Source: Actinomadura alba
GTDB taxonomy: Bacteria; Actinomycetota; Actinomycetes; Streptosporangiales; Streptosporangiaceae
DNA: 64,000 nt
Assembly: GCF_014323705.1 (NCBI RefSeq)
Contig: NZ_JABVEC010000002.1
Location: 124,001 to 188,000 of the forward strand
Direction: 5' to 3'
Shown: positions 1 through 64,000 of the stretch, in pieces
Layout: every line of letters begins with the position of its first letter
Numbering within the stretch: position 1 is the stretch's first letter
Notes under the pieces: generated by a model
Told to the model about the DNA's origin: nothing
The model's database searches: none
The model's input: the letters and a program-made list of their open reading frames with translations, nothing else
Position numbers and translations under genes: made by a program

Positions 1-1
1 G

Positions 2-958
2 CAGATCCACGTCAAGGCGTCCAAGGGCATCCACCTGGTGGTGCCCCGCGACCGCATCCACTCCTCGACCGGGATCATCCTGCGCACCGAGAAGTCGGTG
101 CTCTTCGTGATCCCCTGGGGCCGGCACTGGATCGTCGGTACGACCGACACCGCCTGGGACCTCGACAAGGCGCACCCTGCCGCGTCGAAGGTGGACATCG
201 ACTATGTCCTCGAGCACGTCAACGCGGTGCTCAACACCCCGCTGACCCACGACGACGTCGAGGGCGTCTACGCCGGCCTCCGGCCGCTGCTGTCCGGCGA
301 GTCGGACGAGACCTCCAGGCTGTCCCGTGAGCACGTGGTCGCGCACCCCGTACCCGGCCTGGTGATCATCGCGGGCGGCAAGTTCACGACCTACCGGGTG
401 ATGGCGAAGGACGCCGTCGACGCGGTGGCGCACGGGCTCGACGGGCGGGTCGCTGAGTCGTGCACCGACCGCATCACGCTCGTCGGCGGTGAGGGCTACC
501 AGGCGCTCTGGAACTTCAGGTACCGGCTGGCGCAGAAGTCCGGGGTGCATGTCGCCCGGATCGAGCACCTGCTCCACCGGTACGGCACCCTGATCGAGGA
601 CCTGCTCGACCTCATCCGCGAGCGGCCCGATCTCGGTGAGCCGCTGGCCGGCGCCGACGACTACCTGCGCGCCGAGATCGTCTACGCGGCCACGCACGAG
701 GGCGCGCGGCACCTCAACGACGTCCTCGCGCGGCGCACCCGCATCTCCATCGAGACGTGGGACCGCGGCGTCGGGGTCGCCGAGGAGGCGGCGGAGCTGC
801 TCGCGCCGGTGCTCGGCTGGACGAAGGACCAGAAGGACCGCGAGATCGAGTACTACCACAAGCGCGTCGAGGCCGAACGCGACTCACAGGCCCAGGACGG
901 CGACCAGGAGGCCGACGCCCGCCGCCGCGGCGCCCCGGACATCGTCCCGACGCCCTGA
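2..958 (+). CDS. glpD: Glycerol-3-phosphate dehydrogenase, C-terminal part (5' end outside the window)
   Basis: The reading frame is open from the first bases and ends at TGA 956-958, so about 318 C-terminal codons are present of a family usually 500-580 residues long. GlpD is an FAD enzyme at the membrane that oxidises sn-glycerol 3-phosphate to dihydroxyacetone phosphate and passes electrons to quinone. Recognisable family segments are KGIHLVVPRDRI near the left edge, VIPWGRHWIVGTTDT, and GGKFTTYR around codon 125, the last part of the FAD fold. The remainder matches the helical C-terminal domain (RYGTLIEDLLDLI, RAEIVYAATHEGARHLNDVL). The tail (about 20 residues, Asp/Arg/Gln rich) looks disordered. 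Only 9 bases separate its stop from the convergent gene. The identification is firm; the N-terminal Rossmann motif cannot be checked here. Confidence 0.95.
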   Translation, partial: QIHVKASKGIHLVVPRDRIHSSTGIILRTEKSVLFVIPWGRHWIVGTTDTAWDLDKAHPAASKVDIDYVLEHVNAVLNTPLTHDDVEGVYAGLRPLLSGESDETSRLSREHVVAHPVPGLVIIAGGKFTTYRVMAKDAVDAVAHGLDGRVAESCTDRITLVGGEGYQALWNFRYRLAQKSGVHVARIEHLLHRYGTLIEDLLDLIRERPDLGEPLAGADDYLRAEIVYAATHEGARHLNDVLARRTRISIETWDRGVGVAEEAAELLAPVLGWTKDQKDREIEYYHKRVEAERDSQAQDGDQEADARRRGAPDIVPTP

Positions 959-967
959 GTTACCGGT

Positions 968-1711
968 TCAGCGAGCCCGGTACGCCGCGTCGAGCACCTC
1001 GCGGTCGGGCTCCGGCAGGCGGCGTACGGCCTCGCGGAACGTCACCCCGGAGATCACCGGGATCCGCTCGGCCACCCATGCCCGCACCCAGGCGGGATCG
1101 CGCTTCGAGAGCTCCCTGAGCACCCAGCCGAGGGCCTTGCGGATGAAGAACTCCCGTTCGCCGATCATCATGTCGCCGTACCGCGACAGGCGCGCCAGAT
1201 CGGCGTCGCCCGTGCGGATGCCCGGCAGTAGCGCGAGCAGGGCCGTACGCCGTATCCAGAAGCACGGATCGGCCGCCCACCGGTCGAGGGCGGTGACCTG
1301 CGCTGGAGTCCGCAGGACGAGCGCTCCCGCCACCTTGTCGGCGAGCGCGTCGACGTACACCCAGCTGCGGGAGTCGCGCACGAGCCGTTCCACCACCCGC
1401 AGGTCGGCGGGTTCGAGCAGCCGGACCCGGCGGATCAGGACCTCGATCGCGGCCACCCGCAGCTCGTGCACCGGCGTACCGTCCTCGGCCGCCGTCCAGA
1501 GCGGCTCGGCCAGCGCGAGGATCCCGGCCCGATCCTGCTGTGCCCGCGCGGCCGCCACCGCGACCTTGCGTATGGCGGGCACGGGTACCCCGATGTGCGC
1601 GAGGTCGCTCTTCAGATAGCGCTTCTCCTGTACGGCCCGCACCGGATCCGCCTGAGCGCGGAGCTCTGCCTCGACGCGTTCGAGCACGACCGCGACCTGC
1701 GTGGGAGTCAT
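968..1711 (-). CDS. AlkD-like DNA alkylation repair protein
   Basis: The 247-residue product is an all-helical HEAT-repeat-like protein of the DNA alkylation repair (AlkC/AlkD) family, monofunctional DNA glycosylases that excise cationic N3- and N7-alkylpurines. Active-site residues known from Bacillus AlkD have plausible counterparts: W117 and D121 in SWVYVDALADK (catalytic Asp), the Arg pair in FWIRRTALLALL (154-155), and W196 in FFIRKALGWVLRELSKRDP. The length fits the family (about 230-250). The ATG at 1711 overlaps the stop of the upstream GMC oxidoreductase as ATGA, so the two are translationally coupled and this is the last gene of the gabD2 operon. Activity is inferred from family membership. 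The link to the redox genes may be operon convenience rather than a shared pathway. Confidence 0.85.
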   Translation of the reverse strand: MTPTQVAVVLERVEAELRAQADPVRAVQEKRYLKSDLAHIGVPVPAIRKVAVAAARAQQDRAGILALAEPLWTAAEDGTPVHELRVAAIEVLIRRVRLLEPADLRVVERLVRDSRSWVYVDALADKVAGALVLRTPAQVTALDRWAADPCFWIRRTALLALLPGIRTGDADLARLSRYGDMMIGEREFFIRKALGWVLRELSKRDPAWVRAWVAERIPVISGVTFREAVRRLPEPDREVLDAAYRAR

Positions 1712-3471
1712 GTCACGGCGGTGCCGTCGGGCCGGCCCACTTCCAGGCGAAGGGCGCCCTGGGCGGTGGCCGGCACCACCGGGTGGGCCGGGACGACCGG
1801 CGGGAGCCGCCGGTAGGCGGAGCCGAGCGGCGGGCGCGGGTCGGTCTGGCCCCGGTTCGGCCACAGCGACATCGCGCGTTCCGCCTGCGCCGTGATGGTC
1901 AGCGACGGGTTCACGCCGAGGTTCGCCGACACCGCCGAGCCGTCGACGACGTGCAGTCCGCCGTGCCCGTAGACCCGGTGGTAGGGGTCGATCACACCCT
2001 CGTCGGCCGACGCGCCGATGGCGCAGCCGCCGATGAAGTGCGCGGTCATCGGGATGTCGAAGAGATCCAGCCACGTGCCGCCGGCGATGCCGCCGGTCTC
2101 CTCGGCGAGCAGCCGGGTCGCCTCGTGTCCCTCCGGGATCCAGATCGGGTTGGGCTCGCCGTGCCCGCGGCCGGCCCGGATTCCCCAGCCGAGCAGACCC
2201 CTGCGCGGCCGGATGGTGATCGAGTTGTCCCGCACCTGCATGACCAGCGCGATGACCGTGCGCTCGGACCAGCCCCGGACGTTGACCAGCCGCAACAGTT
2301 CCCATGGACGGGTGACGGCGCGACCGAGGAACCTGACCCAGCGGGGCGCCGACCTGCCGCCGTCGGCGCTCGGGCCGTCGATCAGCACCGACCGGACCAG
2401 CGCCATGGCGTTCGACCCGCGGCCGTACCGCACCGGCTCGATGTGGGTGTCGTCGGTCGGATGGAACGACGAGGTGATCGCCAGCCCGCGCGAGTGGTCA
2501 TCACCCTTGCGTCTCGACCGCTCCGCCCCGAGCAACGCCTCGGAGTTGGTCCGGGTCAACGCTCCCAGCCGGTCCGACAGCCCGGGCAGCCGGCCCTTGG
2601 CCTTCATCGTGTGCAACAGCCTCTGCGTGCCGTACGTCCCGGCGGCGAACACGACCTGCTCGGCGGTCAGCGTACGGCGACGCCGCAGCGGCGACGCCGT
2701 ACGGACCACCTCCACCTCGTACCCGCCCGCCTCCAGCGGGCGAACCGAGGTGACCCGGGTCATCGGCAGCACCTCGGCGCCGGCTCGCTCGGCCAGGTAG
2801 AGGTAGTTCTCCGTCAGCATGTTCTTGGCGCCGTACCGGCATCCGGTCATGCACGCGCCGCATTCCACACAGCCGCGCCGCCGCGGCCCGGCGCCGCCGA
2901 AGTACGGATCGGGCGTCTCCTCGCCGGGACCCCGGCCGAAATGCACCCCCACCGGGGTGAGGGTAAAGGTGTCGCCCCGGCCCATCCGGCCCGCGATCCG
3001 CTCGATGGCCCGGTCGGCCGGGGTGGTGGTCGGATTCCGCACGACCCCGAGCATCCGCTTGGCCTGGTCGTAGTAGGGGGCCAGTTCGGCCCGCCAGTCG
3101 GTGATGTGCCGCCACTGAGGATCGTCGAAGAACGGCTGGAGCGGTTCGTACAGCGTGTTGGCGTAGACCAGCGACCCGCCGCCGACCCCCGCGCCCGCCA
3201 GCACCATGACCCTGCTGCCCCTGTCGCCGCGCACCAGGTGCAGCCGCTGGATGCCGGTCAGGCCGAGCCCCGGCGCCCACACGTAGCGGGACGCCCGCCA
3301 GGACGTCTTTGGCAGGTCCCGGTGGCGCTCCGCGGGCCCGCCGTCGGGGGAGTCGAACCGGCGGCCCGCCTCGATCACCCCGACCCGGTAGCCCTTCTCG
3401 GTCAGCCGCAACGCCGAGACGCTCCCACCGAATCCGGAACCGATGACGAGCACGTCGAAATCAGTGGTCAC
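1708..3471 (-). CDS. GMC-family FAD oxidoreductase, cholesterol oxidase (ChoD)-like
   Basis: The 587-residue protein opens with an FAD-binding dinucleotide fold (GSGFGG, residues 11-16, then a Glu in IEAGRRF) and carries the second GMC signature GAGVGGGSLVYANTLYEP. A Cys cluster, CVECGACMTGCRYGAKN, in the middle is typical of the ChoD branch of actinobacterial GMC proteins and resembles a metal or Fe-S ligand set. The C-terminal block HFIGGCAIGAS...GLHVVDGSAVSANLGVNPS supplies the usual active-site His and the FAD-closing segment. The probable reaction is FAD-dependent oxidation of a hydroxyl group on a sterol-like or other bulky alcohol; the substrate cannot be read from sequence. It lies 4 bases after gabD2 and overlaps the AlkD-like gene as ATGA, so it is the middle gene of a three-gene operon. 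Confidence 0.85.
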   Translation of the reverse strand: MTTDFDVLVIGSGFGGSVSALRLTEKGYRVGVIEAGRRFDSPDGGPAERHRDLPKTSWRASRYVWAPGLGLTGIQRLHLVRGDRGSRVMVLAGAGVGGGSLVYANTLYEPLQPFFDDPQWRHITDWRAELAPYYDQAKRMLGVVRNPTTTPADRAIERIAGRMGRGDTFTLTPVGVHFGRGPGEETPDPYFGGAGPRRRGCVECGACMTGCRYGAKNMLTENYLYLAERAGAEVLPMTRVTSVRPLEAGGYEVEVVRTASPLRRRRTLTAEQVVFAAGTYGTQRLLHTMKAKGRLPGLSDRLGALTRTNSEALLGAERSRRKGDDHSRGLAITSSFHPTDDTHIEPVRYGRGSNAMALVRSVLIDGPSADGGRSAPRWVRFLGRAVTRPWELLRLVNVRGWSERTVIALVMQVRDNSITIRPRRGLLGWGIRAGRGHGEPNPIWIPEGHEATRLLAEETGGIAGGTWLDLFDIPMTAHFIGGCAIGASADEGVIDPYHRVYGHGGLHVVDGSAVSANLGVNPSLTITAQAERAMSLWPNRGQTDPRPPLGSAYRRLPPVVPAHPVVPATAQGALRLEVGRPDGTAVT

Positions 3472-3475
3472 GCGA

Positions 3476-5068
3476 TCACCTGAGGCGCATGCGCTTCGCG
3501 GTCTTGACCCAGCCGGCCACGAGCGACGAATAGCGCTCGAACGACATGCCGCCGGGCGGCGCGAGGCCCATGACGTGCTGGCTGGCGATCGTCTGCGGCT
3601 CGGTGTACTTCAGCATGCCCTCGGCGCCGTGCCTGCGGCCGACCCCGGACTGCTTCATCCCGCCCATCGGGGCGTCGTGCGAGCCGTACGCCGCGCCGTA
3701 GCCCTCGTTGACGTTCACCGTGCCGGCCTGGATCCGGGCGCCGATCCGGCGGCCGCGGGCCGCGTCACGGGTCCAGACCGAGGCGTTCAGCCCGTACGTC
3801 GTGTCGTTCGCCAGCGCGACGGCCTCGTCCTCGTGGGTGAACTTGTAGACGCTGACCACCGGGCCGAACGTCTCGCCACCGCACAGGTCCATGTCCGCCG
3901 TGACGCCGGTGAGCACGGTGGGCTCGTAGAACAGCGGCCCCAGATCGGGGCGCGCCTTGCCGCCGGTCAGGACGTTCGCGCCCTTCTCCCTGGCCTGCTC
4001 TACGTGCCGGGTGACGGTCTCGAGCTGACGCTGGTGCGTCAGTGAGCCCATGTCGGCGTCGAAGGTACGGTCGGCGCCGAGCTTCATCGCGCCCACCCGG
4101 TGGACGAACTTGCCGACGAAGTCGTCGTGCACCTTCGCGTGGACGTAGAGCCGCTCGATGGAGATGCACAGCTGGCCGGCGTTGGTGAAGCAGGCCCGGA
4201 CCGCGCCCTCGGCGGCCTTGTCGAGGTCGGCGTCCTCGAGCACCAGCATCGGGTTCTTGCCGCCGAGCTCCAGCGAGCAGCCGATGAGCCGGTGCCCCGC
4301 CTTCTCGGCGATCGCCCGGCCACCGCGGGTCGAACCGGTGAACGCCACGTAGTCGGCGCCCTCGATGAGCGGGTCGCCGATCTCGGCGGGGTCGCCGACG
4401 ACCACCTGCCAGAGGTCTTCGGGCAGGCCCAGCTCGTGCAGGAGATCCACCGCCCAGAGGGTGGACAGGCAGGTCTGGGTGTCTGGTTTGTGCACGACAG
4501 CGTTGCCCGCGATGAGCGCCGGGACGATGTCGGTGACGCCCAGGCTGAGGGGGTAGTTCCAGGGCGAGATCAGGCCGACGACGCCCTTGGGCCGGCGGAG
4601 CTCGTAGGCGCGGGTGAGCCCGGGGATGATGCCCTGGCGGCGGCGCGCTTTCAGCAGCCGCGACGCGCGCCTCGCGTAGTAGAGCGAGCACAGCGCGACG
4701 TCGAGTACCTCTTCGAAGGCGTGCTTGCGCGCCTTGCCGGTCTCGAGCTGCACGATGTCGAGGATCTCCGTGCGCCGGTCGACGATCGCGTCGACCAGTC
4801 TCAGGAACGGCTCGGTTCGCTCCCGCACCGGGCGGGCCGCCCACGCCGCCTGTGCCGTGCGCGCCCGCTCGTAGGCCTGCCGTACGTCGGCGGCGGCCGA
4901 TGTACGGAACTCGGCGAGGGGCTCGCCGGTGAACGGTGCCGTGATGGTGGTCGTGCCTCCGCCGCTGGAGGCGATGCGCGATGCGAGCCGCTCGATCCGG
5001 TCGGTCGCCGGTGCCTGCTCCTGGACCCTCGGGGTTCCCATGGGGCGAGGGTACGACCGGTCGGCCAC
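3476..5068 (-). CDS. gabD2: Succinic semialdehyde dehydrogenase (NADP+), GabD2-like
   Basis: The 530-residue protein belongs to the aldehyde dehydrogenase superfamily and oxidises succinate semialdehyde, or a related aldehyde, to the acid. Catalytic residues are visible, numbered from GTG 5068: N171 in SPWNYPLSLG, general base E267 in LELGGKNPM, and nucleophile C301 in NAGQLCISIERLYV, which is the pattern of GabD2-type enzymes. The start is uncertain: GTG 5068 gives MADRSYPRP, while ATG 5041 gives MGTPRVQEQ (521 residues). Neither has a clear Shine-Dalgarno sequence. It is the first gene of the minus-strand operon that continues into the GMC oxidoreductase and AlkD-like genes. Two palindromes just upstream (5076-5087 and 5092-5106) suggest repression by a dimeric regulator. 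The exact aldehyde is inferred from homology. Confidence 0.88.
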   Translation of the reverse strand: MADRSYPRPMGTPRVQEQAPATDRIERLASRIASSGGGTTTITAPFTGEPLAEFRTSAAADVRQAYERARTAQAAWAARPVRERTEPFLRLVDAIVDRRTEILDIVQLETGKARKHAFEEVLDVALCSLYYARRASRLLKARRRQGIIPGLTRAYELRRPKGVVGLISPWNYPLSLGVTDIVPALIAGNAVVHKPDTQTCLSTLWAVDLLHELGLPEDLWQVVVGDPAEIGDPLIEGADYVAFTGSTRGGRAIAEKAGHRLIGCSLELGGKNPMLVLEDADLDKAAEGAVRACFTNAGQLCISIERLYVHAKVHDDFVGKFVHRVGAMKLGADRTFDADMGSLTHQRQLETVTRHVEQAREKGANVLTGGKARPDLGPLFYEPTVLTGVTADMDLCGGETFGPVVSVYKFTHEDEAVALANDTTYGLNASVWTRDAARGRRIGARIQAGTVNVNEGYGAAYGSHDAPMGGMKQSGVGRRHGAEGMLKYTEPQTIASQHVMGLAPPGGMSFERYSSLVAGWVKTAKRMRLR

Positions 5069-5075
5069 GATTCGC

Positions 5076-5087
5076 TACCAGTTGGTA
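5076..5087. promoter_or_regulatory. Palindrome TACCA-gt-TGGTA upstream of gabD2 (candidate operator)
   Basis: There is a perfect 5-bp inverted repeat with a 2-base centre, 8 bases upstream of the gabD2 GTG at 5068. An overlapping GGTAACC continues the symmetry. The form resembles operators of TetR-type repressors of lipid or aldehyde genes, but no TetR gene is adjacent, so the regulator is unknown. Confidence 0.45.
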
Positions 5088-5091
5088 ACCA

Positions 5092-5106
5092 ATCACTTGC
5101 AGTGAT
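5092..5106. promoter_or_regulatory. Palindrome ATCACT-tgc-AGTGAT upstream of gabD2 (candidate operator)
   Basis: This is a perfect 6-bp inverted repeat with a 3-base spacer. Its centre is about 17-18 bp from that of the neighbouring TACCA palindrome. It sits where the gabD2 promoter would lie and also upstream of nothing on the plus strand, so it most likely acts on gabD2. Confidence 0.4.
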
Positions 5107-5169
5107 CCACATCTCAGGTACGCGGGCACCGGCCGTCACTGCCGGGCAACGGACCGGGAGCGGGCCGGC

Positions 5170-6129
5170 TCAGGAACGGTAGACGCCCCAGATCTTGCGC
5201 ATGCGCTCGCCCTGACCGATCGAGAACTGGTTCATGCAGTTGTCGCGTGAGTAGTCCATGAAGTTGTGAATCGGATCGACGCCCGCGGCCGGGCAGGTGT
5301 CCCGGCCGGCGGCGGGGCAGCCGTTCGACGGTTCCCGCTCGTCGGGCGTGTCCGCCACCGTGTCGCCGGGGCTCTCGCAGCCGTTCTGGAAGGTGTGGTA
5401 CAGGCCCAGCCAGTGCCCGACCTCGTGCGTCGCCGTGTAGCCCCGGTCGAAGTTGACGCTCGCCCCGCCGGGCAGGCTGCCGATGTGCACCACGACCCCG
5501 TCCATGGTCGGGTTCGCGGCGTACTGCCAGGGGAAGGTGGACCAGCCGAGCAACTGGTCGCCGAGGTTGGCGGTGTAGAGGTTCAGAGCTTCACCGCCGC
5601 CCTGGTGCAACTTCGTCTTGATCGCCCTCTCGTGCTCCTCGGGCTTGCCGTACCAGGACTGGTCGTCGGTTCGGGTGATGCCCTTGAGCGAGAAGCTGAA
5701 GCCGGTGTCGGCGCCGCCCATCTTCCCGCCGTAGGTGGAGTTCAGCACCGCGATCTGTTCGTTGATGGTCGCGTCGGGCAGGTTGCCCTTCGCGCCGAAG
5801 TGCAGGATGTGCACGTACACCGGGATCACGTGGGTCGCCGCGGAGGTGTTCATCTTGGCCTGCTTGCGCGCCAGGAGGTTGCTGAGCTGCCGTTCCACCT
5901 GCGCGACCTGGGCCGGGGTCAGCTCGGCGCGGTCGCGGCCGCCGTGGCCGTCATGGACGCCGGCGGGCGCCGGGGCGCCGCGCCCGATCCCCCGGGCGCT
6001 CCGCCGGCACACGTCCTCTCGGCCGGCGGGCGCGGACGCCGCCGGCGCGGTGCCGGTGACTACGGCGGGAACGGCCGGTGGTACGGCCGAAAGGACACCG
6101 GCCACGGCGAGCAGACCTGCGCGTTTCAA
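5170..6129 (-). CDS. Secreted zinc metalloprotease, M43 (pappalysin-like) family
   Basis: The zinc site [11 protein letters not shown] (H235, E236, H239, H245 from the chosen start) followed by a Met-turn (M291 in [12 protein letters not shown]) is the metzincin pattern of the M43 cytophagalysin/pappalysin family. Cys residues in the C-terminal half (250-300) probably form disulfides outside the cell. A TTG at 6129, with GGAG 6 bases upstream, gives a short charged N-terminus (MKRAG) and a hydrophobic Sec signal peptide ending near APAASA. An alternative ATG at 6174 would add 15 residues and lengthen the n-region. A propeptide-like segment (about residues 35-95) precedes the catalytic domain, which ends the 319-residue protein. 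It stands alone, divergent from guaA. Substrates are unknown. Confidence 0.85.
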
Positions 6130-6346
6130 AAGAGACTCCAAAGGGAGTGGGGGTCTCCACAGGTACCAGATCATTACACAGTGCGACCGACTCGTCACTA
6201 ATTTGGGAGGGTGGCGCGAAGTCGGGCGTCTCCGGAGTGGTCCGGGCCTGGTGACGACCTGCCACATGGGTAGGGGATCGATGCGTAAGCGCAGGCAGTG
6301 GCCTTTAGACTGGACGATCGCCCCGTATCTCCGAAAGGCATACTCG

Positions 6347-7912
<1,566 letters not shown>

Positions 7913-8003
7913 CCTCTCGGGCCGTGTGAACGGATCCGCCGTCTGGCGGCTCGGCGGCCGATGGCCATAAGGTCGTACAAGGAGCTTACGGGAGGCATCA
8001 GTC

Positions 8004-8747
8004 ATGGAGCTCGAGCACGAGTTCACCGTTCCGGTTCCGGTGGATCGGGCGTGGCCGACACTGCTGGACGTGGAGCGGGTGGCACCGTGCGTGCCAGGGG
8101 CAACGCTCGACTCGATCGACGGGGACGAGTTCAACGGCCGGCTCAAGGTGAGACTGGGCGCGATGACCATCACCTATCGGGGCACCGCGCGCATCGTCAA
8201 GGCCGACGAGTCGGCCCATGTCGTCACGATCGAGGGCACCGGCAAAGAGGCCCGCGGGTCCGGCACGGCGTCCGTCGCCGTGCGGGCCGAGCTGCGCCCC
8301 GAGACCGGCGACGAGACGGCGGGCGAGTCCACCCGGGTGACGGTCCACACCAAGCTCGACGTGACCGGCCGTCCGGCCCAGTTCGGCCGCAACATGCTGT
8401 CGGAGGTCGGCGGCAAGCTCATCGCCCGGTTCGCCAAGGCCCTCGCGGACGAACTCGCGGCATCGCCCCAGGGTGCCGCGGCCCCCCGGGATGCCGCGGC
8501 CCCCGCGCCCGAGGTCCCGGTGTCCGAGGCGCCGGTGTCCAAGGCTCAGGCGCCCGAGGCTGAGGCCGCCGCGCAGGTACCGGTGGCCCCCGCTCCGCCG
8601 GTGAGGCGCAGCGAGGAGGCGATCGACCTGCTCGAGGTGGCGGGCCCCTCGGTGGCCAAGCGCGTCGCGCCGGTCGCCGCCGGCGTCATCGCCGTACTCA
8701 CCGTCTGGCGGGTGTTCCGTCGCCGGCGGGGGCGTCACCACCGCTGA
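8004..8747 (+). CDS. CoxG-like SRPBCC-domain protein with C-terminal membrane anchor
   Basis: Residues 1-150 form an SRPBCC/CoxG domain (ELEHEFTVPVPVDRAWPTL, CVPGATLDSIDGDEFNG, GAMTITYRGTARI). In carboxydotrophs CoxG helps tether CO dehydrogenase to the membrane. Here the domain is followed by a Pro/Ala/Val-rich linker (about 155-200) and a C-terminal hydrophobic helix (VAPVAAGVIAVLTVW) capped by Arg/Lys/His, a plausible single membrane anchor. An AGGAGCTTACGGGAGG-type ribosome site precedes the ATG. The coxSLM operon lies 4-8 kb away on the other strand, so a functional link is possible but is not shown by operon structure. A general ligand-binding role is the alternative. Confidence 0.8.
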   Translation: MELEHEFTVPVPVDRAWPTLLDVERVAPCVPGATLDSIDGDEFNGRLKVRLGAMTITYRGTARIVKADESAHVVTIEGTGKEARGSGTASVAVRAELRPETGDETAGESTRVTVHTKLDVTGRPAQFGRNMLSEVGGKLIARFAKALADELAASPQGAAAPRDAAAPAPEVPVSEAPVSKAQAPEAEAAAQVPVAPAPPVRRSEEAIDLLEVAGPSVAKRVAPVAAGVIAVLTVWRVFRRRRGRHHR

Positions 8748-8943
8748 CCGCGCCGGGGGTACCGAGGGCCGTCGGCTCTGAACCTTTACCGCTTGATCAC
8801 CACGAAAGCGGTGAGGTCATGCCCTGATGTGGGCAGATCTCTGGAAACGAGCTGCGGCCGATCTTGGATTCTCCGACGATCCGCCTGCTCTTTTCGTCCT
8901 CGACCGGTGGAGCCGCCCAGGCCAGGGACCAATGGAGATCGGC

Positions 8944-10419
8944 ATGTCCCATGGGATGGGCCGCGGCTCCCGGCGCAACCTCGGGCTGCTCGGGTTGGTC
9001 GCCGCCGGATACGCGCTGGCGCAGCTCGTCCTCGGCATGCACCGCGTGTTCCTCGGCTGGGATGAGATCCTCTACGTCACGCAGTTCTCCCGTGACGTAC
9101 CGCCGGGCTTCATGGACGCGCCCCGCGCCTGGGGCGTCCCGCTCATCGTGGCCCCGGTGGCCGCCATGGACGCCTCCACGGCGCTGGTGCGCGGCTATGT
9201 GATCGCGTTGTCGAGCCTCGGTGTCTTCTTCGCGTTCTGGTCGTGGCTGCGGCTGCGCGACACCGGGACGGTACCGCTCGCGGCACTCCTGCTGTGCACG
9301 TTGTGGGTGTCGGTCTTCTACGGCAACGCGGCCATGCCCAACATGTTCACCGCGTTGTGCGCCGTCGCGGCGGTCGCGCTCTTCGTCCGGGCGGGCCGGG
9401 CCGCCGAGGGTGCGGAGGCGAGATCCCGGCCGCCCGTGCGGGTGCTCGCCGGGCTGATGGCGGTGTTCGGCGTCATGTCCGCGGTGCGGCCCGTCGACAC
9501 CGTGTGGATCGCCCTCCCGTTGCTCCTCACGGCATTTCCGCGTCGTCACGGGCGGATGCCCGTGCTTGGCGCGATCATCGCCGGGAGCGCGATCGGCTGG
9601 ATCCCGTGGATCATCGAGGCCCAAGTGCGCTTCGGGGGTCTGCTGCCGAGGATCGCGCAGATCGCTCGGTGGAACGGCGACGGGCTGCACGTGCAGGTCG
9701 TACGCCATCTGCAGAGTTTCGGCACCGGCACGCTCCTCTGCACGTCGGCCGACGGCACCTGCGGCCGGGTCACCCTCGGCGCCGGGCTGGTCTGGCTCGT
9801 GCTGACGGCTTTCGCGGTGGTCGGGCTGCTGGCGTTGCGCGGCTCCGCGGGGCGGCCCGCGGCCCTGATCGCCGTCACGGTGGCGCTGGCCAACGCCGTT
9901 CCGTACTTCTTCTTCACCCATCTCGCCAACCCGCGCTTTCTGCTGCCCACCTACGCGCTCCTGGCGCTGCCGGCGGCGGAGGGCCTGCGATGGCTGTCGC
10001 GACGGCGGCGCCCGGGCGGCCCGGCCGCCGCGGCGGGGATCGTGACGTCGGTGGCGGTCACCCAGCTCACGATGGCTCATGGCGTGGCCCTCGAGTTGCG
10101 CGAGACGCGCCGCGAGGGGATCCAGCAGGCCCACGCGATCACCCGGCTGCCGGTTCGGCGGCCGTGTGTCATCTACGGCACCAACGCGGCGCAGATCGCC
10201 TACCTCACGCAGTGCCGCTACTGGCGGCGCTATGTCCACGGGGTGCCGCGCCGAGCCGCCACCCGTGAGATCGAGCCGATCCTCGACCGGATGCGGGCGC
10301 GTGGCCTCCACGTCGTGGTGGTCACCCGGAGCAGGAGAAGCCGTGACTTCCCGGCCGGCTGGCGGCACGTGCGCCTGCGTCCCGACCGCGGCTGGCACGC
10401 CCATCTTCCGCCCCCGTGA
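8944..10419 (+). CDS. Membrane glycosyltransferase, GT-C fold (ArnT/PMT-like)
   Basis: The 491-residue polytopic protein has roughly ten hydrophobic segments. After the first one, the luminal loop reads HRVFLGWDEILYVTQ, and its Asp-Glu fits the catalytic acid loop of GT-C enzymes that use polyprenyl-phosphate sugars. The last 100 residues form a soluble C-terminal domain. ATG 8944 is preferred because GGAG lies 6 bases upstream. In-frame starts at 8827 and 8932 would add a polar extension without a membrane segment. It is followed by a methyltransferase and a convergent CDP-alcohol phosphatidyltransferase, hinting at assembly of a cell-envelope lipid or glycan. Donor and acceptor are unknown. 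Confidence 0.75.
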   Translation: MSHGMGRGSRRNLGLLGLVAAGYALAQLVLGMHRVFLGWDEILYVTQFSRDVPPGFMDAPRAWGVPLIVAPVAAMDASTALVRGYVIALSSLGVFFAFWSWLRLRDTGTVPLAALLLCTLWVSVFYGNAAMPNMFTALCAVAAVALFVRAGRAAEGAEARSRPPVRVLAGLMAVFGVMSAVRPVDTVWIALPLLLTAFPRRHGRMPVLGAIIAGSAIGWIPWIIEAQVRFGGLLPRIAQIARWNGDGLHVQVVRHLQSFGTGTLLCTSADGTCGRVTLGAGLVWLVLTAFAVVGLLALRGSAGRPAALIAVTVALANAVPYFFFTHLANPRFLLPTYALLALPAAEGLRWLSRRRRPGGPAAAAGIVTSVAVTQLTMAHGVALELRETRREGIQQAHAITRLPVRRPCVIYGTNAAQIAYLTQCRYWRRYVHGVPRRAATREIEPILDRMRARGLHVVVVTRSRRSRDFPAGWRHVRLRPDRGWHAHLPPP

Positions 10420-10520
10420 CCGCGGTGGGAATCCGGCGATCGGCCCCGGCGATCCTCGCGGGCGCGGCACTGCCCGAACGCGTACGGTAACGCGTAGTCA
10501 CATTCGGTGGCCATCGGGGG

Positions 10521-11264
10521 GTGGGTGGCGAAGTGGACGCGGTCGCGATCGAGCGTGCCGCCGGCTGCGAGGACCGGCACTGGTGGCACCGCGAGCGTCG
10601 TGCGGTCATCGCGCGGGAACTGCGCAGGTTGGGCGAACCGGGCCGGGCAATCGACATCGGCGCGGGCGGCGGCGGGAACACTCGTGTGCTGCTCGACCAC
10701 GGCTGGCAGGCGGTCGCCGTCGACTGCTGCGAGGCCGCCGTCGAGATCGCCCGGCGGCGGGGCCTGGAGGCGTACCGCTCGGATCCGCGATTTCTTCCCG
10801 TGGCCACGGCGGAGTACGACTTCGTCCTGGCGTTGAACGTTCTGGAGCATGCCGAGGACGATCAGGCCGTGGCCGACGAGATCGCCCGGGTGCTGCGGCC
10901 GGACGGCCGGGCCCTCATCGCGGTCCCGGCCGATCCCGCGCTGTGGTCGACCCACGACCTCTCACTCGGCCGGGTCCGCCGCTACACGAGGGAGGCGCTG
11001 GCGGACGTGGTCCACGGAGCCGGTCTGCTGGTCGAGCGGATGTGGAGCTGGAACGTACTGCTCCGCCCGGTGGTGAGCCGCCGGCGGCGGGACTCGGTCG
11101 GCTGTGACCTCGGCACGCCGTCCCCCGTGCTCAACGGCGCGCTGAGCGCCGTCATCAGGTTGGAGCGCTACCTGCCGGTGGCGTCGTTTCCGGGCGTCAC
11201 GCTGATGGCCGGAGTCCGTCGTCCGCGCGGCGGCGGGCACGTCACCGGCCGCCGACCACGGTGA
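10521..11264 (+). CDS. Class I SAM-dependent methyltransferase
   Basis: A Rossmann-like methyltransferase fold is evident: motif I AIDIGAGGGGNTRVLL (about residues 35-50), the acidic end of strand 2 in VAVDCC, motif post-I YDFVLALNVLEHAEDD, and LRPDGRALIAVPADP. The VLEH element is typical of small-molecule and sugar methyltransferases (Methyltransf_11/23 type). GTG 10521 is used, with a G-rich tract upstream; GTG 10533 is an equally possible start four residues later. The gene starts about 100 bases after the GT-C glycosyltransferase, and its 3' end overlaps the convergent CDP-alcohol phosphatidyltransferase gene by 23 bases. The substrate is unknown; neighbourhood suggests a lipid or glycan. 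Confidence 0.82.
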   Translation: MGGEVDAVAIERAAGCEDRHWWHRERRAVIARELRRLGEPGRAIDIGAGGGGNTRVLLDHGWQAVAVDCCEAAVEIARRRGLEAYRSDPRFLPVATAEYDFVLALNVLEHAEDDQAVADEIARVLRPDGRALIAVPADPALWSTHDLSLGRVRRYTREALADVVHGAGLLVERMWSWNVLLRPVVSRRRRDSVGCDLGTPSPVLNGALSAVIRLERYLPVASFPGVTLMAGVRRPRGGGHVTGRRPR

Positions 11265-12255
11265 GCGGGCGTCGCTGCGACGCCGCCTCCCTCGACGCGG
11301 CGAGCTCGTCGAGGACGCGCTGGCAGTCCCTCGTCTGCAGCAGGAGCTTGTAGATGATCACAAGTTCGAGGATCAGGAGCGGGGCGCCGGCACCGATCGT
11401 CACCGCGAAGATGGCACCGCCGCCGGCCACGGCGGCGACCAGGGGCGCGATGATGAACGCCGCCATCTGGAACTCGATACCGCTGATCAGGTGGGTGCGC
11501 ACCCGGTGCCGCAGCATGAACACCCGGACCCCGCGGTACCAGGGGAAACGTGAGTTGAATTCGCGGTGCAGGTCGACCACCCGCTCCTCGGCCGGGGCGG
11601 GCTCCTCCAGATCCGGGTCCGGTTCGGGCCGCTGCCTGAGGGTGTCCTCGACGTAGCTGAGCTGCTCGTCGCTGAGCCTCGGCTGGGGCGCGACGATCCC
11701 GTTGGTCAGTTCCAGTGCCTCGTGCTCGCGCACCGCGGCCCTGATGCGCTTGCGCATCAGCCGCCGGGCCTTCGAGACCTGTGCCGAGTTGAGATAGCGC
11801 AGGACGTCCAGGCAGATGATCGCGAAGCCGAGGTACAGGTAGGCCACCTGTCCGGTCACGATGTACTGGCCGACGGTCAGCGTGAGAGCGCAGCAGACGA
11901 CGCGGGCTTGGTCGAACATGAAGTCCAGCCACAGCCCGAACAGCGTGCCGCTGCGCTTCAGCCGGGCGATCTTCCCGTCGCAGCAGTCGAGCACGAAGCT
12001 CAGGTGGTAGAAGAGCGCCCCGAGGGCCAGCCAGCCCGGGGACGCCAGTGCGAAGCAGCCGGCCGAGACCGCGCCGAGGACGATGGAGCCCACGGTGATC
12101 TGGTTCGGGGTGATCGACGTGCGGTTGGCCAGGAACCGCGTCAACCGGATCGCGATGGGGTCGACCAGGAAGACGGTCCACCACGCGTCGCGCTTCTTGC
12201 GGACGGCTCGCACGTCGTCCAGGGAAAAGGTCACCATGGGGCCAAGCATCCTCAC
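11242..12255 (-). CDS. CDP-alcohol phosphatidyltransferase family protein
   Basis: This integral membrane enzyme transfers a phosphatidyl or phospho-alcohol group from a CDP-alcohol. The complete family signature D-x2-D-G-x2-A-R-x8-G-x3-D-x3-D is present as DCCDGKIARLKR...GLWLDFMFD. At 337 residues it is longer than PgsA or PssA (about 180-250). The extra part is a charged cytosolic segment (around 170-230: RRLMRKRIRAAVREHE, EEPAPAEERVVDLHREF) between membrane blocks. GTG 12255, ATG 12249 and ATG 12237 are all possible starts, none with a strong ribosome site; ATG 12237 gives MVTFSLDDVRAVRKKRD. It faces the GT-C and methyltransferase genes tail to tail. The acceptor (inositol phosphate, glycerol phosphate or other) cannot be read from sequence. 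Confidence 0.85.
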   Translation of the reverse strand: MRMLGPMVTFSLDDVRAVRKKRDAWWTVFLVDPIAIRLTRFLANRTSITPNQITVGSIVLGAVSAGCFALASPGWLALGALFYHLSFVLDCCDGKIARLKRSGTLFGLWLDFMFDQARVVCCALTLTVGQYIVTGQVAYLYLGFAIICLDVLRYLNSAQVSKARRLMRKRIRAAVREHEALELTNGIVAPQPRLSDEQLSYVEDTLRQRPEPDPDLEEPAPAEERVVDLHREFNSRFPWYRGVRVFMLRHRVRTHLISGIEFQMAAFIIAPLVAAVAGGGAIFAVTIGAGAPLLILELVIIYKLLLQTRDCQRVLDELAASREAASQRRPLTVVGGR

Positions 12256-12312
12256 TGTGCGTAGCCCCGCGAAGGGGCAAGGGCATCACCGTGTGCTTTC
12301 ATGAGGCAGCCT

Positions 12313-12486
12313 TTACCGCTCACGGCGCCTTTTCAGCAGGCCTCTCAGCCGGCGCTCCGGCCGGCGTTCGCGGCGGCCGGGGCGCTGAAAGGCCAGCCAG
12401 TCGCCGTACTCCAACGCCTCGTCGGCGTCGACTTCCGGATCGGAGCGCACGAGCTCCTCGAGTTCGTTGAGTGTCAAGCGCGTCAT
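12313..12486 (-). CDS. Small basic hypothetical protein
   Basis: A 57-residue product starts at ATG 12486 (MTRLTLNELEELVRSDPEVD) and ends in an Arg-rich tail (GRRERRPERRLRGLLKRRRER). The N-terminal half is acidic and helical, the C-terminal half strongly basic. It lies downstream of coxM on the same strand, 193 bases away, so it may be a separate transcript. No family was recognised, and codon bias is the main support. Confidence 0.4.
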   Translation of the reverse strand: MTRLTLNELEELVRSDPEVDADEALEYGDWLAFQRPGRRERRPERRLRGLLKRRRER

Positions 12487-12678
12487 GCCCACATGGTGCA
12501 CACGAAGCGTGACCGCCCCCATGCACATCGCATCCAACTCACCAATGCCTGCCCCAGACTTGACCCTGGGCGGCCGTCCGGGGTGCTCAGGATGAAGGCG
12601 CCGAAGACGACGATCCCCCGTGCGCCGCGGCCGCCCGCTACAGGAGCGGGCGGCCGGCGTGGCGGAAACGGGCCTCGG

Positions 12679-13539
12679 TTACGGAGCACCCGCCGCGGTG
12701 GCGAGCGCACGGGCGGTGAGCACCCGGGCCAGGTGCCTGCGGTACTCCGCCGAGCCGTGCAGGTCCGCGGGCGGGTCCGTGCCCTCGGCGGCGGCGCCCG
12801 CCGCGGACCGGAAGGCGTCGAGCGACACCGGGCCGCCGGCCACGGCGGTCTCGACCGCGTGCGCGCGCACGGGACGGGACGCCATGTTGGTGAGCGCGAT
12901 CCGGGCCTCGGCCACGGTGCCGTTCGAGCGGCGCACGGCGCACGCGACCCCGACGATCGCCCAGGCCTGGGCCGTCCGGTGGAACTTCTCGTAGTGGCAG
13001 CCCCACCCCTCACCGAGCTTGGGCACCCGTACCCCGGTGAGCAGCTCATCGGGCTCCAGCGCCGACGTCAGCAGGTCGACGAAGAAGTCCGCCGCGGGGA
13101 TCTCTCGGATGCCCCGGGGGGACCGGGCCACGAACACCGCGTCCAGCGCCAGCGTCACGGCGGGCAGATCGCCTGCCGGGTCGGCGTGCACGAGCGAACC
13201 GCCGAAGGTGCCGCGATGCCGTACCGCCGGATCGGCGACGGTCGCGGTGGCCTGGGCCAGCAGCGGCGCGTGCGCGTGCACCAACGGGTCCCTCACCACA
13301 TCGTGGTGCGTCGTCATGGCCCCGATGAACAGTGCGTCGCCGTCATCTCGGACCCCGCGCAGCTCCGCCACCCGATCGAGGTCGATCAGCGCCTCGGGGT
13401 AGGCGAGCCGCAGGCGCATCAACGGCAGCAGGCTCTGCCCGCCGGCCAGCACCTTCGCGTCCTCGCCGGCCTCGGCCAGCGAGGCCACGGCCTCGTCCAC
13501 GGACTCCGGCCGCACATATCCGAACTGAGCCGGGATCAT
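12679..13539 (-). CDS. coxM: FAD-binding medium subunit of a molybdenum hydroxylase, CoxM-like
   Basis: The 286-residue protein is the flavoprotein subunit of a xanthine dehydrogenase/CO dehydrogenase-type complex and passes electrons from the Fe-S subunit to FAD. Both FAD-contacting loops are present: AGGQSLLPLMRLR (about residues 32-44) and the Gly/Thr-rich TVADPAVRHRGTFGGSLVHADPAGDLP (about 98-124, with RGTFGGS). The C-terminal CO_deh_flav_C region follows. It begins at ATG 13539, which overlaps the coxL stop as ATGA, and is the last cistron of coxS-coxL-coxM. That order matches form II (BMS-type) clusters rather than the M-S-L order of form I CO dehydrogenases. Confidence 0.92.
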   Translation of the reverse strand: MIPAQFGYVRPESVDEAVASLAEAGEDAKVLAGGQSLLPLMRLRLAYPEALIDLDRVAELRGVRDDGDALFIGAMTTHHDVVRDPLVHAHAPLLAQATATVADPAVRHRGTFGGSLVHADPAGDLPAVTLALDAVFVARSPRGIREIPAADFFVDLLTSALEPDELLTGVRVPKLGEGWGCHYEKFHRTAQAWAIVGVACAVRRSNGTVAEARIALTNMASRPVRAHAVETAVAGGPVSLDAFRSAAGAAAEGTDPPADLHGSAEYRRHLARVLTARALATAAGAP

Positions 13540-15932
13540 GGGTTACCTCCCGAAGTCGATCCGAGTCCGCCGCCCGCGCCCTGTGTGATCGCCAGCCAGA
13601 CCCGCTCCGGCGTGCACGGCATCGGTACGTCGTGGACGCCGTGCGGGCGGAGCGCGTCAACGATCGCGTTGACCACCGCGGGGGTCGACGCGATGGTGCC
13701 GGCCTCGCCGACGCCCTTCACCCCGAGCGGGTTCGTGGTGGCCGGCGACTCCGTACGGTCGGTGGTGAACGCCGGCAGGTCGGCCGCCGACGGCACCAGG
13801 TAGTCGGCGAGCGTCGTGGTGGTGAGGTTGCCCGCCTCGTCGTAGACCGCCTCCTCGTACAGTGCCTGGGCGATGCCCTGCGCGAGCCCGCCGTGCACCT
13901 GGCCCTCGACGATCAGCGGGTTGACGACCTTCCCGACGTCGTCGACCGCCACATAGGAGCGCAGCCGCACGAACCCGGTCTCGGTGTCCACCTCGGCGGC
14001 GCACAGGTGCGTGCCGTGCGGGAACGAGAAGTCGTCCGGGTCGAACGTTGCGTCGGAGTCCAGTGACGGTTCGACGCCGTCCGGCAGATCGTGCGCGGCG
14101 AACACGGCCAGGGCGACCTCCTGCATCGTCTTGGCCTGGTCGCGCACGCCTCGTACGGAGAACCGGCCACCCTCGAACTCGATGTCCTGCTCGGCGGCCT
14201 CGAGCAGGTGCGCCGCCACCGTACGAGCCTTGTCGACGACCTTCAGGCAGGCGTTGTGCAGGGCGATCCCGCCGACCGCCAGCGACCGGGAGCCATAGGT
14301 GTCCATGCCCTTCGGCGCGACCTGGGTGTCGCCGTGCAGCACCCGGATGTCCTCGAACGGCACGCCCAGCGCGTCCGCGGCGATCTGAGCCCACGCGGTC
14401 TCGTGACCCTGGCCGTGCGCCGAACTGCCCGTCACCACCTCGACCTTGCCGGTCGGCAGCATCCGCACCGAGGCGTGCTCCCAGCCGCCCGCGCCGTACG
14501 ACAGTGAGCCGAGAACGCGGGACGGCGCGAGCCCGCACATCTCGGTGAAGGTCGAGACGCCGATTCCGAGTTGCACGGGGTCGCCGCGGTCCCGGCGGTC
14601 GGCCTGTTCGGCGCGCAGCCGGTCGTACTCGAACAGGATCTGCGCCCGCTCGGTGGCCGCCTCGTAGTTCCCGGAGTCGTAGGTGAGGCCGGCGATCGTG
14701 TCGTAGGGGAACTCCTCGTGCCGGATCCAGTTGCGTCGCCGTACCTCGATCGGGTCCAGGCCGACCTCGGCGGCGAGCTCGTCCATGAGCCGCTCGATGG
14801 CGTAGGTCGCCTCAGGCCGCCCCGCGCCCCGGTAGGCGTCGGTCGGGGTCTTGGTGGTGAAGACGCCCGTGCAGGTGAAGGAGTAGGCGTCCATCTTGTA
14901 GATGCCGTTGAACATGAACGCGCCGAGCAACGGGATGCCCGGGGTGACCAGCATGAGGTAGGCGCCCATGTCGGCGAGCAGGTCGACCTTCAGGCCGCGG
15001 ATCCTGCCGTCGCGCTCTGCGGCGAGCGTCAGCCGCTGGATCTGGTCGCGGCCATGGTGGGTCGCCATCGTTCCCTCGCTGCGGGACTCGGTCCACTTGA
15101 CCGGCCGGCCGAGCCGCCTGGCCAGCAGAAGGCAGAGCACCTCCTCGGCGTAGACCTGCAGTTTCGACCCGAAGCCGCCTCCGACGTCCGGCGCGATCAC
15201 CCTGATCTGGTGCTCGGCGATGCCGGTGACCATGGCGAGCATGACCCGCAGGACGTGCGGGATCTGGGTGGCCGACCAGAGCCGGAACTCGTCACCGAAG
15301 GGCTCGCAGACCACCGCCCGCGGCTCCATCGCGGCCGGGATCAGGCGCTGCTGGACGTACCGGCGCTCGAGCACGACCGGCGCGTCACGGAACGCCGCGT
15401 CGAGGTCGCCGTTCTCGAACACCCACTGGTAGGACCGGTTGGTGCCGTGTTCACTGTGCACGACGGGGCTGCCCTCTCGCAGCGCCTCCTCCATGTCGAG
15501 CACCGGCTCGAGCGGCTCGTAGTCGACGTCGATGGACTCGAGCGCGTCGGCGGCGGCGTAGCGGTCGCGGGCGACCACGCAGGCCACCGCCTCACCGACG
15601 TGCCGGACCTCGCTCACCGCGAGCGCGGGGTGGGCCGGGATGATGATGTCCTCGGTCACCGGCCACGCGCACGGCAGGCTGCCCTGCTCGTCGGCGAAGT
15701 CCTGCCCGCTGAACACCGCGATCACCCCGGGCTGCCCCTTGGCGGCCTCGACGTCGACCCGCGTGATGCGGGCGTGGGCGTACGGGCTGCGCAGGAAGGC
15801 CACGTGGCACATACCGGGCAACTGGATGTTGTCGGTCCATTGCGTCCGGCCCGTGATCAGCCGGGCGTCCTCCGAGCGCTTTCGGGCGGAGCCGATCTCG
15901 CCCGGTGCCGTGCTTTGTACGGGCGCGGTCAT
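13536..15932 (-). CDS. coxL: Molybdopterin large subunit of a form II CoxL-type molybdenum hydroxylase
   Basis: The 798-residue protein binds the Mo-cytosine-dinucleotide cofactor of a heterotrimeric hydroxylase. It has the ald_xan_dh_C domain (about 20-130) and the cofactor domain with PDVGGGFGSK (about 248-257). The active-site loop is AYRGAGR (366-372); true form I CO dehydrogenases have VAYRCSFR with a Cys that binds Cu, which is missing here. The conserved catalytic Glu is in GVKGVGEAGT near the C-terminus. ATG 15932 overlaps the coxS stop as ATGA, giving tight coupling. The likely role is hydroxylation of an aldehyde, a heterocycle or another small organic. CO oxidation is not supported by the motif. 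Confidence 0.93.
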   Translation of the reverse strand: MTAPVQSTAPGEIGSARKRSEDARLITGRTQWTDNIQLPGMCHVAFLRSPYAHARITRVDVEAAKGQPGVIAVFSGQDFADEQGSLPCAWPVTEDIIIPAHPALAVSEVRHVGEAVACVVARDRYAAADALESIDVDYEPLEPVLDMEEALREGSPVVHSEHGTNRSYQWVFENGDLDAAFRDAPVVLERRYVQQRLIPAAMEPRAVVCEPFGDEFRLWSATQIPHVLRVMLAMVTGIAEHQIRVIAPDVGGGFGSKLQVYAEEVLCLLLARRLGRPVKWTESRSEGTMATHHGRDQIQRLTLAAERDGRIRGLKVDLLADMGAYLMLVTPGIPLLGAFMFNGIYKMDAYSFTCTGVFTTKTPTDAYRGAGRPEATYAIERLMDELAAEVGLDPIEVRRRNWIRHEEFPYDTIAGLTYDSGNYEAATERAQILFEYDRLRAEQADRRDRGDPVQLGIGVSTFTEMCGLAPSRVLGSLSYGAGGWEHASVRMLPTGKVEVVTGSSAHGQGHETAWAQIAADALGVPFEDIRVLHGDTQVAPKGMDTYGSRSLAVGGIALHNACLKVVDKARTVAAHLLEAAEQDIEFEGGRFSVRGVRDQAKTMQEVALAVFAAHDLPDGVEPSLDSDATFDPDDFSFPHGTHLCAAEVDTETGFVRLRSYVAVDDVGKVVNPLIVEGQVHGGLAQGIAQALYEEAVYDEAGNLTTTTLADYLVPSAADLPAFTTDRTESPATTNPLGVKGVGEAGTIASTPAVVNAIVDALRPHGVHDVPMPCTPERVWLAITQGAGGGLGSTSGGNP

Positions 15933-16420
15933 GACGCCGCCTCCCGCTCCGGTGCCTGGCGCATCTCCTCGGCTGCTGCGCGCACGGCCCGCACGATGTT
16001 CTGGTAGCCGGTGCAGCGGCACAGGTTGCCTTCGAGGCCCTCCCGGACCTCCTCGTCGGTCGGATCGGCGTTGTCGCGCAACAGGTCGATCGAAGCCATG
16101 ATCATGCCGGGGGTGCAGAAGCCGCACTGCAGTGCGTGTTCCTGGTGGAACGCCCGCTGCATCGGATGCAGCTCGCCCCCGATGCCGAGTCCCTCGACCG
16201 TGACGACCTGATGGCCGTCGGCCTGGACGGCGAGCACGGAGCAACTCTTCACGCTCATGCCATCGAGGAGCACCGTGCAGGCTCCGCAGTTGGTGGTGTC
16301 ACAGCCGATCGGGGTTCCGACCTTTCCCAATCGGTCGCGCAGATAGTGGATGAGCAGAAGGCGCGGTTCGACGTCGTCCTCGTACGTCACACCGTCGACC
16401 TCGACCTTGACGCGCGGCAT
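15929..16420 (-). CDS. coxS: 2Fe-2S small subunit of a molybdenum hydroxylase, CoxS-like
   Basis: The 163-residue iron-sulfur subunit carries two [2Fe-2S] clusters. The N-terminal plant-ferredoxin-type cluster uses C40, C45, C48 and C60 ([10 protein letters not shown]...C). The C-terminal helical domain uses C99, C102, C134 and C136 (CGFCTPG...CRCTGY). ATG 16420 is chosen because a strong GGAGG lies 5 bases upstream; an upstream in-frame ATG at 16531 would add 37 unrelated residues. It is the first gene of the S-L-M operon and overlaps coxL by 4 bases. Electrons flow from Mo through these clusters to FAD in CoxM. No dedicated cofactor-insertion (XdhC/CoxF-like) gene is seen next to it. Confidence 0.94.
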
Positions 16421-16716
16421 GTGTCCTCCATTCGGGTGCGTCTCCGGGGGTGGTTCGTCGGCAGCCGAAGACGCCGCGTGGAGGACCGCGGGATGGTTGC
16501 GACAATCGGGGTAGTACGGACATATATGCACCTCCGTCGCTGGAGGGGCGGCTCTTTGAACGTATGCCTTGGTTGAAGCGTGTGCCAGACCCGAATCGAC
16601 ACCTGTTTCAGGATATTTCGCGGGCGAGGCAGGCGGCCGGCGGCCCTACGGCCCGTCGGTGACTCGACCGGTCGCCAGGCCGCGATCCCGCAGCCGGGAC
16701 CCCTCCCCATCGGCCC

Positions 16717-17089
16717 GGGCCGGTCGAGGGCGCCGCCGCGCTGGCGGCGTGCCGCCCCGGCTCCCGTTCGCTCGTCCCGCAGAAGAGCGGAGGACGTGTC
16801 GATCTCAACCCGGGGCAGAGCTACCGCACCAAGGGCGGCACGTGCATCGTGTGGGCGACCGGCCGCGAAGCGACCGTGCACGAGGCCGGGCAGGTGGACG
16901 GGGTGCCGGAACGCCGTGTTCGAACTCGCAGATCCCAGCACCAGAATCGGGGTCCGTACGGACGGAAAGCAGATCACCGGGATACGGGTCTTCCCCGAGG
17001 CCTTGGCGCTGAACAGATCCGATATGGAGGGCTTCATACCGGCGAAAGACCTTTATTACATGCCGGTATTACATGCCGGTCGGGTGTGA
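16717..17089 (+). pseudogene. Possible decayed coding sequence with a frameshift
   Basis: Two plus-strand stretches with coding-like composition lie in different frames and meet near 16905. The first reads ...SLVPQKSGGRVDLNPGQSY and RTKGGTCIVWATGREATVHE. The second reads NAVFELADPSTRIGVRTDG and KQITGIRVFPEALALN before stopping at 17089. Joined, they would form one beta-rich domain. No start codon with a ribosome site and no family was recognised. The 3' end contains a 13-bp tandem duplication. The rest of the 825-base gap between coxS and the HNH gene shows nothing else. Confidence 0.3.
17055..17080. repeat. Tandem duplication of a 13-bp unit
   Basis: ATTACATGCCGGT occurs twice head to tail (17055-17067 and 17068-17080) at the end of the decayed stretch. 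The unit is unusually AT-rich for this genome. It looks like replication slippage or a target-site scar. Confidence 0.7.
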
Positions 17090-17138
17090 CAAAGTCCCCG
17101 TTGGAGTCATCGATCAGCATATCTAGACCGGCGTAACC

Positions 17139-17175
17139 CGCGTGAGCCCGTTTCGTCGACGCATGGGCTCACGCG
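17139..17175 (-). terminator. Strong hairpin downstream of the HNH gene
   Basis: CGCGTGAGCCC (17139-17149) and GGGCTCACGCG (17165-17175) form a perfect 11-bp stem with a 15-base loop. It begins about 70 bases after the stop of the minus-strand HNH gene. There is no U-tract, as is usual for actinobacterial terminators. Confidence 0.6.
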
Positions 17176-17245
17176 CGGTGCGCGTCCGCCGGGTGGCTTC
17201 GATGACATGCCGCTGCGGCCCGTGCCGTCATTCCAGTGCTCGCCG

Positions 17246-19042
17246 TCATTCCAGTCCTCGCATATGGTCGAGAAGGCATCGCTCGAGAACGCTGATCGCC
17301 CAGGGCGGGGTGACGGGTTCGGCGGGCACCCGATAGGTGTGGCCGAGGATGCTGGTCCAGACCGTGTCGTCGTAGCGGTTGCGGTGAACCTTCCAGCCGG
17401 CGTCTTTGAGGTCATGGCAGTGCGTGCATTCGGCGTCGAGGTTGCCGACCTCGGTAGGGCCGCCATGGGCGTGGGGGATGCGGTGGTCGATCTCCGATCG
17501 GCTGGCGGGGACACGGCATCCGGGGCCCCGGCAGGTGCGATCTCGTGCGATCACGAAGGCCCGTTGGCGTGAGGTCGGGAACCGCCGCCTGTCCCGCCCG
17601 TTCCGGGCGCGTCGCCCGGCCGCACGGCGAACCGCGGCCCGGCCGGTCCCGTTTCGGCCGGCCCGGTCCCGGCCGCCCGCATTCTCCCTGGCCGACTCGC
17701 TGCCCGAGGTCGGGCCGCCGGCATCCTGTTCGGCCTGGTCCCGCGCGGCCTCGTCGGCCTCGTGGTGACCCGAATCGGCGTGATGATCCCAATCGGCGCC
17801 CTTCGCCCCGGCCGGACCCGTTGTCGTTCTGCCCGGCCCGGCCCCGTTCGGTGGAGACCCGGGTGGGCCGGTGCTGCCTGGACGGGCTTCGCTCGGTCGG
17901 GTGCTGCTCCGCTCCTTCTTGTGCGTCTTGGTCTTGGTCGTACGGGCTCCACCTCGCCCCTCCGTCGCTGCCGCGGTGGGGCCTCGCCCGATTGTCTCGC
18001 CGGGCGTGGTCCCATCGCTGTGCAGTGTGGGCGGCCGGGTGGTGCCGTGGTAGAGGAGGGCTCCGGTGAGCGGGTGCGTGATGCTGTACCGCCAGATGGT
18101 GTCGGTGTCCGGGTCCGCGGCCCGAGCCGCGGCGATCTGACGCGCGATATCGGCGATGACCGGCCCCCACCCGGAGAGGTCACCGGCCCGTTCCGCCAGG
18201 CCCATCAGGGTCGGCAGGTCAGCGGTCAGTTCGATCACACCGCGTCGGTGGACCGGGGATGGGCCTTGCCAGGTGCCCGCGATCAATCCGAGGTAGATGT
18301 CGGCGCGAATGTGGTCCATCGGCCGGCTGTCGCCGCTCCGTTTGGCCGCACGTGCCAGCGCGTCCAGACGTTCATCGGCCGCGGCGGCCTGGTCCACCGG
18401 CAGATTGCACCCGGACAGGAAGGCGCTGCCGTCGGGATTGGTCCCGCGCACGACCTTCCGCTCTTTCACGGCCTCTTCATGGCGGCGCTGTGCCGCCTCG
18501 GGGTCGGCCTCGGCGATGAGGCGACGCAGCCGGTAGGCCAGTTGGCCCGTGGTCAGGCCCGGTGCCTCTGGCAGGATCTGCCCGATCACCAGATGGGCGA
18601 TGTGGTCGTCGACGGCGTTGGTGCCCTCGACGATCACCCGTGTCTTTGGCGCATCGATCGAACCCGCCCGAAGGGCCGCCCAAACCTGTGGCAGCCGCTC
18701 GATCAGCAGCCTCGCCTCCTGCAGCCGTGATCGTGCGGTGCGCTTGGTCCAGGTCAACGCTGCCGCGATCTCGGCCGCCGCGAGCCCGTCGATATCGGAG
18801 TTCCACACCCACGACACACCCGAACTCTCGACGGCCACGCACTCGGCCACCGCCATCAGATCCGCCGCGAGCTCGGCCTGATCGAACGCCAGCTGCCGCC
18901 CCCGCGCCTGCAAGACCACCACCAGATCGAATCCGCATAGCCGCGACCGATCGACCGACGACAGGGCCGCCGCCAGCTCGGGCCCCGGCGACATCTCCGC
19001 CAGCCCCTCTGGCAGGGCTTGCCCCGACTCGCGCTCGATCAT
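17246..19042 (-). CDS. DUF222 / 13E12-type protein with C-terminal HNH nuclease domain
   Basis: The 598-residue protein has an N-terminal DUF222 region (about 15-300; ELAAALSSVDRSRLCGFDLV, SDIDGLAAAEIAAALTWTKR), a long Pro/Thr/Gly/Arg-rich linker (about 370-520), and a C-terminal HNH domain with CRGPGCRVPASRSEIDHRIP followed by ECTHCHDLKDAGWKVHRN. The zinc-like Cys pairs and D-H-x-x-P are intact, so a nuclease is plausible. These genes are multi-copy in actinobacteria and behave like solitary mobile genes; no intron or intein is visible around this one. ATG 19042 (MIERESGQALPEG) is the preferred start, with ATG 19084 (MGFQSITHCDKFER) upstream as the alternative. A hairpin at 17139-17175 terminates it. 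Its cellular role is unknown. Confidence 0.85.
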   Translation of the reverse strand: MIERESGQALPEGLAEMSPGPELAAALSSVDRSRLCGFDLVVVLQARGRQLAFDQAELAADLMAVAECVAVESSGVSWVWNSDIDGLAAAEIAAALTWTKRTARSRLQEARLLIERLPQVWAALRAGSIDAPKTRVIVEGTNAVDDHIAHLVIGQILPEAPGLTTGQLAYRLRRLIAEADPEAAQRRHEEAVKERKVVRGTNPDGSAFLSGCNLPVDQAAAADERLDALARAAKRSGDSRPMDHIRADIYLGLIAGTWQGPSPVHRRGVIELTADLPTLMGLAERAGDLSGWGPVIADIARQIAAARAADPDTDTIWRYSITHPLTGALLYHGTTRPPTLHSDGTTPGETIGRGPTAAATEGRGGARTTKTKTHKKERSSTRPSEARPGSTGPPGSPPNGAGPGRTTTGPAGAKGADWDHHADSGHHEADEAARDQAEQDAGGPTSGSESARENAGGRDRAGRNGTGRAAVRRAAGRRARNGRDRRRFPTSRQRAFVIARDRTCRGPGCRVPASRSEIDHRIPHAHGGPTEVGNLDAECTHCHDLKDAGWKVHRNRYDDTVWTSILGHTYRVPAEPVTPPWAISVLERCLLDHMRGLE

Positions 19043-19226
19043 ACGTTCGAATTTATCACAATGAGTAATCGATTGGAAGCCCATTGTGTTGATCCGGCCG
19101 ACTGGACTACAGCCCGATGAACGCAGTGTGCGGAGCACTACTGGAGGTCCCGGTAGCAATCGCCGGTCTGAGGGTTTGTCCCAGTCGGCGCCGCCAAACG
19201 ATCTTCTCCGGCTATTTCTGTCCGCA

Positions 19227-19254
19227 TGTCACAGATGGCCGGGGCTGTCTCGTC
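19227..19254 (+). promoter_or_regulatory. ECF41-type promoter (TGTCACA-N17-CGTC)
   Basis: TGTCACA at 19227-19233 and CGTC at 19251-19254 are separated by 17 bases. This matches the consensus reported for ECF41 sigma factors, which drive their own operon. It lies about 40 bases upstream of the epimerase start and upstream of the ECF41 gene, so autoregulation is expected. A second TGTCACA at 19260-19266 has no matching -10. Confidence 0.8.
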
Positions 19255-19295
19255 TTGGGTGTCACAGACAGGCTCTGATCAGGAGGTTGATGGTC

Positions 19296-20228
19296 ATGCG
19301 GGTGTTCGTCGCAGGCGGGACCGGGGTGTTGGGTCGGCGGCTGGTGCCGCAACTGGTGGCGCGGGGTCACCAGGTGACGGCGACGACGACGAGCGCGGCC
19401 AAGCTGGACTCGTTGGAGCAGCTGGGCGCGGAAGGCGTCGTGATGGACGGGCTGGACGCGGTGTCGGTCGGTGAGGCGGTGGCCAAGGCCCGGCCGGACG
19501 TGATCGTGCACCAGATGACCGCGATTTCCGTGGCGCATGCCGGCAAGCCCGATATGAAGCACATGGATCAGTGGTTCGCCGGCACCAACCGGCTGCGCAC
19601 CGAGGGGACCGACCACCTGCTGGCCGCCGCCGAGGCGACCGGCGTCCCTCATTTCGTCGCGCAGGGCTACGCCGCCTGGAACGGCATCCGCGAGGGCGGT
19701 TGGGTGAAGACCGAGCAGGACCCGCTGGACCCGATGACGGGGACGCCGGCGGAGCCTGGGATGACGGCGATCGACCACGTCGATGACGTGGTCGTCAAGG
19801 CAGGCGGCGCGGTCCTGCGATACGGCTGGTTCTACGGGCCGGGCGCCACCGACGACCTGGTCGAGCCCGTGCGCAAGCGGCAGTTCCCGGTCATCGGGGG
19901 CGGCGCCGGGTACTGCTCGTGGGTGCATCTGGACGATGCGGCGTCCGCTACCGTCCTGGCCTTGGAGCAGAAGGCGCGGGGCGTGTTCAACATCGTCGAC
20001 GACGAACCGGCTCCGGCGAGTGAGTGGCTGCCGTATCTGGCGGCGTGCGCGGGCGCGAAGCGGCCGATGCGGGTCCCCAAGTGGCTGGCCCGGCCGCTGG
20101 CCGGAGACGTGGCGGTGGTGATGATGACCGAGGGGCGCGGCTTCTCCAACGCCAAGGCCAAGCGGGAGCTCGGCTGGCAGCTGCGCTACCCCTCCTGGCG
20201 GCAGGGCTTCCAGGAGGAGCTGGCGTGA
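19296..20228 (+). CDS. NAD(P)-dependent epimerase/dehydratase-type oxidoreductase (ECF41 partner)
   Basis: The 310-residue protein is an atypical short-chain dehydrogenase with the N-terminal cofactor motif GGTGVLGRRL (GxxGxxG, residues 7-16), a Rossmann fold, and downstream segments VLRYGWFYGPGAT and GVFNIVDDEPAPASEWLPYL typical of NAD-dependent epimerases. Where a YxxxK would be expected it has no clear match, so the catalytic type is uncertain. ATG 19296 has AGGAGG 9 bases upstream; the in-frame ATG at 19290 is too close. Its stop overlaps the sigma factor GTG (GTGA). Carboxymuconolactone decarboxylases, oxidoreductases and epimerases are the known genomic partners of ECF41 factors, and this pair fits that pattern. 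The substrate is unknown. Confidence 0.88.
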   Translation: MRVFVAGGTGVLGRRLVPQLVARGHQVTATTTSAAKLDSLEQLGAEGVVMDGLDAVSVGEAVAKARPDVIVHQMTAISVAHAGKPDMKHMDQWFAGTNRLRTEGTDHLLAAAEATGVPHFVAQGYAAWNGIREGGWVKTEQDPLDPMTGTPAEPGMTAIDHVDDVVVKAGGAVLRYGWFYGPGATDDLVEPVRKRQFPVIGGGAGYCSWVHLDDAASATVLALEQKARGVFNIVDDEPAPASEWLPYLAACAGAKRPMRVPKWLARPLAGDVAVVMMTEGRGFSNAKAKRELGWQLRYPSWRQGFQEELA

Positions 20229-21181
20229 CCCGGGTCGAGGAGTTCCAGGAACTGCGGCCGCTGCTGTTCTCGATCGCCTACCGGATCCTCGGCAGCGTGA
20301 GTGAGGCCGAGGACGCGGTCCAGGAGACCTGGCTGCGCTACGAGGCCGCCCCGACACAACCCGCCTCGACCAAGGCGTTCCTGTCGGCCGTGGTGACCCG
20401 GATCTCGATCGACGTGCTGCGCTCGGCCCGCGTCCGGCGGGAGGAGTACGTCGGGCCGTGGTTCCCCGAGCCGCTGCTCACCGACCCCTACCAGGACCCC
20501 GAGCGGTCGGCGGAGCTGGCCGACTCGGTGTCGATGGCGGCGCTGCTGCTGCTGGAGCGGCTCAGCCCGCTCGAACGCGCGGTCTTCGTGCTGCGAGAGG
20601 TTTTCGGGTTCAGCTTCCCCGAGGTTGCGTCGGCGGTGGGGCGGTCGGAGGCGGCGTGCCGCCAGCTCGCGGTGCGGGCGCGCCGCCACATGGACGCGGG
20701 TCGGCCCCGGTTCGAAACCGACCGCAAAGAGCGCGACGAGCTCGCCGGGCGATTCCTCGACGCCTTCCGGGACGGGGACGTCGACGGGCTGCGGGAGCTC
20801 CTGGCCGCCGACGTCCAGATGGTCGGCGACGGCGGCGGCAAGGCCCCGCAATGGGCCGACCGCTTCATCGGTGCCGAGAACGTGGCCCGGGTGCTCGCCG
20901 CGCTCGTTCCGCTGTTCGCCCGGATCGGAGCGAAGGTGGAGCCGCACCAGGTGAACGGCCAGCCAGGCGCGATCTTCCGCGACCGGGACGGCAAGGTCCT
21001 CAACACCTGGGCGCTCGACATCCTCGACGGGCAGATCCAGACGATCCGTACGGTGAACAACCCCGACAAGCTCGGGCACATGGGTCCCGTGGCGGATGCC
21101 TGGGCGGCCCTCCGCGAAGAGCCGACTGAGCTCCAGACCGAGGGGCCGGTACGGCTGGCGGGCCGGGAAACCCCACCGTGA
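20225..21181 (+). CDS. ECF41-family RNA polymerase sigma factor with SnoaL-like C-terminal domain (SigJ-like)
   Basis: The 318-residue protein has sigma region 2 (LRPLLFSIAYRILGSVSEAEDAVQ) and region 4 (LSPLERAVFVLREVFGFSFPEVA), then a SnoaL-like C-terminal domain of about 130 residues. ECF41 signatures are present: the inter-region WFPEPLL motif (79-85), DGGGK (202-206) and NPDKL (279-283). In this family the C-terminal domain replaces an anti-sigma factor and both restrains and supports activity. GTG 20225 overlaps the epimerase stop, so the two are coupled. The promoter at 19227-19254 indicates that the factor transcribes its own operon. The signal sensed by the SnoaL-like pocket is unknown. 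About 240 bases after the stop hold nothing recognisable. Confidence 0.93.
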   Translation: MTRVEEFQELRPLLFSIAYRILGSVSEAEDAVQETWLRYEAAPTQPASTKAFLSAVVTRISIDVLRSARVRREEYVGPWFPEPLLTDPYQDPERSAELADSVSMAALLLLERLSPLERAVFVLREVFGFSFPEVASAVGRSEAACRQLAVRARRHMDAGRPRFETDRKERDELAGRFLDAFRDGDVDGLRELLAADVQMVGDGGGKAPQWADRFIGAENVARVLAALVPLFARIGAKVEPHQVNGQPGAIFRDRDGKVLNTWALDILDGQIQTIRTVNNPDKLGHMGPVADAWAALREEPTELQTEGPVRLAGRETPP

Positions 21182-21422
21182 GCAATCACGGCAGGGCGCC
21201 CCGGTCCGCCCCAGCCCGACAGGCAGCCACGGCGGCCTGGCCAGGCGCGATGGACGTCGCCCGGTCCACCGCCCAGACCCGCACGCAGGCCCTGCCGGAC
21301 CGCGAACCGTCCGAGGGCGAGCGGTGAGCTCGTATTGCTGTGTCCGGACATCCCGCAGCACTGCGACCTCGGGCAGGTCATCCAGCGGTGGTGCGCCACC
21401 CGTCAGTGGCAACGAGGTCGAG

Positions 21423-22973
21423 CTATCGGGCGGGGTGGAGATCGGTCGTGTAGAGCACCGTGCCGTTCAGGTCGCGCAGGCGAACGGTCAGCTCCTTGCT
21501 TTCTGCGTCGATCGAGACCTCGCCGAAGAACTGGAAGCCCTCGGCGGGTGAGCTGTTCGCCGCCGGCGGCGTCTTGGCGAAGCGCAGCTGGGGTCCGAAC
21601 GTTCCCTCGAGGTTGTTGGGGCCGAAGGCGCCCGCGTTGAGCGGGCCGGAGACGAACTCCCAGAACGGGTCGAAGTCGCTGAACGCGGCCTTGGCCGGGT
21701 CGTAGAAGTGGGCCGCGGTGTAGTGCACGTCGGCGGTCAGCCAGACCATGTTCTTCACGCGGTGCCGCTTCGCGTACGACAGCAGGTCGGCGATCTCCCG
21801 CTCACGCCCCAGCGGCCGCCCGCCATCGCCCTGCGCGATCCCCTCGGACGCGGTGCCGTCAGGGACGATCAGGCCGATCGGCAGGTCCGCCGCGATGACC
21901 TTCCAGGTGGCCTTGGAGGCGCGCAGCTCGCGCTTGAGCCATGCCAGCTGCTCGGCGCCGAGCAGGCCCGGGCCGCTGGTGGAGTTGTTCGCGCCGTTCG
22001 GGTCCTTGTAGGTGCGCATGTCGACGACGAACACGTCAAGCAGCCCACCGTGCTCGATCTTGCGATACATCCGGCCGTTCGCCCCGCGGATCGCGCTCGG
22101 CGTGTACTCGATGGTCGCCTGCCGGGCCCTCGCGGCGAGGACGTCGACGCGCTTCTCGGTGTAGCGGGCGTCATCGAGGATCTCGCCGGGGTACCAGTTG
22201 TTGACCACCTCGTGGTCGTCCCACTGGTAGATCGTCGGCACGGCCGCGTTGAAGGCGCGCAGGTTGGCGTCGAGCAGGTTGTAGCGGAACTGGCCGCGGT
22301 ACTCGGCGAGGGTCTCGGCGACCTTGGCCTTCTCCGCGGTGACCAGATTGCGCCACGTGCGTCCGTCCGGCAGCGTGACCGTCTCGGTCAGCGGCCCGTC
22401 GGAGTAGACGAAGTCGCCGCTGCACAGGAAGAAATCCGGCTCGAGCGCGGCCATCGACTTGAAGATCCGGTAGCCGCCGAAGTCGGGGTTGATGCCCCAG
22501 CCCTGTCCGGCCAGGTCACCGGACCAGACGAAGTTGATGTCGCGGTGGCCGGACGAACCGGATGAAGGGGTACGGAAGCCGCCGACCGTGGGAGCGGACG
22601 AGATCCGGTCCCCGTCGAGCCGTACCCGGTAGTGGATCTGGCGGCCGGACGGAAGGCCGGTCAGGAACGTCTTGCCGGTGAAGTCGGTGTCGGCGGTGAG
22701 CAGCGGGCCCCCGATGGTGCGGGCGTGCTTGAAGTCCGGGCGGTCGCTGACGTCGACGAGCATCCGCGCGGTCCGGTCGGAGCGCGTCCATACGACGCCG
22801 CCGTGCGCCGTGACGTCGCCGCTCTGCACTCCGTGCGTCAGCTGTGGCCGGCCGCCGCGTACCAGCGAGGGCGCCGCCACGGCGGAAGCTCCCGCGCCGA
22901 GGATGGTCCCGCCGCCCACGACGCCGCCTGCGACAAGGCCGGTTCGAAGGAAGGTCCGCCGGTCCAACACCAT
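21423..22973 (-). CDS. phoD: Secreted alkaline phosphatase D (PhoD)
   Basis: The 516-residue protein starts with a twin-arginine signal (RRTFLRTG, residues 5-12, then a hydrophobic stretch), consistent with export in folded form. The PhoD N-terminal beta domain (LTHGVQSGDVTAHGGVVWTR) precedes a metallophosphatase domain with metal-site segments VWSGDLAGQG, DFFLCSGDFVYSDG, YQWDDHEVVNNWYPGE and MVWLTADVHYTAAH. PhoD enzymes are Ca/Fe-dependent phosphomono- and diesterases that scavenge phosphate from nucleotides, phospholipids or teichoic acids outside the cell. The length fits the family. It is transcribed alone, divergent from the Cys-leader/cupin unit. No PHO box was identified with confidence. 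Confidence 0.93.
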   Translation of the reverse strand: MVLDRRTFLRTGLVAGGVVGGGTILGAGASAVAAPSLVRGGRPQLTHGVQSGDVTAHGGVVWTRSDRTARMLVDVSDRPDFKHARTIGGPLLTADTDFTGKTFLTGLPSGRQIHYRVRLDGDRISSAPTVGGFRTPSSGSSGHRDINFVWSGDLAGQGWGINPDFGGYRIFKSMAALEPDFFLCSGDFVYSDGPLTETVTLPDGRTWRNLVTAEKAKVAETLAEYRGQFRYNLLDANLRAFNAAVPTIYQWDDHEVVNNWYPGEILDDARYTEKRVDVLAARARQATIEYTPSAIRGANGRMYRKIEHGGLLDVFVVDMRTYKDPNGANNSTSGPGLLGAEQLAWLKRELRASKATWKVIAADLPIGLIVPDGTASEGIAQGDGGRPLGREREIADLLSYAKRHRVKNMVWLTADVHYTAAHFYDPAKAAFSDFDPFWEFVSGPLNAGAFGPNNLEGTFGPQLRFAKTPPAANSSPAEGFQFFGEVSIDAESKELTVRLRDLNGTVLYTTDLHPAR

Positions 22974-23127
22974 GGATGACTCCTGTCTCGATCAAGTGAC
23001 CATGCGCATGATGCGCGGCGTTCGCGAACTGCGCCAGACCCGATGATGTCCATCCGGCGAATCCGGCAGGTCGATGGCGTGGCACCCGGTTTGACAACCC
23101 ACCGTGATGGAGTGTCTCCTTGTGCGC

Positions 23128-23238
23128 ATGCCAGCGCGCGATTCTCGTCGTGACCCGATGGTGCCGGGCTCAGCGTTCTCCGCCGAGCTCCGCAGCCGTA
23201 CGGGCGCCGCGCTGTGTCCTTCGTGTTGTTGTCGCTGA
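23128..23238 (+). CDS. Cysteine-rich leader peptide (candidate attenuator)
   Basis: This short frame encodes 36 residues beginning MPARDSRRDPMVPG and ending AALCPSCCCR before TGA 23236-23238. Four Cys codons, three consecutive, lie immediately before the stop. This is the hallmark of actinobacterial cysteine-responsive leader peptides. In-frame alternatives upstream are GTG 23122 and ATG 23107. A TTGACA at 23091-23096 would place the transcript start near 23128, so leaderless translation is possible. The next gene is a cysteine dioxygenase-like cupin starting 91 bases after the leader stop. Expression is inferred; the Cys cluster and the pairing described for 23216-23320 are directly visible. 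Confidence 0.7.
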   Translation: MPARDSRRDPMVPGSAFSAELRSRTGAALCPSCCCR

Positions 23239-23320
23239 CCGCTGTCCCAGCCGCGTTTCCAGCGTCACAGTCCCGGCTCCGGCCACCCTGTCTTCGGGCG
23301 CCCGCCCGTACACGAAGGAC
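23216..23320 (+). promoter_or_regulatory. Predicted Cys-codon/Shine-Dalgarno pairing (attenuation element)
   Basis: GTCCTTCGTG (23216-23225), inside the leader codons for Cys-Pro-Ser-Cys, is the exact reverse complement of CACGAAGGAC (23311-23320), which contains the AAGGA ribosome site of the cupin gene. One more A-U pair (23226 with 23310) and two G-U pairs (23215 with 23321, 23214 with 23322) extend it. A ribosome paused on the Cys codons would keep the ribosome site free; without one the site would be masked. Confidence 0.6.
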
Positions 23321-23328
23321 GTCTCCCT

Positions 23329-23853
23329 GTGGACCTCGATCTCATTCCCGACATCACGATGCGCGGCCAGGACGACCCGCATGGACGGGTGGTGACCAGG
23401 CGCCCGCCCACGGTCGGCCAGCTCGCCGCGCTAGTACGAGAGCACACCGGGCGGCCCGGGGACTGGTGGCACCAGGTGCGGTTCGACCCGTCCGGGCCGG
23501 TCAGCGTGCGGCTCCCCGGTGCCGAGGACGCCGACGTGTGGCTGACCGCGTGGCCGCCGGGATGCCGCACTCACCTGCGCCCGCACGAGAGTGACGTGCC
23601 GCAGGTCGCCACCTTGATCGCGGGAGAGCTGGCCGAGGTCACCATCGCGGCCGATGGGGTCACCGAGCGTCCGCTGCGCGCCAACCGGGTCCGCGTCTTC
23701 GGCGGCCGTCCCCGTCCGCGCCGAGGCGACGACGGCCATCTGCACGAGCTCGCCAATCCCGGTACGAGCTTCGCCATCACCCTGCACGCCTCCGGTACGA
23801 GCCGGGCCGCCGACGGGTCGTCCGGTCCGTCGCCGGACCGCGCCGGCCGCTGA
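23329..23853 (+). CDS. Cysteine dioxygenase-like cupin protein
   Basis: The 174-residue product has the outline of a type I cysteine dioxygenase cupin: WLTAWPPGCRTHLRPHE (residues 71-87), a strand reading VATLIAGELAEVTI, LRANRVRVFGG, and HELANPGTSFAITLHASG near the C-terminus. The iron-binding HDHG of true enzymes is replaced by LRPHE, so at least one metal ligand seems altered and cysteine oxidation is uncertain. The start is GTG 23329, with AAGGA 9 bases upstream that is predicted to be masked by the Cys leader. The last 20 residues are Ser/Arg-rich and probably disordered. No rhodanese or sulfur transporter is adjacent. Family assignment is moderate; sulfur metabolism is supported mainly by the leader. 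Confidence 0.6.
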   Translation: MDLDLIPDITMRGQDDPHGRVVTRRPPTVGQLAALVREHTGRPGDWWHQVRFDPSGPVSVRLPGAEDADVWLTAWPPGCRTHLRPHESDVPQVATLIAGELAEVTIAADGVTERPLRANRVRVFGGRPRPRRGDDGHLHELANPGTSFAITLHASGTSRAADGSSGPSPDRAGR

Positions 23854-23874
23854 GGAGCCGGTGCGGCCGGGTGC

Positions 23875-24072
23875 TCAGGGCTCGCGACGGCGGGCCCGGG
23901 TCAGCACTCGCACCAGGCCCACCACGCCGAGGCCGATGAACACGGCGGGCCCGAGTATCTCCGCCCGCACGATGGCCCGTTCGGCGAGGCCGCCGGCGAG
24001 GTAGACCGCCGCGACGGCGAGGAACAGCAGGCCGGCGAGCAGCGAGCCGGGGTCGAAGCGGTGCTTACGCAA
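23875..24072 (-). CDS. Small two-helix membrane protein
   Basis: The 65-residue product MRKHRFDPGS... contains two hydrophobic helices (LLAGLLFLAVAAVYLAGGLA and ILGPAVFIGLGVVGLVRVL) and a basic tail RARRREP. It starts at TTG 24072, overlapping the 3' end of the PspC-domain gene by 8 bases (TTGCGTAA), so it is translated from the same message. Small two-helix proteins next to PspC/LiaF-type genes often take part in envelope stress sensing; that role is an inference here. Confidence 0.7.
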   Translation of the reverse strand: MRKHRFDPGSLLAGLLFLAVAAVYLAGGLAERAIVRAEILGPAVFIGLGVVGLVRVLTRARRREP

Positions 24073-25438
24073 GGCTCACCTCCACGTTTCCGATCCGGCT
24101 TCGTACGTGGAGCTCGATGACCGGTGGGTTCTTCGGGCGGCTCTCGGGCTCCAGCAGCTCGTTCACCTTGGCGTTGGGGCCACTGGTGACCCGGCGCTCC
24201 ACGGTCGCGTCGCCGAGCCCGGCTCGGACGTGGAGGTCGATCCGGGCCGTCCGCGGCACCTTGACCAGCAACTCACCCACCGTGAGCTCGGCGTTGACCC
24301 TGATCCGCTGCCCCGGCACCAGCGGCAGGGCCGTGAGGTCCAGCCGTCCGCTTCCCACGGCCACCTTGTAGAACTGTTCGGACCTGGTCGCGTCGACCGG
24401 ACGCCACTCGACATCACCGAACCGGCCGTTCACAGGTGCCTCCGCGATGACGGACGTCGTCACCAAGCCGAGCGACAGGACTGTGCCGCAGGCCATGAGA
24501 CCCCGGCCACGGCCGTACATCGATGCGATCAACAACCCGAACCCGACGACGGCCAGCCCCGTTGCGGTCCCGATCTGTACGGCACTGTTCGGCGGATGGC
24601 CGACGGCGACCGGGACCATCGCGGCCACCGCCATCATCGCCACGAGCAGGATGACCGGCGTGAGTACGGAGGGTCCGCAGGAGGGCGCCGGCCCGCCGGC
24701 GGCCCGCGGGGGCGGCGTCCCGGGCACGGTGAACCGGCCCGGCCCGGGGTGCGGGCCCGGCGGAGACGGCGGACCGGGCGGAGACGGTGGAGACGGTGGA
24801 ACGGGCGGGGCGGCGCGCCCGGCTGAGCCCTTTCCCAGCGTGGCCAGGTCGATCATCCCGGGGAGCAGTCCGGTCTCCTTGTCGAAGGCCACGGGCCGGG
24901 CGGCGGGCGCCGGCGGTGGGGGAGCCGGCGACCGCAGTGGCCGGCCCTGCAACCGTTCGGGGAGAGTCCGGGCCAGCTCGGCGAAGTTCACGCCGCGGGA
25001 GTGCGCGACGAGCAGGACCAGGGCGAACACGGGGACCACGGTGAGCGCGGTCTGGGAGCGCCCGGCGCCGGTGAAGCTGAGCAGCACGCCGAGAGAAAGC
25101 AGTCCGCCGAGGATGGCGAGCGTCGTGTCGCCGTCGAAGCGGCGTCTCAGGATCTGCTCGGCGAAAGACGGGCCCGCGTCCGAGGAGTCCGGACGTTCGT
25201 CCGGCATGAGCAGCGCGGCGGCCACGTACAGCAGGATGCCGGTGCCGTTGGCCACGACGAGCAGAGCGAAGCCGATGCGGAAGATCAACGGGTCGATGCC
25301 GGTGTAGCGGCCCAGACCCGCGCAGACCCCGTTGACGATACGGCCCTCCCGGGCGCGCGGCAGCCGGTCCGCTCCGCGGGGCGCGTACCCTTCCTTCGCG
25401 GGTTCGGCCCGGCCAGGTCCAGCGCTGTCGTCACTCAT
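24065..25438 (-). CDS. PspC-domain membrane protein with LiaF-like C-terminus
   Basis: Residues about 25-85 form a PspC domain (REGRIVNGVCAGLGRYTGID then hydrophobic GFALLVVANGTGILLYVAAALLM). Two further membrane blocks follow (about 105-145 and 255-330), separated by a Pro/Gly-rich cytosolic linker. The final 120 residues are a beta-rich domain (TVGELLVKVPRTARIDLHVR, RIGNVEVSLA) of the LiaF/DUF4097 type. Such proteins monitor membrane or cell-wall stress and restrain a LiaS-like kinase. ATG 25438 is used; GTG 25444 would add two residues. It is divergent from a PspC-containing histidine kinase and its response regulator, with about 175 bases between. The grouping strongly suggests one envelope-stress system. 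Confidence 0.85.
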   Translation of the reverse strand: MSDDSAGPGRAEPAKEGYAPRGADRLPRAREGRIVNGVCAGLGRYTGIDPLIFRIGFALLVVANGTGILLYVAAALLMPDERPDSSDAGPSFAEQILRRRFDGDTTLAILGGLLSLGVLLSFTGAGRSQTALTVVPVFALVLLVAHSRGVNFAELARTLPERLQGRPLRSPAPPPPAPAARPVAFDKETGLLPGMIDLATLGKGSAGRAAPPVPPSPPSPPGPPSPPGPHPGPGRFTVPGTPPPRAAGGPAPSCGPSVLTPVILLVAMMAVAAMVPVAVGHPPNSAVQIGTATGLAVVGFGLLIASMYGRGRGLMACGTVLSLGLVTTSVIAEAPVNGRFGDVEWRPVDATRSEQFYKVAVGSGRLDLTALPLVPGQRIRVNAELTVGELLVKVPRTARIDLHVRAGLGDATVERRVTSGPNAKVNELLEPESRPKNPPVIELHVRSRIGNVEVSLA

Positions 25439-25613
25439 GGACACATGGTCTCGGTTCGGACTCCCACGCGGTATCAGGGAGACCCCTGATACGACCCTGA
25501 GGCCTCGCGCCGGTCGATTCGGGGGACGCCCCGATACCGCCGCCCCGCCATACGTGTGACCATCGCTTCAGAAGGCGGGCCACGCCCGCCGGAAGGCACA
25601 CCAAGGGAGACCG

Positions 25614-26789
25614 ATGACGGAGGCCGCACAGCCGGACACCCGGCTGACCCGCCGGGCCGACGGACGCCTGTTCGCGGGTGTCGCGCGGGGTCTGGCCGAC
25701 CATCTCGGCCTCGACCTGCTGATCGTACGGCTGGCGTTCGTGCTGCTGACCGTGGCCGGCGGCATGGGTGTGGCGGCGTACGCCGCGTTCTGGGTGCTCG
25801 TGCCCCAGCGCGAAGAACCGGCCGGGCGCCGCGACTGGCTGCAGCTCGCCGCCTATGGCGCCCTGATCGCCGGGCTTTCCTCCGTGACGTGGTCGCGCGG
25901 GGTGGCCCAGGTCGCGCTGTGGCCGCTCCTCGTCTGCGGGATCGGCTGCGCCATCCTGTGGCAGCAGGCCGACCGCGACCAGCGCCAGCGGTGGGTCCGT
26001 ACGACCACCATGCCGCTGCGGCGCATGTGGCTGCGCAGCCTGGTCGGCATGGCCCTCGTGCTCGCCGGGATCGGCGGCTTCGTCTTCCAGCAGCTCGACG
26101 CCGGCCAGGCGAGCGGGCACGAGGTGCGCCAGATCCTCGTGGCCACCGTGGTCATCCTGGCCGGAGTCGCCATGATCGCCACCCCGTGGGTCCTGCGGCT
26201 CTGGCAGGACCTGGACGCCGAGCGGCGGGAGCGGATCCGGTCCCAGGAGCGTGCTGAGCTCGCCGCGCATGTCCACGACTCGGTGCTGCACACGCTGACG
26301 CTGATCCAGCGCAACGCCGCCGACCCGCGTGAGGTGCAGAGGCTGGCCAGGTCACAGGAGCGCGAACTGCGCAGCTGGCTGTACGCGCCACGCGCGGACC
26401 CCGACCAGACGCTCGCCGCGGCCGTGCAGAAGCTCGCGGGCGAGGTGGAGGACGATCACGGGGTGCCCATCGAGGTCGTGTGCGTGGGAGACTGCCGGCT
26501 GGACGACCGGCTCGCCGCGATGCTGCAGGCCGCCCGCGAGGCGATGGTCAACGCCGCGAAGTACGCCGGAGCCGAGTCGGTATCGGTCTTCGCCGAGGTC
26601 GAGGGCGAGGAGGTTGCGATCTTCGTCCGCGACCGGGGCAAGGGGTTCGACCTCGACGCCATCCCGCCCGACCGGATGGGCGTGCGCGGGTCCATCATCG
26701 GGCGCATGGAGCGCAACGGCGGGAAGGCCACGGTGCGCACCGCCCCCGGCGACGGCACCGAAGTCCGCTTCGAGATGAAACGCTCGTGA
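25614..26789 (+). CDS. PspC-domain sensor histidine kinase
   Basis: The 391-residue protein begins with a PspC domain (about 9-65: LTRRADGRLFAGVARGLADH) and has about five membrane helices up to residue 190. A HisKA_3-type dimerisation helix follows, with phosphoacceptor H221 in ELAAHVHDSVLHTLTL. The HATPase domain shows an N box (REAMVNAAKYAGA), DRGKGFDLDAIP and GVRGSIIGRMERNGGKATV. It is a NarL-type (LiaS/DesK) kinase. The ATG at 25614 has GGGAG 5 bases upstream. The response regulator gene follows after 52 bases. The sensor input is probably the PspC-membrane part, shared with the divergent PspC protein. Confidence 0.93.
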   Translation: MTEAAQPDTRLTRRADGRLFAGVARGLADHLGLDLLIVRLAFVLLTVAGGMGVAAYAAFWVLVPQREEPAGRRDWLQLAAYGALIAGLSSVTWSRGVAQVALWPLLVCGIGCAILWQQADRDQRQRWVRTTTMPLRRMWLRSLVGMALVLAGIGGFVFQQLDAGQASGHEVRQILVATVVILAGVAMIATPWVLRLWQDLDAERRERIRSQERAELAAHVHDSVLHTLTLIQRNAADPREVQRLARSQERELRSWLYAPRADPDQTLAAAVQKLAGEVEDDHGVPIEVVCVGDCRLDDRLAAMLQAAREAMVNAAKYAGAESVSVFAEVEGEEVAIFVRDRGKGFDLDAIPPDRMGVRGSIIGRMERNGGKATVRTAPGDGTEVRFEMKRS

Positions 26790-26841
26790 CCGCGGCCGTC
26801 ACGCGCGCGGCGGCCACCGAGCGGGCAGGGAGAACAGGTTG

Positions 26842-27471
26842 ATGAGACGTGTGGTCCTGGTGGACGACCACCAGATGTTCCGTACCGGGGTGAAGGCGGA
26901 GCTCGGCGAGTCGATCGAGGTGGTCGGCGAGGCCGGCGACGTCGACGAGGCGGTCGCCGTGATCTCCGGCACGGAACCGGACGTGGTGCTGCTCGACGTG
27001 CACCTGCCGGGCGGCGGCGGGATCGAGGTGCTGCGGCGGCTCCAGGGTGCGACGTCGGCGCGTTTCCTCGCGCTGTCGGTCTCCGACGCCGCCGAGGACG
27101 TCATCGGGGTCGTCCGCGGCGGCGCGCGCGGTTATGTGACCAAGACGATCTCAGGGCCCGAGCTGACCGCCGCCATCGGCCGGGTGGCCGACGGCGACGC
27201 GGTGTTCTCGCCCCGGCTCGCCGGGTTCGTGCTCGACGCCTTCGCCGCGACCGATGTCCCGGCGGTCGACCCCGAGCTCGACCAGCTCACCCAGCGCGAG
27301 CGTGAGGTGCTGCGGCTGATCGCTCGGGGCTACGCCTACAAGGAGATCGCCAAGGAGCTCTTCATCTCGGTGAAGACGGTGGAGACGCACGTGTCCAGCG
27401 TCCTGCGGAAGCTGCAGCTCTCCAACCGGCACGAACTGTCCCGCTGGGCCGCCGCCCGCAGGCTGGTCTAG
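26842..27471 (+). CDS. NarL/FixJ-type response regulator
   Basis: The 209-residue protein has a receiver domain with acidic pair D8/D9 (VVLVDDHQMF), phosphoacceptor D52 (VVLLDVHLPG) and the conserved Lys in YVTKTISGPEL. The C-terminal LuxR-type helix-turn-helix reads LTQREREVLRLIARGYAYKE then KTVETHVSSVLRKLQLSNRH. ATG 26842 is the natural start, giving MRRVVLVDDH; TTG 26839 would add one residue. It is the partner of the PspC kinase 52 bases upstream. Likely targets are the divergent PspC operon and its own operon, by analogy with LiaRS systems. Confidence 0.94.
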   Translation: MRRVVLVDDHQMFRTGVKAELGESIEVVGEAGDVDEAVAVISGTEPDVVLLDVHLPGGGGIEVLRRLQGATSARFLALSVSDAAEDVIGVVRGGARGYVTKTISGPELTAAIGRVADGDAVFSPRLAGFVLDAFAATDVPAVDPELDQLTQREREVLRLIARGYAYKEIAKELFISVKTVETHVSSVLRKLQLSNRHELSRWAAARRLV

Positions 27472-27590
27472 CGTTCGTCCGTCCCGCCGATGCCGCCGGG
27501 CCGGCCCGGACTGGAACGGTGAAACCACGGCCGGTCGCCCGACGTCAGTGTTCTGCGTGGTTTCGACGTTCCCCTCGCTGGAGGTCCGGG

Positions 27591-28862
27591 TTGAGGCTCC
27601 CCAAGACGCTCGTCGCCGTGCTCGCCGGCTCGTTGATCGCCACCGCGGCATGCAGCGGCTCCGATGCGCCGCCGAAGCCCTCGGCCCCACCGGCCGACCA
27701 CTCGACCAGCGCCGCCGCCGCGCAGCCGTTCGGCGACGCGGGCCCGGGGACGGGGCCGTTCCGGCGGGTCTGGCAGGCCGATGTCCCCGCGCCCGCCGGG
27801 CCGCCGCAGCACCCGTTGGTCTCCTTCGACTTCGTCGCGGGTCAGGTCGTGGTGATCTCGGGTCGCGGGCTGGACGTGCGCGACGGCCGGACCGGGGCGG
27901 CGCGGTGGCACTACTACGAGAGGTCGCGGGATCTGGCCGGTCTTGCGGTGACGGCCGACGCGCTGGTCGTCACCACGGTCGCCGTCGGCGTGAACGGCGC
28001 CAAGCTCCCGGACGACAAGGCCGACCTCCGCACCACCGGATTCGACGCGGTCAGCGGTCGGGTGCTGTGGCGCGCGGATCGTTTCCGCCCGCTCCACGAC
28101 GGTTCGGTGGGCGGGTACGAGCCGGTGCGGGCAGCGTCGGCGGGCGTCGCGGTGCTCCGCGACGAGGCCGCGAAGAAGACCCTGGTCGGGGTGGACACCC
28201 GCACCGGCAGGCAGCGCTGGACCTGGACCATTCCGCGCGGTGTCACCTGTGACCCGGACCCGCTCGACGGCGACGGATCCCTGCTCGTACTGAACGCGAA
28301 CTGCGCCCCGGACCAGGACCTGTACGCCCTCGACCCGGCGACCGGGGCGGTGCGGTGGGAGCGACCCGCTTTCGCCGGCCGGCTGTCCGGGGGTTCAGTG
28401 CGGGGTGGGATCACGATGCTGACCAGGAGAGGGCCCGGTTCCTCCCCGCCGAGATTCTCCCTCATCGGGGCCGACGGCAAGGAGATCCTGGGAGAGTCCG
28501 CGCGGCGCGTCAGCGCGGGCGGTTTCGCGGTGGCCGGTGACCGGGCCGTCGTGAGCTACCACGACAGTGACGGCGCGAGGAACTCCCGGTCCAGGACGTG
28601 GCTCGGGTTCGTCGACACCCGTACCGGCAAGCTGGAACGGCGCGTGTGGGAGCGCCAGGCCGGCGAACTGGTCACCGTCGGCGGCAGGGTGTACGGGTCG
28701 CGCAAGTGGCTTGGCGAGTACGCCGAGGATCTCTTCGACCTCGATCCCGGCCTGGTGCCGTCGGCGCTTGACGTCATCGACCCGGCCGCCGCCCGGGTGA
28801 CGACCGTTCCGTTGCCCTTCCCGAAGCCCGGCTTCTGGCCGACAAGGCCGAGCACGCGGTGA
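27591..28862 (+). CDS. PQQ-like beta-propeller lipoprotein, N-terminal part of a frameshifted gene
   Basis: A lipoprotein signal ends with the lipobox TAAC (C21 in LIATAACSGS), followed by a Pro/Ser/Ala linker. Propeller-type repeats then appear (ISGRGLDVRDGRTGAARWHY, TTGFDAVSGRVLWRADRF, GVDTRTGRQRWTW, ALDPATGAVRWERP), the DxxTGxxxW pattern of PQQ-like/quinoprotein blades. TTG 27591 has GGAGG 6 bases upstream. The frame closes at 28862 after an atypical tail (PKPGFWPTRPSTR). The continuation of the propeller is in another frame (next entry), so the gene appears split by a frameshift between about 28800 and 28840. It is located outside the membrane; ligand and partner are unknown. Confidence 0.75.
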   Translation: MRLPKTLVAVLAGSLIATAACSGSDAPPKPSAPPADHSTSAAAAQPFGDAGPGTGPFRRVWQADVPAPAGPPQHPLVSFDFVAGQVVVISGRGLDVRDGRTGAARWHYYERSRDLAGLAVTADALVVTTVAVGVNGAKLPDDKADLRTTGFDAVSGRVLWRADRFRPLHDGSVGGYEPVRAASAGVAVLRDEAAKKTLVGVDTRTGRQRWTWTIPRGVTCDPDPLDGDGSLLVLNANCAPDQDLYALDPATGAVRWERPAFAGRLSGGSVRGGITMLTRRGPGSSPPRFSLIGADGKEILGESARRVSAGGFAVAGDRAVVSYHDSDGARNSRSRTWLGFVDTRTGKLERRVWERQAGELVTVGGRVYGSRKWLGEYAEDLFDLDPGLVPSALDVIDPAAARVTTVPLPFPKPGFWPTRPSTR

Positions 28863-29371
28863 TCCACAGTGTGCGGGTCGTCGGAGACCGGGTCTACACG
28901 GCCAGGCTGCTGAACACCGGCCTCCGGCTGGCGGCCTACGCCGCGGCCGGCGGCGCGTCGCCGGTCGGGCTCGGCGGGGTACGACCCGGCGCCTGGCCCA
29001 ACGCCTGTGCCCTTCTGAAGGGCGCCTTCTGGGCACGCGACCCCGACAACTTCCCGGCGGATCCGCTCCGCATCGGCTCGGCGTCGATCCGCCGCTGGAG
29101 CTGCAAGGTCGACGGCGGAGCGGAGGTGCGGATCGGCTGGGTGGCGCCGACAGTGCAGCAGGCCGACGAACTGCTCGACGCGTCCGGTACGGAGGCGAAG
29201 GCGATACCGAACGTTGGCGACGAGGCCTACGAGATCTACATCAACCTTCAGCCTTCGCTCGTCGTCCGGGCCGGCCGGTACATCGTGGTCTTCGACGACG
29301 TGCCTTCGATGTCCGACCCGTTCCTCCTGAAGGCGGCGCGGACCGTGGCGAAGAGGCTCGAGTCACGCTGA
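28859..29371 (+). CDS. C-terminal part of the frameshifted propeller lipoprotein gene
   Basis: This frame starts formally at GTG 28859, but it is open upstream and reads LPEARLLADKAEHAVIHSVR then VVGDRVYTARLLNTGLRLAAYA, which continues the last propeller blade of the previous frame. The following 120 residues form a separate alpha/beta domain (CALLKGAFWARDPDNFPADP, ADELLDASGTEAKAIPNVGD, YIVVFDDVPSMSDP). The joined product would be about 590 residues. If the shift is real, this part is expressed only by reinitiation at the GTG that overlaps the upstream TGA (GTGATC). A sequencing error would restore one gene. Confidence 0.6.
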   Translation: MIHSVRVVGDRVYTARLLNTGLRLAAYAAAGGASPVGLGGVRPGAWPNACALLKGAFWARDPDNFPADPLRIGSASIRRWSCKVDGGAEVRIGWVAPTVQQADELLDASGTEAKAIPNVGDEAYEIYINLQPSLVVRAGRYIVVFDDVPSMSDPFLLKAARTVAKRLESR

Positions 29372-29386
29372 GTGGGCCGGTCCGGC

Positions 29387-29608
29387 TCAGGCCACGGTCT
29401 GGGCGATCGGCTCGAGGCGGGGCTGGGCGATCGCGGTGTAGTCGCGGGCGTCGAGCGCGAGCGACCTGTCCAGCCGGGCCGCGTTGAAGAAGATCTCGTC
29501 GCCGTCCAGAAGCGCGGGGTCGACGACCAACTCCAGCTCCGGGTCGAACGAGAACGGCAGGATAGTGCCGCTGACGCTGCCGGCCACGCAGCGGCCGTAC
29601 ACCGTCAC
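29387..29608 (-). CDS. Truncated YbaK/EbsC-type deacylase domain
   Basis: The 73-residue product (GRCVAGSVSGTILPFSFDPE, ALLDGDEIFFNAARLDRSLA) resembles only the C-terminal half of YbaK/ProX-type aminoacyl-tRNA deacylases, which are normally about 150-160 residues. The N-terminal half, including the substrate-pocket Lys region, is missing. GTG 29608 overlaps the arsR stop as GTGA, so it is translationally coupled to the regulator. It could be a remnant kept by chance after a deletion joined it to arsR, or a functional half-domain. The first explanation is more likely. Confidence 0.55.
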   Translation of the reverse strand: MTVYGRCVAGSVSGTILPFSFDPELELVVDPALLDGDEIFFNAARLDRSLALDARDYTAIAQPRLEPIAQTVA

Positions 29609-29907
29609 CAGTCCCCTCGGAAGGCCTGTTTGATCTCGTCGATGCGCGACTCGTCACGGCGGTAGAACGTCCACTGCTTGATCCGCTTGCCCTCGATGAG
29701 GCCGGCCTGGGCGAGGATCTTCAGGTGCTCGGCGGCGGTGGGCTGGCTGACGCCGAGCTTGTTGGCGATGAAGAGCGCACACACGCCGTCGCGTTCGAGG
29801 TCGCCGTCGGTCTGCGGCGGGAAGTGGGCGGCCGGGTCTCTCAGCCACTGCAGGATCTGCAGCCGCCGCTCGCTGGCCAGGGCCTTCAGCACTCCGATCG
29901 AGAGCAT
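29605..29907 (-). CDS. ArsR-type winged-helix repressor
   Basis: The 100-residue protein is a compact winged helix-turn-helix of the ArsR/SmtB type: VLKALASERRLQILQWLRDP, recognition region ANKLGVSQPTAAEHLKILAQ, and the wing GKRIKQWTFYRRDE. No clear metal-binding Cys pair of the ELCVCDL type is present; the single Cys (in GVCALF) precedes the recognition helices, so it is probably not a metal sensor. The start is ATG 29907. It is divergent from the marR-MFS operon, and the intergenic region carries two palindromes. It overlaps the YbaK fragment as GTGA. Confidence 0.88.
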   Translation of the reverse strand: MLSIGVLKALASERRLQILQWLRDPAAHFPPQTDGDLERDGVCALFIANKLGVSQPTAAEHLKILAQAGLIEGKRIKQWTFYRRDESRIDEIKQAFRGDW

Positions 29908-29956
29908 TTAGGTAGTTTGCTAATTGCCTTGATAGCTGTCAAATCACCAGACCGAA

Positions 29957-29973
29957 AGTTGCCTAGGGCAACT
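29957..29973. promoter_or_regulatory. Operator-like palindrome AGTTGCC-tag-GGCAACT
   Basis: This perfect 7-bp inverted repeat with a 3-base centre lies between the divergent arsR and marR genes. With the copy at 29986-30000 it shares the core GTTGCC-N3-GGCAAC. The form and position fit a MarR dimer site controlling the MFS operon. Confidence 0.65.
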
Positions 29974-29985
29974 AAGTGATTTATG

Positions 29986-30000
29986 GTTGCCCAAGGCAAC
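29986..30000. promoter_or_regulatory. Operator-like palindrome GTTGCC-caa-GGCAAC
   Basis: This is the second copy of the core in 29957-29973. The two centres are 28 bp apart. It ends 15 bases before the preferred marR GTG start, so binding would block initiation of marR and the MFS transporter gene. Confidence 0.65.
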
Positions 30001-30015
30001 TAGATGGAGGCGGTC

Positions 30016-30498
30016 GTGATCTCGAACGACGACGGCTGCGGCGAGCTGCTGGTCCAGCTCAGCGCGACCAGCATGGTGATCAAGAGGATCAAGGGCGAAC
30101 TGCCGCCCGGCAGCCCCGGCGCCGGCCTGAGCGTCATGCGGACGCTGTCCCAGTGCGGGGAGATGCGCGTCAGCGAGCTGTCCGAGCGGTTCGGCACCGA
30201 CCAGTCGGTCATGAGCCGGCACGTGGCGGATCTGGAGGAGCGCGGACTGGTCGAGCGCACGCCGAACCCCCACGACCGGCGCTCCTCGTATCTCCGGCTC
30301 ACACCGGATGGTGAACAGGCGGCGGAGGAGGCCTTCGCCCTGGCCCGCGGCGTCCTCGCCGAGACCCTGCACGACTGGACCGGTGACGAGATCGCCGAGC
30401 TCACCCGCCTTCTCGCCCGCCTCCGTACGAGCTTCGACGCGCGCCGGCCCTCCGCCGCGCCGGTCTCCCGCACGACCGTGGGAGCGAAAGGAAACTGA
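30016..30498 (+). CDS. MarR-family regulator of the adjacent MFS exporter
   Basis: The 160-residue winged-helix protein shows the MarR core: LSVMRTLSQCGEMRVSELSE, recognition helix TDQSVMSRHVADLEERGLVE, and the wing DRRSSYLRLTPDGEQ. GTG 30016 has a perfect GGAGG 5 bases upstream; ATG 30004 is a weaker in-frame alternative. Its stop overlaps the ATG of the MFS gene as TGATG, so the two are co-translated. Two matching palindromes just upstream suggest autoregulation. MarR proteins next to multidrug exporters usually release DNA on binding a phenolic or drug ligand; the ligand here is unknown. Confidence 0.9.
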   Translation: MISNDDGCGELLVQLSATSMVIKRIKGELPPGSPGAGLSVMRTLSQCGEMRVSELSERFGTDQSVMSRHVADLEERGLVERTPNPHDRRSSYLRLTPDGEQAAEEAFALARGVLAETLHDWTGDEIAELTRLLARLRTSFDARRPSAAPVSRTTVGAKGN

Positions 30499-32129
30499 TG
30501 GCCATCACAGCGTCTCCCGAGGCCCGGGAGGTCCCCGAACCGGCCGCCCCCATGACACACCGGGAGATCATGGAAGCGCTGTCCGGACTGCTGCTCGGCA
30601 TGTTCGTGGCGATCTTGTCGTCGACCGTCGTGTCGAACGCGCTGCCCACGATCATCTCGGATCTGCACGCCGGCGAGACCACCTACACCTGGGTCATCAC
30701 GGCGGCCCTGCTCGCGACCACGGTGTCGACCCCGATCTGGGGCAAGCTCGCCGACCTGATGAGCAAGAAGGTGCTCGTCCAGCTCGGCCTGATCATCTTC
30801 GTCATCGGCTCGGCGATCGCCGGGGTCGCGCAGAACCCGGCGATGCTCATCGCCGCCCGTGTCGTGCAGGGCATCGGTGCCGGAGGCCTCACGGCCCTCG
30901 CTCAGGTGGTCATGGCGGTGATGATCTCGCCGCGCGAGCGCGGTCGCTACTCGGGCTATCTCGGCGCGGTCTTCGCCCTCGCGACGATCGGCGGCCCGCT
31001 CATCGGCGGGGTCATCGTCGACACGTCGTGGCTCGGCTGGCGCTGGTGCTTCTACGTCGGGGTGCCCTTCGCCGTCATCGCGCTGATCGTGCTGCAGAAG
31101 ACGCTCCACCTGCCGGTGGCCAAGCGCGCCGTCAGGGTGGACTGGGCCGGCGTGACGCTGATCACGGCCGCCGTCTCGCTGATCCTCGTGTGGGTGTCGT
31201 TCGCCGGCGTCAGGTACGAGTGGCTGTCCTGGCAGACCGGCGCGATGGTCGGCGGTGCCATGGTCCTCTCGGTGCTCTTCCTGCTCGTGGAGGTCAGGGC
31301 GAAGGAACCGATCATCCCGTTGCACCTTTTCCGGATCCGTACGCTGGCCCTGTCCGTGGTCGCCAGCCTCATGGTCGGCATCGCGATGTTCGGCGCGACC
31401 ACGTTCCTCAGCCAGTACTTCCAGCTCGCGCGCGGGGAGTCGCCGACGAAGGCCGGCGTGATGACGCTGCCGATGATCATCGGCCTGGCGCTCTCGTCCA
31501 CCATCGTTGGACGAATCATCACGCGCACCGGACGCTGGAAGGTCTTCCTCGTCCTCGGTGGGCTCCTGCTCACCCTCGGCTTCGGCCTGATGGGCACGCT
31601 GCGGTTCGACACCGACTACCGGCTGGCCGCGGCGTACATGTTCTGCGTCGGTGTCGGCATCGGCATGACCATGCAGAACCTCGTCCTGTCCGTGCAGAAC
31701 CAGGTCCGGCCCGGCGAGCTCGGAGTGGCCAGCTCGACGGTCGCGTTCTTCCGCACGCTCGGCGGCGCGGTCGGCGTCTCGGCGCTCGGCGCGGTGCTGG
31801 CCACCGACGTCACCCGTTACATGCGCGAGAACCTCGCGGCCCTCGGCCTCCCGAGCGGCGGGGACGGCCGTGAGTTGCCCGACCCGTCCACATTGCCCGG
31901 CCCGGTGCGGCTGGCCGTCGAGAGCGCGTTCGGCCACGCGGTCGGCAACGTGTTCCTGTATGCCGCGCCGGCCGCCCTCCTCGCGTTGATCGCCATCCTG
32001 TTCATCAAGGAGGTGCCGCTGCGCACGGTCAACGCCGAGCAGCTGCGGACCGGAGTGGACGCGGGCGTGCCGGCGGACGCGCTCGCGCCCGCCGCGGTGC
32101 GGGGACGGCACGCCGTGAGGACTTCGTGA
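30498..32129 (+). CDS. MFS drug exporter, DHA2 (EmrB/QacA) type
   Basis: The 543-residue protein has about 14 membrane helices, as in the drug:H+ antiporter-2 family. Motif A appears as WGKLADLMSKK after helix 2. The helix 4-5 region reads RVVQGIGAGGLTALAQVV and ATIGGPLIGG (motif C). It would export a hydrophobic toxicant using the proton gradient. It is coupled to marR by TGATG at its start and to a 35-residue reading frame by TGATG at its end. A second MarR gene follows. The C-terminal cytosolic tail (about 40 residues) is Ala/Arg-rich. Confidence 0.93.
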   Translation: MAITASPEAREVPEPAAPMTHREIMEALSGLLLGMFVAILSSTVVSNALPTIISDLHAGETTYTWVITAALLATTVSTPIWGKLADLMSKKVLVQLGLIIFVIGSAIAGVAQNPAMLIAARVVQGIGAGGLTALAQVVMAVMISPRERGRYSGYLGAVFALATIGGPLIGGVIVDTSWLGWRWCFYVGVPFAVIALIVLQKTLHLPVAKRAVRVDWAGVTLITAAVSLILVWVSFAGVRYEWLSWQTGAMVGGAMVLSVLFLLVEVRAKEPIIPLHLFRIRTLALSVVASLMVGIAMFGATTFLSQYFQLARGESPTKAGVMTLPMIIGLALSSTIVGRIITRTGRWKVFLVLGGLLLTLGFGLMGTLRFDTDYRLAAAYMFCVGVGIGMTMQNLVLSVQNQVRPGELGVASSTVAFFRTLGGAVGVSALGAVLATDVTRYMRENLAALGLPSGGDGRELPDPSTLPGPVRLAVESAFGHAVGNVFLYAAPAALLALIAILFIKEVPLRTVNAEQLRTGVDAGVPADALAPAAVRGRHAVRTS

Positions 32130-32236
32130 TGAACTTCAATCAGGTCGTGCAGGCCGGGATCTCCCTGATCGGTGCCACGCTGAAGGTGGAACTCGACATC
32201 CAGGCGGTGCGGGGGGAGGCCCCGCCCCAGGCATGA
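32129..32236 (+). CDS. Small open reading frame coupled to the MFS gene
   Basis: The ATG at 32129 overlaps the MFS stop (TGATG) and opens a 35-residue frame (MNFNQVVQAGISLIGATLKV ... APPQA) that ends at TGA 32236. The first 20 residues are amphipathic or weakly hydrophobic. No family was recognised. Translational coupling is the main argument; a chance frame cannot be excluded. Confidence 0.4.
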   Translation: MNFNQVVQAGISLIGATLKVELDIQAVRGEAPPQA

Positions 32237-32272
32237 TCGTTGTCCGTACGGGCATCAGGAGGAGACGCAGCG

Positions 32273-32794
32273 ATGAGCGAGGCCCAGGTGACGGCCGTCA
32301 CGCGTGAGCACGCCGGCGAGCACGCCGATGAACACGAGGCGTACTGCGCCGTCGAGCACCAGCTCGGCGTTCTTCTGCGGCGGGCCCGGGCGTTCTCGGC
32401 GGAGATGGGCCGGGAGGTGCACCCCGAGCTGGAGCCCGGCGCGTACAGTCTGCTGATCCGGATCGACGAGGTCGTGCCGGCGCGGTCCAGCGATCTCACC
32501 GAGTACTTCGGGGTCGGCAAGGCCACCATCAGCCGCCAGCTGAAGGTGCTGGAGGAACTCGGCCTGATCGAACGCGAGCCCGATCCCGCCGACGGCCGCG
32601 CGCACCTGCTGGTGCTCACCGGCGAGGGTCGGCAGCGGCTCGCCGGCGCCCGGTCCGCCCGGCAGGAGCGCTTCCGGGCGATGCTCGGCACGTGGGACCT
32701 GGGCGATGTCGAGCTGCTGGCCCGGATGCTCGGCCGGTTCAACACGCTGACCGACTCCTGGACCGAGCCCGGCCGCGAGAGAGGCCGCGCCTGA
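32273..32794 (+). CDS. MarR-family regulator (second copy at this locus)
   Basis: The 173-residue winged-helix protein has an acidic N-terminal extension (HAGEHADEHEAYCAVEHQ), then the MarR core ELEPGAYSLLIRIDEVVPAR, DLTEYFGVGKATISRQLKVL and DGRAHLLVLTGEGRQRL. AGGAGG lies upstream of the ATG with about 10 bases between. It differs clearly from the first MarR, so it is not a recent duplicate. It lies in the same orientation, 143 bases after the MFS gene, and may be part of the same transcript. No separate palindrome was found upstream. Its target is unknown. Confidence 0.88.
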   Translation: MSEAQVTAVTREHAGEHADEHEAYCAVEHQLGVLLRRARAFSAEMGREVHPELEPGAYSLLIRIDEVVPARSSDLTEYFGVGKATISRQLKVLEELGLIEREPDPADGRAHLLVLTGEGRQRLAGARSARQERFRAMLGTWDLGDVELLARMLGRFNTLTDSWTEPGRERGRA

Positions 32795-32796
32795 TT

Positions 32797-32815
32797 GGCC
32801 GGCCCGGCGCCGGCC
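32797..32815. terminator. GC-rich hairpin between convergent genes
   Basis: GGCCGGC (32797-32803) and GCCGGCC (32809-32815) form a 7-bp stem with a 5-base loop, directly after the stop of the second marR and facing the end of the SRPBCC gene. It could terminate both; there is no U-tract. Confidence 0.4.
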
Positions 32816-32845
32816 TCAGGCGGCCCGGTGGGTCTGCCGCCGGCC

Positions 32846-33298
32846 TTAGACGGGCCGGTGGGCCGGGCAGTCCGTTCCGCAGCGCTCCGCGTGGCGGGCC
32901 AGCCCGCGCGCCATGCGGCGGAGCAGCACCGTGAACCCGGCCCGCAGGAGCACGCCGGTGAGCGGGATCTTCCGCTCGAACCGCGCCTCCCAGCGGATCG
33001 CGGTGCCGCCCGCGCCCGGCCCGAGGGTCACGTCGGCCCGGTAGTCCCTGACCGGGGCGCCGGCCAGCATCGTGTACGCGTAGTGCCTCGGCGGGTCGAA
33101 CGCCACGACCTCCTCACGGAACAGACCGGCTCGCCGGACCGAGCCGATCCCGTCGGGGTCCGCCTCGCCCGCCCGCTCCCGGGTCGACTTGAAGGGAAAA
33201 CCGCCCCAGTCGGCCCAGGTCACGGCCTTGGCGAGATGGCCGAAGACGATCTCGGGCGGGGCCGACGAGGTCGCGCTGACGTCGATGCTGTACGGCAC
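32846..33298 (-). CDS. SRPBCC (polyketide cyclase/dehydrase-like) protein
   Basis: The 150-residue protein has the START/Bet v1-like outline: SIDVSATSSAPPEIVFGHLA at the N-terminus, VVAFDPPRHYAYTMLAGAPV in the middle, and the C-terminal long helix LRAGFTVLLRRMARGLARHA. Such proteins bind hydrophobic ligands or act on polyketides. The conserved beta-strand/helix order is complete. It is on the minus strand, convergent with the second marR, and not coupled to any other gene. The function is unknown. Confidence 0.78.
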   Translation of the reverse strand: MPYSIDVSATSSAPPEIVFGHLAKAVTWADWGGFPFKSTRERAGEADPDGIGSVRRAGLFREEVVAFDPPRHYAYTMLAGAPVRDYRADVTLGPGAGGTAIRWEARFERKIPLTGVLLRAGFTVLLRRMARGLARHAERCGTDCPAHRPV

Positions 33299-33331
33299 GG
33301 TGCTCTCCCTGGGGGCCGGGTGCGGCGATCC

Positions 33332-33511
33332 TCAGAGCAACGTAGCGAGAAGGCGCTCCTGAAAGGAGGTCAAGTCGCCGCCGACGACGACCTTCACGGT
33401 GCGGCGGGCGTACTCGGCGGGCAGCGCGCTGCTCGTAGCGGCTCAGTGACGGGTTGACGGCGATCATGGCGGCGGGCGAGCGCGTCGTGGATGACGCAGC
33501 CGCGCCGGCCG
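33332..33511 (-). pseudogene. Duplicated 3' fragment of the nucleoside hydrolase gene, with internal deletion
   Basis: Bases 33332-33372 are identical to 33992-34032, the last codons and stop of the intact nucleoside hydrolase gene. Similarity continues to 33424, then about 62 bases of the intact copy are missing, and resumes (33425-33511, matching about 34148-34230) with point differences. The fragment has no start and is frame-disrupted. It lies exactly 660 bases from the intact copy, in the same orientation. The two copies flank a small hypothetical gene. Bases 33299-33331 hold nothing else. Confidence 0.85.
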
Positions 33512-33517
33512 AAGGCG

Positions 33518-33925
33518 TCAGTAGGGGAACGGGATCGTGCGATCCTCAGGGGACCTTCGCGGGCGGCGCAGTCGCCGCCGGACCCGGTCGAGTCGCTCTC
33601 CGTCGGCCGAATCGCCCTCGTCTCGACCGGCTCGGCGCTCGAGAACGCCCTCGACCCATATCCCGAGCGGCAGATCAGGCCACTTCTTCCAGGTCTTCGG
33701 CCGGCGGGACGCAAGGCGCTCTTCGGCAGCGTACGCCGTCTCGGCGTCAGGCCGGCCCGTGGCGGCGAGCAGGTCCTGCTGAGCACGATGCCGGTTCGCG
33801 CGATTCACCTGCCGTTTCCTGGCGGGGACCGACGTGCGTGCGGCCTTGTCGCTGTTGCCGTAGTTGGGGCGCCGATCCTTGGTGTAGCTCAGCCGTTTCT
33901 TCTCCTGTGGCGTCTTCTGCGGCAT
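33518..33925 (-). CDS. Basic hypothetical protein flanked by the duplicated hydrolase 3' end
   Basis: The 135-residue product begins MPQKTPQEKKRLSYTKDRRP and is rich in Lys, Arg and Gln (SVPARKRQVNRANRHRAQQD), with KTWKKWPDLPLGIWVEGVLE in the middle and a charged C-terminus. It resembles small basic proteins seen in other actinomycetes, without known function. ATG 33925 has GGAG 8 bases upstream. Its stop is only a few bases from the truncated hydrolase copy, and its start is about 70 bases from the intact one. The charge suggests nucleic-acid binding; that is a guess. Confidence 0.6.
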   Translation of the reverse strand: MPQKTPQEKKRLSYTKDRRPNYGNSDKAARTSVPARKRQVNRANRHRAQQDLLAATGRPDAETAYAAEERLASRRPKTWKKWPDLPLGIWVEGVLERRAGRDEGDSADGERLDRVRRRLRRPRRSPEDRTIPFPY

Positions 33926-33991
33926 TACCGCACTCCATTTCCCCGGGCTGCTGAGTCGGGACAAGCGCATCTCAGGAGTGTGGGGCGGTCG

Positions 33992-34930
33992 TCAGAGCAA
34001 CGTAGCGAGAAGGCGCTCCTGAAAGGAGGTCACGTCGCTGCCGACGACGACCTTCACGGTGCGGCGGGCGTCCTCGGCGGGCAGTGACCGCGCGTCCCAC
34101 ATGGTCGCGCCGCGGGTCAGCTCGCCCCGCAGTTCGACGCGCACCGGGCGCTCCTCGTACCGGCCCAGTGACGGGTCGACGGCGATCATGGCGGCGAGCG
34201 CGTCGTGGATGATGCAGCCGCGCCGCTTCATCGTGGCGGTGTAGGCGTTGACGTAGAACTCCAGGATGCGGACGGCGAAGCGCGCGACGTCCGATTCCCC
34301 CTGCGCGAGCCGGTTCAGCCACTCGTCGCCCACCGCCGTCGGGTGCGTGGCGTCCAGGGGGACCAGCACGATGGGCCAGTCGGCCGCGAAGACGAGGTCG
34401 GCGGCCTCGGGGTCGTGCCAGATGTTGGCCTCGGCGTGCGCGGTGATGTTGCCGGGGTGGTCGAAGGCGCCGCCCATGATCACGACCTCCCGCAGCAGTT
34501 CGGGGAGCTCGGGCTCGAGCAGCAGGGCGATGCCGAGGTTGGTGAGCGGGCCGATGGCGACCAGCGTCAGCTCTCCGGGGTGCGCCTTGGCCAGCCGGAC
34601 GATCTGCTCCGGTGCCGAGATCCCGTCCGGGGTGGCGGCGGGGACGGGCAGGTGCGTCTCCCCGAGCCCGTCGGTGCCGTGCCAGTCGTGGGCGAAATGC
34701 ACGTCCTGTGCCATCGGGCGGCCGGCGCCCACGGCCACTGGCACGTTCTCGATCCCGGTCATCTCGAAGATGCGCAGAGTGTTGAGCGCGCCCGTCGCCG
34801 GGTCGACGTTTCCGTGCACCGTTCCCACGCCCACCAGCTCGGCCTCGCCCGCCTTGACCAGCGACGCGAGATACAGAAGGGTGACGGCGTCGTCGATGCC
34901 CGTGTCACAGTCCAGCAGAATCTTGCGCAT
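33992..34930 (-). CDS. Inosine-uridine preferring nucleoside hydrolase
   Basis: The 312-residue protein belongs to the IUNH family, which hydrolyses N-glycosidic bonds of ribonucleosides to free base and ribose in salvage. The Ca-binding motif DCDTGIDDA (residues 7-15) is intact. Other family elements are VGVGTVHGNVD, TLVAIGPLTNLGIALL, VVIMGGAFDHPGNITAHAEA with NIWHDPEAA, and a C-terminal Asp/His region (RGCIIHDALAAM). The start is ATG 34930. The 3' end is duplicated at 33332-33511. It stands alone; base specificity is not readable. Confidence 0.93.
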   Translation of the reverse strand: MRKILLDCDTGIDDAVTLLYLASLVKAGEAELVGVGTVHGNVDPATGALNTLRIFEMTGIENVPVAVGAGRPMAQDVHFAHDWHGTDGLGETHLPVPAATPDGISAPEQIVRLAKAHPGELTLVAIGPLTNLGIALLLEPELPELLREVVIMGGAFDHPGNITAHAEANIWHDPEAADLVFAADWPIVLVPLDATHPTAVGDEWLNRLAQGESDVARFAVRILEFYVNAYTATMKRRGCIIHDALAAMIAVDPSLGRYEERPVRVELRGELTRGATMWDARSLPAEDARRTVKVVVGSDVTSFQERLLATLL

Positions 34931-35868
34931 CGCTTCCTCTCACATCGACACGCTGATGACATCGCCATCTTAGGGATGATCTCTGTTTATCCGTGCAAAC
35001 GGCATGGGGTGCGCTGTCAGACGAGCCGTGGACCGGTGTGCCAAGCGCCGAGGGGCGCGGCGGGGTCCGCTGCGAGCGCACGGTCTCGGCCCACGCGAGC
35101 GCGGGGGAGGCGAAGCACGGTCGCGGGACCGGCCGGCCGAGACCCGTCTGCCGGACGGCGTCCTCGAACACTCGGAAGGGCGCATGCGACGCGCCTGCGG
35201 TCGCGTGCCCGCACCGTGGGAGTGCAGCAGGACGACCCGGCGGGTCCACCGGATTTCGCGACGTCGGGAGATGCCGCGCGTTCGAATTCTCGCCGGTGAC
35301 GAGGAGGAAGAGCGTGACGGCTCCGTCGAGACGGCTTTCGGAATCTCTGGCGACCGGCGCCGAAAAGGCAGCGGAGAGCGCGAAATTCTGGCCTGCCGGC
35401 ACCAGTGACAATAACTCGAGTATCGGCCTGAATTAAAGCACTGATATCGGGCGGAGAGTGGCGCTCACGATGCGCCGAATCTGTGGCGACGCCACCGAGC
35501 CGCCTTTCCTCCCGTCCGACGCCCGGACCTCGGGTGCGCCACCCAAGTAAAGCCGCCACCCCCCCGAACCCCAACCCTTCGGCCGACTCCGGCCAAACGT
35601 ATGGTATGCCGCTTCGGTTGCCGTTCCTCCTTACGGGCGTTGACGCGGGGAACGGCAAGGAACTCCTATCCCCGCCGGATACTGCGGAGCCTACGACATT
35701 TCCTTATGGTCCCGAACTGTCTGCATATCTGTGCACAACTCGCCGTGTCGTATCACCGCCGAGGATGGAGCGGAGGTAAAGCATGATCTTTTAGGATCTG
35801 CAGACGCCGTGTCCTATTCGACGACGTCACAGACGGCCCTGCCGGGTGTAGGGCAGAAAGAGCTGGAG
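34931..35868. other. 938-base intergenic region without a convincing gene
   Basis: No frame on either strand shows both coding bias and a usable start. The right half (35400-35868) is richer in A and T than the rest of the window and probably holds the promoter and leader of the large secreted protein gene; no -35/-10 pair is convincing. A 23-codon stretch just upstream of 35869 is open in the frame of that gene but lacks a ribosome site. Confidence 0.5.
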
Positions 35869-38349
35869 ATGCGGAGATATCTTTCCCGGAAAGCATTGCG
35901 GATGGGTTCGTTAACGACTACCGGAATGCTCATAATGGGGGCGATGATCGGATTGGCGGCCACGTCGGCACCCGCGGCAGACGTTTCGGCCCTGCAGAAG
36001 AGCGCGCAGAACGTGACCCACCCGGGCTCCGACCCGGCCGATCACAGTGACGTGATCAACTGGGTGGTCGGCTACACGGGCAACGGCTCGGAGAGCCCCG
36101 CGCCGGCGACGATCACCGACGCGATCGATCCCAACGCCCAGACGTACGTGCCCGACTCGCTCAGGGTCCCGCCGGGCTGGACGCCGTCATGGTCCACGGA
36201 TGGGAACACGTTCCAGGACACCGACACCGGAACGGCGACGACAGCCGTGCGGGCGAGCCATCCCTCGGCTCGTCAGGGCGGTACCGACCTGGGGTCGCCC
36301 CTGCTCCCGCCGGTTCGGGCCGTCAACGCCGCGACGGGAGGCGATGGCTTCACCCCCATCCTGTACCGCGGGAACGGCCGGGTCGAGGCGTGGAGCACCT
36401 TCCACCACTCCAACGCCCCCGCGGCGGTGCTCGTCTGCACGGATCTGTCGACCGGGCAGTTGTGCTCCGGGGGGCCATGGCCGAAGCCGCTGAACACGGC
36501 CGCGGGCCCCCTCGGATCCGGCGCCACCTCGGACATCTCGACCACGCTCACCCCGCAGTACGTTCTCGACCCCGACCGGCCCGGCGTGGTCTACTACGCG
36601 GCCCTGTCCGCGAGCGCCGCCGGGGTGGGCTGCCTGGACATGGCCGCCCGCGCCAACTGCGGGTTCTTCCCGCTGGTGAACAGGGGCGGCTCGCCGTCGA
36701 GCGTCAACGGCCTGGCCGGTTTGGTGGAGACGGGCGGCGACCTGTACGGCGTCGCCACGACCGGGCAGTTGCTGTGCCTGGACATGGCGTCCCGCACCCC
36801 GTGCGCCGGGCAGCCGTACGACCCGGTCGTCACGCCCAACAACGATCAGCCCGGCGCCGGCCACATCGACTACCAGGGTTCCATGACGGTTGCCGGCGGC
36901 AAGGTCTTCGCCTCGTCGTCGCCGCTGAGTTCCTCTACCGGTGCGCATCCGACCGCGCTCGGTTGCTTCGATCCCGCCACTCAGGACTCCTGCGCCGGAT
37001 GGAACACCCCGCGCACTGTCGGTGCCGTCGGTCAGTACACCTACAGCGCCTACACCGCCTACGACACCGCAGGTGCGGCCGTCGGCGCATGCGCCACCCT
37101 CACCAGCGGCCCTGTGCAGACCGGCTGCTTCACCATCGACGGTTCGGCGCTGGCCGCGCCGAACGCGTTCGGGTCGGTGCCCGCCGGCGTGCTGGTGTTC
37201 AACCCCGAGACGTTCACCGGCGGCGACGGACACCGGCGCAGCTACTTCGCGATCTGGGGAGGTTCCGTCCCCGGCGCGGCCGTGTGCTACGACTGGACCG
37301 CCGCGGCGCCGTGCACCGGATTCCCGGCCATCGCCACCCATCCGAACGTCAACGGCGGGCAGACCCGCGACTACGGCTACGCCTGGGACGCGACCACCGA
37401 GTGCATGTTCGGGCTCGGCGATGCCGGCGTGCTGTTCTCGCTCGACCCGGCCACGGGCAAGTCCCCCTGCTTGCGCAGCGGTTCCGCCGTGCGACTGACC
37501 CCGTCGAACTTCTACTGCGACGGGGGCACGGGGCACGTACAGGGCTACCGGAACGCGCGCCTGGCGAACATTGACATGGCCAACGTCCATCTCGGCCAGT
37601 CCACGGTGAAGGTGACCGGCACGGACGGGGCCACCATCACCACCCCGGGTCTCGCCGCCGACGGGACCGTCGACCTGTCCGGGGTCTCCGTCGCCGCGCA
37701 TCCGAGCATCAGTGTCGAAGTCCACCTGGTGTTGAACGACGGTGGCGACTTCACCGGGGACAACCGGCCGGAACTGGTCGTCACCTTCGACGGCGACCCG
37801 CCGCAGGTCTGCTTCAAGACGACGATCAGCGAGAAGTGCACGGTCACCTCCGTGTCCAACACCGCCACCGGCTCCGACTCCACCGGTGCCCTGACCTCCA
37901 ACACCGTGAACCTGAAGGTCGCCCCCGGCCCGCTCTGCCAGCCCAAGGTCACCGTGAACAAGGAGGTCTGCGCCTCGACACTGGCGAGCAAGTGCGGCCC
38001 TGGCGGCGGCGGGAAATGGGTCAAAGAGACACCGGTGGGCCTGTTGGGCGTGCTCGGCACCGCCTACTGGCGGATAACGGTGACCAACGCCGGGCCCGTC
38101 GGCATCGAGAAGGCCACCCTGGACGATCATGTGGCACCGTCCTGTGAGAACGCCGCCGGGACCTTCACCCTGGCGGCGAACCAGAGCAAGCAGTTCTACT
38201 GCTCGACGTTCCTGCTGGTCCTTCCGCTGAAGAACACGGTCACCGCGTCCTTCAAGCCGGTGAACTCACCGCACGGCACATCGCCCACCACCACGAAGCC
38301 GTCGTCCGCGATCGCCTGCGGCCTCGTGCTGTGCATCCTGAATAAGTAA
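35869..38349 (+). CDS. Large secreted protein with Cys-pair repeats and DUF11-like domains
   Basis: ATG 35869 gives an 826-residue protein with a Sec signal peptide (hydrophobic core GMLIMGAMIGLAATSAPAA). After it comes a DUF11-like domain (DVINWVVGYTGNGSES, about 50-100). The centre (about 145-570) contains about seven irregular repeats with two Cys each, in the form C-x-D-x(5-8)-C-x-G: CTDLSTGQLCSGG, CLDMAARANCGFF, CLDMASRTPCAGQ, CFDPATQDSCAGW, CYDWTAAAPCTGF and two degenerate units. Spacing is about 60 residues, suggesting a disulfide-stabilised beta-propeller. A second DUF11-like domain (YWRITVTNAGPVGIEKATLD) with more Cys forms the C-terminus. No sortase or membrane anchor is visible. 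A strong terminator follows at 38359-38396. Function is unknown; a surface or extracellular matrix role is inferred. Confidence 0.8.
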   Translation: MRRYLSRKALRMGSLTTTGMLIMGAMIGLAATSAPAADVSALQKSAQNVTHPGSDPADHSDVINWVVGYTGNGSESPAPATITDAIDPNAQTYVPDSLRVPPGWTPSWSTDGNTFQDTDTGTATTAVRASHPSARQGGTDLGSPLLPPVRAVNAATGGDGFTPILYRGNGRVEAWSTFHHSNAPAAVLVCTDLSTGQLCSGGPWPKPLNTAAGPLGSGATSDISTTLTPQYVLDPDRPGVVYYAALSASAAGVGCLDMAARANCGFFPLVNRGGSPSSVNGLAGLVETGGDLYGVATTGQLLCLDMASRTPCAGQPYDPVVTPNNDQPGAGHIDYQGSMTVAGGKVFASSSPLSSSTGAHPTALGCFDPATQDSCAGWNTPRTVGAVGQYTYSAYTAYDTAGAAVGACATLTSGPVQTGCFTIDGSALAAPNAFGSVPAGVLVFNPETFTGGDGHRRSYFAIWGGSVPGAAVCYDWTAAAPCTGFPAIATHPNVNGGQTRDYGYAWDATTECMFGLGDAGVLFSLDPATGKSPCLRSGSAVRLTPSNFYCDGGTGHVQGYRNARLANIDMANVHLGQSTVKVTGTDGATITTPGLAADGTVDLSGVSVAAHPSISVEVHLVLNDGGDFTGDNRPELVVTFDGDPPQVCFKTTISEKCTVTSVSNTATGSDSTGALTSNTVNLKVAPGPLCQPKVTVNKEVCASTLASKCGPGGGGKWVKETPVGLLGVLGTAYWRITVTNAGPVGIEKATLDDHVAPSCENAAGTFTLAANQSKQFYCSTFLLVLPLKNTVTASFKPVNSPHGTSPTTTKPSSAIACGLVLCILNK

Positions 38350-38358
38350 CGACCGCAA

Positions 38359-38396
38359 TATGACGGCGCCCGTGGGTACCCGCGGGCGCCGTCATA
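38359..38396. terminator. Perfect 14-bp stem terminator
   Basis: TATGACGGCGCCCG (38359-38372) pairs perfectly with CGGGCGCCGTCATA (38383-38396) around a 10-base loop that contains a palindromic GGGTACCC. It starts 10 bases after the stop of the secreted protein gene and ends about 70 bases before dhaK, insulating the two units. Confidence 0.85.
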
Positions 38397-38466
38397 CGGT
38401 GGGCACGGCGGCGAGCTTCGTGAGAGGGGGCTGGATTTCGGCGGCGAACGGGAGTACGAGAGATCC

Positions 38467-39462
38467 ATGAGGAAACTCATCAACAACCCAGCCGATGTCG
38501 TCTCCGACGCGCTGCGCGGCCTGGCCGCGGCGCACCCTTCGCTGCGCGTCGACCTGGAGGCCCGGGTCGTCGTACGGGCCGACGCGCCGCGTACGGGAAA
38601 GGTGGGACTGGTGTCCGGGGGCGGGTCCGGCCACGAACCGCTGCACGCCGGATTCGTCGGGTTCGGCATGCTCGACGCCGCCTGTCCCGGTGAGGTCTTC
38701 ACCTCTCCCGTACCCGACCAGATCCTGGCCGCCACGGCCGCCGTCGACGGCGGCCAGGGCGTGCTGCACATCGTGAAGAACTACACCGGCGACGTCCTGA
38801 ACTTCAAGATGGCCGCCGAGCTCGCCGAGGACGACGACATCGAGGTCGCCTCGGTGGTCGTGGACGACGATGTCGCGGTGCAGGACAGCACCTTCACGGC
38901 CGGCCGGCGCGGCACCGGCGCGACCCTGTTCGTCGAGAAGATCGCCGGCGCGCTGGCCGAGGCCGGAGCCGGTCTCACCGAGGTGGCGGCCGCCGCCCGC
39001 GAGGTCAACGAGCGCACCCGCTCGTTCGGCGTGGCGCTCTCTTCGTGCACGGTTCCGGCCGCTGGAGAGCCGACGTTCACGCTCGGCGAGGACGAGATGG
39101 AGCTCGGCATCGGGATCCACGGCGAGCCGGGCCGGGAACGCGCCGAACTGGCCACCGCCGACGAGATCGTCAACGCGGCGCTCGCCGCCATCCACACGGA
39201 CATGCCGCTGGACGGCGCCGAGGTGCTGGTGCTGGTCAACGGGATGGGCGGCACTCCGCTGATCGAGCAGTACATCGCGTACGCCGCCGCCGCGAACTGG
39301 TTCGAGGGCCATGGAGTGACGGTCGCGAGGTCGCTGGTCGGCGACTACGTCACCAGCCTCGAGATGGCCGGCTGCATGATCACCGTCTGCCGGCTCACGC
39401 CGGAGCTGCGCCGGCTCTGGGACGCGCCGGTGGAGACGCCCGCGCTGCGCTGGGGCCGTTGA
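38467..39462 (+). CDS. dhaK: Dihydroxyacetone kinase subunit DhaK
   Basis: The 331-residue subunit binds dihydroxyacetone covalently through a His hemiaminal. H218 in GIGIHGEPG sits at the expected position, and the substrate loop [15 protein letters not shown] (about 50-64) is intact. The reaction is phosphorylation of dihydroxyacetone to dihydroxyacetone phosphate, with phosphate coming from DhaM through DhaL-bound ADP/ATP. It is 331 residues long, close to the 350-356 of enterobacterial DhaK. The stop overlaps the dhaL ATG as TGATG. Together with glpD at the left edge it fits C3 (glycerol/dihydroxyacetone) metabolism, though the genes are far apart. Confidence 0.95.
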
Positions 39463-40097
39463 TGGACGCGGCGTTCTTCGCGGGCTGGCTCCGCCGGGCG
39501 GCCGAACTGATCGAGGCGGACTCGGAGCGGCTGACCAGGCTCGACGCGGCGATCGGCGACGGCGACCACGGCCTGAATCTCAATCGGGGGTTCTCCGCCG
39601 CCGTGGCCGCGCTGCCCGCGCTGCCCGACGACACGGTGCCGGGAAAGGTCCTCATCGCGGCCGGACGGGCCATCGTGTCCAAGACCGGGGGAGCCTCCGG
39701 GCCCCTCTACGGGGGCGCGCTGCGTGCGGCCGGCAAGGCGCTGGGCGATGCCCCGGATGTGGACGAGGCCGCCCTCGGCGCCGCGCTGCGCGCCGCACTC
39801 GACGGCATTCAGGGGCTCGGTCAGGCCGCAATGGGCGACAAGACCATGGTCGACGCACTGGCCCCGGCGGTGGACGCCTATGAGCAGGCGCTGCGCCGGC
39901 ACGGGGATCCCGCGGCCTGCGCTGAGGCGGCCGCAGAGGCGGCGGCGCACGGCGCCGTAGCGACGGTGCCGTTGCAGGCGCGCAAGGGCCGGGCCAGCTA
40001 TCTCGGCACGCGCAGCATCGGCCACGAGGATCCCGGGGCCGCGTCGACCGTGCTCCTCATGCGGGCACTCGCCGACGCGGCCGCGGGAACCCGCTGA
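39462..40097 (+). CDS. dhaL: Dihydroxyacetone kinase ADP-binding subunit DhaL
   Basis: The 211-residue helical-barrel subunit holds the nucleotide. The Mg-binding Asp cluster is in DAAIGDGDHGLNLNRGF (D33, D35), followed by IVSKTGGASGPLYGGALRAA and AAMGDKTMVDALAPAVDAYE, all typical of DhaL. In PTS-type systems the bound ADP is rephosphorylated by DhaM and serves as a coenzyme. It is translationally coupled to dhaK. The next gene on this strand, dhaM, is about 960 bases downstream because an opposite-strand gene lies between. Confidence 0.95.
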   Translation: MDAAFFAGWLRRAAELIEADSERLTRLDAAIGDGDHGLNLNRGFSAAVAALPALPDDTVPGKVLIAAGRAIVSKTGGASGPLYGGALRAAGKALGDAPDVDEAALGAALRAALDGIQGLGQAAMGDKTMVDALAPAVDAYEQALRRHGDPAACAEAAAEAAAHGAVATVPLQARKGRASYLGTRSIGHEDPGAASTVLLMRALADAAAGTR

Positions 40098-40113
40098 CGT
40101 GTCGGTCGGCGCG

Positions 40114-40704
40114 TTAGGCGGCAGCCGGCTTGAGGTAGGTCACCTGGACGTTCAAGTAGGTCGCCAGGCCGTAGTCATGGCCACGGATGGCGAGCAGGTT
40201 GCAGCAGTCCAGGTACTTCGCCGGAACGACGACGTCGATCGCACCGGCGGCGCATTTGCCGCTCAATGCGGTTTGCAAGAGGTGACCGTTGAAGTAGACA
40301 CGCGCGTCGTTGTCCACTGTCCCTTGGATGCGGACCTCCTGAGCGTCCCGCGGTATGTGGACCCAGTGGCGCACCAGCATGTCGGTATTCACAGCCCAGG
40401 GGGTCTTGACATTGGTGGAGTTGTTCCAGGAGCACGTGCCGTTGGTGGTGCCGAAGCCCTCCTGTGCGGTCCGCCAGCCGCTGTCGTCGAAGCTCCGCTC
40501 GTAGAACAGGGGTTCGTCCGTTGTGTTCGGCACCTGGCGGTATTTCCAGTCCGTGCTGTTGTAGCCGAGCGCGGTCACGACGCCCGCACGCGCGCTTCCC
40601 GCCGGGGATGCGGATGCGGATGTCGGGACGGACAGGGCCATGGCGGCCAACAGCGAGCCTGCCGCCAGGCCCATGGGCAGGAAACGCAATGGTCTTGTGA
40701 ACAT
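40114..40704 (-). CDS. Secreted beta-sandwich protein inserted between dhaL and dhaM
   Basis: The 196-residue product has a Sec signal peptide (LPMGLAAGSLLAAMALSVPT, cleavage near SASA). The mature part reads ALGYNSTDWKYRQVP, FYERSFDDSGWRTAQEGFGT, VRHWVHIPRDAQEVRIQGTV and NDARVYFNGHLLQ. This resembles the galactose-binding-like jelly-roll that precedes or decorates glycoside hydrolases. Four Cys (in TCSW, KCAAG and DCCN) may form disulfides. GGAGATC lies upstream of the ATG. It is transcribed against the dha genes and ends 16 bases from the dhaL stop. No catalytic residues can be assigned; carbohydrate binding is a guess. Confidence 0.7.
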   Translation of the reverse strand: MFTRPLRFLPMGLAAGSLLAAMALSVPTSASASPAGSARAGVVTALGYNSTDWKYRQVPNTTDEPLFYERSFDDSGWRTAQEGFGTTNGTCSWNNSTNVKTPWAVNTDMLVRHWVHIPRDAQEVRIQGTVDNDARVYFNGHLLQTALSGKCAAGAIDVVVPAKYLDCCNLLAIRGHDYGLATYLNVQVTYLKPAAA

Positions 40705-41054
40705 GAGCGATCTCCTTGTCGGCTATTCTGATATGCCGTGATCGGCGAGTGTTCCAAGCGGCTACGGCCACTGCAGGCCGTCACGCTATTCACCGGTCCG
40801 CGGATGGGAATTCGGGAAAAGCAAACCACGGCCAGGCCGGCATTGAACAGATTCGCGGCTGCAAGATTAATCGTTCCTTGCAGAGACATGGCTCTATGCG
40901 GCTGGAGATGCATTTCGGTTATGCGGCTGATCCTTCCGATTTTCTGGGCAATATCCATACGGAGCATCCCGGCACGCCATCGCTGGTGCTCGGCCGACAC
41001 TCTCACCCTTACATCGATGTCAGACTTTAGTCGAGCACGACAGAAAGGGAGCCG
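40705..41054. other. 350-base intergenic region between the inserted gene and dhaM
   Basis: It contains the upstream region of the minus-strand secreted protein gene and, at the right end, the ribosome site of dhaM (GAAAGGGAGCCG before 41055). The central part (about 40790-40970) is noticeably richer in A and T than its surroundings, including TTAATCG and GATTTTCTGGG, and codes for nothing recognisable. It may be foreign DNA. Confidence 0.4.
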
Positions 41055-41471
41055 ATGGACACAAGGGGCACCGTGGGCATAGTCGTCATCTCACACAGCC
41101 GGATGCTGGCCGAAGGGGTCGTGGAACTGGCGCGTGAGCTGGGGGGCGGCCGAGTGCTGATCGAACCGGCCGGAGGCGATGCCTCGGGCGGGCTCGGGAC
41201 CAGCATCGAACTCGTGGAACAGGCGGTGCGCGCGGCCGACTCCGGAGCCGGTGTCGTCCTCCTCGCCGATGTCGGCAGCTCCGTGCTGACCGCCAAGAGC
41301 TTTGTGGCCGACTGTGAGGCCGATGAGGCAATAGGGACCCAGGAGGTTGTGCTCGCGGACGCCCCGCTTGTCGAGGGCGCGGTCGCGGCCGTGGCGACGG
41401 CGGCCGGCGGCGCCGATCTCGCGACCGTCGTGGCGGCGGCGGGAGAGGCGTACGACTTCCGGAAGTCCTGA
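41055..41471 (+). CDS. dhaM: Dihydroxyacetone kinase phosphoryl donor subunit DhaM (EIIA-man-like)
   Basis: The 138-residue protein matches the mannose-type EIIA domain of DhaM: IVVISHSRMLAEGVVELARE with phosphoacceptor H14, then GLGTSIELVEQAV and GVVLLADVGSSVLTAKS. As in other Gram-positive bacteria it lacks the HPr and EI domains fused in E. coli DhaM, so phosphate should come from general HPr. ATG 41055 follows GGGAG with 5 bases between. The same 3' sequence recurs as a fragment at 48970-49042. It is separated from dhaKL by an opposite-strand gene, so it needs its own promoter. Confidence 0.93.
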   Translation: MDTRGTVGIVVISHSRMLAEGVVELARELGGGRVLIEPAGGDASGGLGTSIELVEQAVRAADSGAGVVLLADVGSSVLTAKSFVADCEADEAIGTQEVVLADAPLVEGAVAAVATAAGGADLATVVAAAGEAYDFRKS

Positions 41472-41557
41472 TCAGGCACCGCCGCTACGTGACGAGCCTG
41501 GATGTCCGTTCCCGTTGATTCTCGGCGTCAACGGCTGTTACTGGGTTTTCGACCCGC

Positions 41558-42454
41558 TCAGTGCAATCCGTCCGTTTCATACGCCACGTTCGCAAACTCG
41601 CCAGTGCTGAGCGCGCTCGCGGGTACCATGACGCGCCCGAAACCATCCCCATAGGGCCAGAGAACATCCCCCGAGAGCGTGAGGAGGTGCGTGTACTCCT
41701 CTTCCTTCTCCTCCATCAGCCAGCTGTCGATATACGGCCATCCGAACGCCTGGTCAGGACGGAACCAGCCCTCCTCGTTGCGAAATCCCTGCCTGCTCCG
41801 GCAGTAGTCGTACCAGACCTCGCGGAACGGCTCCTGGATGAACCGTTCACGGGGAGGCAGCCAGTCATCTTCATCGAACTCGGGCTCTGCGCGGTAGTCG
41901 AAGGTCTTCAGTACCGGGTCTGCCATCTCGCCGGCGACAGACGGCAGGGTGATGACCGGGGCGGCGTGCAAAGGGCGCCGTTCGAAGGTGCTGGCCGGTG
42001 GCGGTGCAGGTACCTCCACGGCACACTCCGGATCGGCGAGGATGATCTGGCAGTCCAGGTCGGTGTCGCACCTGTCGCCCCATTTCCGGTACCGCTCCAG
42101 CGTCTCGGTGTACCGGGGATCCCCGTCGTACTGAGGGTCCGGCTCCACGCTGAAGATGTTGACCAAGCCAAGCCGAGAAGGCAGTTCATCGCCGAGCCAC
42201 GGGACGAACTCGTCGGTGTCCAGCACGGCGACCGGACTGAGCGGCACACCCACCCTATTTTCCGGCCAGGGGGTTCCCGGCTCCAACAGCGCCGCGCCAC
42301 GCGCCTGGCAGCGACCGGTCGGCGGGGCCTCGTCAGTCGCAGGCTTGAGCACGACCCCCCGCTTGGCCAGCGCGGCCATCTGCGGCCCCAGACGCTCCCC
42401 CAAGTGCTCAAGGCACAACTCCCGGATCTCGGCCAGAGAACTCTCGTAGTCCAT
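41558..42454 (-). CDS. DUF1963 (YwqG-like) domain protein
   Basis: The 298-residue protein shows DUF1963 features: GTPWPENRVGVPLSPVAVLD, LVNIFSVEPDPQYDGDP near the middle, HLLTLSGDVLWPYGDGFGRV near the C-terminus, and an acidic pI overall. The W-P...L..Q/V-L pattern replaces the usual L.AQ. The family is of unknown biochemical function and is common near contact-dependent or orphan immunity-like genes in Gram-positive bacteria. ATG 42454 is used; TTG 42466 would add four residues. It sits at the left end of the accessory cluster, convergent with dhaM. Confidence 0.75.
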   Translation of the reverse strand: MDYESSLAEIRELCLEHLGERLGPQMAALAKRGVVLKPATDEAPPTGRCQARGAALLEPGTPWPENRVGVPLSPVAVLDTDEFVPWLGDELPSRLGLVNIFSVEPDPQYDGDPRYTETLERYRKWGDRCDTDLDCQIILADPECAVEVPAPPPASTFERRPLHAAPVITLPSVAGEMADPVLKTFDYRAEPEFDEDDWLPPRERFIQEPFREVWYDYCRSRQGFRNEEGWFRPDQAFGWPYIDSWLMEEKEEEYTHLLTLSGDVLWPYGDGFGRVMVPASALSTGEFANVAYETDGLH

Positions 42455-42512
42455 AGGCCGATCCAAGTAGACGACACCGACAGATTCTTCGATCTTCGCC
42501 CGATCGGCTCCT

Positions 42513-42746
42513 TCAAGAGGTGTGCTGGGGTTCGCCGAGATGGTGCAGGAGAGCCTGGGCGGCGCTGGCGTTCATGCGGATGACGACGCTGGGCTGGTCG
42601 GCGAGGTCGACGTAGGGGGATACGCCGACGTCGGCGGTGATGATCCCGCGCCGGGCGATCCAGTTGCCGATCTGGTGGCGGAGTCGCTGGGCGAGGGCGA
42701 GTGCCTGATGCTCCTGGACGCTGAGTCGATAGGTGGGGGGTGTCAC
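42513..42746 (-). CDS. Small hypothetical protein of the XRE/DUF397 neighbourhood
   Basis: GTG 42746 has AAGGAG 6 bases upstream and opens a 77-residue frame (TPPTYRLSVQEHQALALAQR, LRHQIGNWIARRGIITADVG, MNASAAQALLHHLGEPQHTS). The profile is a mixed alpha/beta domain with no membrane segment or signal. Similar short genes occur next to XRE-DUF397 pairs in actinomycetes. It is downstream of the 84-residue gene on the same strand. Function unknown. Confidence 0.6.
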   Translation of the reverse strand: MTPPTYRLSVQEHQALALAQRLRHQIGNWIARRGIITADVGVSPYVDLADQPSVVIRMNASAAQALLHHLGEPQHTS

Positions 42747-43069
42747 GAGGGTCTCCTTGGCGGTGATGGCCCGGTCGGTCAGGTGCTGCCCGGCGGCCGG
42801 CGGCGTCGTCCTGTGGTCCGAGCGGGGAGGCGCGGCGGTACGGGAGGTTTCCTCGGGGGCGGGGGTCTCGACCGCACCGCCGCGCCGGTCCTGGGGCCGG
42901 TCCTGGGGGTCGTACGGCCCGGCGGTCTCGTTGCTCCGGCGGTGGCCGGGCCGTACGACGTCATCCATCCGGCTGCCCCGATAAGGACCGGGGGTGAGCA
43001 AGCCGACGTGCTCGTCCGGCTCACTCGCGTTTCTGGGGATCGGCCACAGTGGCGGATCTGACCAGAGGA
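42747..43069. other. 323-base gap between two small minus-strand genes
   Basis: The minus-strand frame is open through much of this stretch but Pro/Arg/Thr-rich with no conserved look. The plus strand also has only low-complexity frames. Apart from the ribosome site of the 77-residue gene, nothing is recognised. Confidence 0.4.
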
Positions 43070-43324
43070 TCACGGGGGGACCAGTCTCCGGACCGTCGGC
43101 CGCTCGTCCACGTCGGCTGTGCCCTCGATCCGTGCCTGGCCGAGCAGCGCCACGCGCAGTTCCTCGGCGGTGTCCTCCATCAGGGTGGCGGCGAGGCCGG
43201 AGTGCGTCTGGGCCTCCGTCAGCCGTCGCCCGCGCCGGGTGGCCAGCCATGATCCGCCGTCCGCTCGCCACACCCGCCAGTCCGGGTGCTGCCGCTGGAG
43301 TCGTTCGCATTCCTGGTCGCTCAT
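43070..43324 (-). CDS. Small hypothetical protein (HPDW-type), divergent from the XRE regulator
   Basis: ATG 43324 with GAGGA 9 bases upstream opens an 84-residue frame: ECERLQRQHPDWRVWRADGG, SWLATRRGRRLTEAQTHSGL, TAEELRVALLGQARIEG. The pattern of a Trp-rich beta start followed by an Ala/Leu helix is seen in many actinobacterial proteins located beside XRE-DUF397 gene pairs. It is divergent from the XRE gene with 150 bases between, so it may share regulation. Function unknown. Confidence 0.7.
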   Translation of the reverse strand: MSDQECERLQRQHPDWRVWRADGGSWLATRRGRRLTEAQTHSGLAATLMEDTAEELRVALLGQARIEGTADVDERPTVRRLVPP

Positions 43325-43474
43325 ATTCCGAATTCCTCACCACTGTGGTCTATTCGCGGTGACCAGAATCACAGGAGTGACTACGCTCGGCTACGAACCT
43401 TCGAACCCCCAGACGACCCCCCGCTCCGGCAGGAAGCACCGCCGATCAAGGTGATGGCAACCGGGAGGACCCCG

Positions 43475-44284
43475 ATGGCACCCCGACAGAATCCGGACCC
43501 GCTTCTGGAAACCTTCGCCGCCGAGTTGCGGGCTCGGCGTGAAGCGGCCGACCTGTCCCGCAACAGGCTGGCGGAGGCGCTGGGCTGTTCTCCCCAATGG
43601 ATCGCCAAGGTGGAGAACTGCGAGAAGCCGCCGTCTCCAGACTTCGCCCGAGACCTCGACACCTATTTCAAGACCGGCGGAACCTTCCACCGCATCTGGG
43701 AGAAGTTCAATGACCTGCGCAAACGGCGCCTCATCCCGACCGGGTTCAGGCCACTCGCCGAGGCCGAGCAAGAGGCGACGGAGATCAGCATTTTCGCGCC
43801 GATCCTGATCCCCGGTCTCGTCCAGACAGAGGATTGCGCTCGCCGAGTGCTGAGTGCCGGACAGCACCCGGACAAGGCAGAGGAAATGTTGGCGATCAGA
43901 CTGGCACGGCAAGCGATCCTCACCAAGCCCGACCCGCCGTGGATGTTCCTACTCGTCGGAGAGTCGGTCATCCGTGACCTCCGGCCGGAGACACGTACAG
44001 GGCAGTGCAAGCGATTCTTGGACGTGATCGCTCAGCACAATGTCTCCGTCCAGGTTCTCCCGGTGCATGCCCCCGTCTACGAGTCCAGTGGCTTCCAACT
44101 GCTCGGCTTCAACACCTCGCCAGACGTCGCCTATATTGAGGGGGCGGGAGGTCATGGACGGATGCTCACTGACGCCCATGACGTACATAGGCTGACCGTA
44201 CTGTTTAACGTGATCAGGTCCGCCGCGCTGTCTGCGGAAGAATCTGAGAACCTGATTCGCTTGATCATGGAGGCTGACGCGTGA
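43475..44284 (+). CDS. XRE-family helix-turn-helix protein with DUF5753 domain
   Basis: The 269-residue protein has an N-terminal XRE helix-turn-helix (LLETFAAELRARREAADLSR, NRLAEALGCSPQWIAKVENC) and a DUF5753 domain (about 90-265: IFAPILIPGLVQTEDCARRV, LLVGESVIRDL, VSVQVLPVHAPVYESSGFQL). ATG 43475 follows GGGAGG with 6 bases between; ATG 43454 is a weaker start. It overlaps the DUF397 gene as GTGA. XRE-DUF397 pairs are abundant in actinomycetes, and some control development or antibiotic production (the BldB/AbaA-like type). DUF397 partners may act as antagonists of the regulator. Targets here are unknown. Confidence 0.92.
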   Translation: MAPRQNPDPLLETFAAELRARREAADLSRNRLAEALGCSPQWIAKVENCEKPPSPDFARDLDTYFKTGGTFHRIWEKFNDLRKRRLIPTGFRPLAEAEQEATEISIFAPILIPGLVQTEDCARRVLSAGQHPDKAEEMLAIRLARQAILTKPDPPWMFLLVGESVIRDLRPETRTGQCKRFLDVIAQHNVSVQVLPVHAPVYESSGFQLLGFNTSPDVAYIEGAGGHGRMLTDAHDVHRLTVLFNVIRSAALSAEESENLIRLIMEADA

Positions 44285-44553
44285 GCACCCTGGACAACCT
44301 GTCGGCAATTCATTGGCGTAAGAGCAGCTACAGCGATTCATCACACGGCGACTGCGTTGAAGTCGGTGCCGTGCCATGGCACAAGAGCAGCTACAGCGGC
44401 TCCTCTGGCGGTGCCTGTGTTGAGATCGCAGACCTTTCTCGAATGATCGCCGTGCGGGACTCCAAGGACGTGGACGGCCCGATGCTGGCGTTCGGCCGTT
44501 CCGCGTTCCGGACGTTCGTGGGGGAGATTCGCACGGGACGTTACGACCGTTGA
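44281..44553 (+). CDS. DUF397 protein with a duplicated N-terminal half
   Basis: The 90-residue protein contains two copies of the DUF397 opening motif: IHWRKSSYSDSSHGDCVEVG (residues 10-29) and VPWHKSSYSGSSGGACVEIA (31-50). A single copy of the rest follows (IAVRDSKDVDGPMLAFGRSA). Ordinary DUF397 proteins are 60-70 residues with one motif. The GTG at 44281 overlaps the XRE stop, so it is co-translated with its regulator. The duplication probably arose by unequal recombination of a 60-base segment. A hairpin of IS-like form follows the stop. Confidence 0.9.
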   Translation: MSTLDNLSAIHWRKSSYSDSSHGDCVEVGAVPWHKSSYSGSSGGACVEIADLSRMIAVRDSKDVDGPMLAFGRSAFRTFVGEIRTGRYDR

Positions 44554-44559
44554 CCCGCT

Positions 44560-44700
44560 TCCCGGGCTGAAGCCCGGGGATCTTCGCCGGTGCCGCACGG
44601 GCTCTGCGGCACCTCGATGGCTTCCTGCTTCATCGGCTTGTGCCGCCGCGAGCGGTGGTCTTATCGGGCCTCCACTGCATGTGACCTCGACACACGCGCT
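44560..44700 (-). mobile_element. Remnant of an IS200/IS605-type element (right end and TnpB tail)
   Basis: On the minus strand, a frame interrupted by one stop reads ARVSRSHAVEAR, then DHRSRRHKPMKQEA, which resembles the variable C-terminal tail of actinobacterial TnpB (a VKQEA-type motif). It runs into a hairpin, CCCGGGCT-tc-AGCCCGGG (44561-44578), preceded by GATC and followed by GGGTCAA, like the right end of such elements. The rest of tnpB is absent. The assignment rests on pattern memory; the hairpin might simply be the DUF397 terminator. Confidence 0.45.
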
Positions 44701-44789
44701 GCCTGTTTCACCGCTTCGGATGCTTTCACGCAGTCGGTCGCCCGAGTGGTACTCAGAGGCTCTCTAAGATCCCGTGGAGAATCGGTGGA

Positions 44790-45134
44790 TCAGTCGAAGA
44801 GGTCCTCGATCGAGGTAATGGTGAGCGCGCGGTCCAGCCAGCCCTCCAGAACGGCAGTGTCGGCGCAGGAGAGGATCTGGTCGCGAACGGAGGAGGGCAC
44901 GTGGATCCCGCGCCGGTCGAGGACGCGCAGCACCGCCTTGGCCTCGCCTCTGGCCTCGCCTCTGGCCTCACTCTCGGCACGAAGCTGGGACACGTACCGG
45001 TAGTTCTGGGTCGACATCAGTGCTCTCCAAGCCTTCCGTGTGGTCGTGTCACCCAAGCCCATCTCGGTGAACTCGGCGAAGAATCCGGCGGTGTCGGTAT
45101 CGATGGTGGCTGACTCGTGGGGGGAGTTGACCAC
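44790..45134 (-). pseudogene. N-terminally truncated Rpn-like (PD-(D/E)XK-related) protein
   Basis: The 114-residue frame matches only the C-terminal third of a family of about 290 residues common in actinomycetes: LMSTQNYRYVSQLRAESEAR, a GEARGEAKAVLRVLDRRGIH coil, VPSSVRDQILSCADTAVLEG and a SIEDLF ending. The nuclease-like N-terminal domain is absent. The usual long helix with EARGEARGEA repeats is shortened. It begins at ATG 45134 with a plausible start and might still be translated. Together with the IS-like remnant next to it, it looks like debris. Bases 45135-45388 show nothing else. Confidence 0.55.
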
Positions 45135-45388
45135 AACTGAAAGTTCTCGAAAGACTACGATCTGTTGCGGAACTTAGCGACATCAACTTATTCAAGCCTC
45201 GCAAGCGCCCTACAGAGTGGACGGGTGAGGGCTGTCAGGTGTCGTCGGCGTTCACACGCGTCGTGTGTCGACACGTGAGCGCCGCCATGTCAGCGCCGAG
45301 CCCGGCGCCCCGCGGTGGTCGGCGGCGATCTGCCCGTAGCGGCCGATCACGCGGAACCTCAGGATTTCGCCTGGCCGCTCATGATGTG

Positions 45389-46234
45389 ATGCGTCAGGTG
45401 GCTGACGAGATGTTCGACCTCCGCGAACACGTCCCCGACGGCATCGTCTTCAAAGTGGAACGGGCGCTGGAACTCAGCCTCGACCTGAGCACCGTCGCCT
45501 ACGGCAATGACGGTGATACGGCAGGCTATGCCACGAGTGAGGGGACCTGGCTCCGGGTCCAGTGGCGACCCCGCTGGCGGCTGGCCGAGCAGGCGTGGAC
45601 CGGAGCTGAGGCCGCCTCGGTGCTACGCGGCGTCGCCCGTCCGGAGCTGCTTCGGTCGATGCGCTGGGCGGACCAGGACCGGGATGTGGTGTGGAAAGCT
45701 GAAGAGCTGACCCTCATAGGCTCGAAGGCGGTGGCGCCGAACGGAACACCGACCGCGGACCCTGGCCTCTCCGATGCATGGTGGGTGTCGCTGAAAACGT
45801 CCCTGACGGCTCTGGCCGCCCACCCGACCGGCAGGGTCGGCATGGGTCAGGAGCATCTCTCCCTGCGGATCGCCGAGGTCTATGGCGGCGAGGTCGCCAC
45901 CGTGGTCGAGGAGTGGACGACCGCGCACGCCGACCTGCATTGGGGGAACCTGACCGCGCCGGACTGCTGGCTGCTCGACTGGGAGGACTGGGGGGCTGGG
46001 CCGCGCGGGCTGGATGCGGCGACCCTCTGGGGGTTTTCTCTCGGTGTGCCCGCGCTTGCCGACCGTGTCCTGGCCGAGTTCGCCGACGACCTCGCCACCC
46101 GGAGCGGACGGCTCGCGCAGCTTCTGTTCTGCGCGAACGTCGAGCGGGCGTTTCGCCGAAGCGGCAGGGAGATGCCGTTCACCGGCCCCGCGATCGAGGC
46201 CGGTAAACGGTTGCTCAGCGAGCTGCCGGCCTAG
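45389..46234 (+). CDS. APH/choline kinase-like phosphotransferase fold protein
   Basis: From ATG 45389 the product is 281 residues (MRQVADEMFDLREHVPDG). The kinase-like catalytic loop is HADLHWGNL (about 187-195) followed by the DFD-like WLLDWEDWGAGPRGLD. These are the Brenner motif and metal-binding Asp of aminoglycoside phosphotransferases and related kinases. The N-terminal lobe (FKVERALELSLDLSTVAYGN, TWLRVQWRPRWRL) is divergent and its nucleotide-binding Lys is not obvious. Upstream in-frame starts reach back to 45239 but add basic, low-complexity sequence. The last 20 bases overlap the convergent aldo/keto reductase fragment. Substrate unknown; drug resistance cannot be claimed. Confidence 0.7.
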   Translation: MRQVADEMFDLREHVPDGIVFKVERALELSLDLSTVAYGNDGDTAGYATSEGTWLRVQWRPRWRLAEQAWTGAEAASVLRGVARPELLRSMRWADQDRDVVWKAEELTLIGSKAVAPNGTPTADPGLSDAWWVSLKTSLTALAAHPTGRVGMGQEHLSLRIAEVYGGEVATVVEEWTTAHADLHWGNLTAPDCWLLDWEDWGAGPRGLDAATLWGFSLGVPALADRVLAEFADDLATRSGRLAQLLFCANVERAFRRSGREMPFTGPAIEAGKRLLSELPA

Positions 46235-46904
46235 CGGTGGCGAGCAGGTCCCGGTAGGCCGCGACCGTTTCCCGGTCGATCTCCAGGCCGGTCGCCTCGA
46301 CGAGCGCCCGTAGGTGGCTGGGGTCGCCGGTGCCGACGGCGACCCGTTCGATCTCCGGCAGCGCGTAGGCCGTCCGGAAGACCGCCTGCAGGTCGGTGCA
46401 GTCAGGCCCCTGCCGCAGGAACTGCCAAGCGTTCACCTCCCGCCAGGCCGGGTCGGTGGCGTCACCTCCGAACGGGCTCATCCCCCACAAGGCACAAGAG
46501 TCGAGCCGTCCGGCCAGCTCCTCGATAAGGGTGAGAACCGGGGCTCCGACGGTGAGCCCGGCCCTGGTCATGAGAACATCGGGCCGCAGCGGCGTGACCG
46601 CCGCCAGGACCGGCCGGGGGCTCCAGGTGGAGATTCCCCATCCGCCGCACAGGCCCGTGCTCACGGCGTTGATGAGCACGCCGCAAGCCTCGGCCAGGGC
46701 GTCGGGGGCGCGAGTATCGTCGAGCCGTTCGAGGGACGTTTCGGGGTTGTGCAGCAGCACGAGGCCAGGCGGGTGGCGGAGGTCGATACAGCTCTGCTCG
46801 ATGGCCTGGCGCAGGCGCGCCGGGTCGAGTGAGTGATTGCCGCCGGTGAAGACCCCGACTTTCGTAGACACGGTGAACTCGGCCAGCAGGCCGAGGGCGG
46901 CCAC
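46215..46904 (-). CDS. Aldo/keto reductase, N-terminally truncated
   Basis: The sequence from FTVSTKVGVF onward matches the aldo/keto reductase barrel: PGLVLLHNPETSLERL, CGVLINAVSTGLCGGWGIST, LTVGAPVLTLIEELAGRL and the C-terminal PEIERVAVGTGDPSHLRALV. The first 60-70 residues of the family, with the catalytic Asp-Tyr-Lys part, are missing. Upstream in the frame the sequence is Ser/Arg-rich and unrelated. GTG 46904 gives 229 residues and is arbitrary. It is probably a remnant. The strand is opposite to the HicAB pair. Confidence 0.55.
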   Translation of the reverse strand: MAALGLLAEFTVSTKVGVFTGGNHSLDPARLRQAIEQSCIDLRHPPGLVLLHNPETSLERLDDTRAPDALAEACGVLINAVSTGLCGGWGISTWSPRPVLAAVTPLRPDVLMTRAGLTVGAPVLTLIEELAGRLDSCALWGMSPFGGDATDPAWREVNAWQFLRQGPDCTDLQAVFRTAYALPEIERVAVGTGDPSHLRALVEATGLEIDRETVAAYRDLLATARPAAR

Positions 46905-47180
46905 TAACGAGCCGAACCTGGACGGCCGGACCGTCGAGGCGATCCGCGGTGACGGGGAGTGGGTCGTGCTGGGGAGCGCGTTCTTGAACCGACTTCGGGA
47001 CGACTCCGCGGCGTGACCCGCACAGGTTCGCGGGCGTGCGGCCAGTCTTCGAATTCTTCGCAGCGACGCGAAGACACGGCGACCGACCACGGCGAGGCTC
47101 TCGATCTCCTCTTGGTAGAGGTGAGCAAGAACTTCCCGAACCGTCCCCATGCCAGGTCGTACCTCGGTACAAAGGAAGAC

Positions 47181-47423
47181 GTGTCGAACCCCTTCCCATC
47201 CCTCGATAGACGGCGGATGTTGCGTGTGCTGCGCAGCCTTGGGTACGAAGAGGTCAGGCGGAGGGGCTCTCACTGTCGGCTGGAAGCGGAGGGAAGACCA
47301 TCGTTGACCTTCGCGTTTCACGATGGGGTGAGTCTTGCCCCTGGCGTCGTACGAGACATACTGGTGAAGCAGGTTGGGCTTGACGTTGATGAGGCGTTGA
47401 AGGTGGTGAACGGCGATGACTGA
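47181..47423 (+). CDS. hicA: HicA-like type II toxin
   Basis: The 80-residue product has a HicA/YcfA double-stranded RNA-binding-like fold: LDRRRMLRVLRSLGYEEVRR, RGSHCRLEAEGRPSLTFAFH and PGVVRDILVKQVGLDVDEAL. The GSH motif holds the catalytic His of mRNA-cleaving HicA toxins (here GSHC). GTG 47181 follows AAAGGAAGAC with about 4 bases between. It overlaps the partner gene by 8 bases. Acting on translated mRNA is known for the family; activity here is an inference. Confidence 0.82.
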   Translation: MSNPFPSLDRRRMLRVLRSLGYEEVRRRGSHCRLEAEGRPSLTFAFHDGVSLAPGVVRDILVKQVGLDVDEALKVVNGDD

Positions 47424-48027
47424 GACCATCCACCTGTTCGTGCGCCCAGGGGAGGGCGACCGCAACGTGTACGTCACGTCTCCACAAGCACCGGGGCTCG
47501 TGTTCGGCCGGCCAACGTTGGGAAACATCCACGAAGAGCTAGAGGAAGTTCTGGAATTTCATTTCGATCACGCTGGCCCATTCACTGTGATCGAGCATCA
47601 CGAACGCCACCACGACGTTGCTGGTGGTGAACTGGTGACCCGTCTGGCGGCGGATGAACATCGCGCCGAGCGAGAAGTCGTATACGAACGGATCGGCGCC
47701 GCACTTCGGATTCCGGAACAGGCTCATGGTCTTCTTGAGGCACCAAGAAACAAACTGGGTGAAGTCGTTTACGTATGCGCGGTCCCGTCGGACACTCTTG
47801 GATGGCTCGGAGACCAACTGGATCCCCGCTACGAGGATGCGCTCATGGTTGCGGTCGCTGTAAGCGACGACCTGCTGTTCGCTATTGCCATCGTGAAGGG
47901 CGAGGAGCACGCGGCACCAGGTTTGATAGAAGCAGAGCATGCTCGCACTGTCGCCGACGTGATACGTCAGGTCGCTGTTGTCGGACCGGCGCCAGCGCCG
48001 CATCCGGCTATTCGCATACCTGCATAG
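47416..48027 (+). CDS. hicB: HicB-like antitoxin with long C-terminal extension
   Basis: The N-terminal 65 residues form a partial RNase H-like HicB fold (FVRPGEGDRNVYVTSPQAPG, LVFGRPTLGNIHEELEEVLE, FHFDHAGPFTVIEHHE). Typical HicB proteins are 90-140 residues and end in a DNA-binding domain. Here residues 70-203 add a distinct acidic domain (ERIGAALRIPEQAHGLLEAP, VVYVCAVPSDTLGWLGDQLD, SDDLLFAIAIVKGEEHAAPG) with no helix-turn-helix recognised. It overlaps hicA by 8 bases, as expected for a toxin-antitoxin pair. The toxin-first order is typical of HicAB. The extension's function is unknown. Confidence 0.72.
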   Translation: MTETIHLFVRPGEGDRNVYVTSPQAPGLVFGRPTLGNIHEELEEVLEFHFDHAGPFTVIEHHERHHDVAGGELVTRLAADEHRAEREVVYERIGAALRIPEQAHGLLEAPRNKLGEVVYVCAVPSDTLGWLGDQLDPRYEDALMVAVAVSDDLLFAIAIVKGEEHAAPGLIEAEHARTVADVIRQVAVVGPAPAPHPAIRIPA

Positions 48028-48226
48028 TGTCGGCGCCCGGTGGGTGACCAACCAGGGCACCCTCGGCCGCTGCCAAGTCCGCCTCGTGGATTGCGTGGGC
48101 GTAGACCCGCATCCGATCACTGAGCGGTAGCCGTAGACGAACGCAGCGAGCCGCTCCAGTTGCCGAAACGTCCACCGGCTCGGAGGGAAGCATCGCCCGG
48201 AGCTCATCGGCTGCCCAGATGGCCAT
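48008..48226 (-). CDS. Possible small protein on the strand opposite the gap before DUF6879
   Basis: ATG 48226 opens a 72-residue frame (MAIWAADELRAMLPSEPVDV, CVRLRLPLSDRMRVYAHAIH) with a globular-looking helix-strand-helix profile. GC at third positions is about 68%, lower than in the core genes but similar to the surrounding accessory genes. No strong ribosome site or family was found. A competing plus-strand 33-residue frame (48219-48320) is also open. Confidence 0.3.
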   Translation of the reverse strand: MAIWAADELRAMLPSEPVDVSATGAARCVRLRLPLSDRMRVYAHAIHEADLAAAEGALVGHPPGADTMQVCE

Positions 48227-48291
48227 CCCGGACCACGAGACCGCAATTGAGCTCCCGCTGCGAATGATGCAGTTCTTCCCGGAGGTGAACG

Positions 48292-48804
48292 GTGACGGAG
48301 ACGGCACGGACGTTCGATGACCTGCTTCGCTCGGCCCGGCGGAGGGCCTGGCACTTGGAGATGCGCGACAGCTACGCGGGCACGTCACCGGCCTTCGCCG
48401 CGTGGAAGGCCGGCGAACCGTACGACCGTAGCGCGGCTGACAGCGCGTGGCACTCCGTGGTTCGTTCGGTGATCCAGCAGGGGGCAGACGTGTGGCGTGC
48501 TCGCATCGTGTCCGAACCGATCAGCGACTACGTCAGGTATGAGTACGAGGCGACGCCTGCGACCAACCTCGCGGCCGGCGAACGGGTGCGATGGCTGCCC
48601 CGGCGGCGCGCTTCAGAGCTTGCGTTGCCCGGCAACGACTTCTGGCTGCTGGACGATCAGGTCGTGTTCAATCACTTCACCGGCGACGGTGAGTGGACAG
48701 GGATCGAGGCGGTGACCGACCCAGCGGTGGTAAAACTCTGCGCGGCGGCGTTTGAAGGCGTGTGGGAACGCGGCATCGACCATGAAGACTACCGGCCCGC
48801 CTGA
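48292..48804 (+). CDS. DUF6879 family protein
   Basis: The 170-residue protein has the whole family pattern: ARRRAWHLEMRDSYAGTSPA, FAAWKAGEPYD, VWRARIVSEPISDYVRYEYE, AAGERVRWLPRRRASELALP, GNDFWLLDDQVVFNHFTGDG and VVKLCAAAFEGVWERGIDHE. GTG 48292 has GGAGG with 6 bases between. DUF6879 genes usually sit beside XRE or DUF397 genes in actinomycetes; here the XRE-DUF397 pair is 4 kb away with TA and fragment genes between. No biochemical function is known. Confidence 0.88.
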   Translation: MTETARTFDDLLRSARRRAWHLEMRDSYAGTSPAFAAWKAGEPYDRSAADSAWHSVVRSVIQQGADVWRARIVSEPISDYVRYEYEATPATNLAAGERVRWLPRRRASELALPGNDFWLLDDQVVFNHFTGDGEWTGIEAVTDPAVVKLCAAAFEGVWERGIDHEDYRPA

Positions 48805-48969
48805 GACCGCGCAGATCAGCAACCTGTGACGGGCACCCTTCACAGAGGCCGGGCATCACGAAGACGAGGAGCCGTGGGCGTTTCCGCGGAAACGGCTCAT
48901 TGGTCATGATCGCCCGGCTCGTCCCCGAGGAAGGAGCCATCACCCTGGCCGCCCGGCGCGCAGCACACA

Positions 48970-49042
48970 GGCACGAGCATCGAACTGGTGGAACGGGCCG
49001 TCGGTGGGAGAGGCGTACGACTTCCGGAAGTCCTGATCAGGC
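48970..49042 (+). pseudogene. dhaM fragment with internal deletion
   Basis: Bases 48970-49005 resemble dhaM codons for GTSIELVEQAV (here GTSIELVERAV). They are joined directly to 49006-49042, which is identical over 37 bases to the dhaM 3' end (41441-41477), including the final codons GEAYDFRKS and the TGA. About 200 bases of dhaM are missing between the two parts. The rest of the 330-base gap (48805-49134) shows no other gene. Confidence 0.8.
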
Positions 49043-49134
49043 CTACCGGCGTGATCACCCCGATGGGGGCGGCGGGCCGCTCCGGTGGGCCGAAGCGCGG
49101 AAAGTGTCGGCGCCGGGCCGTAAACTCGGCCGTG

Positions 49135-51459
49135 ATGTCGACCGCACCGATTTCCCCCAGACCCTCAGATGAGAGCGGACCCTCAGGTGGGAGCTCCTCG
49201 GATGAGAGCCCGTTGCTCGACGGGCTGAACCCGCAGCAGCGCGCCGCCGTCGTGCACGAGGGCGGTCCCCTCCTGATCGTGGCCGGTGCCGGATCGGGGA
49301 AGACGCGCGTCCTGACCCACCGGATCGCCCATCTGCTGAGCCGGCGCGGTGCCCACCCCGGCCAGATCCTGGCGATCACCTTCACCAACAAGGCCGCCGG
49401 TGAGATGAAGGAGCGCGTCGACGCGCTGGTCGGCCCCCGGTCCAGGGCCATGTGGGTGATGACCTTCCACTCCGCCTGCGTGCGGATCCTGCGGCGGGAG
49501 GCGAAGCGGCTCGGCTTCCCCACCAGCTTCTCGATCTACGACCAGGCCGACTCACAGCGGCTCATGGCACTGGTCTGCCGCGAGCTCGACCTCGACCCCA
49601 AGCGCTACCCGCCGAAGTCGTTCTCCGCACAGGTGAGCAACCTCAAGAACGAGCTGATCGACTACGAGACCTTCAAGGACCGCGCGTCGACGCACATGGA
49701 GCAGACGCTCGCCGAGGCCTATGAGATGTACCAGGCGCGGCTGCAGCAGGCCGGCGCGCTCGACTTCGACGACCTGATCATGACGACGGTCAACCTGCTG
49801 CAGGCCTTCCCCGAGGCCGCCGAGCACTACCGGCGCCGGTTCCGGCACGTGCTGGTCGACGAGTACCAGGACACCAACCACGCGCAGTACGAGCTCGTAC
49901 GCGAGCTCGTCGGCAGGCCGAGCGCCGACGTGGGCGCCATCGAGCCCGCCGAGCTCTGCGTCGTCGGCGACGCCGATCAGTCGATCTACGCCTTCCGCGG
50001 CGCGACGATCCGCAACATCCTCGAGTTCGAGCGCGACTACCCGAACGCGACGGCCATCCTGCTGGAGCAGAACTACCGTTCCACTCAGACGATCCTGTCG
50101 GCGGCCAATGCGGTCATCGAGCGCAACAGCGACCGCAAGCCCAAGAAGCTCTGGTCCGACCAGGGCTCCGGCAACAAGATCGTCGGCTATGTCGCCGACA
50201 ACGAGCACGACGAGGCGGCGTTCGTCGCCCAGGAGGTCGACCGGCTCACCGACGAGGGCGAGACCACGCCCGGCGGCGTCGCGATCTTCTACCGCACCAA
50301 CGCGCAGTCCCGTGTGTTCGAAGAGGTGTTCATGCGGGTCGGGCTGCCGTACAAGGTCGTCGGCGGGGTGCGCTTCTACGACCGCAAGGAGGTCCGCGAC
50401 CTGCTGGCCTACCTGCGGGTGCTCGCCAACCCCGAAGACACCGTCAGCCTGCGGCGCGTCCTCAACGTGCCCAAGCGGGGCATCGGCGACCGGGCCGAGG
50501 CGTGCGTCGAGGCCTACGCCTCCCGCGAGCGGATCAGCTTCTGGCAGGCACTGCGGCTGCCCGAGGACGTGCCCGCCCTCGCGACCCGGTCGCTCAACGC
50601 CATCCGCGAGTTCGTGGCGCTGCTCGACGATCTGCGGGCGGCGGCGGAGTCCAAGACGCCGGCCGAGCTGATCGAGTCCGTGCTGATCAAGACCGGTTAT
50701 CTCGCCGAGCTCGAGGCGTCCCGCGACCCGCAGGACGAGACCCGGATCGAGAACCTCCGGGAGCTCGAGGCGGTCGCCCGCGAGTTCGAGGACCGCCTCG
50801 ACGGCGAGGCGGCCGAGGGGCGGCTGGTCGACTTCCTCGAGCAGGTCGCGCTGGTCGCCGACGCCGACTCCATCCCCGGCGGGCCGCCCGGCCCCGTGCC
50901 GCCCGGCGAGCGGGCTCCCGAGACCGAGCAGGGCGTCGTCACCCTGATGACCCTGCACACGGCCAAGGGCCTGGAGTTCCCCGTCGTCTTCCTCACCGGG
51001 ATGGAGGACGGGGTCTTCCCCCACCTGCGCGCGATGAGCAACCCCAAGGAGCTCGAAGAGGAGCGGCGGCTCGCCTACGTCGGCATCACCCGGGCCCGGC
51101 AGCGCCTCTATGTCAGCCGGGCCGTGATGCGCAGTTCATGGGGGGCGCCGCAGGTCAATCCGGCGTCCCGGTTCCTCGCCGAGGTGCCCGACCCGCTGAT
51201 CCGGTGGGAGCGGGCGGCGTCCTCGCCGTCGTCGTCGGCGATGACATCGATGGCCGCGCGTCCCGGCGTGCGCTCGCCCGGCAACCGGGCGGTGCCCTCG
51301 TTGTCGGCCGGCGACAAGGTCACCCACGACTCCTTCGGCCTCGGCACGGTCGTCGCCGTCGACGGCGCGGGCGAGAAGGCCGCGGCCACCATCGACTTCG
51401 GCGGCGACTACGGCGTGAAGCGCCTCATCCTCCGCTACGCCCCGGTCGAGAAGCTCTGA
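49135..51459 (+). CDS. pcrA: ATP-dependent DNA helicase PcrA (UvrD-type)
   Basis: The 774-residue superfamily 1A helicase has Walker A AGAGSGKT, motif Ia [16 protein letters not shown], Walker [10 protein letters not shown], motif [17 protein letters not shown], motif [30 protein letters not shown] and [11 protein letters not shown]. It unwinds DNA 3'-5' in nucleotide-excision and mismatch repair and removes RecA or stalled polymerase. The C-terminal Tudor-like end ([20 protein letters not shown]) binds RNA polymerase in PcrA/UvrD. ATG 49135 is preferred; the frame extends upstream through the dhaM fragment. The linker at 645-665 is Pro/Glu-rich, as in actinobacterial PcrA. Confidence 0.96.
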
Positions 51460-51556
51460 TCCGCCGGCCCGGCACGTCGCCGGGGGCCCGAGTCCGCGGA
51501 TCGGGACCGGCTGCGGTTACCCTGCGCTGGTAGGCCGTACCGACTGGAGGCAACTG

Positions 51557-51958
51557 ATGAGTGCTCCGATCCGCGTGGTGATCGCCAAACCGGGTCTCGA
51601 TGGCCACGACCGTGGGGCCAAGGTCGTCGCCCGGGCCCTGCGGGACGCGGGCATGGAGGTCATCTACACCGGGTTGCACCAGACGCCGGAGCAGATCGTC
51701 GAGGCGGCGCTGCAGGAGGACGCCGCCGCGATCGGGCTGTCCATCCTGTCGGGAGCGCACATGACCTTGTTCGCCAAGCTGGTGAAGCTGCTGGAGGAAC
51801 GCGACGCCACCGACATCGTCGTCTTCGGCGGCGGCATCATCCCCGACGACGACATCCCCGAGCTCGAGCGCCTCGGGGTCGCCAAGATCTTCACTCCGGG
51901 CGCGACCACTCAAGAGATCGTCGAGTGGGTGCGGGCCAAGGTCCCCGTCGACGCCTGA
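51557..51958 (+). CDS. icmB: Cobalamin-binding small subunit of isobutyryl-CoA mutase-type enzyme
   Basis: The 133-residue protein is a stand-alone B12-binding domain of the methylmalonyl-CoA mutase group. The DxHxxG motif is [13 protein letters not shown], with H17 as the lower axial cobalt ligand. [40 protein letters not shown] and [13 protein letters not shown] follow, close to IcmB of Streptomyces. IcmB pairs with a large subunit (IcmA) to interconvert isobutyryl- and n-butyryl-CoA; the large subunit is not in the window. It lies about 100 bases after pcrA, as in Streptomyces. Confidence 0.88.
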
Positions 51959-51963
51959 CACCG

Positions 51964-52056
51964 CCCGTCACGGTTGGACCTCCCGTCACGTGATGACCTC
52001 CCGTCACGGCATGGATCGCCCGTCACGGCATGGATCGCCCGTCACGGGATGGGCAG
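51964..52056. repeat. Five tandem units of 18-19 bp (CCCGTCACGG-type)
   Basis: Units begin at 51964, 51982, 52000, 52019 and 52038, each starting CCCGTCACG. Units 3 and 4 are identical (CCCGTCACGGCATGGATCG). The core CCCGT-c-ACGG is itself nearly palindromic. The last unit runs into the stop codon of the minus-strand GH15 gene. The array lies between convergent genes. Confidence 0.85.
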
Positions 52057-53433
52057 CCGCCCGTCCAGCGCCTCGAGGGCGAGCACAACGAGGGAGGCGG
52101 TCCAGCCCAGCGGAGCGACCGCCGCGGGCCGGCCGTACTGGTCCACCTTCTCCGGCAGTACGCCCAGGGTGGTGCGGTGCCCAGCCAGCCAGTCCAGCCA
52201 GTCGGCCGCCTCGGCCCGCTGACCGGACGCCGCGGCGGTCAGCGCGAACATGGCGGTCTCCGGAGTCCACGCGACCTCACGGTTGCCCGCCCAGCGTTCG
52301 CCCGGGAGCACCCCGCCGCCGGGGAGCCGCAGTTTGGCGGCGGCGGTGTGCACAGCCGTGTCGACGGCCGGGTCGTACGCGGCGAAGGGCGGGGCGAGGA
52401 ACGTCACCGCCGCGTCCATCGCACCGCCCTTGATCGGGGAGCGTGGATACCCGTACGGCGCGAACTGCCGTGAGATCGCCGCCGACAGCCGGTCGGCGGC
52501 CATCCGCCACCGGTGCGTCTCCTCGGTGGCCCCGCGCGTCCGCGCGATCGCCGTGGCGCCGCGCAACCCGGCGAGTACGGCGCCGACCACCCCCAGCGTG
52601 GGCCGTCGCGGGTCCTCCTCCGCCTGGGGGCTGCGCTCCCAGTAGTCCGAGGAGGGCGGCGGCAGGCCGTCGGCTCCGAGTGTGGCCGACAGCCGGTCGG
52701 CCGCACGGCGCACCATCGGCCACAGCTCCGGAATGTTCCTGGTGCCCGGATCATGCACGGTCAGGAACCATCCGGCCCACAGCACCCAGCCGAGCGAGTC
52801 GAGCTGGAACCGGCGGCCGTCGGTCACGGCGCTGCCGTCGGTCTCATAACGTGCCGCCCACATCCCGTCCTGGTCCTGGACCCGGGCGAGGAAGCGCAGG
52901 ATCCGCCGCGCCTCGGGGGCGTGCCCCGTCGCGGCCAGCGCGGCGATGGCGAAGGCCGAGTCGCGGGGCCACACGAACCGCCACGCCCCGTACCACGAGG
53001 CGATCGAGGCGCCGCTGGGCCGGGTGAGCAGCCGCAGGTCCAGCAGCGCGCGGGCGGCCATGTTGCGGTGCACCGGCAGCGTGCCGGGGACCTTCCCGGC
53101 CCGCAGCCACGACCGGTCCGTCCGCAGGGCGACATCGACACGGGGATCTTCGCGGAGGACGGTCACCGGATCCTCGGCCCCGAACGGGATGAACCGCGCC
53201 CGGCCGTCGCGCAGCAGCACCACCGAACTGTCCGGCAGGTACGTGGCTCCGTAGGCATCCAGCGGATCGAGCGGCTCGCTGGCGAACGGCCACCCGCCCC
53301 CGCCGACGAGTCCCGGGCTGCTCCACTCCGGCAGGTTCCGGTCGGGAATGGTGGCTCCACAGGTGGCGGCCAGTGCGGCGATGACCAGAAGTGCGACTAC
53401 ACGCCGTATCGTACGCGTCGTGGCGCTGGTCAC
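52042..53433 (-). CDS. Secreted glycoside hydrolase, GH15 (glucoamylase)-like
   Basis: The 463-residue protein has a signal peptide (VVALLVIAALAATCGATIP), perhaps with a lipid-modified Cys. The catalytic part is an (alpha/alpha)6 barrel: YGAWRFVWPRDSAFAIAALA, QDQDGMWAARYETDG, DSLGWVLWAG, SSDYWERSPQ (probable general acid Glu) and GVLPEKVDQYGRP (probable base Glu). This is the GH15 layout, which hydrolyses alpha-glucosidic bonds from non-reducing ends, also trehalose in some relatives. It lacks the large N-terminal beta-sandwich of glucoamylases. GTG 53433 is used. It is a single gene between icmB and sucC, with repeats at its 3' end. Confidence 0.78.
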   Translation of the reverse strand: MTSATTRTIRRVVALLVIAALAATCGATIPDRNLPEWSSPGLVGGGGWPFASEPLDPLDAYGATYLPDSSVVLLRDGRARFIPFGAEDPVTVLREDPRVDVALRTDRSWLRAGKVPGTLPVHRNMAARALLDLRLLTRPSGASIASWYGAWRFVWPRDSAFAIAALAATGHAPEARRILRFLARVQDQDGMWAARYETDGSAVTDGRRFQLDSLGWVLWAGWFLTVHDPGTRNIPELWPMVRRAADRLSATLGADGLPPPSSDYWERSPQAEEDPRRPTLGVVGAVLAGLRGATAIARTRGATEETHRWRMAADRLSAAISRQFAPYGYPRSPIKGGAMDAAVTFLAPPFAAYDPAVDTAVHTAAAKLRLPGGGVLPGERWAGNREVAWTPETAMFALTAAASGQRAEAADWLDWLAGHRTTLGVLPEKVDQYGRPAAVAPLGWTASLVVLALEALDGRLPIP

Positions 53434-53790
53434 CAGTGCGTTCCTCCCGGTGATGACAGGTACGGTCTTCCCCCTGCGGGCTGCTCGGACGCGCGTTGTT
53501 CAAATCGGGTTTACCCCGATGTGTCTTTACTGTACCTATCCGTCATCGTGAGACCGGACCCGGCGGAGCGATCACAGGCCGTGGCCAACTAAGCTGCCTG
53601 GTCGGAGCGGACCGCTGAGTGGCCGCGCGCACAGCCCGCCTGTGAGCGTTTCTGTACGTGTGGGCACTGGAGTGTCCGGAAGGGCGTTGCCGAACTACCC
53701 GCGCCGCTCGTACGCAGTGTTCCCCGCATGCGTTACGGCCCGGATTGTCCGGCATGCTGAAGGCTGTCGATCCGTTAAGGACGAACCCTC
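53434..53790. other. 357-base intergenic region between the GH15 gene and sucC
   Basis: It should hold divergent promoters. No -35/-10 pair stands out. The sucC ribosome site (TTAAGGACGAACCCTC) is at its right end. No gene on either strand was convincing; short frames are Arg/Pro-rich shadows. Confidence 0.4.
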
Positions 53791-54981
53791 GTGGATCTGT
53801 TCGAACATCAGGCGAAGGAGCTCTTCGCGCAGTACGGGGTACCGGTGCCGGCCGGCAAGGTGGCTCGTACCCCTCAGGAGGCCAGGGCGATCGCGGAAGA
53901 GTTCGCCGCGGCCGGTACCTCACGTGTCGTGGTGAAGGCGCAGGTGAAGACGGGTGGGCGGGGTAAGGCCGGTGGTGTGAAGCTGGCCGACTCTCCCGCT
54001 GACGCCGAGGAGAAGGCCGGTCGGATCCTCGGTATGGACATCAAGGGCCATACGGTCCACAAGGTGCTGGTCGAGGAGGCCAGTTCGATCGCGCAGGAGT
54101 ATTACTTCTCGTTCCTGCTGGATCGTGCGAATCGTACGTTCCTGTCGATCTGCTCGGTCGAGGGTGGGATGGAGATCGAGGAGGTCGCCGCGACCAACCC
54201 GGACGCGGTGGCCAAGGTGCCCGTGTCGGCGCTGGCGGGGGTCGACCGCGTCACGGCGCGTGAGATCGCGCTGAAGGGCCGACTGCCCGAGCAGGCGCTG
54301 GAGGGCGCGGCGGAGCTGATCGAGCGGCTGTGGGCCGTCTTCGTCGATGAGGACGCGACGCTGGTCGAGGTGAATCCGCTGATCTTGACGGCGGATGGGC
54401 AGGTCAAGGCGCTCGATGGCAAGGTGACTCTGGATGGTAACGCGGAGTTCCGGCAGGAGGATCACGCGGCGCTGGAGGATGAGGCGTCGGCGGATCCGCT
54501 GGAGGCCAGGGCCAAGGCCAAGGATCTGAACTACGTCAAGCTGGACGGCACGGTCGGGATCATCGGCAATGGTGCGGGCCTGGTGATGTCGACCCTGGAC
54601 GTGGTGGCGTATGCGGGTGAGTCGTTCGGCGGGCAGCGCCCGGCGAACTTCCTGGACATCGGTGGTGGTGCGTCGGCCGAGGTGATGGCCAACGGCCTGG
54701 AGATCGTGCTCTCCGACCCGTCCGTGAAGAGCGTGTTCGTGAACGTCTTCGGTGGCATCACCTCCTGCGACGCGGTCGCCAACGGCATCGTGTCCGCCTA
54801 CCAGCTGCTCGCCGACCGCGGTGAGCGGGTGGACCGCCCGCTGGTGGTCCGGCTGGACGGCAACAACGCCGAACTCGGACGAAAGATCCTGGCCGACGCG
54901 GCGCTCCCGGGCGTCGAGCAGGTCGAAACGATGGACGACGCGGCCAAGCGCGCCGCCGAACTCGCAGCGGCAGGTGTGTGA
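53791..54981 (+). CDS. sucC: Succinyl-CoA synthetase beta subunit (ADP-forming)
   Basis: The 396-residue subunit starts [20 protein letters not shown] at GTG 53791, with AAGGA 9 bases upstream. The N-terminal ATP-grasp domain ([20 protein letters not shown]) binds the nucleotide, and the C-terminal CoA-ligase part has [20 protein letters not shown] and [19 protein letters not shown]. With SucD it makes succinate and ATP or GTP from succinyl-CoA in the TCA cycle. sucD follows after three bases. Codon use is unusual for the window: the first 800 bases favour T at several third positions (GGTGGTGCG, CGTATGCG-type), unlike the rest. Confidence 0.97.
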
Positions 54982-54984
54982 GCA

Positions 54985-55893
54985 ATGGCTATCTGGCTGA
55001 CCGAGAGCAGCAAGGTCATCGTCCAGGGGATGACCGGGTCCGAGGGCTCCAAGCACACCGGCCGCATGCTTCGGGCCGGTACCGACGTGGTCGGTGGCGT
55101 CAACGCCCGCAAGGCCGGGCAGAGCGTCGACTTCGACGGCAAGGCGCTGCCGGTGTACGGGACCGTCGCCGAGGCGATGGCCGAGACGGGCGCGGACGTG
55201 TCGGTGGTGTTCGTGCCGCCGAAGTTCACCAAGGACGCCGTGACCGAGGCGATCGACGCCGAGATCGGTCTCTGTGTAGTGATCACCGAGGGCGTCCCGG
55301 TGCACGACACCACGTGGTTCTGGGACTACGCGCTGTCCGAGGGCAAGGTGACCGCCGACGGCACGCCCAAGACGCGGATCATCGGCCCGAACTGCCCCGG
55401 CATCGCATCACCCGGCAAGTCCAACGCGGGCATCATTCCGGCCGACATCACCACCCCGGGCCGGATCGGCCTGGTGTCGAAGTCGGGCACGCTGACCTAC
55501 CAAATGATGTACGAGCTGCGTGACATCGGCTTCTCCACCTGCGTGGGCATCGGCGGCGACCCCGTCATCGGCACCACCCACATCGACGCGCTCAAGGCCT
55601 TCCAGGACGACCCCGACACCGAGGCCATCGTGATGATCGGTGAAATCGGCGGCGACGCCGAAGAACGCGCCGCGGCCTACATCGAAGAGCACGTGAGCAA
55701 GCCCGTCGTCGGCTACGTCGCCGGGTTCACCGCGCCCGAGGGCAAGACCATGGGCCACGCCGGCGCCATCGTCTCCGGCTCCTCCGGCACCGCCCAGGCC
55801 AAGAAAGAGGCACTGGAGAAGGTCGGCGTCCGCGTCGGCAAGACGCCGAGCGAGACCGCGCGGCTCATGCGCGAGCTCATGCGGAGCCGATGA
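54985..55893 (+). CDS. sucD: Succinyl-CoA synthetase alpha subunit
   Basis: The 302-residue subunit has the CoA-binding fold ([19 protein letters not shown]), the conserved [19 protein letters not shown], and the phosphohistidine loop [20 protein letters not shown], whose His is transiently phosphorylated. It begins three bases after sucC, so the subunits are made in equal amounts. It ends [13 protein letters not shown] long hairpin follows at 55901-55956. Confidence 0.97.
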
Positions 55894-55900
55894 CCCCCTG

Positions 55901-55956
55901 GTGATCTGGTTTGAAAACGGCTCCCCGGCCGGGGACCTGTTTTCAAACCAGATCAC
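55901..55956 (+). terminator. 18-bp perfect inverted repeat after sucCD
   Basis: GTGATCTGGTTTGAAAAC (55901-55918) pairs perfectly with GTTTTCAAACCAGATCAC (55939-55956). The 20-base loop holds another GC palindrome (CCCCGGCCGGGG). It begins 7 bases after the sucD stop. It is an obvious transcription terminator, unusually long and AT-containing for this genome. Confidence 0.85.
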
Positions 55957-56163
55957 TGCAGGGAGAGTGGGCCGGCCGGGTCCCGGTTCGGCGCCGGTCC
56001 CTCACTGTCGTGATCATGCGATCGTTCGCGTGATCCGTACGTTGGCGCGCGTGAGCCGCGGCGCGATCGTGCGGCGTTGATCAGCGGCGTTATTCATGGG
56101 CAAACAGCGACACGCCGGGCGTGCGGGCGCGGTCGAGGGTGGGCGGCTGCCAGCATTGGTCGC

Positions 56164-58134
56164 GTGAGCGACGTGACCCCGGGAGACGAGGGCTCCGGCC
56201 GTGCGGGCGGTGCCCCCCGTGAGGCGAGCGTCATCGGTGCGCCGGGTGCCGCCGAAGATGGTGCCGCCCGTAAGGCCGCCCGTATGAGCGGTGGTGCGGG
56301 CGCTGCGGGCGCTGCTCGCGCCGGTGCCGCCGGCGAGGTCGGCGTCGACGCGGACCTCAACGGTGATGCCGCTGAACGCGCTGGAGCCTCGCGGCCGCTG
56401 GTCGTGACCGGTATCGTCGCCGCCGCCTGGTGCGTCGGCATCGGGCTGGCCGTGCTGACCACCGTCACCCTCGTCGGCTGGACAGCCGCCCCGCGCGCCG
56501 CGCTCGGTCCCGGGCTGCCGGGGGTGTTCCGCACCGCTGTGAACTTCTGGCTGGTCGCCCACCACGCGGGATTCTCGCTGCAGGATGGGCGGGTCGGGCT
56601 TCTGCCGCTCGGGCTCACCGTGCTGCCGGGAGCGCTGCTCTACCGCAGCGGCGGATGGATCATCCGGGTCACCGAGGTCCGGGGCCGTCAACGCATCGGC
56701 GTCATGCAGGTCGCCCTGGCGCTGGCCGGCCCCTACGCGATCCTCGCCGGGCTGCTCGCGCTCACGGCGCGTTCGTCGGTCGTCCGGCCGTCCGCGTGGC
56801 AGGCGCTGCTCGCCGGATTCCTGCTCGCCGCCTTCGCGGGCGGGCTGGGCGCCGCCCGCGCGCTGGTCGCCGCCGGCGGCAAGCGGGTGCGGTCCGGTCT
56901 CTGGGCGCTTCTGCGGCTGCTGCCGGAGCGACCGCGCTCGCTGGTCGTGGGCGTGGTCGGCGCCACCGCGGTGCTGCTCGCGTCGGGCGCGCTGCTCGCC
57001 GGAACGTCCTTGGCGATGGACCTGCCCGAGGCCAAGGCGTCCTATGACGCGCTCGCCCCCGGGTTCGTCGGGGGGTTCCTGCTGCTGCTCGTCGAACTGG
57101 CCTTCCTGCCCAACGCGGTGATCTGGGCGATGGCCTACGCCATCGGGCCGGGTTTCTCCGTCGGCGCGGGCACGAGCGTCTCGCCGACCGGGGTCTTCCT
57201 CAACGTCGTGCCCCTCTTCCCGCCCCTGGCCGCGCTGCCCGAGCCCGGCCCGGCACCGCTGCCCTCGCTGCTCGCGTTGGCGGCGCCCTTCGTGGCCGGT
57301 GCCGTGGGCGGCGTGCTGACGATCAGAGCCATGCCCAGCCCCGTCTACGAGGCCGCGCCGCTGTGGGGTTTCGTCTCAGGTGCTCTGACGGCCTGCGTCG
57401 CCGCCGTGCTGGCCGCGCTGTCCGGTGGGCCGCTCGGCGGTGGCCGGCTGGCCCTGATGGGGCCCTCCGCCTGGCAGGTCGGGCTGCTGGCGGCGCTCGA
57501 GGTCGGGGTGTCCGCGGCGATCGCCGCATGGGTGACGAACTGGGCACTGCTCCGCCGGGCGGGCGGTCCCGGCGGCGCGGCGGAGGCCGAACCGTCCACC
57601 GAACCCACCAAGCCCTCCAAGCCAACGAAGCCCACCAAACCGGCCAAACCCGGCAAGCCGGCCAAGGCCGGTAGGTCCCGGAAAGCGGGCAGGGCCGCCA
57701 GGCGCGCTGGGCGCGCCGAGCCGGGCAAGCCCGGTGACGCCGCGAAGCCGGGCGGCGGGGACGGAGCCCCAGAGCGGACGCCGGTGCCGCCGGGACGGGC
57801 GAAGCCGTCGGTCCTGATCCAGCCGCCGGTGCAGTTCGTCGACCCCGAGCCGGTGCTCGGCACGCGCAAGGCCGCGTCGCGCAAGACCGGCTCCGGCGGC
57901 GGCGCGGCCGGGCAGAGGTCCGCGGCCCGGAGCCCCGAGCCCCCAGCGGTGGAACCCACCCCGGTCCCCGCGCCCCGCGACGAGAAAGAGATCGCCGAGC
58001 CGGTGCCCCCGGAGGCACCGGACGCCGCGGAGGCGCCCGACCCCGGCCCTGAAGCCGAAGATGAGGCGCAGCGGGAGGTCGAGAACCGAGGCGGCGCGAT
58101 CTACGTACTCAGGAAGCAGCCGCCGGAGGCTTGA
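56164..58134 (+). CDS. DUF6350 (PerM-like) polytopic membrane protein
   Basis: From GTG 56164 the product is 656 residues. An Ala/Gly-rich N-terminal tail (about 1-75) precedes eight to nine membrane helices (about 80-490: VVTGIVAAAWCVGIGLAVLT, RVGLLPLGLTVLPGALLYR, FVGGFLLLLVELAFLPNAVI). The C-terminal 165 residues are low complexity and Pro/Lys/Ala-rich (KPSKPTKPTKPTKPAKPGKP), clearly cytosolic. The motif FLPNAVIWAMAYAIGPGFSVG is typical of the family. Mycobacterial PerM affects cell division and persistence. The position between sucD and purN is conserved in actinobacteria. Function here is inferred. Confidence 0.88.
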   Translation: MSDVTPGDEGSGRAGGAPREASVIGAPGAAEDGAARKAARMSGGAGAAGAARAGAAGEVGVDADLNGDAAERAGASRPLVVTGIVAAAWCVGIGLAVLTTVTLVGWTAAPRAALGPGLPGVFRTAVNFWLVAHHAGFSLQDGRVGLLPLGLTVLPGALLYRSGGWIIRVTEVRGRQRIGVMQVALALAGPYAILAGLLALTARSSVVRPSAWQALLAGFLLAAFAGGLGAARALVAAGGKRVRSGLWALLRLLPERPRSLVVGVVGATAVLLASGALLAGTSLAMDLPEAKASYDALAPGFVGGFLLLLVELAFLPNAVIWAMAYAIGPGFSVGAGTSVSPTGVFLNVVPLFPPLAALPEPGPAPLPSLLALAAPFVAGAVGGVLTIRAMPSPVYEAAPLWGFVSGALTACVAAVLAALSGGPLGGGRLALMGPSAWQVGLLAALEVGVSAAIAAWVTNWALLRRAGGPGGAAEAEPSTEPTKPSKPTKPTKPAKPGKPAKAGRSRKAGRAARRAGRAEPGKPGDAAKPGGGDGAPERTPVPPGRAKPSVLIQPPVQFVDPEPVLGTRKAASRKTGSGGGAAGQRSAARSPEPPAVEPTPVPAPRDEKEIAEPVPPEAPDAAEAPDPGPEAEDEAQREVENRGGAIYVLRKQPPEA

Positions 58135-58199
58135 TCGCCGCCTGATCGCCGGGCTCGGCCACCACTCTCAGCGCCGGCCGGCGATCTCAGCGGAGGGTC

Positions 58200-58730
58200 T
58201 CAGAGGAGGTCGCCGTACCTCGACATGCTTCCCTCCGGCAGGTTCAGCTTGTTCTCGATCCGGGGGAACCACTCCTGGCGGCAGGTCTGCTTGTCGCTGT
58301 TGGTGTTCGCCTTGCCCAGGCACTCCTGGTAGCCGCTCATCTCCGGCCACAGGATCACCGTGAGCACCAGCGAGAAGGCGGAGAAGGCGAGCCCGATGCC
58401 GCCGAGCACGATCCCGGCGATCGCCCCGGGTGCGGTACCGCTGTTCCGCTTCGCCCGCCGGCGTGCCCGCACGCCGATGACCAACGCGGCGATGGCGGCC
58501 ACCAGGCCCAGAGGGGCGAAGAACACCGTCAGCAGCGCGGCCAGGACGCCGAGCCACAAGGCCTGCCAGCCGCCGCGATCGGCCGGCCGTGGCTGACCCG
58601 GCACGCCCGGTGGCGTGGGCATCGAACCGAACTCTGACCGCTCGGACGCGTCCTGTTCGGGTGGCGCGGTGCTGTTCCCAGCTCCCTGACGGGCGGGGGC
58701 CCCCGCCTTCCGCGCCGGGTCCTCACTCAC
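58200..58730 (-). CDS. DUF4190-like small membrane protein
   Basis: GTG 58730 with GGAGG 4 bases upstream gives 176 residues. A Pro-rich N-terminal tail (about 1-60) is followed by two membrane helices (ALWLGVLAALLTVFFAPLGL and GAIAGIVLGGIGLAFSAFSL) separated by an RARRRAKRNSG loop, and a C-terminal part with two Cys (YQECLGKANTNSDKQTCRQE). This helix-basic loop-helix layout is the DUF4190 pattern. The outer domain with two Cys may form a disulfide. It is divergent from purN. Function unknown. Confidence 0.78.
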   Translation of the reverse strand: MSEDPARKAGAPARQGAGNSTAPPEQDASERSEFGSMPTPPGVPGQPRPADRGGWQALWLGVLAALLTVFFAPLGLVAAIAALVIGVRARRRAKRNSGTAPGAIAGIVLGGIGLAFSAFSLVLTVILWPEMSGYQECLGKANTNSDKQTCRQEWFPRIENKLNLPEGSMSRYGDLL

Positions 58731-58847
58731 GTTTCCTCCAGTTGGCGAGCACGACATCACGTTCATGTGCGCACGACCGGTGTCGATAAACTGCCTGGCG
58801 ACGGGCGAGTTCGTCCGCAGACCACGACCGTCCACCAGGGAGTCACG

Positions 58848-59510
58848 GTGTCCGCCCGGCTTGTCGTCCTCGTCTCCGGCGCGGGGACCAACCTACAGGC
58901 GCTGCTCGACGCGTGCGCAGATCCAGCCTACGGTGCCCGGGTCGTGGCCGTGGGCGCGGACCGCGACGGGACCGTGGGATTGGAGCGGGCCGAGCGGGCC
59001 GGACTGCCGACGTTCGTGGTCCGGACGCCCGATCACGCGTCCCGTGCGGAGTGGGACCTGTCCCTCGCCCGAGCGGTCGGCGCGTACGAACCCGATCTCA
59101 TCGTCTCGGCCGGGTTCATGAAGATCCTGGGTTCCGGGTTCCTCGACCGGTTCGGCGGCCGGATCGTGAACACGCATCCGGCGCTGCTGCCGGCGTTCCC
59201 CGGGGCGCACGCCGTGCGCGACGCCCTGGCCTACGGGGTGAAGGTGACGGGCTGCACCGTCCACTTCATCGACGAGGGCGTCGACACCGGCCCGGTGATC
59301 GCGCAGGAGCCGGTCCCGGTGCGGTGGCACGACGATGAGACGTCCCTGCACGAGCGGATCAAGCAGGTGGAGCGCCGGCTCCTGATCGACGTCGTCGGGC
59401 GGCTCGCCCGCGACGGATGGACCACCCGGGACAGACGGGTGTCGATGAAGTGCCAGACCTGCCGTACGGATGAGGGGAGCCCGACAGGTGAGTCGCGTCG
59501 CGAGGAGTGA
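58848..59510 (+). CDS. purN: Phosphoribosylglycinamide formyltransferase
   Basis: The 220-residue enzyme transfers a formyl group from 10-formyl-THF to GAR, the third step of purine synthesis. Catalytic residues are visible: Asn and His in [18 protein letters not shown] and Asp in [16 protein letters not shown]. The phosphate-binding loop is [17 protein letters not shown] 58848 follows GGGAG with about 5 bases between. The last 25 residues ([20 protein letters not shown]) extend beyond the usual end. It overlaps the purH start by 23 bases, consistent with a purNH operon. Confidence 0.95.
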
Positions 59511-61068
59511 GCCGGTGGGGACGAACCCGATCAGGCGCGCGCTGATCAGCGTTTATGACAAGACCGGTCTGGCGGAGCTCGCCAAGGGGCTGCACGAGGC
59601 CGGTGTCGAGATCGTCTCCACGGGGTCGACCGCGGGCCGGATCGCGGAGGCCGGCGTGCCGGTGATGCGGGTGGAGAAGCTCACGGGCTTCCCCGAGTGC
59701 CTGGACGGCCGGGTGAAGACCTTGCATCCCAAGGTCCACGCGGGCCTGCTCGCCGACCGCCGTAAGGACGATCACCTGCAGCAACTCGAGGACCTCGACG
59801 TCGAGCCGTTCGATCTGGCCGTGGTCAACCTCTACCCGTTCACCGCGACCGTCGCCTCCGGTGCCGAGCCGGACGAGTGCGTCGAGCAGATCGACATCGG
59901 CGGCCCGTCCATGGTGCGGGCGGCCGCCAAGAACCACGCCTCCGTGGCCGTGGTGGTCGATCCGGGGTCGTACGGCGCGGTGCTCGAGGCGGTGCGCTCC
60001 GGCGGCTTCACGCTCGATCAACGCCGCCGGCTGGCCGCTCGCGCGTTCGCGCACACCGCCGCGTACGACGTGGCGGTGGCCTCATGGTTCGCGAACGTCC
60101 ATTCCCCGGCGGACGACTCCGGCTGGCCGGACTTCCTGGGGGCCACCTGGGAGCGCGCGGCGGTCCTGAGGTACGGCGAGAACCCGCATCAGCGGGCGGC
60201 TCTCTACACGGACGGCGGCGGCAAGGGCCTCGCGGCCGCGGAGCAACTGCACGGCAAGGAGATGTCCTACAACAACTACGTCGACGCCGACGCGGCACGG
60301 CGTTCGGCATACGACCACGCCGACCCCTGCGTGGCGATCATCAAGCACGCCAACCCGTGCGGCATCGCGGTGGGCGGCGACATCGCCGAGGCGCACCGGA
60401 AGGCGCACGCCTGCGACCCGCTGTCGGCGTTCGGCGGTGTGATCGCCACCAACCGCGAGGTCTCCGCCGAGATGGCCCGTCAGGTCGCCGAGATCTTCAC
60501 CGAGGTCGTCGTCGCGCCCGGCTTCGCCGACGAGGCCGTGGAGATCCTCACGCGCAAGAAGAACATCCGGCTGCTGCGCTGCGCCGACGACGGCCCGGTC
60601 GATCCCGGTGAGTTCCGGCGCGTCGACGGGGGAGTGCTCACCCAGACCGTCGACCGGCTCGACGCCCCGGGCGACGATCCATCGACGTGGGAGCTCAAGG
60701 CGGGCGCTCCCGCCGACGAGGCCACCTTGCGCGATCTGGCGTTCGCCTGGCGGTCGTGCCGCTCGGTGAAGTCCAACGCCATCCTGCTGGCGGCCGACGG
60801 GGCCACCGTCGGGGTCGGGATGGGCCAGGTCAACCGGGTCGACTCCGCACGGCTCGCGGTGTCGCGCGCGGGCGACCGCGCGGCCGCCTCGGTCGGGGCC
60901 TCCGACGCGTTCTTCCCGTTCCCTGACGGGCTCGAGGTGCTCACCGACGCGGGTGTCCGCGCGGTCGTCGAGCCCGGCGGTTCGGTCCGTGACGCCGAGG
61001 TCATCGAAGCGGCGGAGAAGGCCGGGATCACGCTCTACTTCACCGGAGCCCGGCACTTCTTCCACTGA
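59488..61068 (+). CDS. purH: Bifunctional AICAR transformylase / IMP cyclohydrolase
   Basis: The 526-residue protein catalyses the last two purine steps. The N-terminal IMP cyclohydrolase half has [36 protein letters not shown], and [20 protein letters not shown]. The C-terminal transformylase half has [30 protein letters not shown] (catalytic Lys-His) and [16 protein letters not shown] 59488 has GGGGAG 8 bases upstream; GTG 59515 with GAGGAG 7 bases upstream is an equally good start nine codons later. It uses 10-formyl-THF made by FolD, encoded downstream. Confidence 0.96.
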
Positions 61069-61198
61069 CCGGCACCCCGGCCACGAGGACTCTCGCCCCA
61101 TCGCCGGGTCACGCCCGCGCGGTGTTGTAATCTCGGCGGGAACCCGCGTGCTCGTCCCGTCCCTCTGCCGGCACGCCCCCGACTCCTGAGGAACAGCC

Positions 61199-61360
61199 GT
61201 GGACATCCTGGTGAGCTTTGTCCTGTTGACCGTGACCGGGGTGTCGCGTGTGGGTCCGCTGGCGGCGCCGGTGCTCGCCGTACTCGCCGCCCTCGTGGCC
61301 GGCTACGTCGGCTGGCAGCTGACGGACCGGCTGATCGCCTGGCGCGAGGACGCCGACTGA
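61199..61360 (+). CDS. 53-residue membrane protein between purH and folD
   Basis: GTG 61199, with GAGGA 6 bases upstream, opens a frame (MDILVSFVLLTVTGVSRVGP, LAAPVLAVLAALVAGYVGWQ, LTDRLIAWREDAD) with two hydrophobic segments and an acidic cytosolic end. The coding bias is strong. A TAATCT hexamer at 61128-61133 could be its -10. No family was recognised. The position beside purine and folate genes suggests nothing specific. Confidence 0.65.
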   Translation: MDILVSFVLLTVTGVSRVGPLAAPVLAVLAALVAGYVGWQLTDRLIAWREDAD

Positions 61361-61419
61361 CGGTGATGATGTAGATGAGCAACTCCGGCCGGTTCTGACC
61401 CAACGGGTGGGCACTGCCG

Positions 61420-61450
61420 TTGTGATCAGCCGGCACGTACCTGAGACAAT
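61420..61450 (+). promoter_or_regulatory. Possible folD promoter giving a leaderless mRNA
   Basis: TTGTGA (61420-61425) and GACAAT (61445-61450) are separated by 19 bases. The -10-like element ends 6 bases before the folD GTG, and no Shine-Dalgarno sequence precedes that GTG. Transcription would start at or next to the start codon. The spacing is longer than ideal. Confidence 0.35.
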
Positions 61451-61456
61451 GACGCT

Positions 61457-62308
61457 GTGACTGCACAGATCCTGGACGGCAAGGCGACCGCGGCGGCGAT
61501 CCGCACGGAGTTGAAGCAGCGGGTCGCGGCGCTGCGCGAGCGCGGCGTCGTGCCCGGCCTGGGCACGATCCTGGTCGGCGACGACCCGGGCAGCCGCGCC
61601 TATGTCCGCGGGAAGCATCGGGACTGTGCCGAGGTCGGCATCGAGTCGATCAAGCGCGAGCTGCCCGGGACCGCGACCCAGGAAGAGGTCGAGGCGGTGG
61701 TCGACGAGCTCAACGCCGACCCCCGCTGCACCGGCTACATCGTGCAGTTGCCGCTTCCGCAGGGGCTCGACGAGCAGGCGGTGCTCGAGCGGATGGACCC
61801 GGACAAGGACGCCGACGGGCTGCATCCCACCAACCTGGGCCGGCTGGTCCTGATGAAGGACGGGACGCTGCCGGGCACACCGCGCGGCATCGTCGAACTG
61901 CTCGCCCGCCATGACGTGCCGCTGCGCGGCGCCGAGGTGACGGTGATCGGGCGGGGCGTGACGGTGGGCCGGCCGCTCGGGCTGCTGCTCACCCGCCGGT
62001 CCGAGAACGCGACCGTCACGCTGTGCCATACCGGCACCAAGGACCTGGCGGCGCACACCCGGCACGCCGACATCGTGGTGGCCGCCGCCGGCGTCCCCGG
62101 CCTGCTCACGGCCGGCATGGTCAAGCCGGGCGCCGCCGTGCTCGACGTCGGCATCACCCGCACCGAGGCCGGGCTCGTCGGCGACGTCGCCCCGGCCGTT
62201 CACGAGGTGGCGGGCTGGATCGCCCCCATGCCGGGCGGGGTCGGCCCGATGACGCGTGCCATGCTGCTCGTCAACGTCGTCGAGATCGCCGAAGCCGCCG
62301 CCGGCTGA
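61457..62308 (+). CDS. folD: Bifunctional methylene-THF dehydrogenase / methenyl-THF cyclohydrolase
   Basis: The 283-residue enzyme interconverts methylene-THF and 10-formyl-THF and supplies the formyl donor for PurN and PurH. Catalytic Y49-x3-K53 is in [12 protein letters not shown]. Other family segments are [34 protein letters not shown], the NADP site [19 protein letters not shown] and [22 protein letters not shown] 61457 has no ribosome site and may be leaderless. The gene ends 42 bases before the convergent FHA regulator. Confidence 0.96.
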
Positions 62309-62350
62309 CGGCCCTCGGGGGACCGTCGGCCGGCGGCGGGCCTCAGGCGA

Positions 62351-63064
62351 TCAGCTGGCCCGCCGGCCCGCTTCGGTCGCCGGGCGGCCGACTGGATTGC
62401 CGTGGCCCGGCGGTGCCCCGGGCCGGCGCACTTCGCCGGTGGTGCGGCCGTCGACCGGGCCTCTGGTCTGCTGGGGCACGTGCACGGGCGGCAGCGGCCG
62501 TACGAGCCCCATCGCGATCACCTCGTTGGCGAGCCGGGTGCGCCGGTTGACGCCCTCGGGAATCCGGAACTTCTGGTAGAGCCGGAGCAGATGCTGCTTC
62601 ACCGCCGCTTCGGTGACGACGAGGTCGCCGGCGATCTCACGGGCCGTCGCCGGGGCGACGAACGCCTCATCGGACAGGGCAGGGCGGCACAGCGAGGTGA
62701 GCACGTCGACCTCGCGCCGGGTCAGCTCGGGCGCGACCGCGCGCCGCAGCTCGACGTCGGGATCGACCTCCTCACGTGGGATGCCACCCATCCGGCACCG
62801 TGCTGTGCCGAAACTCACGACGTCGCCGTCCTCCAAGACGCGGCGGGCGATCGGGCGCCCGTTCACCCGGGTGCCGTTGCGCGACAATCCCATGTCGACG
62901 ACGTACACGTACGGGCCGCGCCGAACGATCTCGGCGTGAAAGCGGGACACACTCGGGTCGTCGAGACGAACGTCGACTCCTCGGCCACGACCGACCGTCG
63001 TGACGTCGGGGCGCAACGCAATCACCATGCCGCTGTCCTCGATCCGTATGAACGGCCCCTCCAC
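62351..63064 (-). CDS. FHA-domain transcription regulator with LuxR-type helix-turn-helix
   Basis: The 237-residue protein joins an N-terminal FHA domain (about 20-90: VTTVGRGRGVDVRLDDPSVS, RFHAEI, LSRNGTRVNGRPI) to a C-terminal LuxR/GerE-like helix-turn-helix (ELTRREVDVLTSL, TAREIAGDLVVTEAAVKQHL, LRLYQKFRI). FHA domains bind phosphothreonine, so a Ser/Thr kinase may control it. The last 45 residues (PQQTRGPVDGRTTGEVRRPG) are Gly/Arg/Pro-rich. GTG 63064 has GGGAGGAG upstream. It is divergent from the citrate synthase gene. Its target could be that gene; this is inference. Confidence 0.85.
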   Translation of the reverse strand: MEGPFIRIEDSGMVIALRPDVTTVGRGRGVDVRLDDPSVSRFHAEIVRRGPYVYVVDMGLSRNGTRVNGRPIARRVLEDGDVVSFGTARCRMGGIPREEVDPDVELRRAVAPELTRREVDVLTSLCRPALSDEAFVAPATAREIAGDLVVTEAAVKQHLLRLYQKFRIPEGVNRRTRLANEVIAMGLVRPLPPVHVPQQTRGPVDGRTTGEVRRPGAPPGHGNPVGRPATEAGRRAS

Positions 63065-63127
63065 GGCACTCCTCCCAGCTAGTTAGCGACCCCTGTCTGG
63101 CGGGTTACCCGAAGGAGTCATGGTCAC

Positions 63128-63145
63128 ACCCACCTACTGGTGGGT
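63128..63145. promoter_or_regulatory. Palindrome ACCCACC-tact-GGTGGGT between divergent genes
   Basis: A perfect 7-bp inverted repeat with a 4-base centre lies between the FHA-LuxR regulator and the citrate synthase gene. It could be an operator for either promoter or a small hairpin in the untranslated RNA. Confidence 0.45.
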
Positions 63146-63251
63146 AGCACCGAGGACACAGGGCATTTCGGGCGTTGGGTCGGGATCCCACTAGACTCTT
63201 TCGTTGTCAGCGGGTGTGTCAGCGGGTGATCGGCGGGAAAGGAACTCGCGC

Positions 63252-64000
63252 ATGGCCCCCAGACCTTCGAAGGGCCTCGCCGATGTCGTGGCCGCCTCGA
63301 CGGCGGTGAGCGACATCGACGGGCAGGCCGGCCGGCTGTTCTACCGTGGCTACGACATCCACGACCTCGCCGGCAAGATCAACTTTGCCGAGTGCGTGCA
63401 TCTGCTCCAGCGCGGAACGCTGCCGACGCGGGGCGAGCTCGCGGGGCTGACCGGCGAACTGGCCGCCGGACGCGAGCTGACCCCGCTGGTGCGGCGCAAC
63501 ATCGAACCGGTCGCGCGGGTCCAGTCGCCGATGGAGGCGCTGCGCAGTTACGTCTCGCTCGCGTCCGGCGAGGATCCGGACAAGGACTCGGGCTCGCCGG
63601 AGGCCAACCTGCGCAAGGCGGCCCGGCTCACCGCCCAGCAGCCCGTGCTCGTGGCCCGCTACCACGCGGCCCGGCGGGGCGTCACCGCCCCGGATCCGGA
63701 CCCCGAGCTCGGCATCGCGGGGAACTTCCTTCTGCAGATCACCGGGGAGCGGCCCTCGCCACGCCAGGCCGACATACTCGACGAGTGCCTGGTGCTGCAC
63801 GCCGACCACACCATGAACGCGTCGACGTTCGCGGCACGCGTGTGCGCCGCGACGCTCTCGGACATGCACTCCGCCGTCTGCGCCGCCATCGGCGCGCTCA
63901 AGGGCACCTTGCACGGCGGCGCCAACGAACAGGTCATGCGCACTTTCCAGGCCATCGGTACCGTGGCCGACGTGGACCGGACCGTGCACGAGAAGCTGGC
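63252..64000 (+). CDS. Citrate synthase, N-terminal part (3' end outside the window)
   Basis: ATG 63252, with AAAGGAA about 8 bases upstream, starts a frame that runs off the window after 249 codons (MAPRPSKGLADVVAASTAVS). Family segments are DIDGQAGRLFYRGYDIHDLA, LADHTMNASTF-type LHADHTMNASTFAAR with an active-site His, and GALKGTLHGGANEQVM with the second His. It condenses acetyl-CoA and oxaloacetate, entering the TCA cycle with SucCD. It is the short bacterial type (GltA2/CitA-like or methylcitrate synthase-like); substrate preference cannot be decided from the N-terminal part. Confidence 0.93.
   Translation, partial: MAPRPSKGLADVVAASTAVSDIDGQAGRLFYRGYDIHDLAGKINFAECVHLLQRGTLPTRGELAGLTGELAAGRELTPLVRRNIEPVARVQSPMEALRSYVSLASGEDPDKDSGSPEANLRKAARLTAQQPVLVARYHAARRGVTAPDPDPELGIAGNFLLQITGERPSPRQADILDECLVLHADHTMNASTFAARVCAATLSDMHSAVCAAIGALKGTLHGGANEQVMRTFQAIGTVADVDRTVHEKL

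Follow-up and report, generated by a model that had tools for sequence, protein, structure and literature searches.

A cupin gene behind a short Cys-codon frame

The window analysed here is a stretch of 64,000 nucleotides from the genome of Actinomadura alba (8.38 Mb in 100 contigs), whose actinobacterial origin is indicated by the relatives of the cupin described below. The cupin gene lies between a divergent gene for a PhoD-like phosphatase and a convergent gene for a PspC-domain protein, so that the cupin gene and the short leader frame in front of it appear to be a one-gene unit (Table 1). Homologues of PhoD and PspC are found in the flanks of 30 and 31, respectively, of 47 relatives, which implies the same chromosomal place in those relatives. 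Rfam gave no match to the window at gathering scores.

Table 1. Features of the leader-cupin locus, in positions of the window
Feature	Position	Strand	Basis or remark
PhoD-like phosphatase gene	21423-22973	-	divergent neighbour of the cupin gene
Putative -35 element TTGACA of the promoter for the leader	23091..23096	+	37 nt upstream of the leader ATG
Frame of the leader peptide, MPARDSRRDPMVPGSAFSAELRSRTGAALCPSCCCR-stop, perhaps leaderless	23128..23238	+	sequence; Cys leader in 47/47 named relatives
Codons TGT CCT TCG TGT TGT TGT (Cys-Pro-Ser-Cys-Cys-Cys)	23215..23232	+	predicted sensor of charged tRNA-Cys
Predicted masking helix, 5' arm (GTCCTTCGTGT), within the Cys codons	23216..23226	+	sequence, folding
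Predicted masking helix, 3' arm (ACACGAAGGAC), includes AAGGA 23315-23319	23310..23320	+	sequence, folding
Cysteine dioxygenase-like cupin gene, 174 aa, from a GTG start to its closing stop codon	23329..23853	+	aligned metal positions R-H-H
PspC-domain protein gene	24065-25444	-	convergent neighbour of the cupin gene

The leader had been annotated initially as a 36-codon frame ending in Leu-Cys-Pro-Ser-Cys-Cys-Cys-Arg-stop, and this is what the sequence holds, from ATG 23128 to TGA 23236-23238 with the C-terminus ...ALCPSCCCR*. Clustered Cys codons near the stop of a short upstream ORF are therefore present. The reading frame is open further upstream, to GTG 23104 and ATG 23107, and the start at 23128 is the one that has TTGACA at the conserved spacing. 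Upstream of ALCPSCCCR the window leader has little in common with the leaders of its relatives. Neither Pfam nor the leader family NF042934 (cut-off 27 bits) matched it; with the same model and cut-off, the leaders of five relatives gave 13.2-13.8 bits in three cases and no match in two. Most leaders end in Arg and stop, written CGC TGA, immediately behind the Cys run (23233-23238 in the window).

When the genome was searched with TGTCCNTCNTGYTGY, one mismatch gave 87 matches as against 60 for the reversed control, and the three exact matches were the window leader and two places (L065, L067) that do not resemble leaders; these were set aside.

Conservation of the leader among relatives

A first search for close relatives of the cupin, across 84,980 species each represented by one genome, gave 47 confirmed loci, and all 47 have a Cys leader before the same gene, in a frame that lies 33-106 nt before the matched stretch and ends in ALCPSCCR or a close variant. 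Within Actinomadura the leader peptide is well conserved. A second search covered 120 genomes of the same family, 38 of which had some match to the cupin; all 19 matches at E <1e-25, the own copy and seven copies of named loci among them, are preceded by a Cys leader, shortened or altered in three. Eleven of the weaker family matches were fetched (L093-L103, a part of them): five have Cys-run leaders, one is truncated at the edge of its contig, and no leader of the Cys-run kind was recognised in L098-L102 (E 1.6e-10 to 4.7e-8).

Scanning the order for the leader tail itself, with at most two mismatches, we found matches in 53 of 345 genomes, 20 of them exact. Among the 14 exact matches inspected, 13 stand before a cupin of this family, remote members being L093/L140, L135 (hhalign probability 99) and L136. 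The remaining one, L134, precedes a protein whose membership of the family is doubtful, with no Pfam match and an hhalign probability of 53.5. A near-identical leader tail thus occurs in other genera before proteins without the full metal triad (L135, L136) or of doubtful kinship (L134). Two places with two mismatches (L137, L138) were rejected as leaders of the cupin.

The counts below refer to 69 loci, all having a Cys leader: the window, the 47 named relatives and 21 unnamed loci. L134 is kept in these counts, and the copies L076, L077, L078, L081, L082, L083 and L087, the contig-edge locus L094 and L098-L102 are left out. The pair table was made without L013, L080, L088 and L096, and A1 and the tree without L049; nine rows were likewise omitted from the tree. 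In L049 (3001-3564) the cupin frame looks broken with leader and helix intact, by sequencing error or as a pseudogene.

Predicted masking of the ribosome site

It had been noted at the outset that 23216-23225 and 23311-23320 are exact reverse complements. This is correct, and the perfect Watson-Crick helix is one pair longer, 11 bp (23216-23226 with 23310-23320), or 13 with G-U pairs. Its 3' arm takes in the AAGGA at 23315-23319, which stands 9 nt from the GTG at 23329. The computational folding proposed for the region returns the same helix: the predicted fold of 23108-23340 includes it (z -2.49; 3 of 200 shuffles reaching this stability), and so does the fold predicted for 23200-23340 (z -1.82; 11 of 200), in which the start codon GTG 23329 is paired as well. 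Compared with 400 stretches of 30 nt drawn at random from the neighbourhood, the helix reaches p 0.007 with Watson-Crick pairs only and 0.002 with G-U. By computation, then, a Cys-tract RNA structure hiding the ribosome site of the next gene is present; the statistics from one genome are modest, and conservation is the stronger evidence.

A Watson-Crick helix of at least 7 bp joins the leader tail to the ribosome-site region in 62 of the 69 loci, and the same 62 reach p<0.05 against random windows. Homologous loci lacking both the Cys run and the complementarity would have spoken against the feature; what we found is a Cys leader in every one of the 47 relatives and the helix in these 62. The seven loci without a 7-bp Watson-Crick helix are L026, L079, L080, L088, L091, L092 and L096. 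In L079 and L080, which with L013 form one supported clade of the tree, the helix is shifted, with the Cys codons facing CGACGACAACAG-like sequence just before AAGGA in 9-10 pairs including G-U. L036 and L009 have extra leader codons and yet retain the pairing segment, with 9 bp each.

The same stretch of RNA might instead act in transcription attenuation, the position of the ribosome on the Cys codons deciding whether transcription stops, at an intrinsic or Rho-dependent terminator, or runs on into the cupin gene. There is indeed a weak hairpin resembling a terminator at 23202-23219, with T's in its tail, where shuffles expect 0.1, and one occurs at the corresponding place in all four relatives scanned (L004, L007, L020, L030), hence in five of five in all; moreover, Seliverstov et al. 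suggest Rho for the mycobacterial cys leaders in the part of their paper concerned with these (PMC1262725). However, the 3' arm of the hairpin includes the first Cys codon, several of its pairs are G-U, and its T's are those of TGT codons. A pattern scan of the window and the four relatives found no terminator between the leader stop and the cupin gene, and the conserved pairing is aimed at the ribosome site, so that we hold this mode of control to be unlikely.

Constraint on the nucleotides of the leader tail

The Cys codons of the tails are TGT in 223 of 233 cases (69 loci) as against 54 of 521 in the background of 170 GC3-rich frames of the same loci, and the Pro that follows Cys is encoded by CCT in 58 of 60 cases as against 184 of 5216 (Fisher P 2e-123 and 3e-78, both overstated because the loci are related). 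This bias implies a constraint on the nucleotides, and CCT TCG is the part that faces the ribosome site.

Covariation of the two arms, which the initial annotation had suggested looking for, is modest overall. Within the fixed frame of 11 pairs, the sixth reads T-A in 58 of 65 loci and G-C in five (L015, L018, L021, L022 and L033, the first four being one clade), and these five retain only 6-9 of the 11 pairs; in another group of loci the helix is shifted, and in a few loci G-U substitutes for a pair. Permuting partners over the 31 distinct rows gave 276.5 +/- 2.3 against the 285 observed, with 4 of 5000 permutations as high. In a swap test the own leader had only a slight advantage (mean duplex with the SD -23.5 kcal/mol, as against -21.9 for swapped leaders), and the SD of several odd loci fits other leaders better than their own, which ranks 22nd of 69 in L013, 26th in L079, 54th in L017 and 58th in L091 and L092. 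Covariation is weak because most of the helix is invariant; it is conservation, among related loci, that carries the case for the predicted helix.

These data also bear on whether the signal could be the peptide, an arrest peptide or some other peptide-level signal (VALRRVASALCPSCC) to which the complementarity would be secondary. The good conservation within Actinomadura and a weak resemblance to NF042934, of up to 13.8 bits with a cut-off of 27, would fit such a signal. On the other hand, the window leader shares little with the others before ALCPSCCCR, and L091 and L092 are left with only MFSAFSCCCR. Third codon positions are mostly fixed to rare U-ending codons, and shuffling the tail removes the closure of the SD in most loci; a peptide signal accordingly seems to us very unlikely. 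The two minimal leaders have ten codons, with TAnnnT 6 or 7 bases before the ATG, and their cupins keep the full His triad.

Modelled ribosome occupancy

The effect of a ribosome on the Cys codons was modelled by making a 29-nt footprint single-stranded, with a fixed footprint and equilibrium folding. In the window this raised the probability that the SD is unpaired from 0.001 to 0.42. The gain exceeded 0.1 in 59 of the 69 loci with the ribosome on the Cys codons and in 9 with the ribosome early in the leader; the ten loci without such a gain are L009, L010, L013, L014, L026, L031, L079, L088, L092 and L135. A second run with other controls opened the SD by the same measure in 57 of 69 loci, as against 4 of 69 for footprints 30 nt upstream and 2 of the 52 loci with room for footprints 30 nt downstream. 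With the tail shuffled once, a ribosome on the Cys codons opened the SD in 5 of 69 loci, and in the free RNA the probability of an unpaired SD was below 0.1 in 57 of 69 native loci as against 3 of 69 with one shuffle each. A ribosome at the leader stop codon opened the SD as often as one at the Cys codons (59 of 69), so the signal would be dwell time.

We therefore read 23128-23238 as probably the leader frame of a translational attenuator that responds to cysteine and would turn the cupin on when this is scarce, with a confidence that the swap test and the single-Cys leaders discussed below have slightly reduced. The TTGACA 37 nt before the leader ATG suggests an mRNA that starts at or near this ATG. 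When cysteine is plentiful, ribosomes would clear the Cys codons fast and the helix would re-form, hiding AAGGA and GTG as the folding predicts. When it is scarce, too little charged cysteine tRNA would hold the ribosome at the Cys codons, and in the model its footprint over the 5' arm opens the site, so that the cupin would be made.

The cupin and its metal site

The cupin matches Pfam CDO_I (PF05995) with 33.1 bits, the cut-off being 23, and has no family assigned in NCBIfam; a thiol dioxygenase fold is predicted. Aligned to the canonical cysteine dioxygenase of the same genome, its metal positions read R-H-H, so that one of the three ligands is replaced, in agreement with the degenerate metal site annotated at first. 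Arg stands in place of the first His. Two residues ahead of it there is another His, a feature shared with the sister L075, which is the nearest relative and has His at the first metal position. Ser takes the position aligned to the active-site Tyr (rat Tyr157), which is kept in 3 of 69 loci. As a cysteine dioxygenase, the window protein thus has the Pfam match and neither the three His nor the active-site Tyr. The nearest solved structure is an ergothioneine dioxygenase of Thermocatellispora tengchongensis (PDB 8qfl-8qfr), with 23% identity; its fold matches, but compared with this enzyme and with cysteine dioxygenase the metal triad of the window cupin is incomplete.

Among the 47 unselected relatives the full His triad is kept in 19 and incomplete in 28, while the leader is kept in all; over the 69 loci the triad is incomplete in 44, some relatives being without all three His. 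Where it is broken or lost, the role of the cupin under cysteine shortage is likely to be other than cysteine oxidation. Members with an intact site may act on another thiol substrate, in sulfur scavenging, and the rest may have a non-catalytic role. A thiol dioxygenase that frees sulfur would fit scarcity, an idea that the nearest structure makes attractive by analogy; with the metal site gone, a non-catalytic role is the simpler reading. Tentatively, and with rather more doubt than assurance, we suggest that the starvation switch drives thiol-dioxygenase pseudoenzymes, for example a thiol- or cysteine-binding sensor or sink, the regulator having outlived the active site several times.

The regulation of this uncharacterised cupin would say that it is needed in cysteine shortage, and its ancestry that it is a destroyer of cysteine. 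The retention of the leader despite the loss of the metal site makes a non-catalytic role in sulfur starvation directly testable.

Other leaders in the genome and the polarity of control

NF042934 finds six places above its cut-off in the own genome, plus weaker ones. Downstream of leaders of this type lie genes for a TauE exporter (L051), a DUF4395 protein (L052), a nitrite/sulfite reductase (L053), a canonical cysteine dioxygenase with HDH and YSPP (L054), a HEAT-repeat protein (L055) and an SDF symporter (L056), and SsuE lies behind one below the cut-off (L057). Instead of a run, these seven leaders carry one Cys codon or two towards their end; that of the dioxygenase has one, and its gene starts 24 nt after the leader stop. 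Together they may make up a sulfur regulon of this genome in which ribosomes do the sensing. The cupin gene is therefore not the only gene of dioxygenase type with a leader peptide in this genome, and if leaders of the NF042934 type sense cysteine, which is an assumption, then a cysteine dioxygenase that looks functional is part of the same sulfur regulon.

This bears on the polarity, which the initial annotation had found opposite to what a cysteine-degrading enzyme needs. That masking would mean expression when cysteine is scarce still stands; the oddity of it is lessened, in that the canonical dioxygenase may share the arrangement. The reverse polarity could arise by translational coupling, where fast passage through the leader feeds ribosomes to the gene and turns it on when cysteine is plentiful. 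It is what a cysteine-degrading enzyme would need, and the opening of the site by a ribosome at the leader stop and the 24-nt distance in the canonical dioxygenase gene both fit it. Yet the gap is 90 nt here and 39-182 nt over the 69 loci, which is long for re-initiation, slow decoding of the Cys codons would prolong the open state, and the cupin is often without its full metal site. We regard coupling as the least probable of the explanations considered.

Relation to known leader peptides

Leaderless polycysteine short ORFs of mycobacteria reportedly work much as proposed here, ribosomes stalled on the Cys codons relieving the sequestration of the ribosome site. Canestrari et al. 2020 reportedly described this mechanism, and passages citing that work agree with it (PMC13236596, PMC9031893, PMC9094748). 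The likeness to known cysteine-responsive attenuators that had been pointed out, a Cys leader with ribosome-site masking, is thus supported, the masking by computation: the two are alike in the Cys cluster at the 3' end and, as predicted, in ribosome-site sequestration. They differ in that the present leader belongs to Actinomadura and relatives, controls a one-gene, cysteine dioxygenase-like target and has a putative leaderless start. The best reading of the leader-target pair is an attenuator of the mycobacterial type on an unexpected target, with leaderless start and cysteine response both putative. If true, ribosome-sensed control by cysteine reaches past the mycobacteria to Actinomadura and its relatives, with evidence from codon usage and predicted structure.

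Candidate Cys leader peptides are described before cys operons of Mycobacterium and P. acnes and before cbs of B. longum in a paper whose relevant part reports no conserved terminator-capable hairpin and leaves the mechanism open (PMC1262725), and Cys-rich leaderless uORFs before cysA2, Rv0485 and nirA in an excerpt of PMC4633059. To judge from these excerpts, such leaders share with the window leader the clustering of Cys codons near the stop codon, and those of PMC1262725 are unlike it in the conserved pairing to the ribosome site. Members of NF042934 (cis_reg_atten, 'putative leader peptide') are likewise short actinobacterial leaders with ALC near their end; unlike them, the window leader has a Cys run after ALC, which forms the 11-bp anti-ribosome-site segment. 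Of eight leader peptides of S. lividans, the relevant excerpt names none as Cys-dependent (PMC8079986), and cysteine is not mentioned in PMC11550727. Our literature search, which covered few subscription papers, yielded no account of a Cys leader in front of a gene like that for cysteine dioxygenase, in Actinomadura or in its relatives.

Promoter and transcript start

In 61 of the 69 loci an exact TTGACA precedes the chosen leader start by 32-42 nt, a count favoured by our choosing as start the in-frame ATG or GTG with the best promoter score. The -10 region of the window is weak (TCTCCT), and TAnnnT occurs 6-7 nt before the start in four of 69 loci only (L088, L091, L092, L103), none of which has the exact TTGACA. 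From these elements, leaderless transcription starting at or near ATG 23128 is plausible. Between TTGACA and the leader start there is also a conserved GTGTC block, which makes a GACA...TGTC inverted pair (23091-23116) that recurs in relatives and might serve as an operator in addition to the attenuator; in L036 the arms of this pair lengthen to GACATCGG/CCGATGTC.
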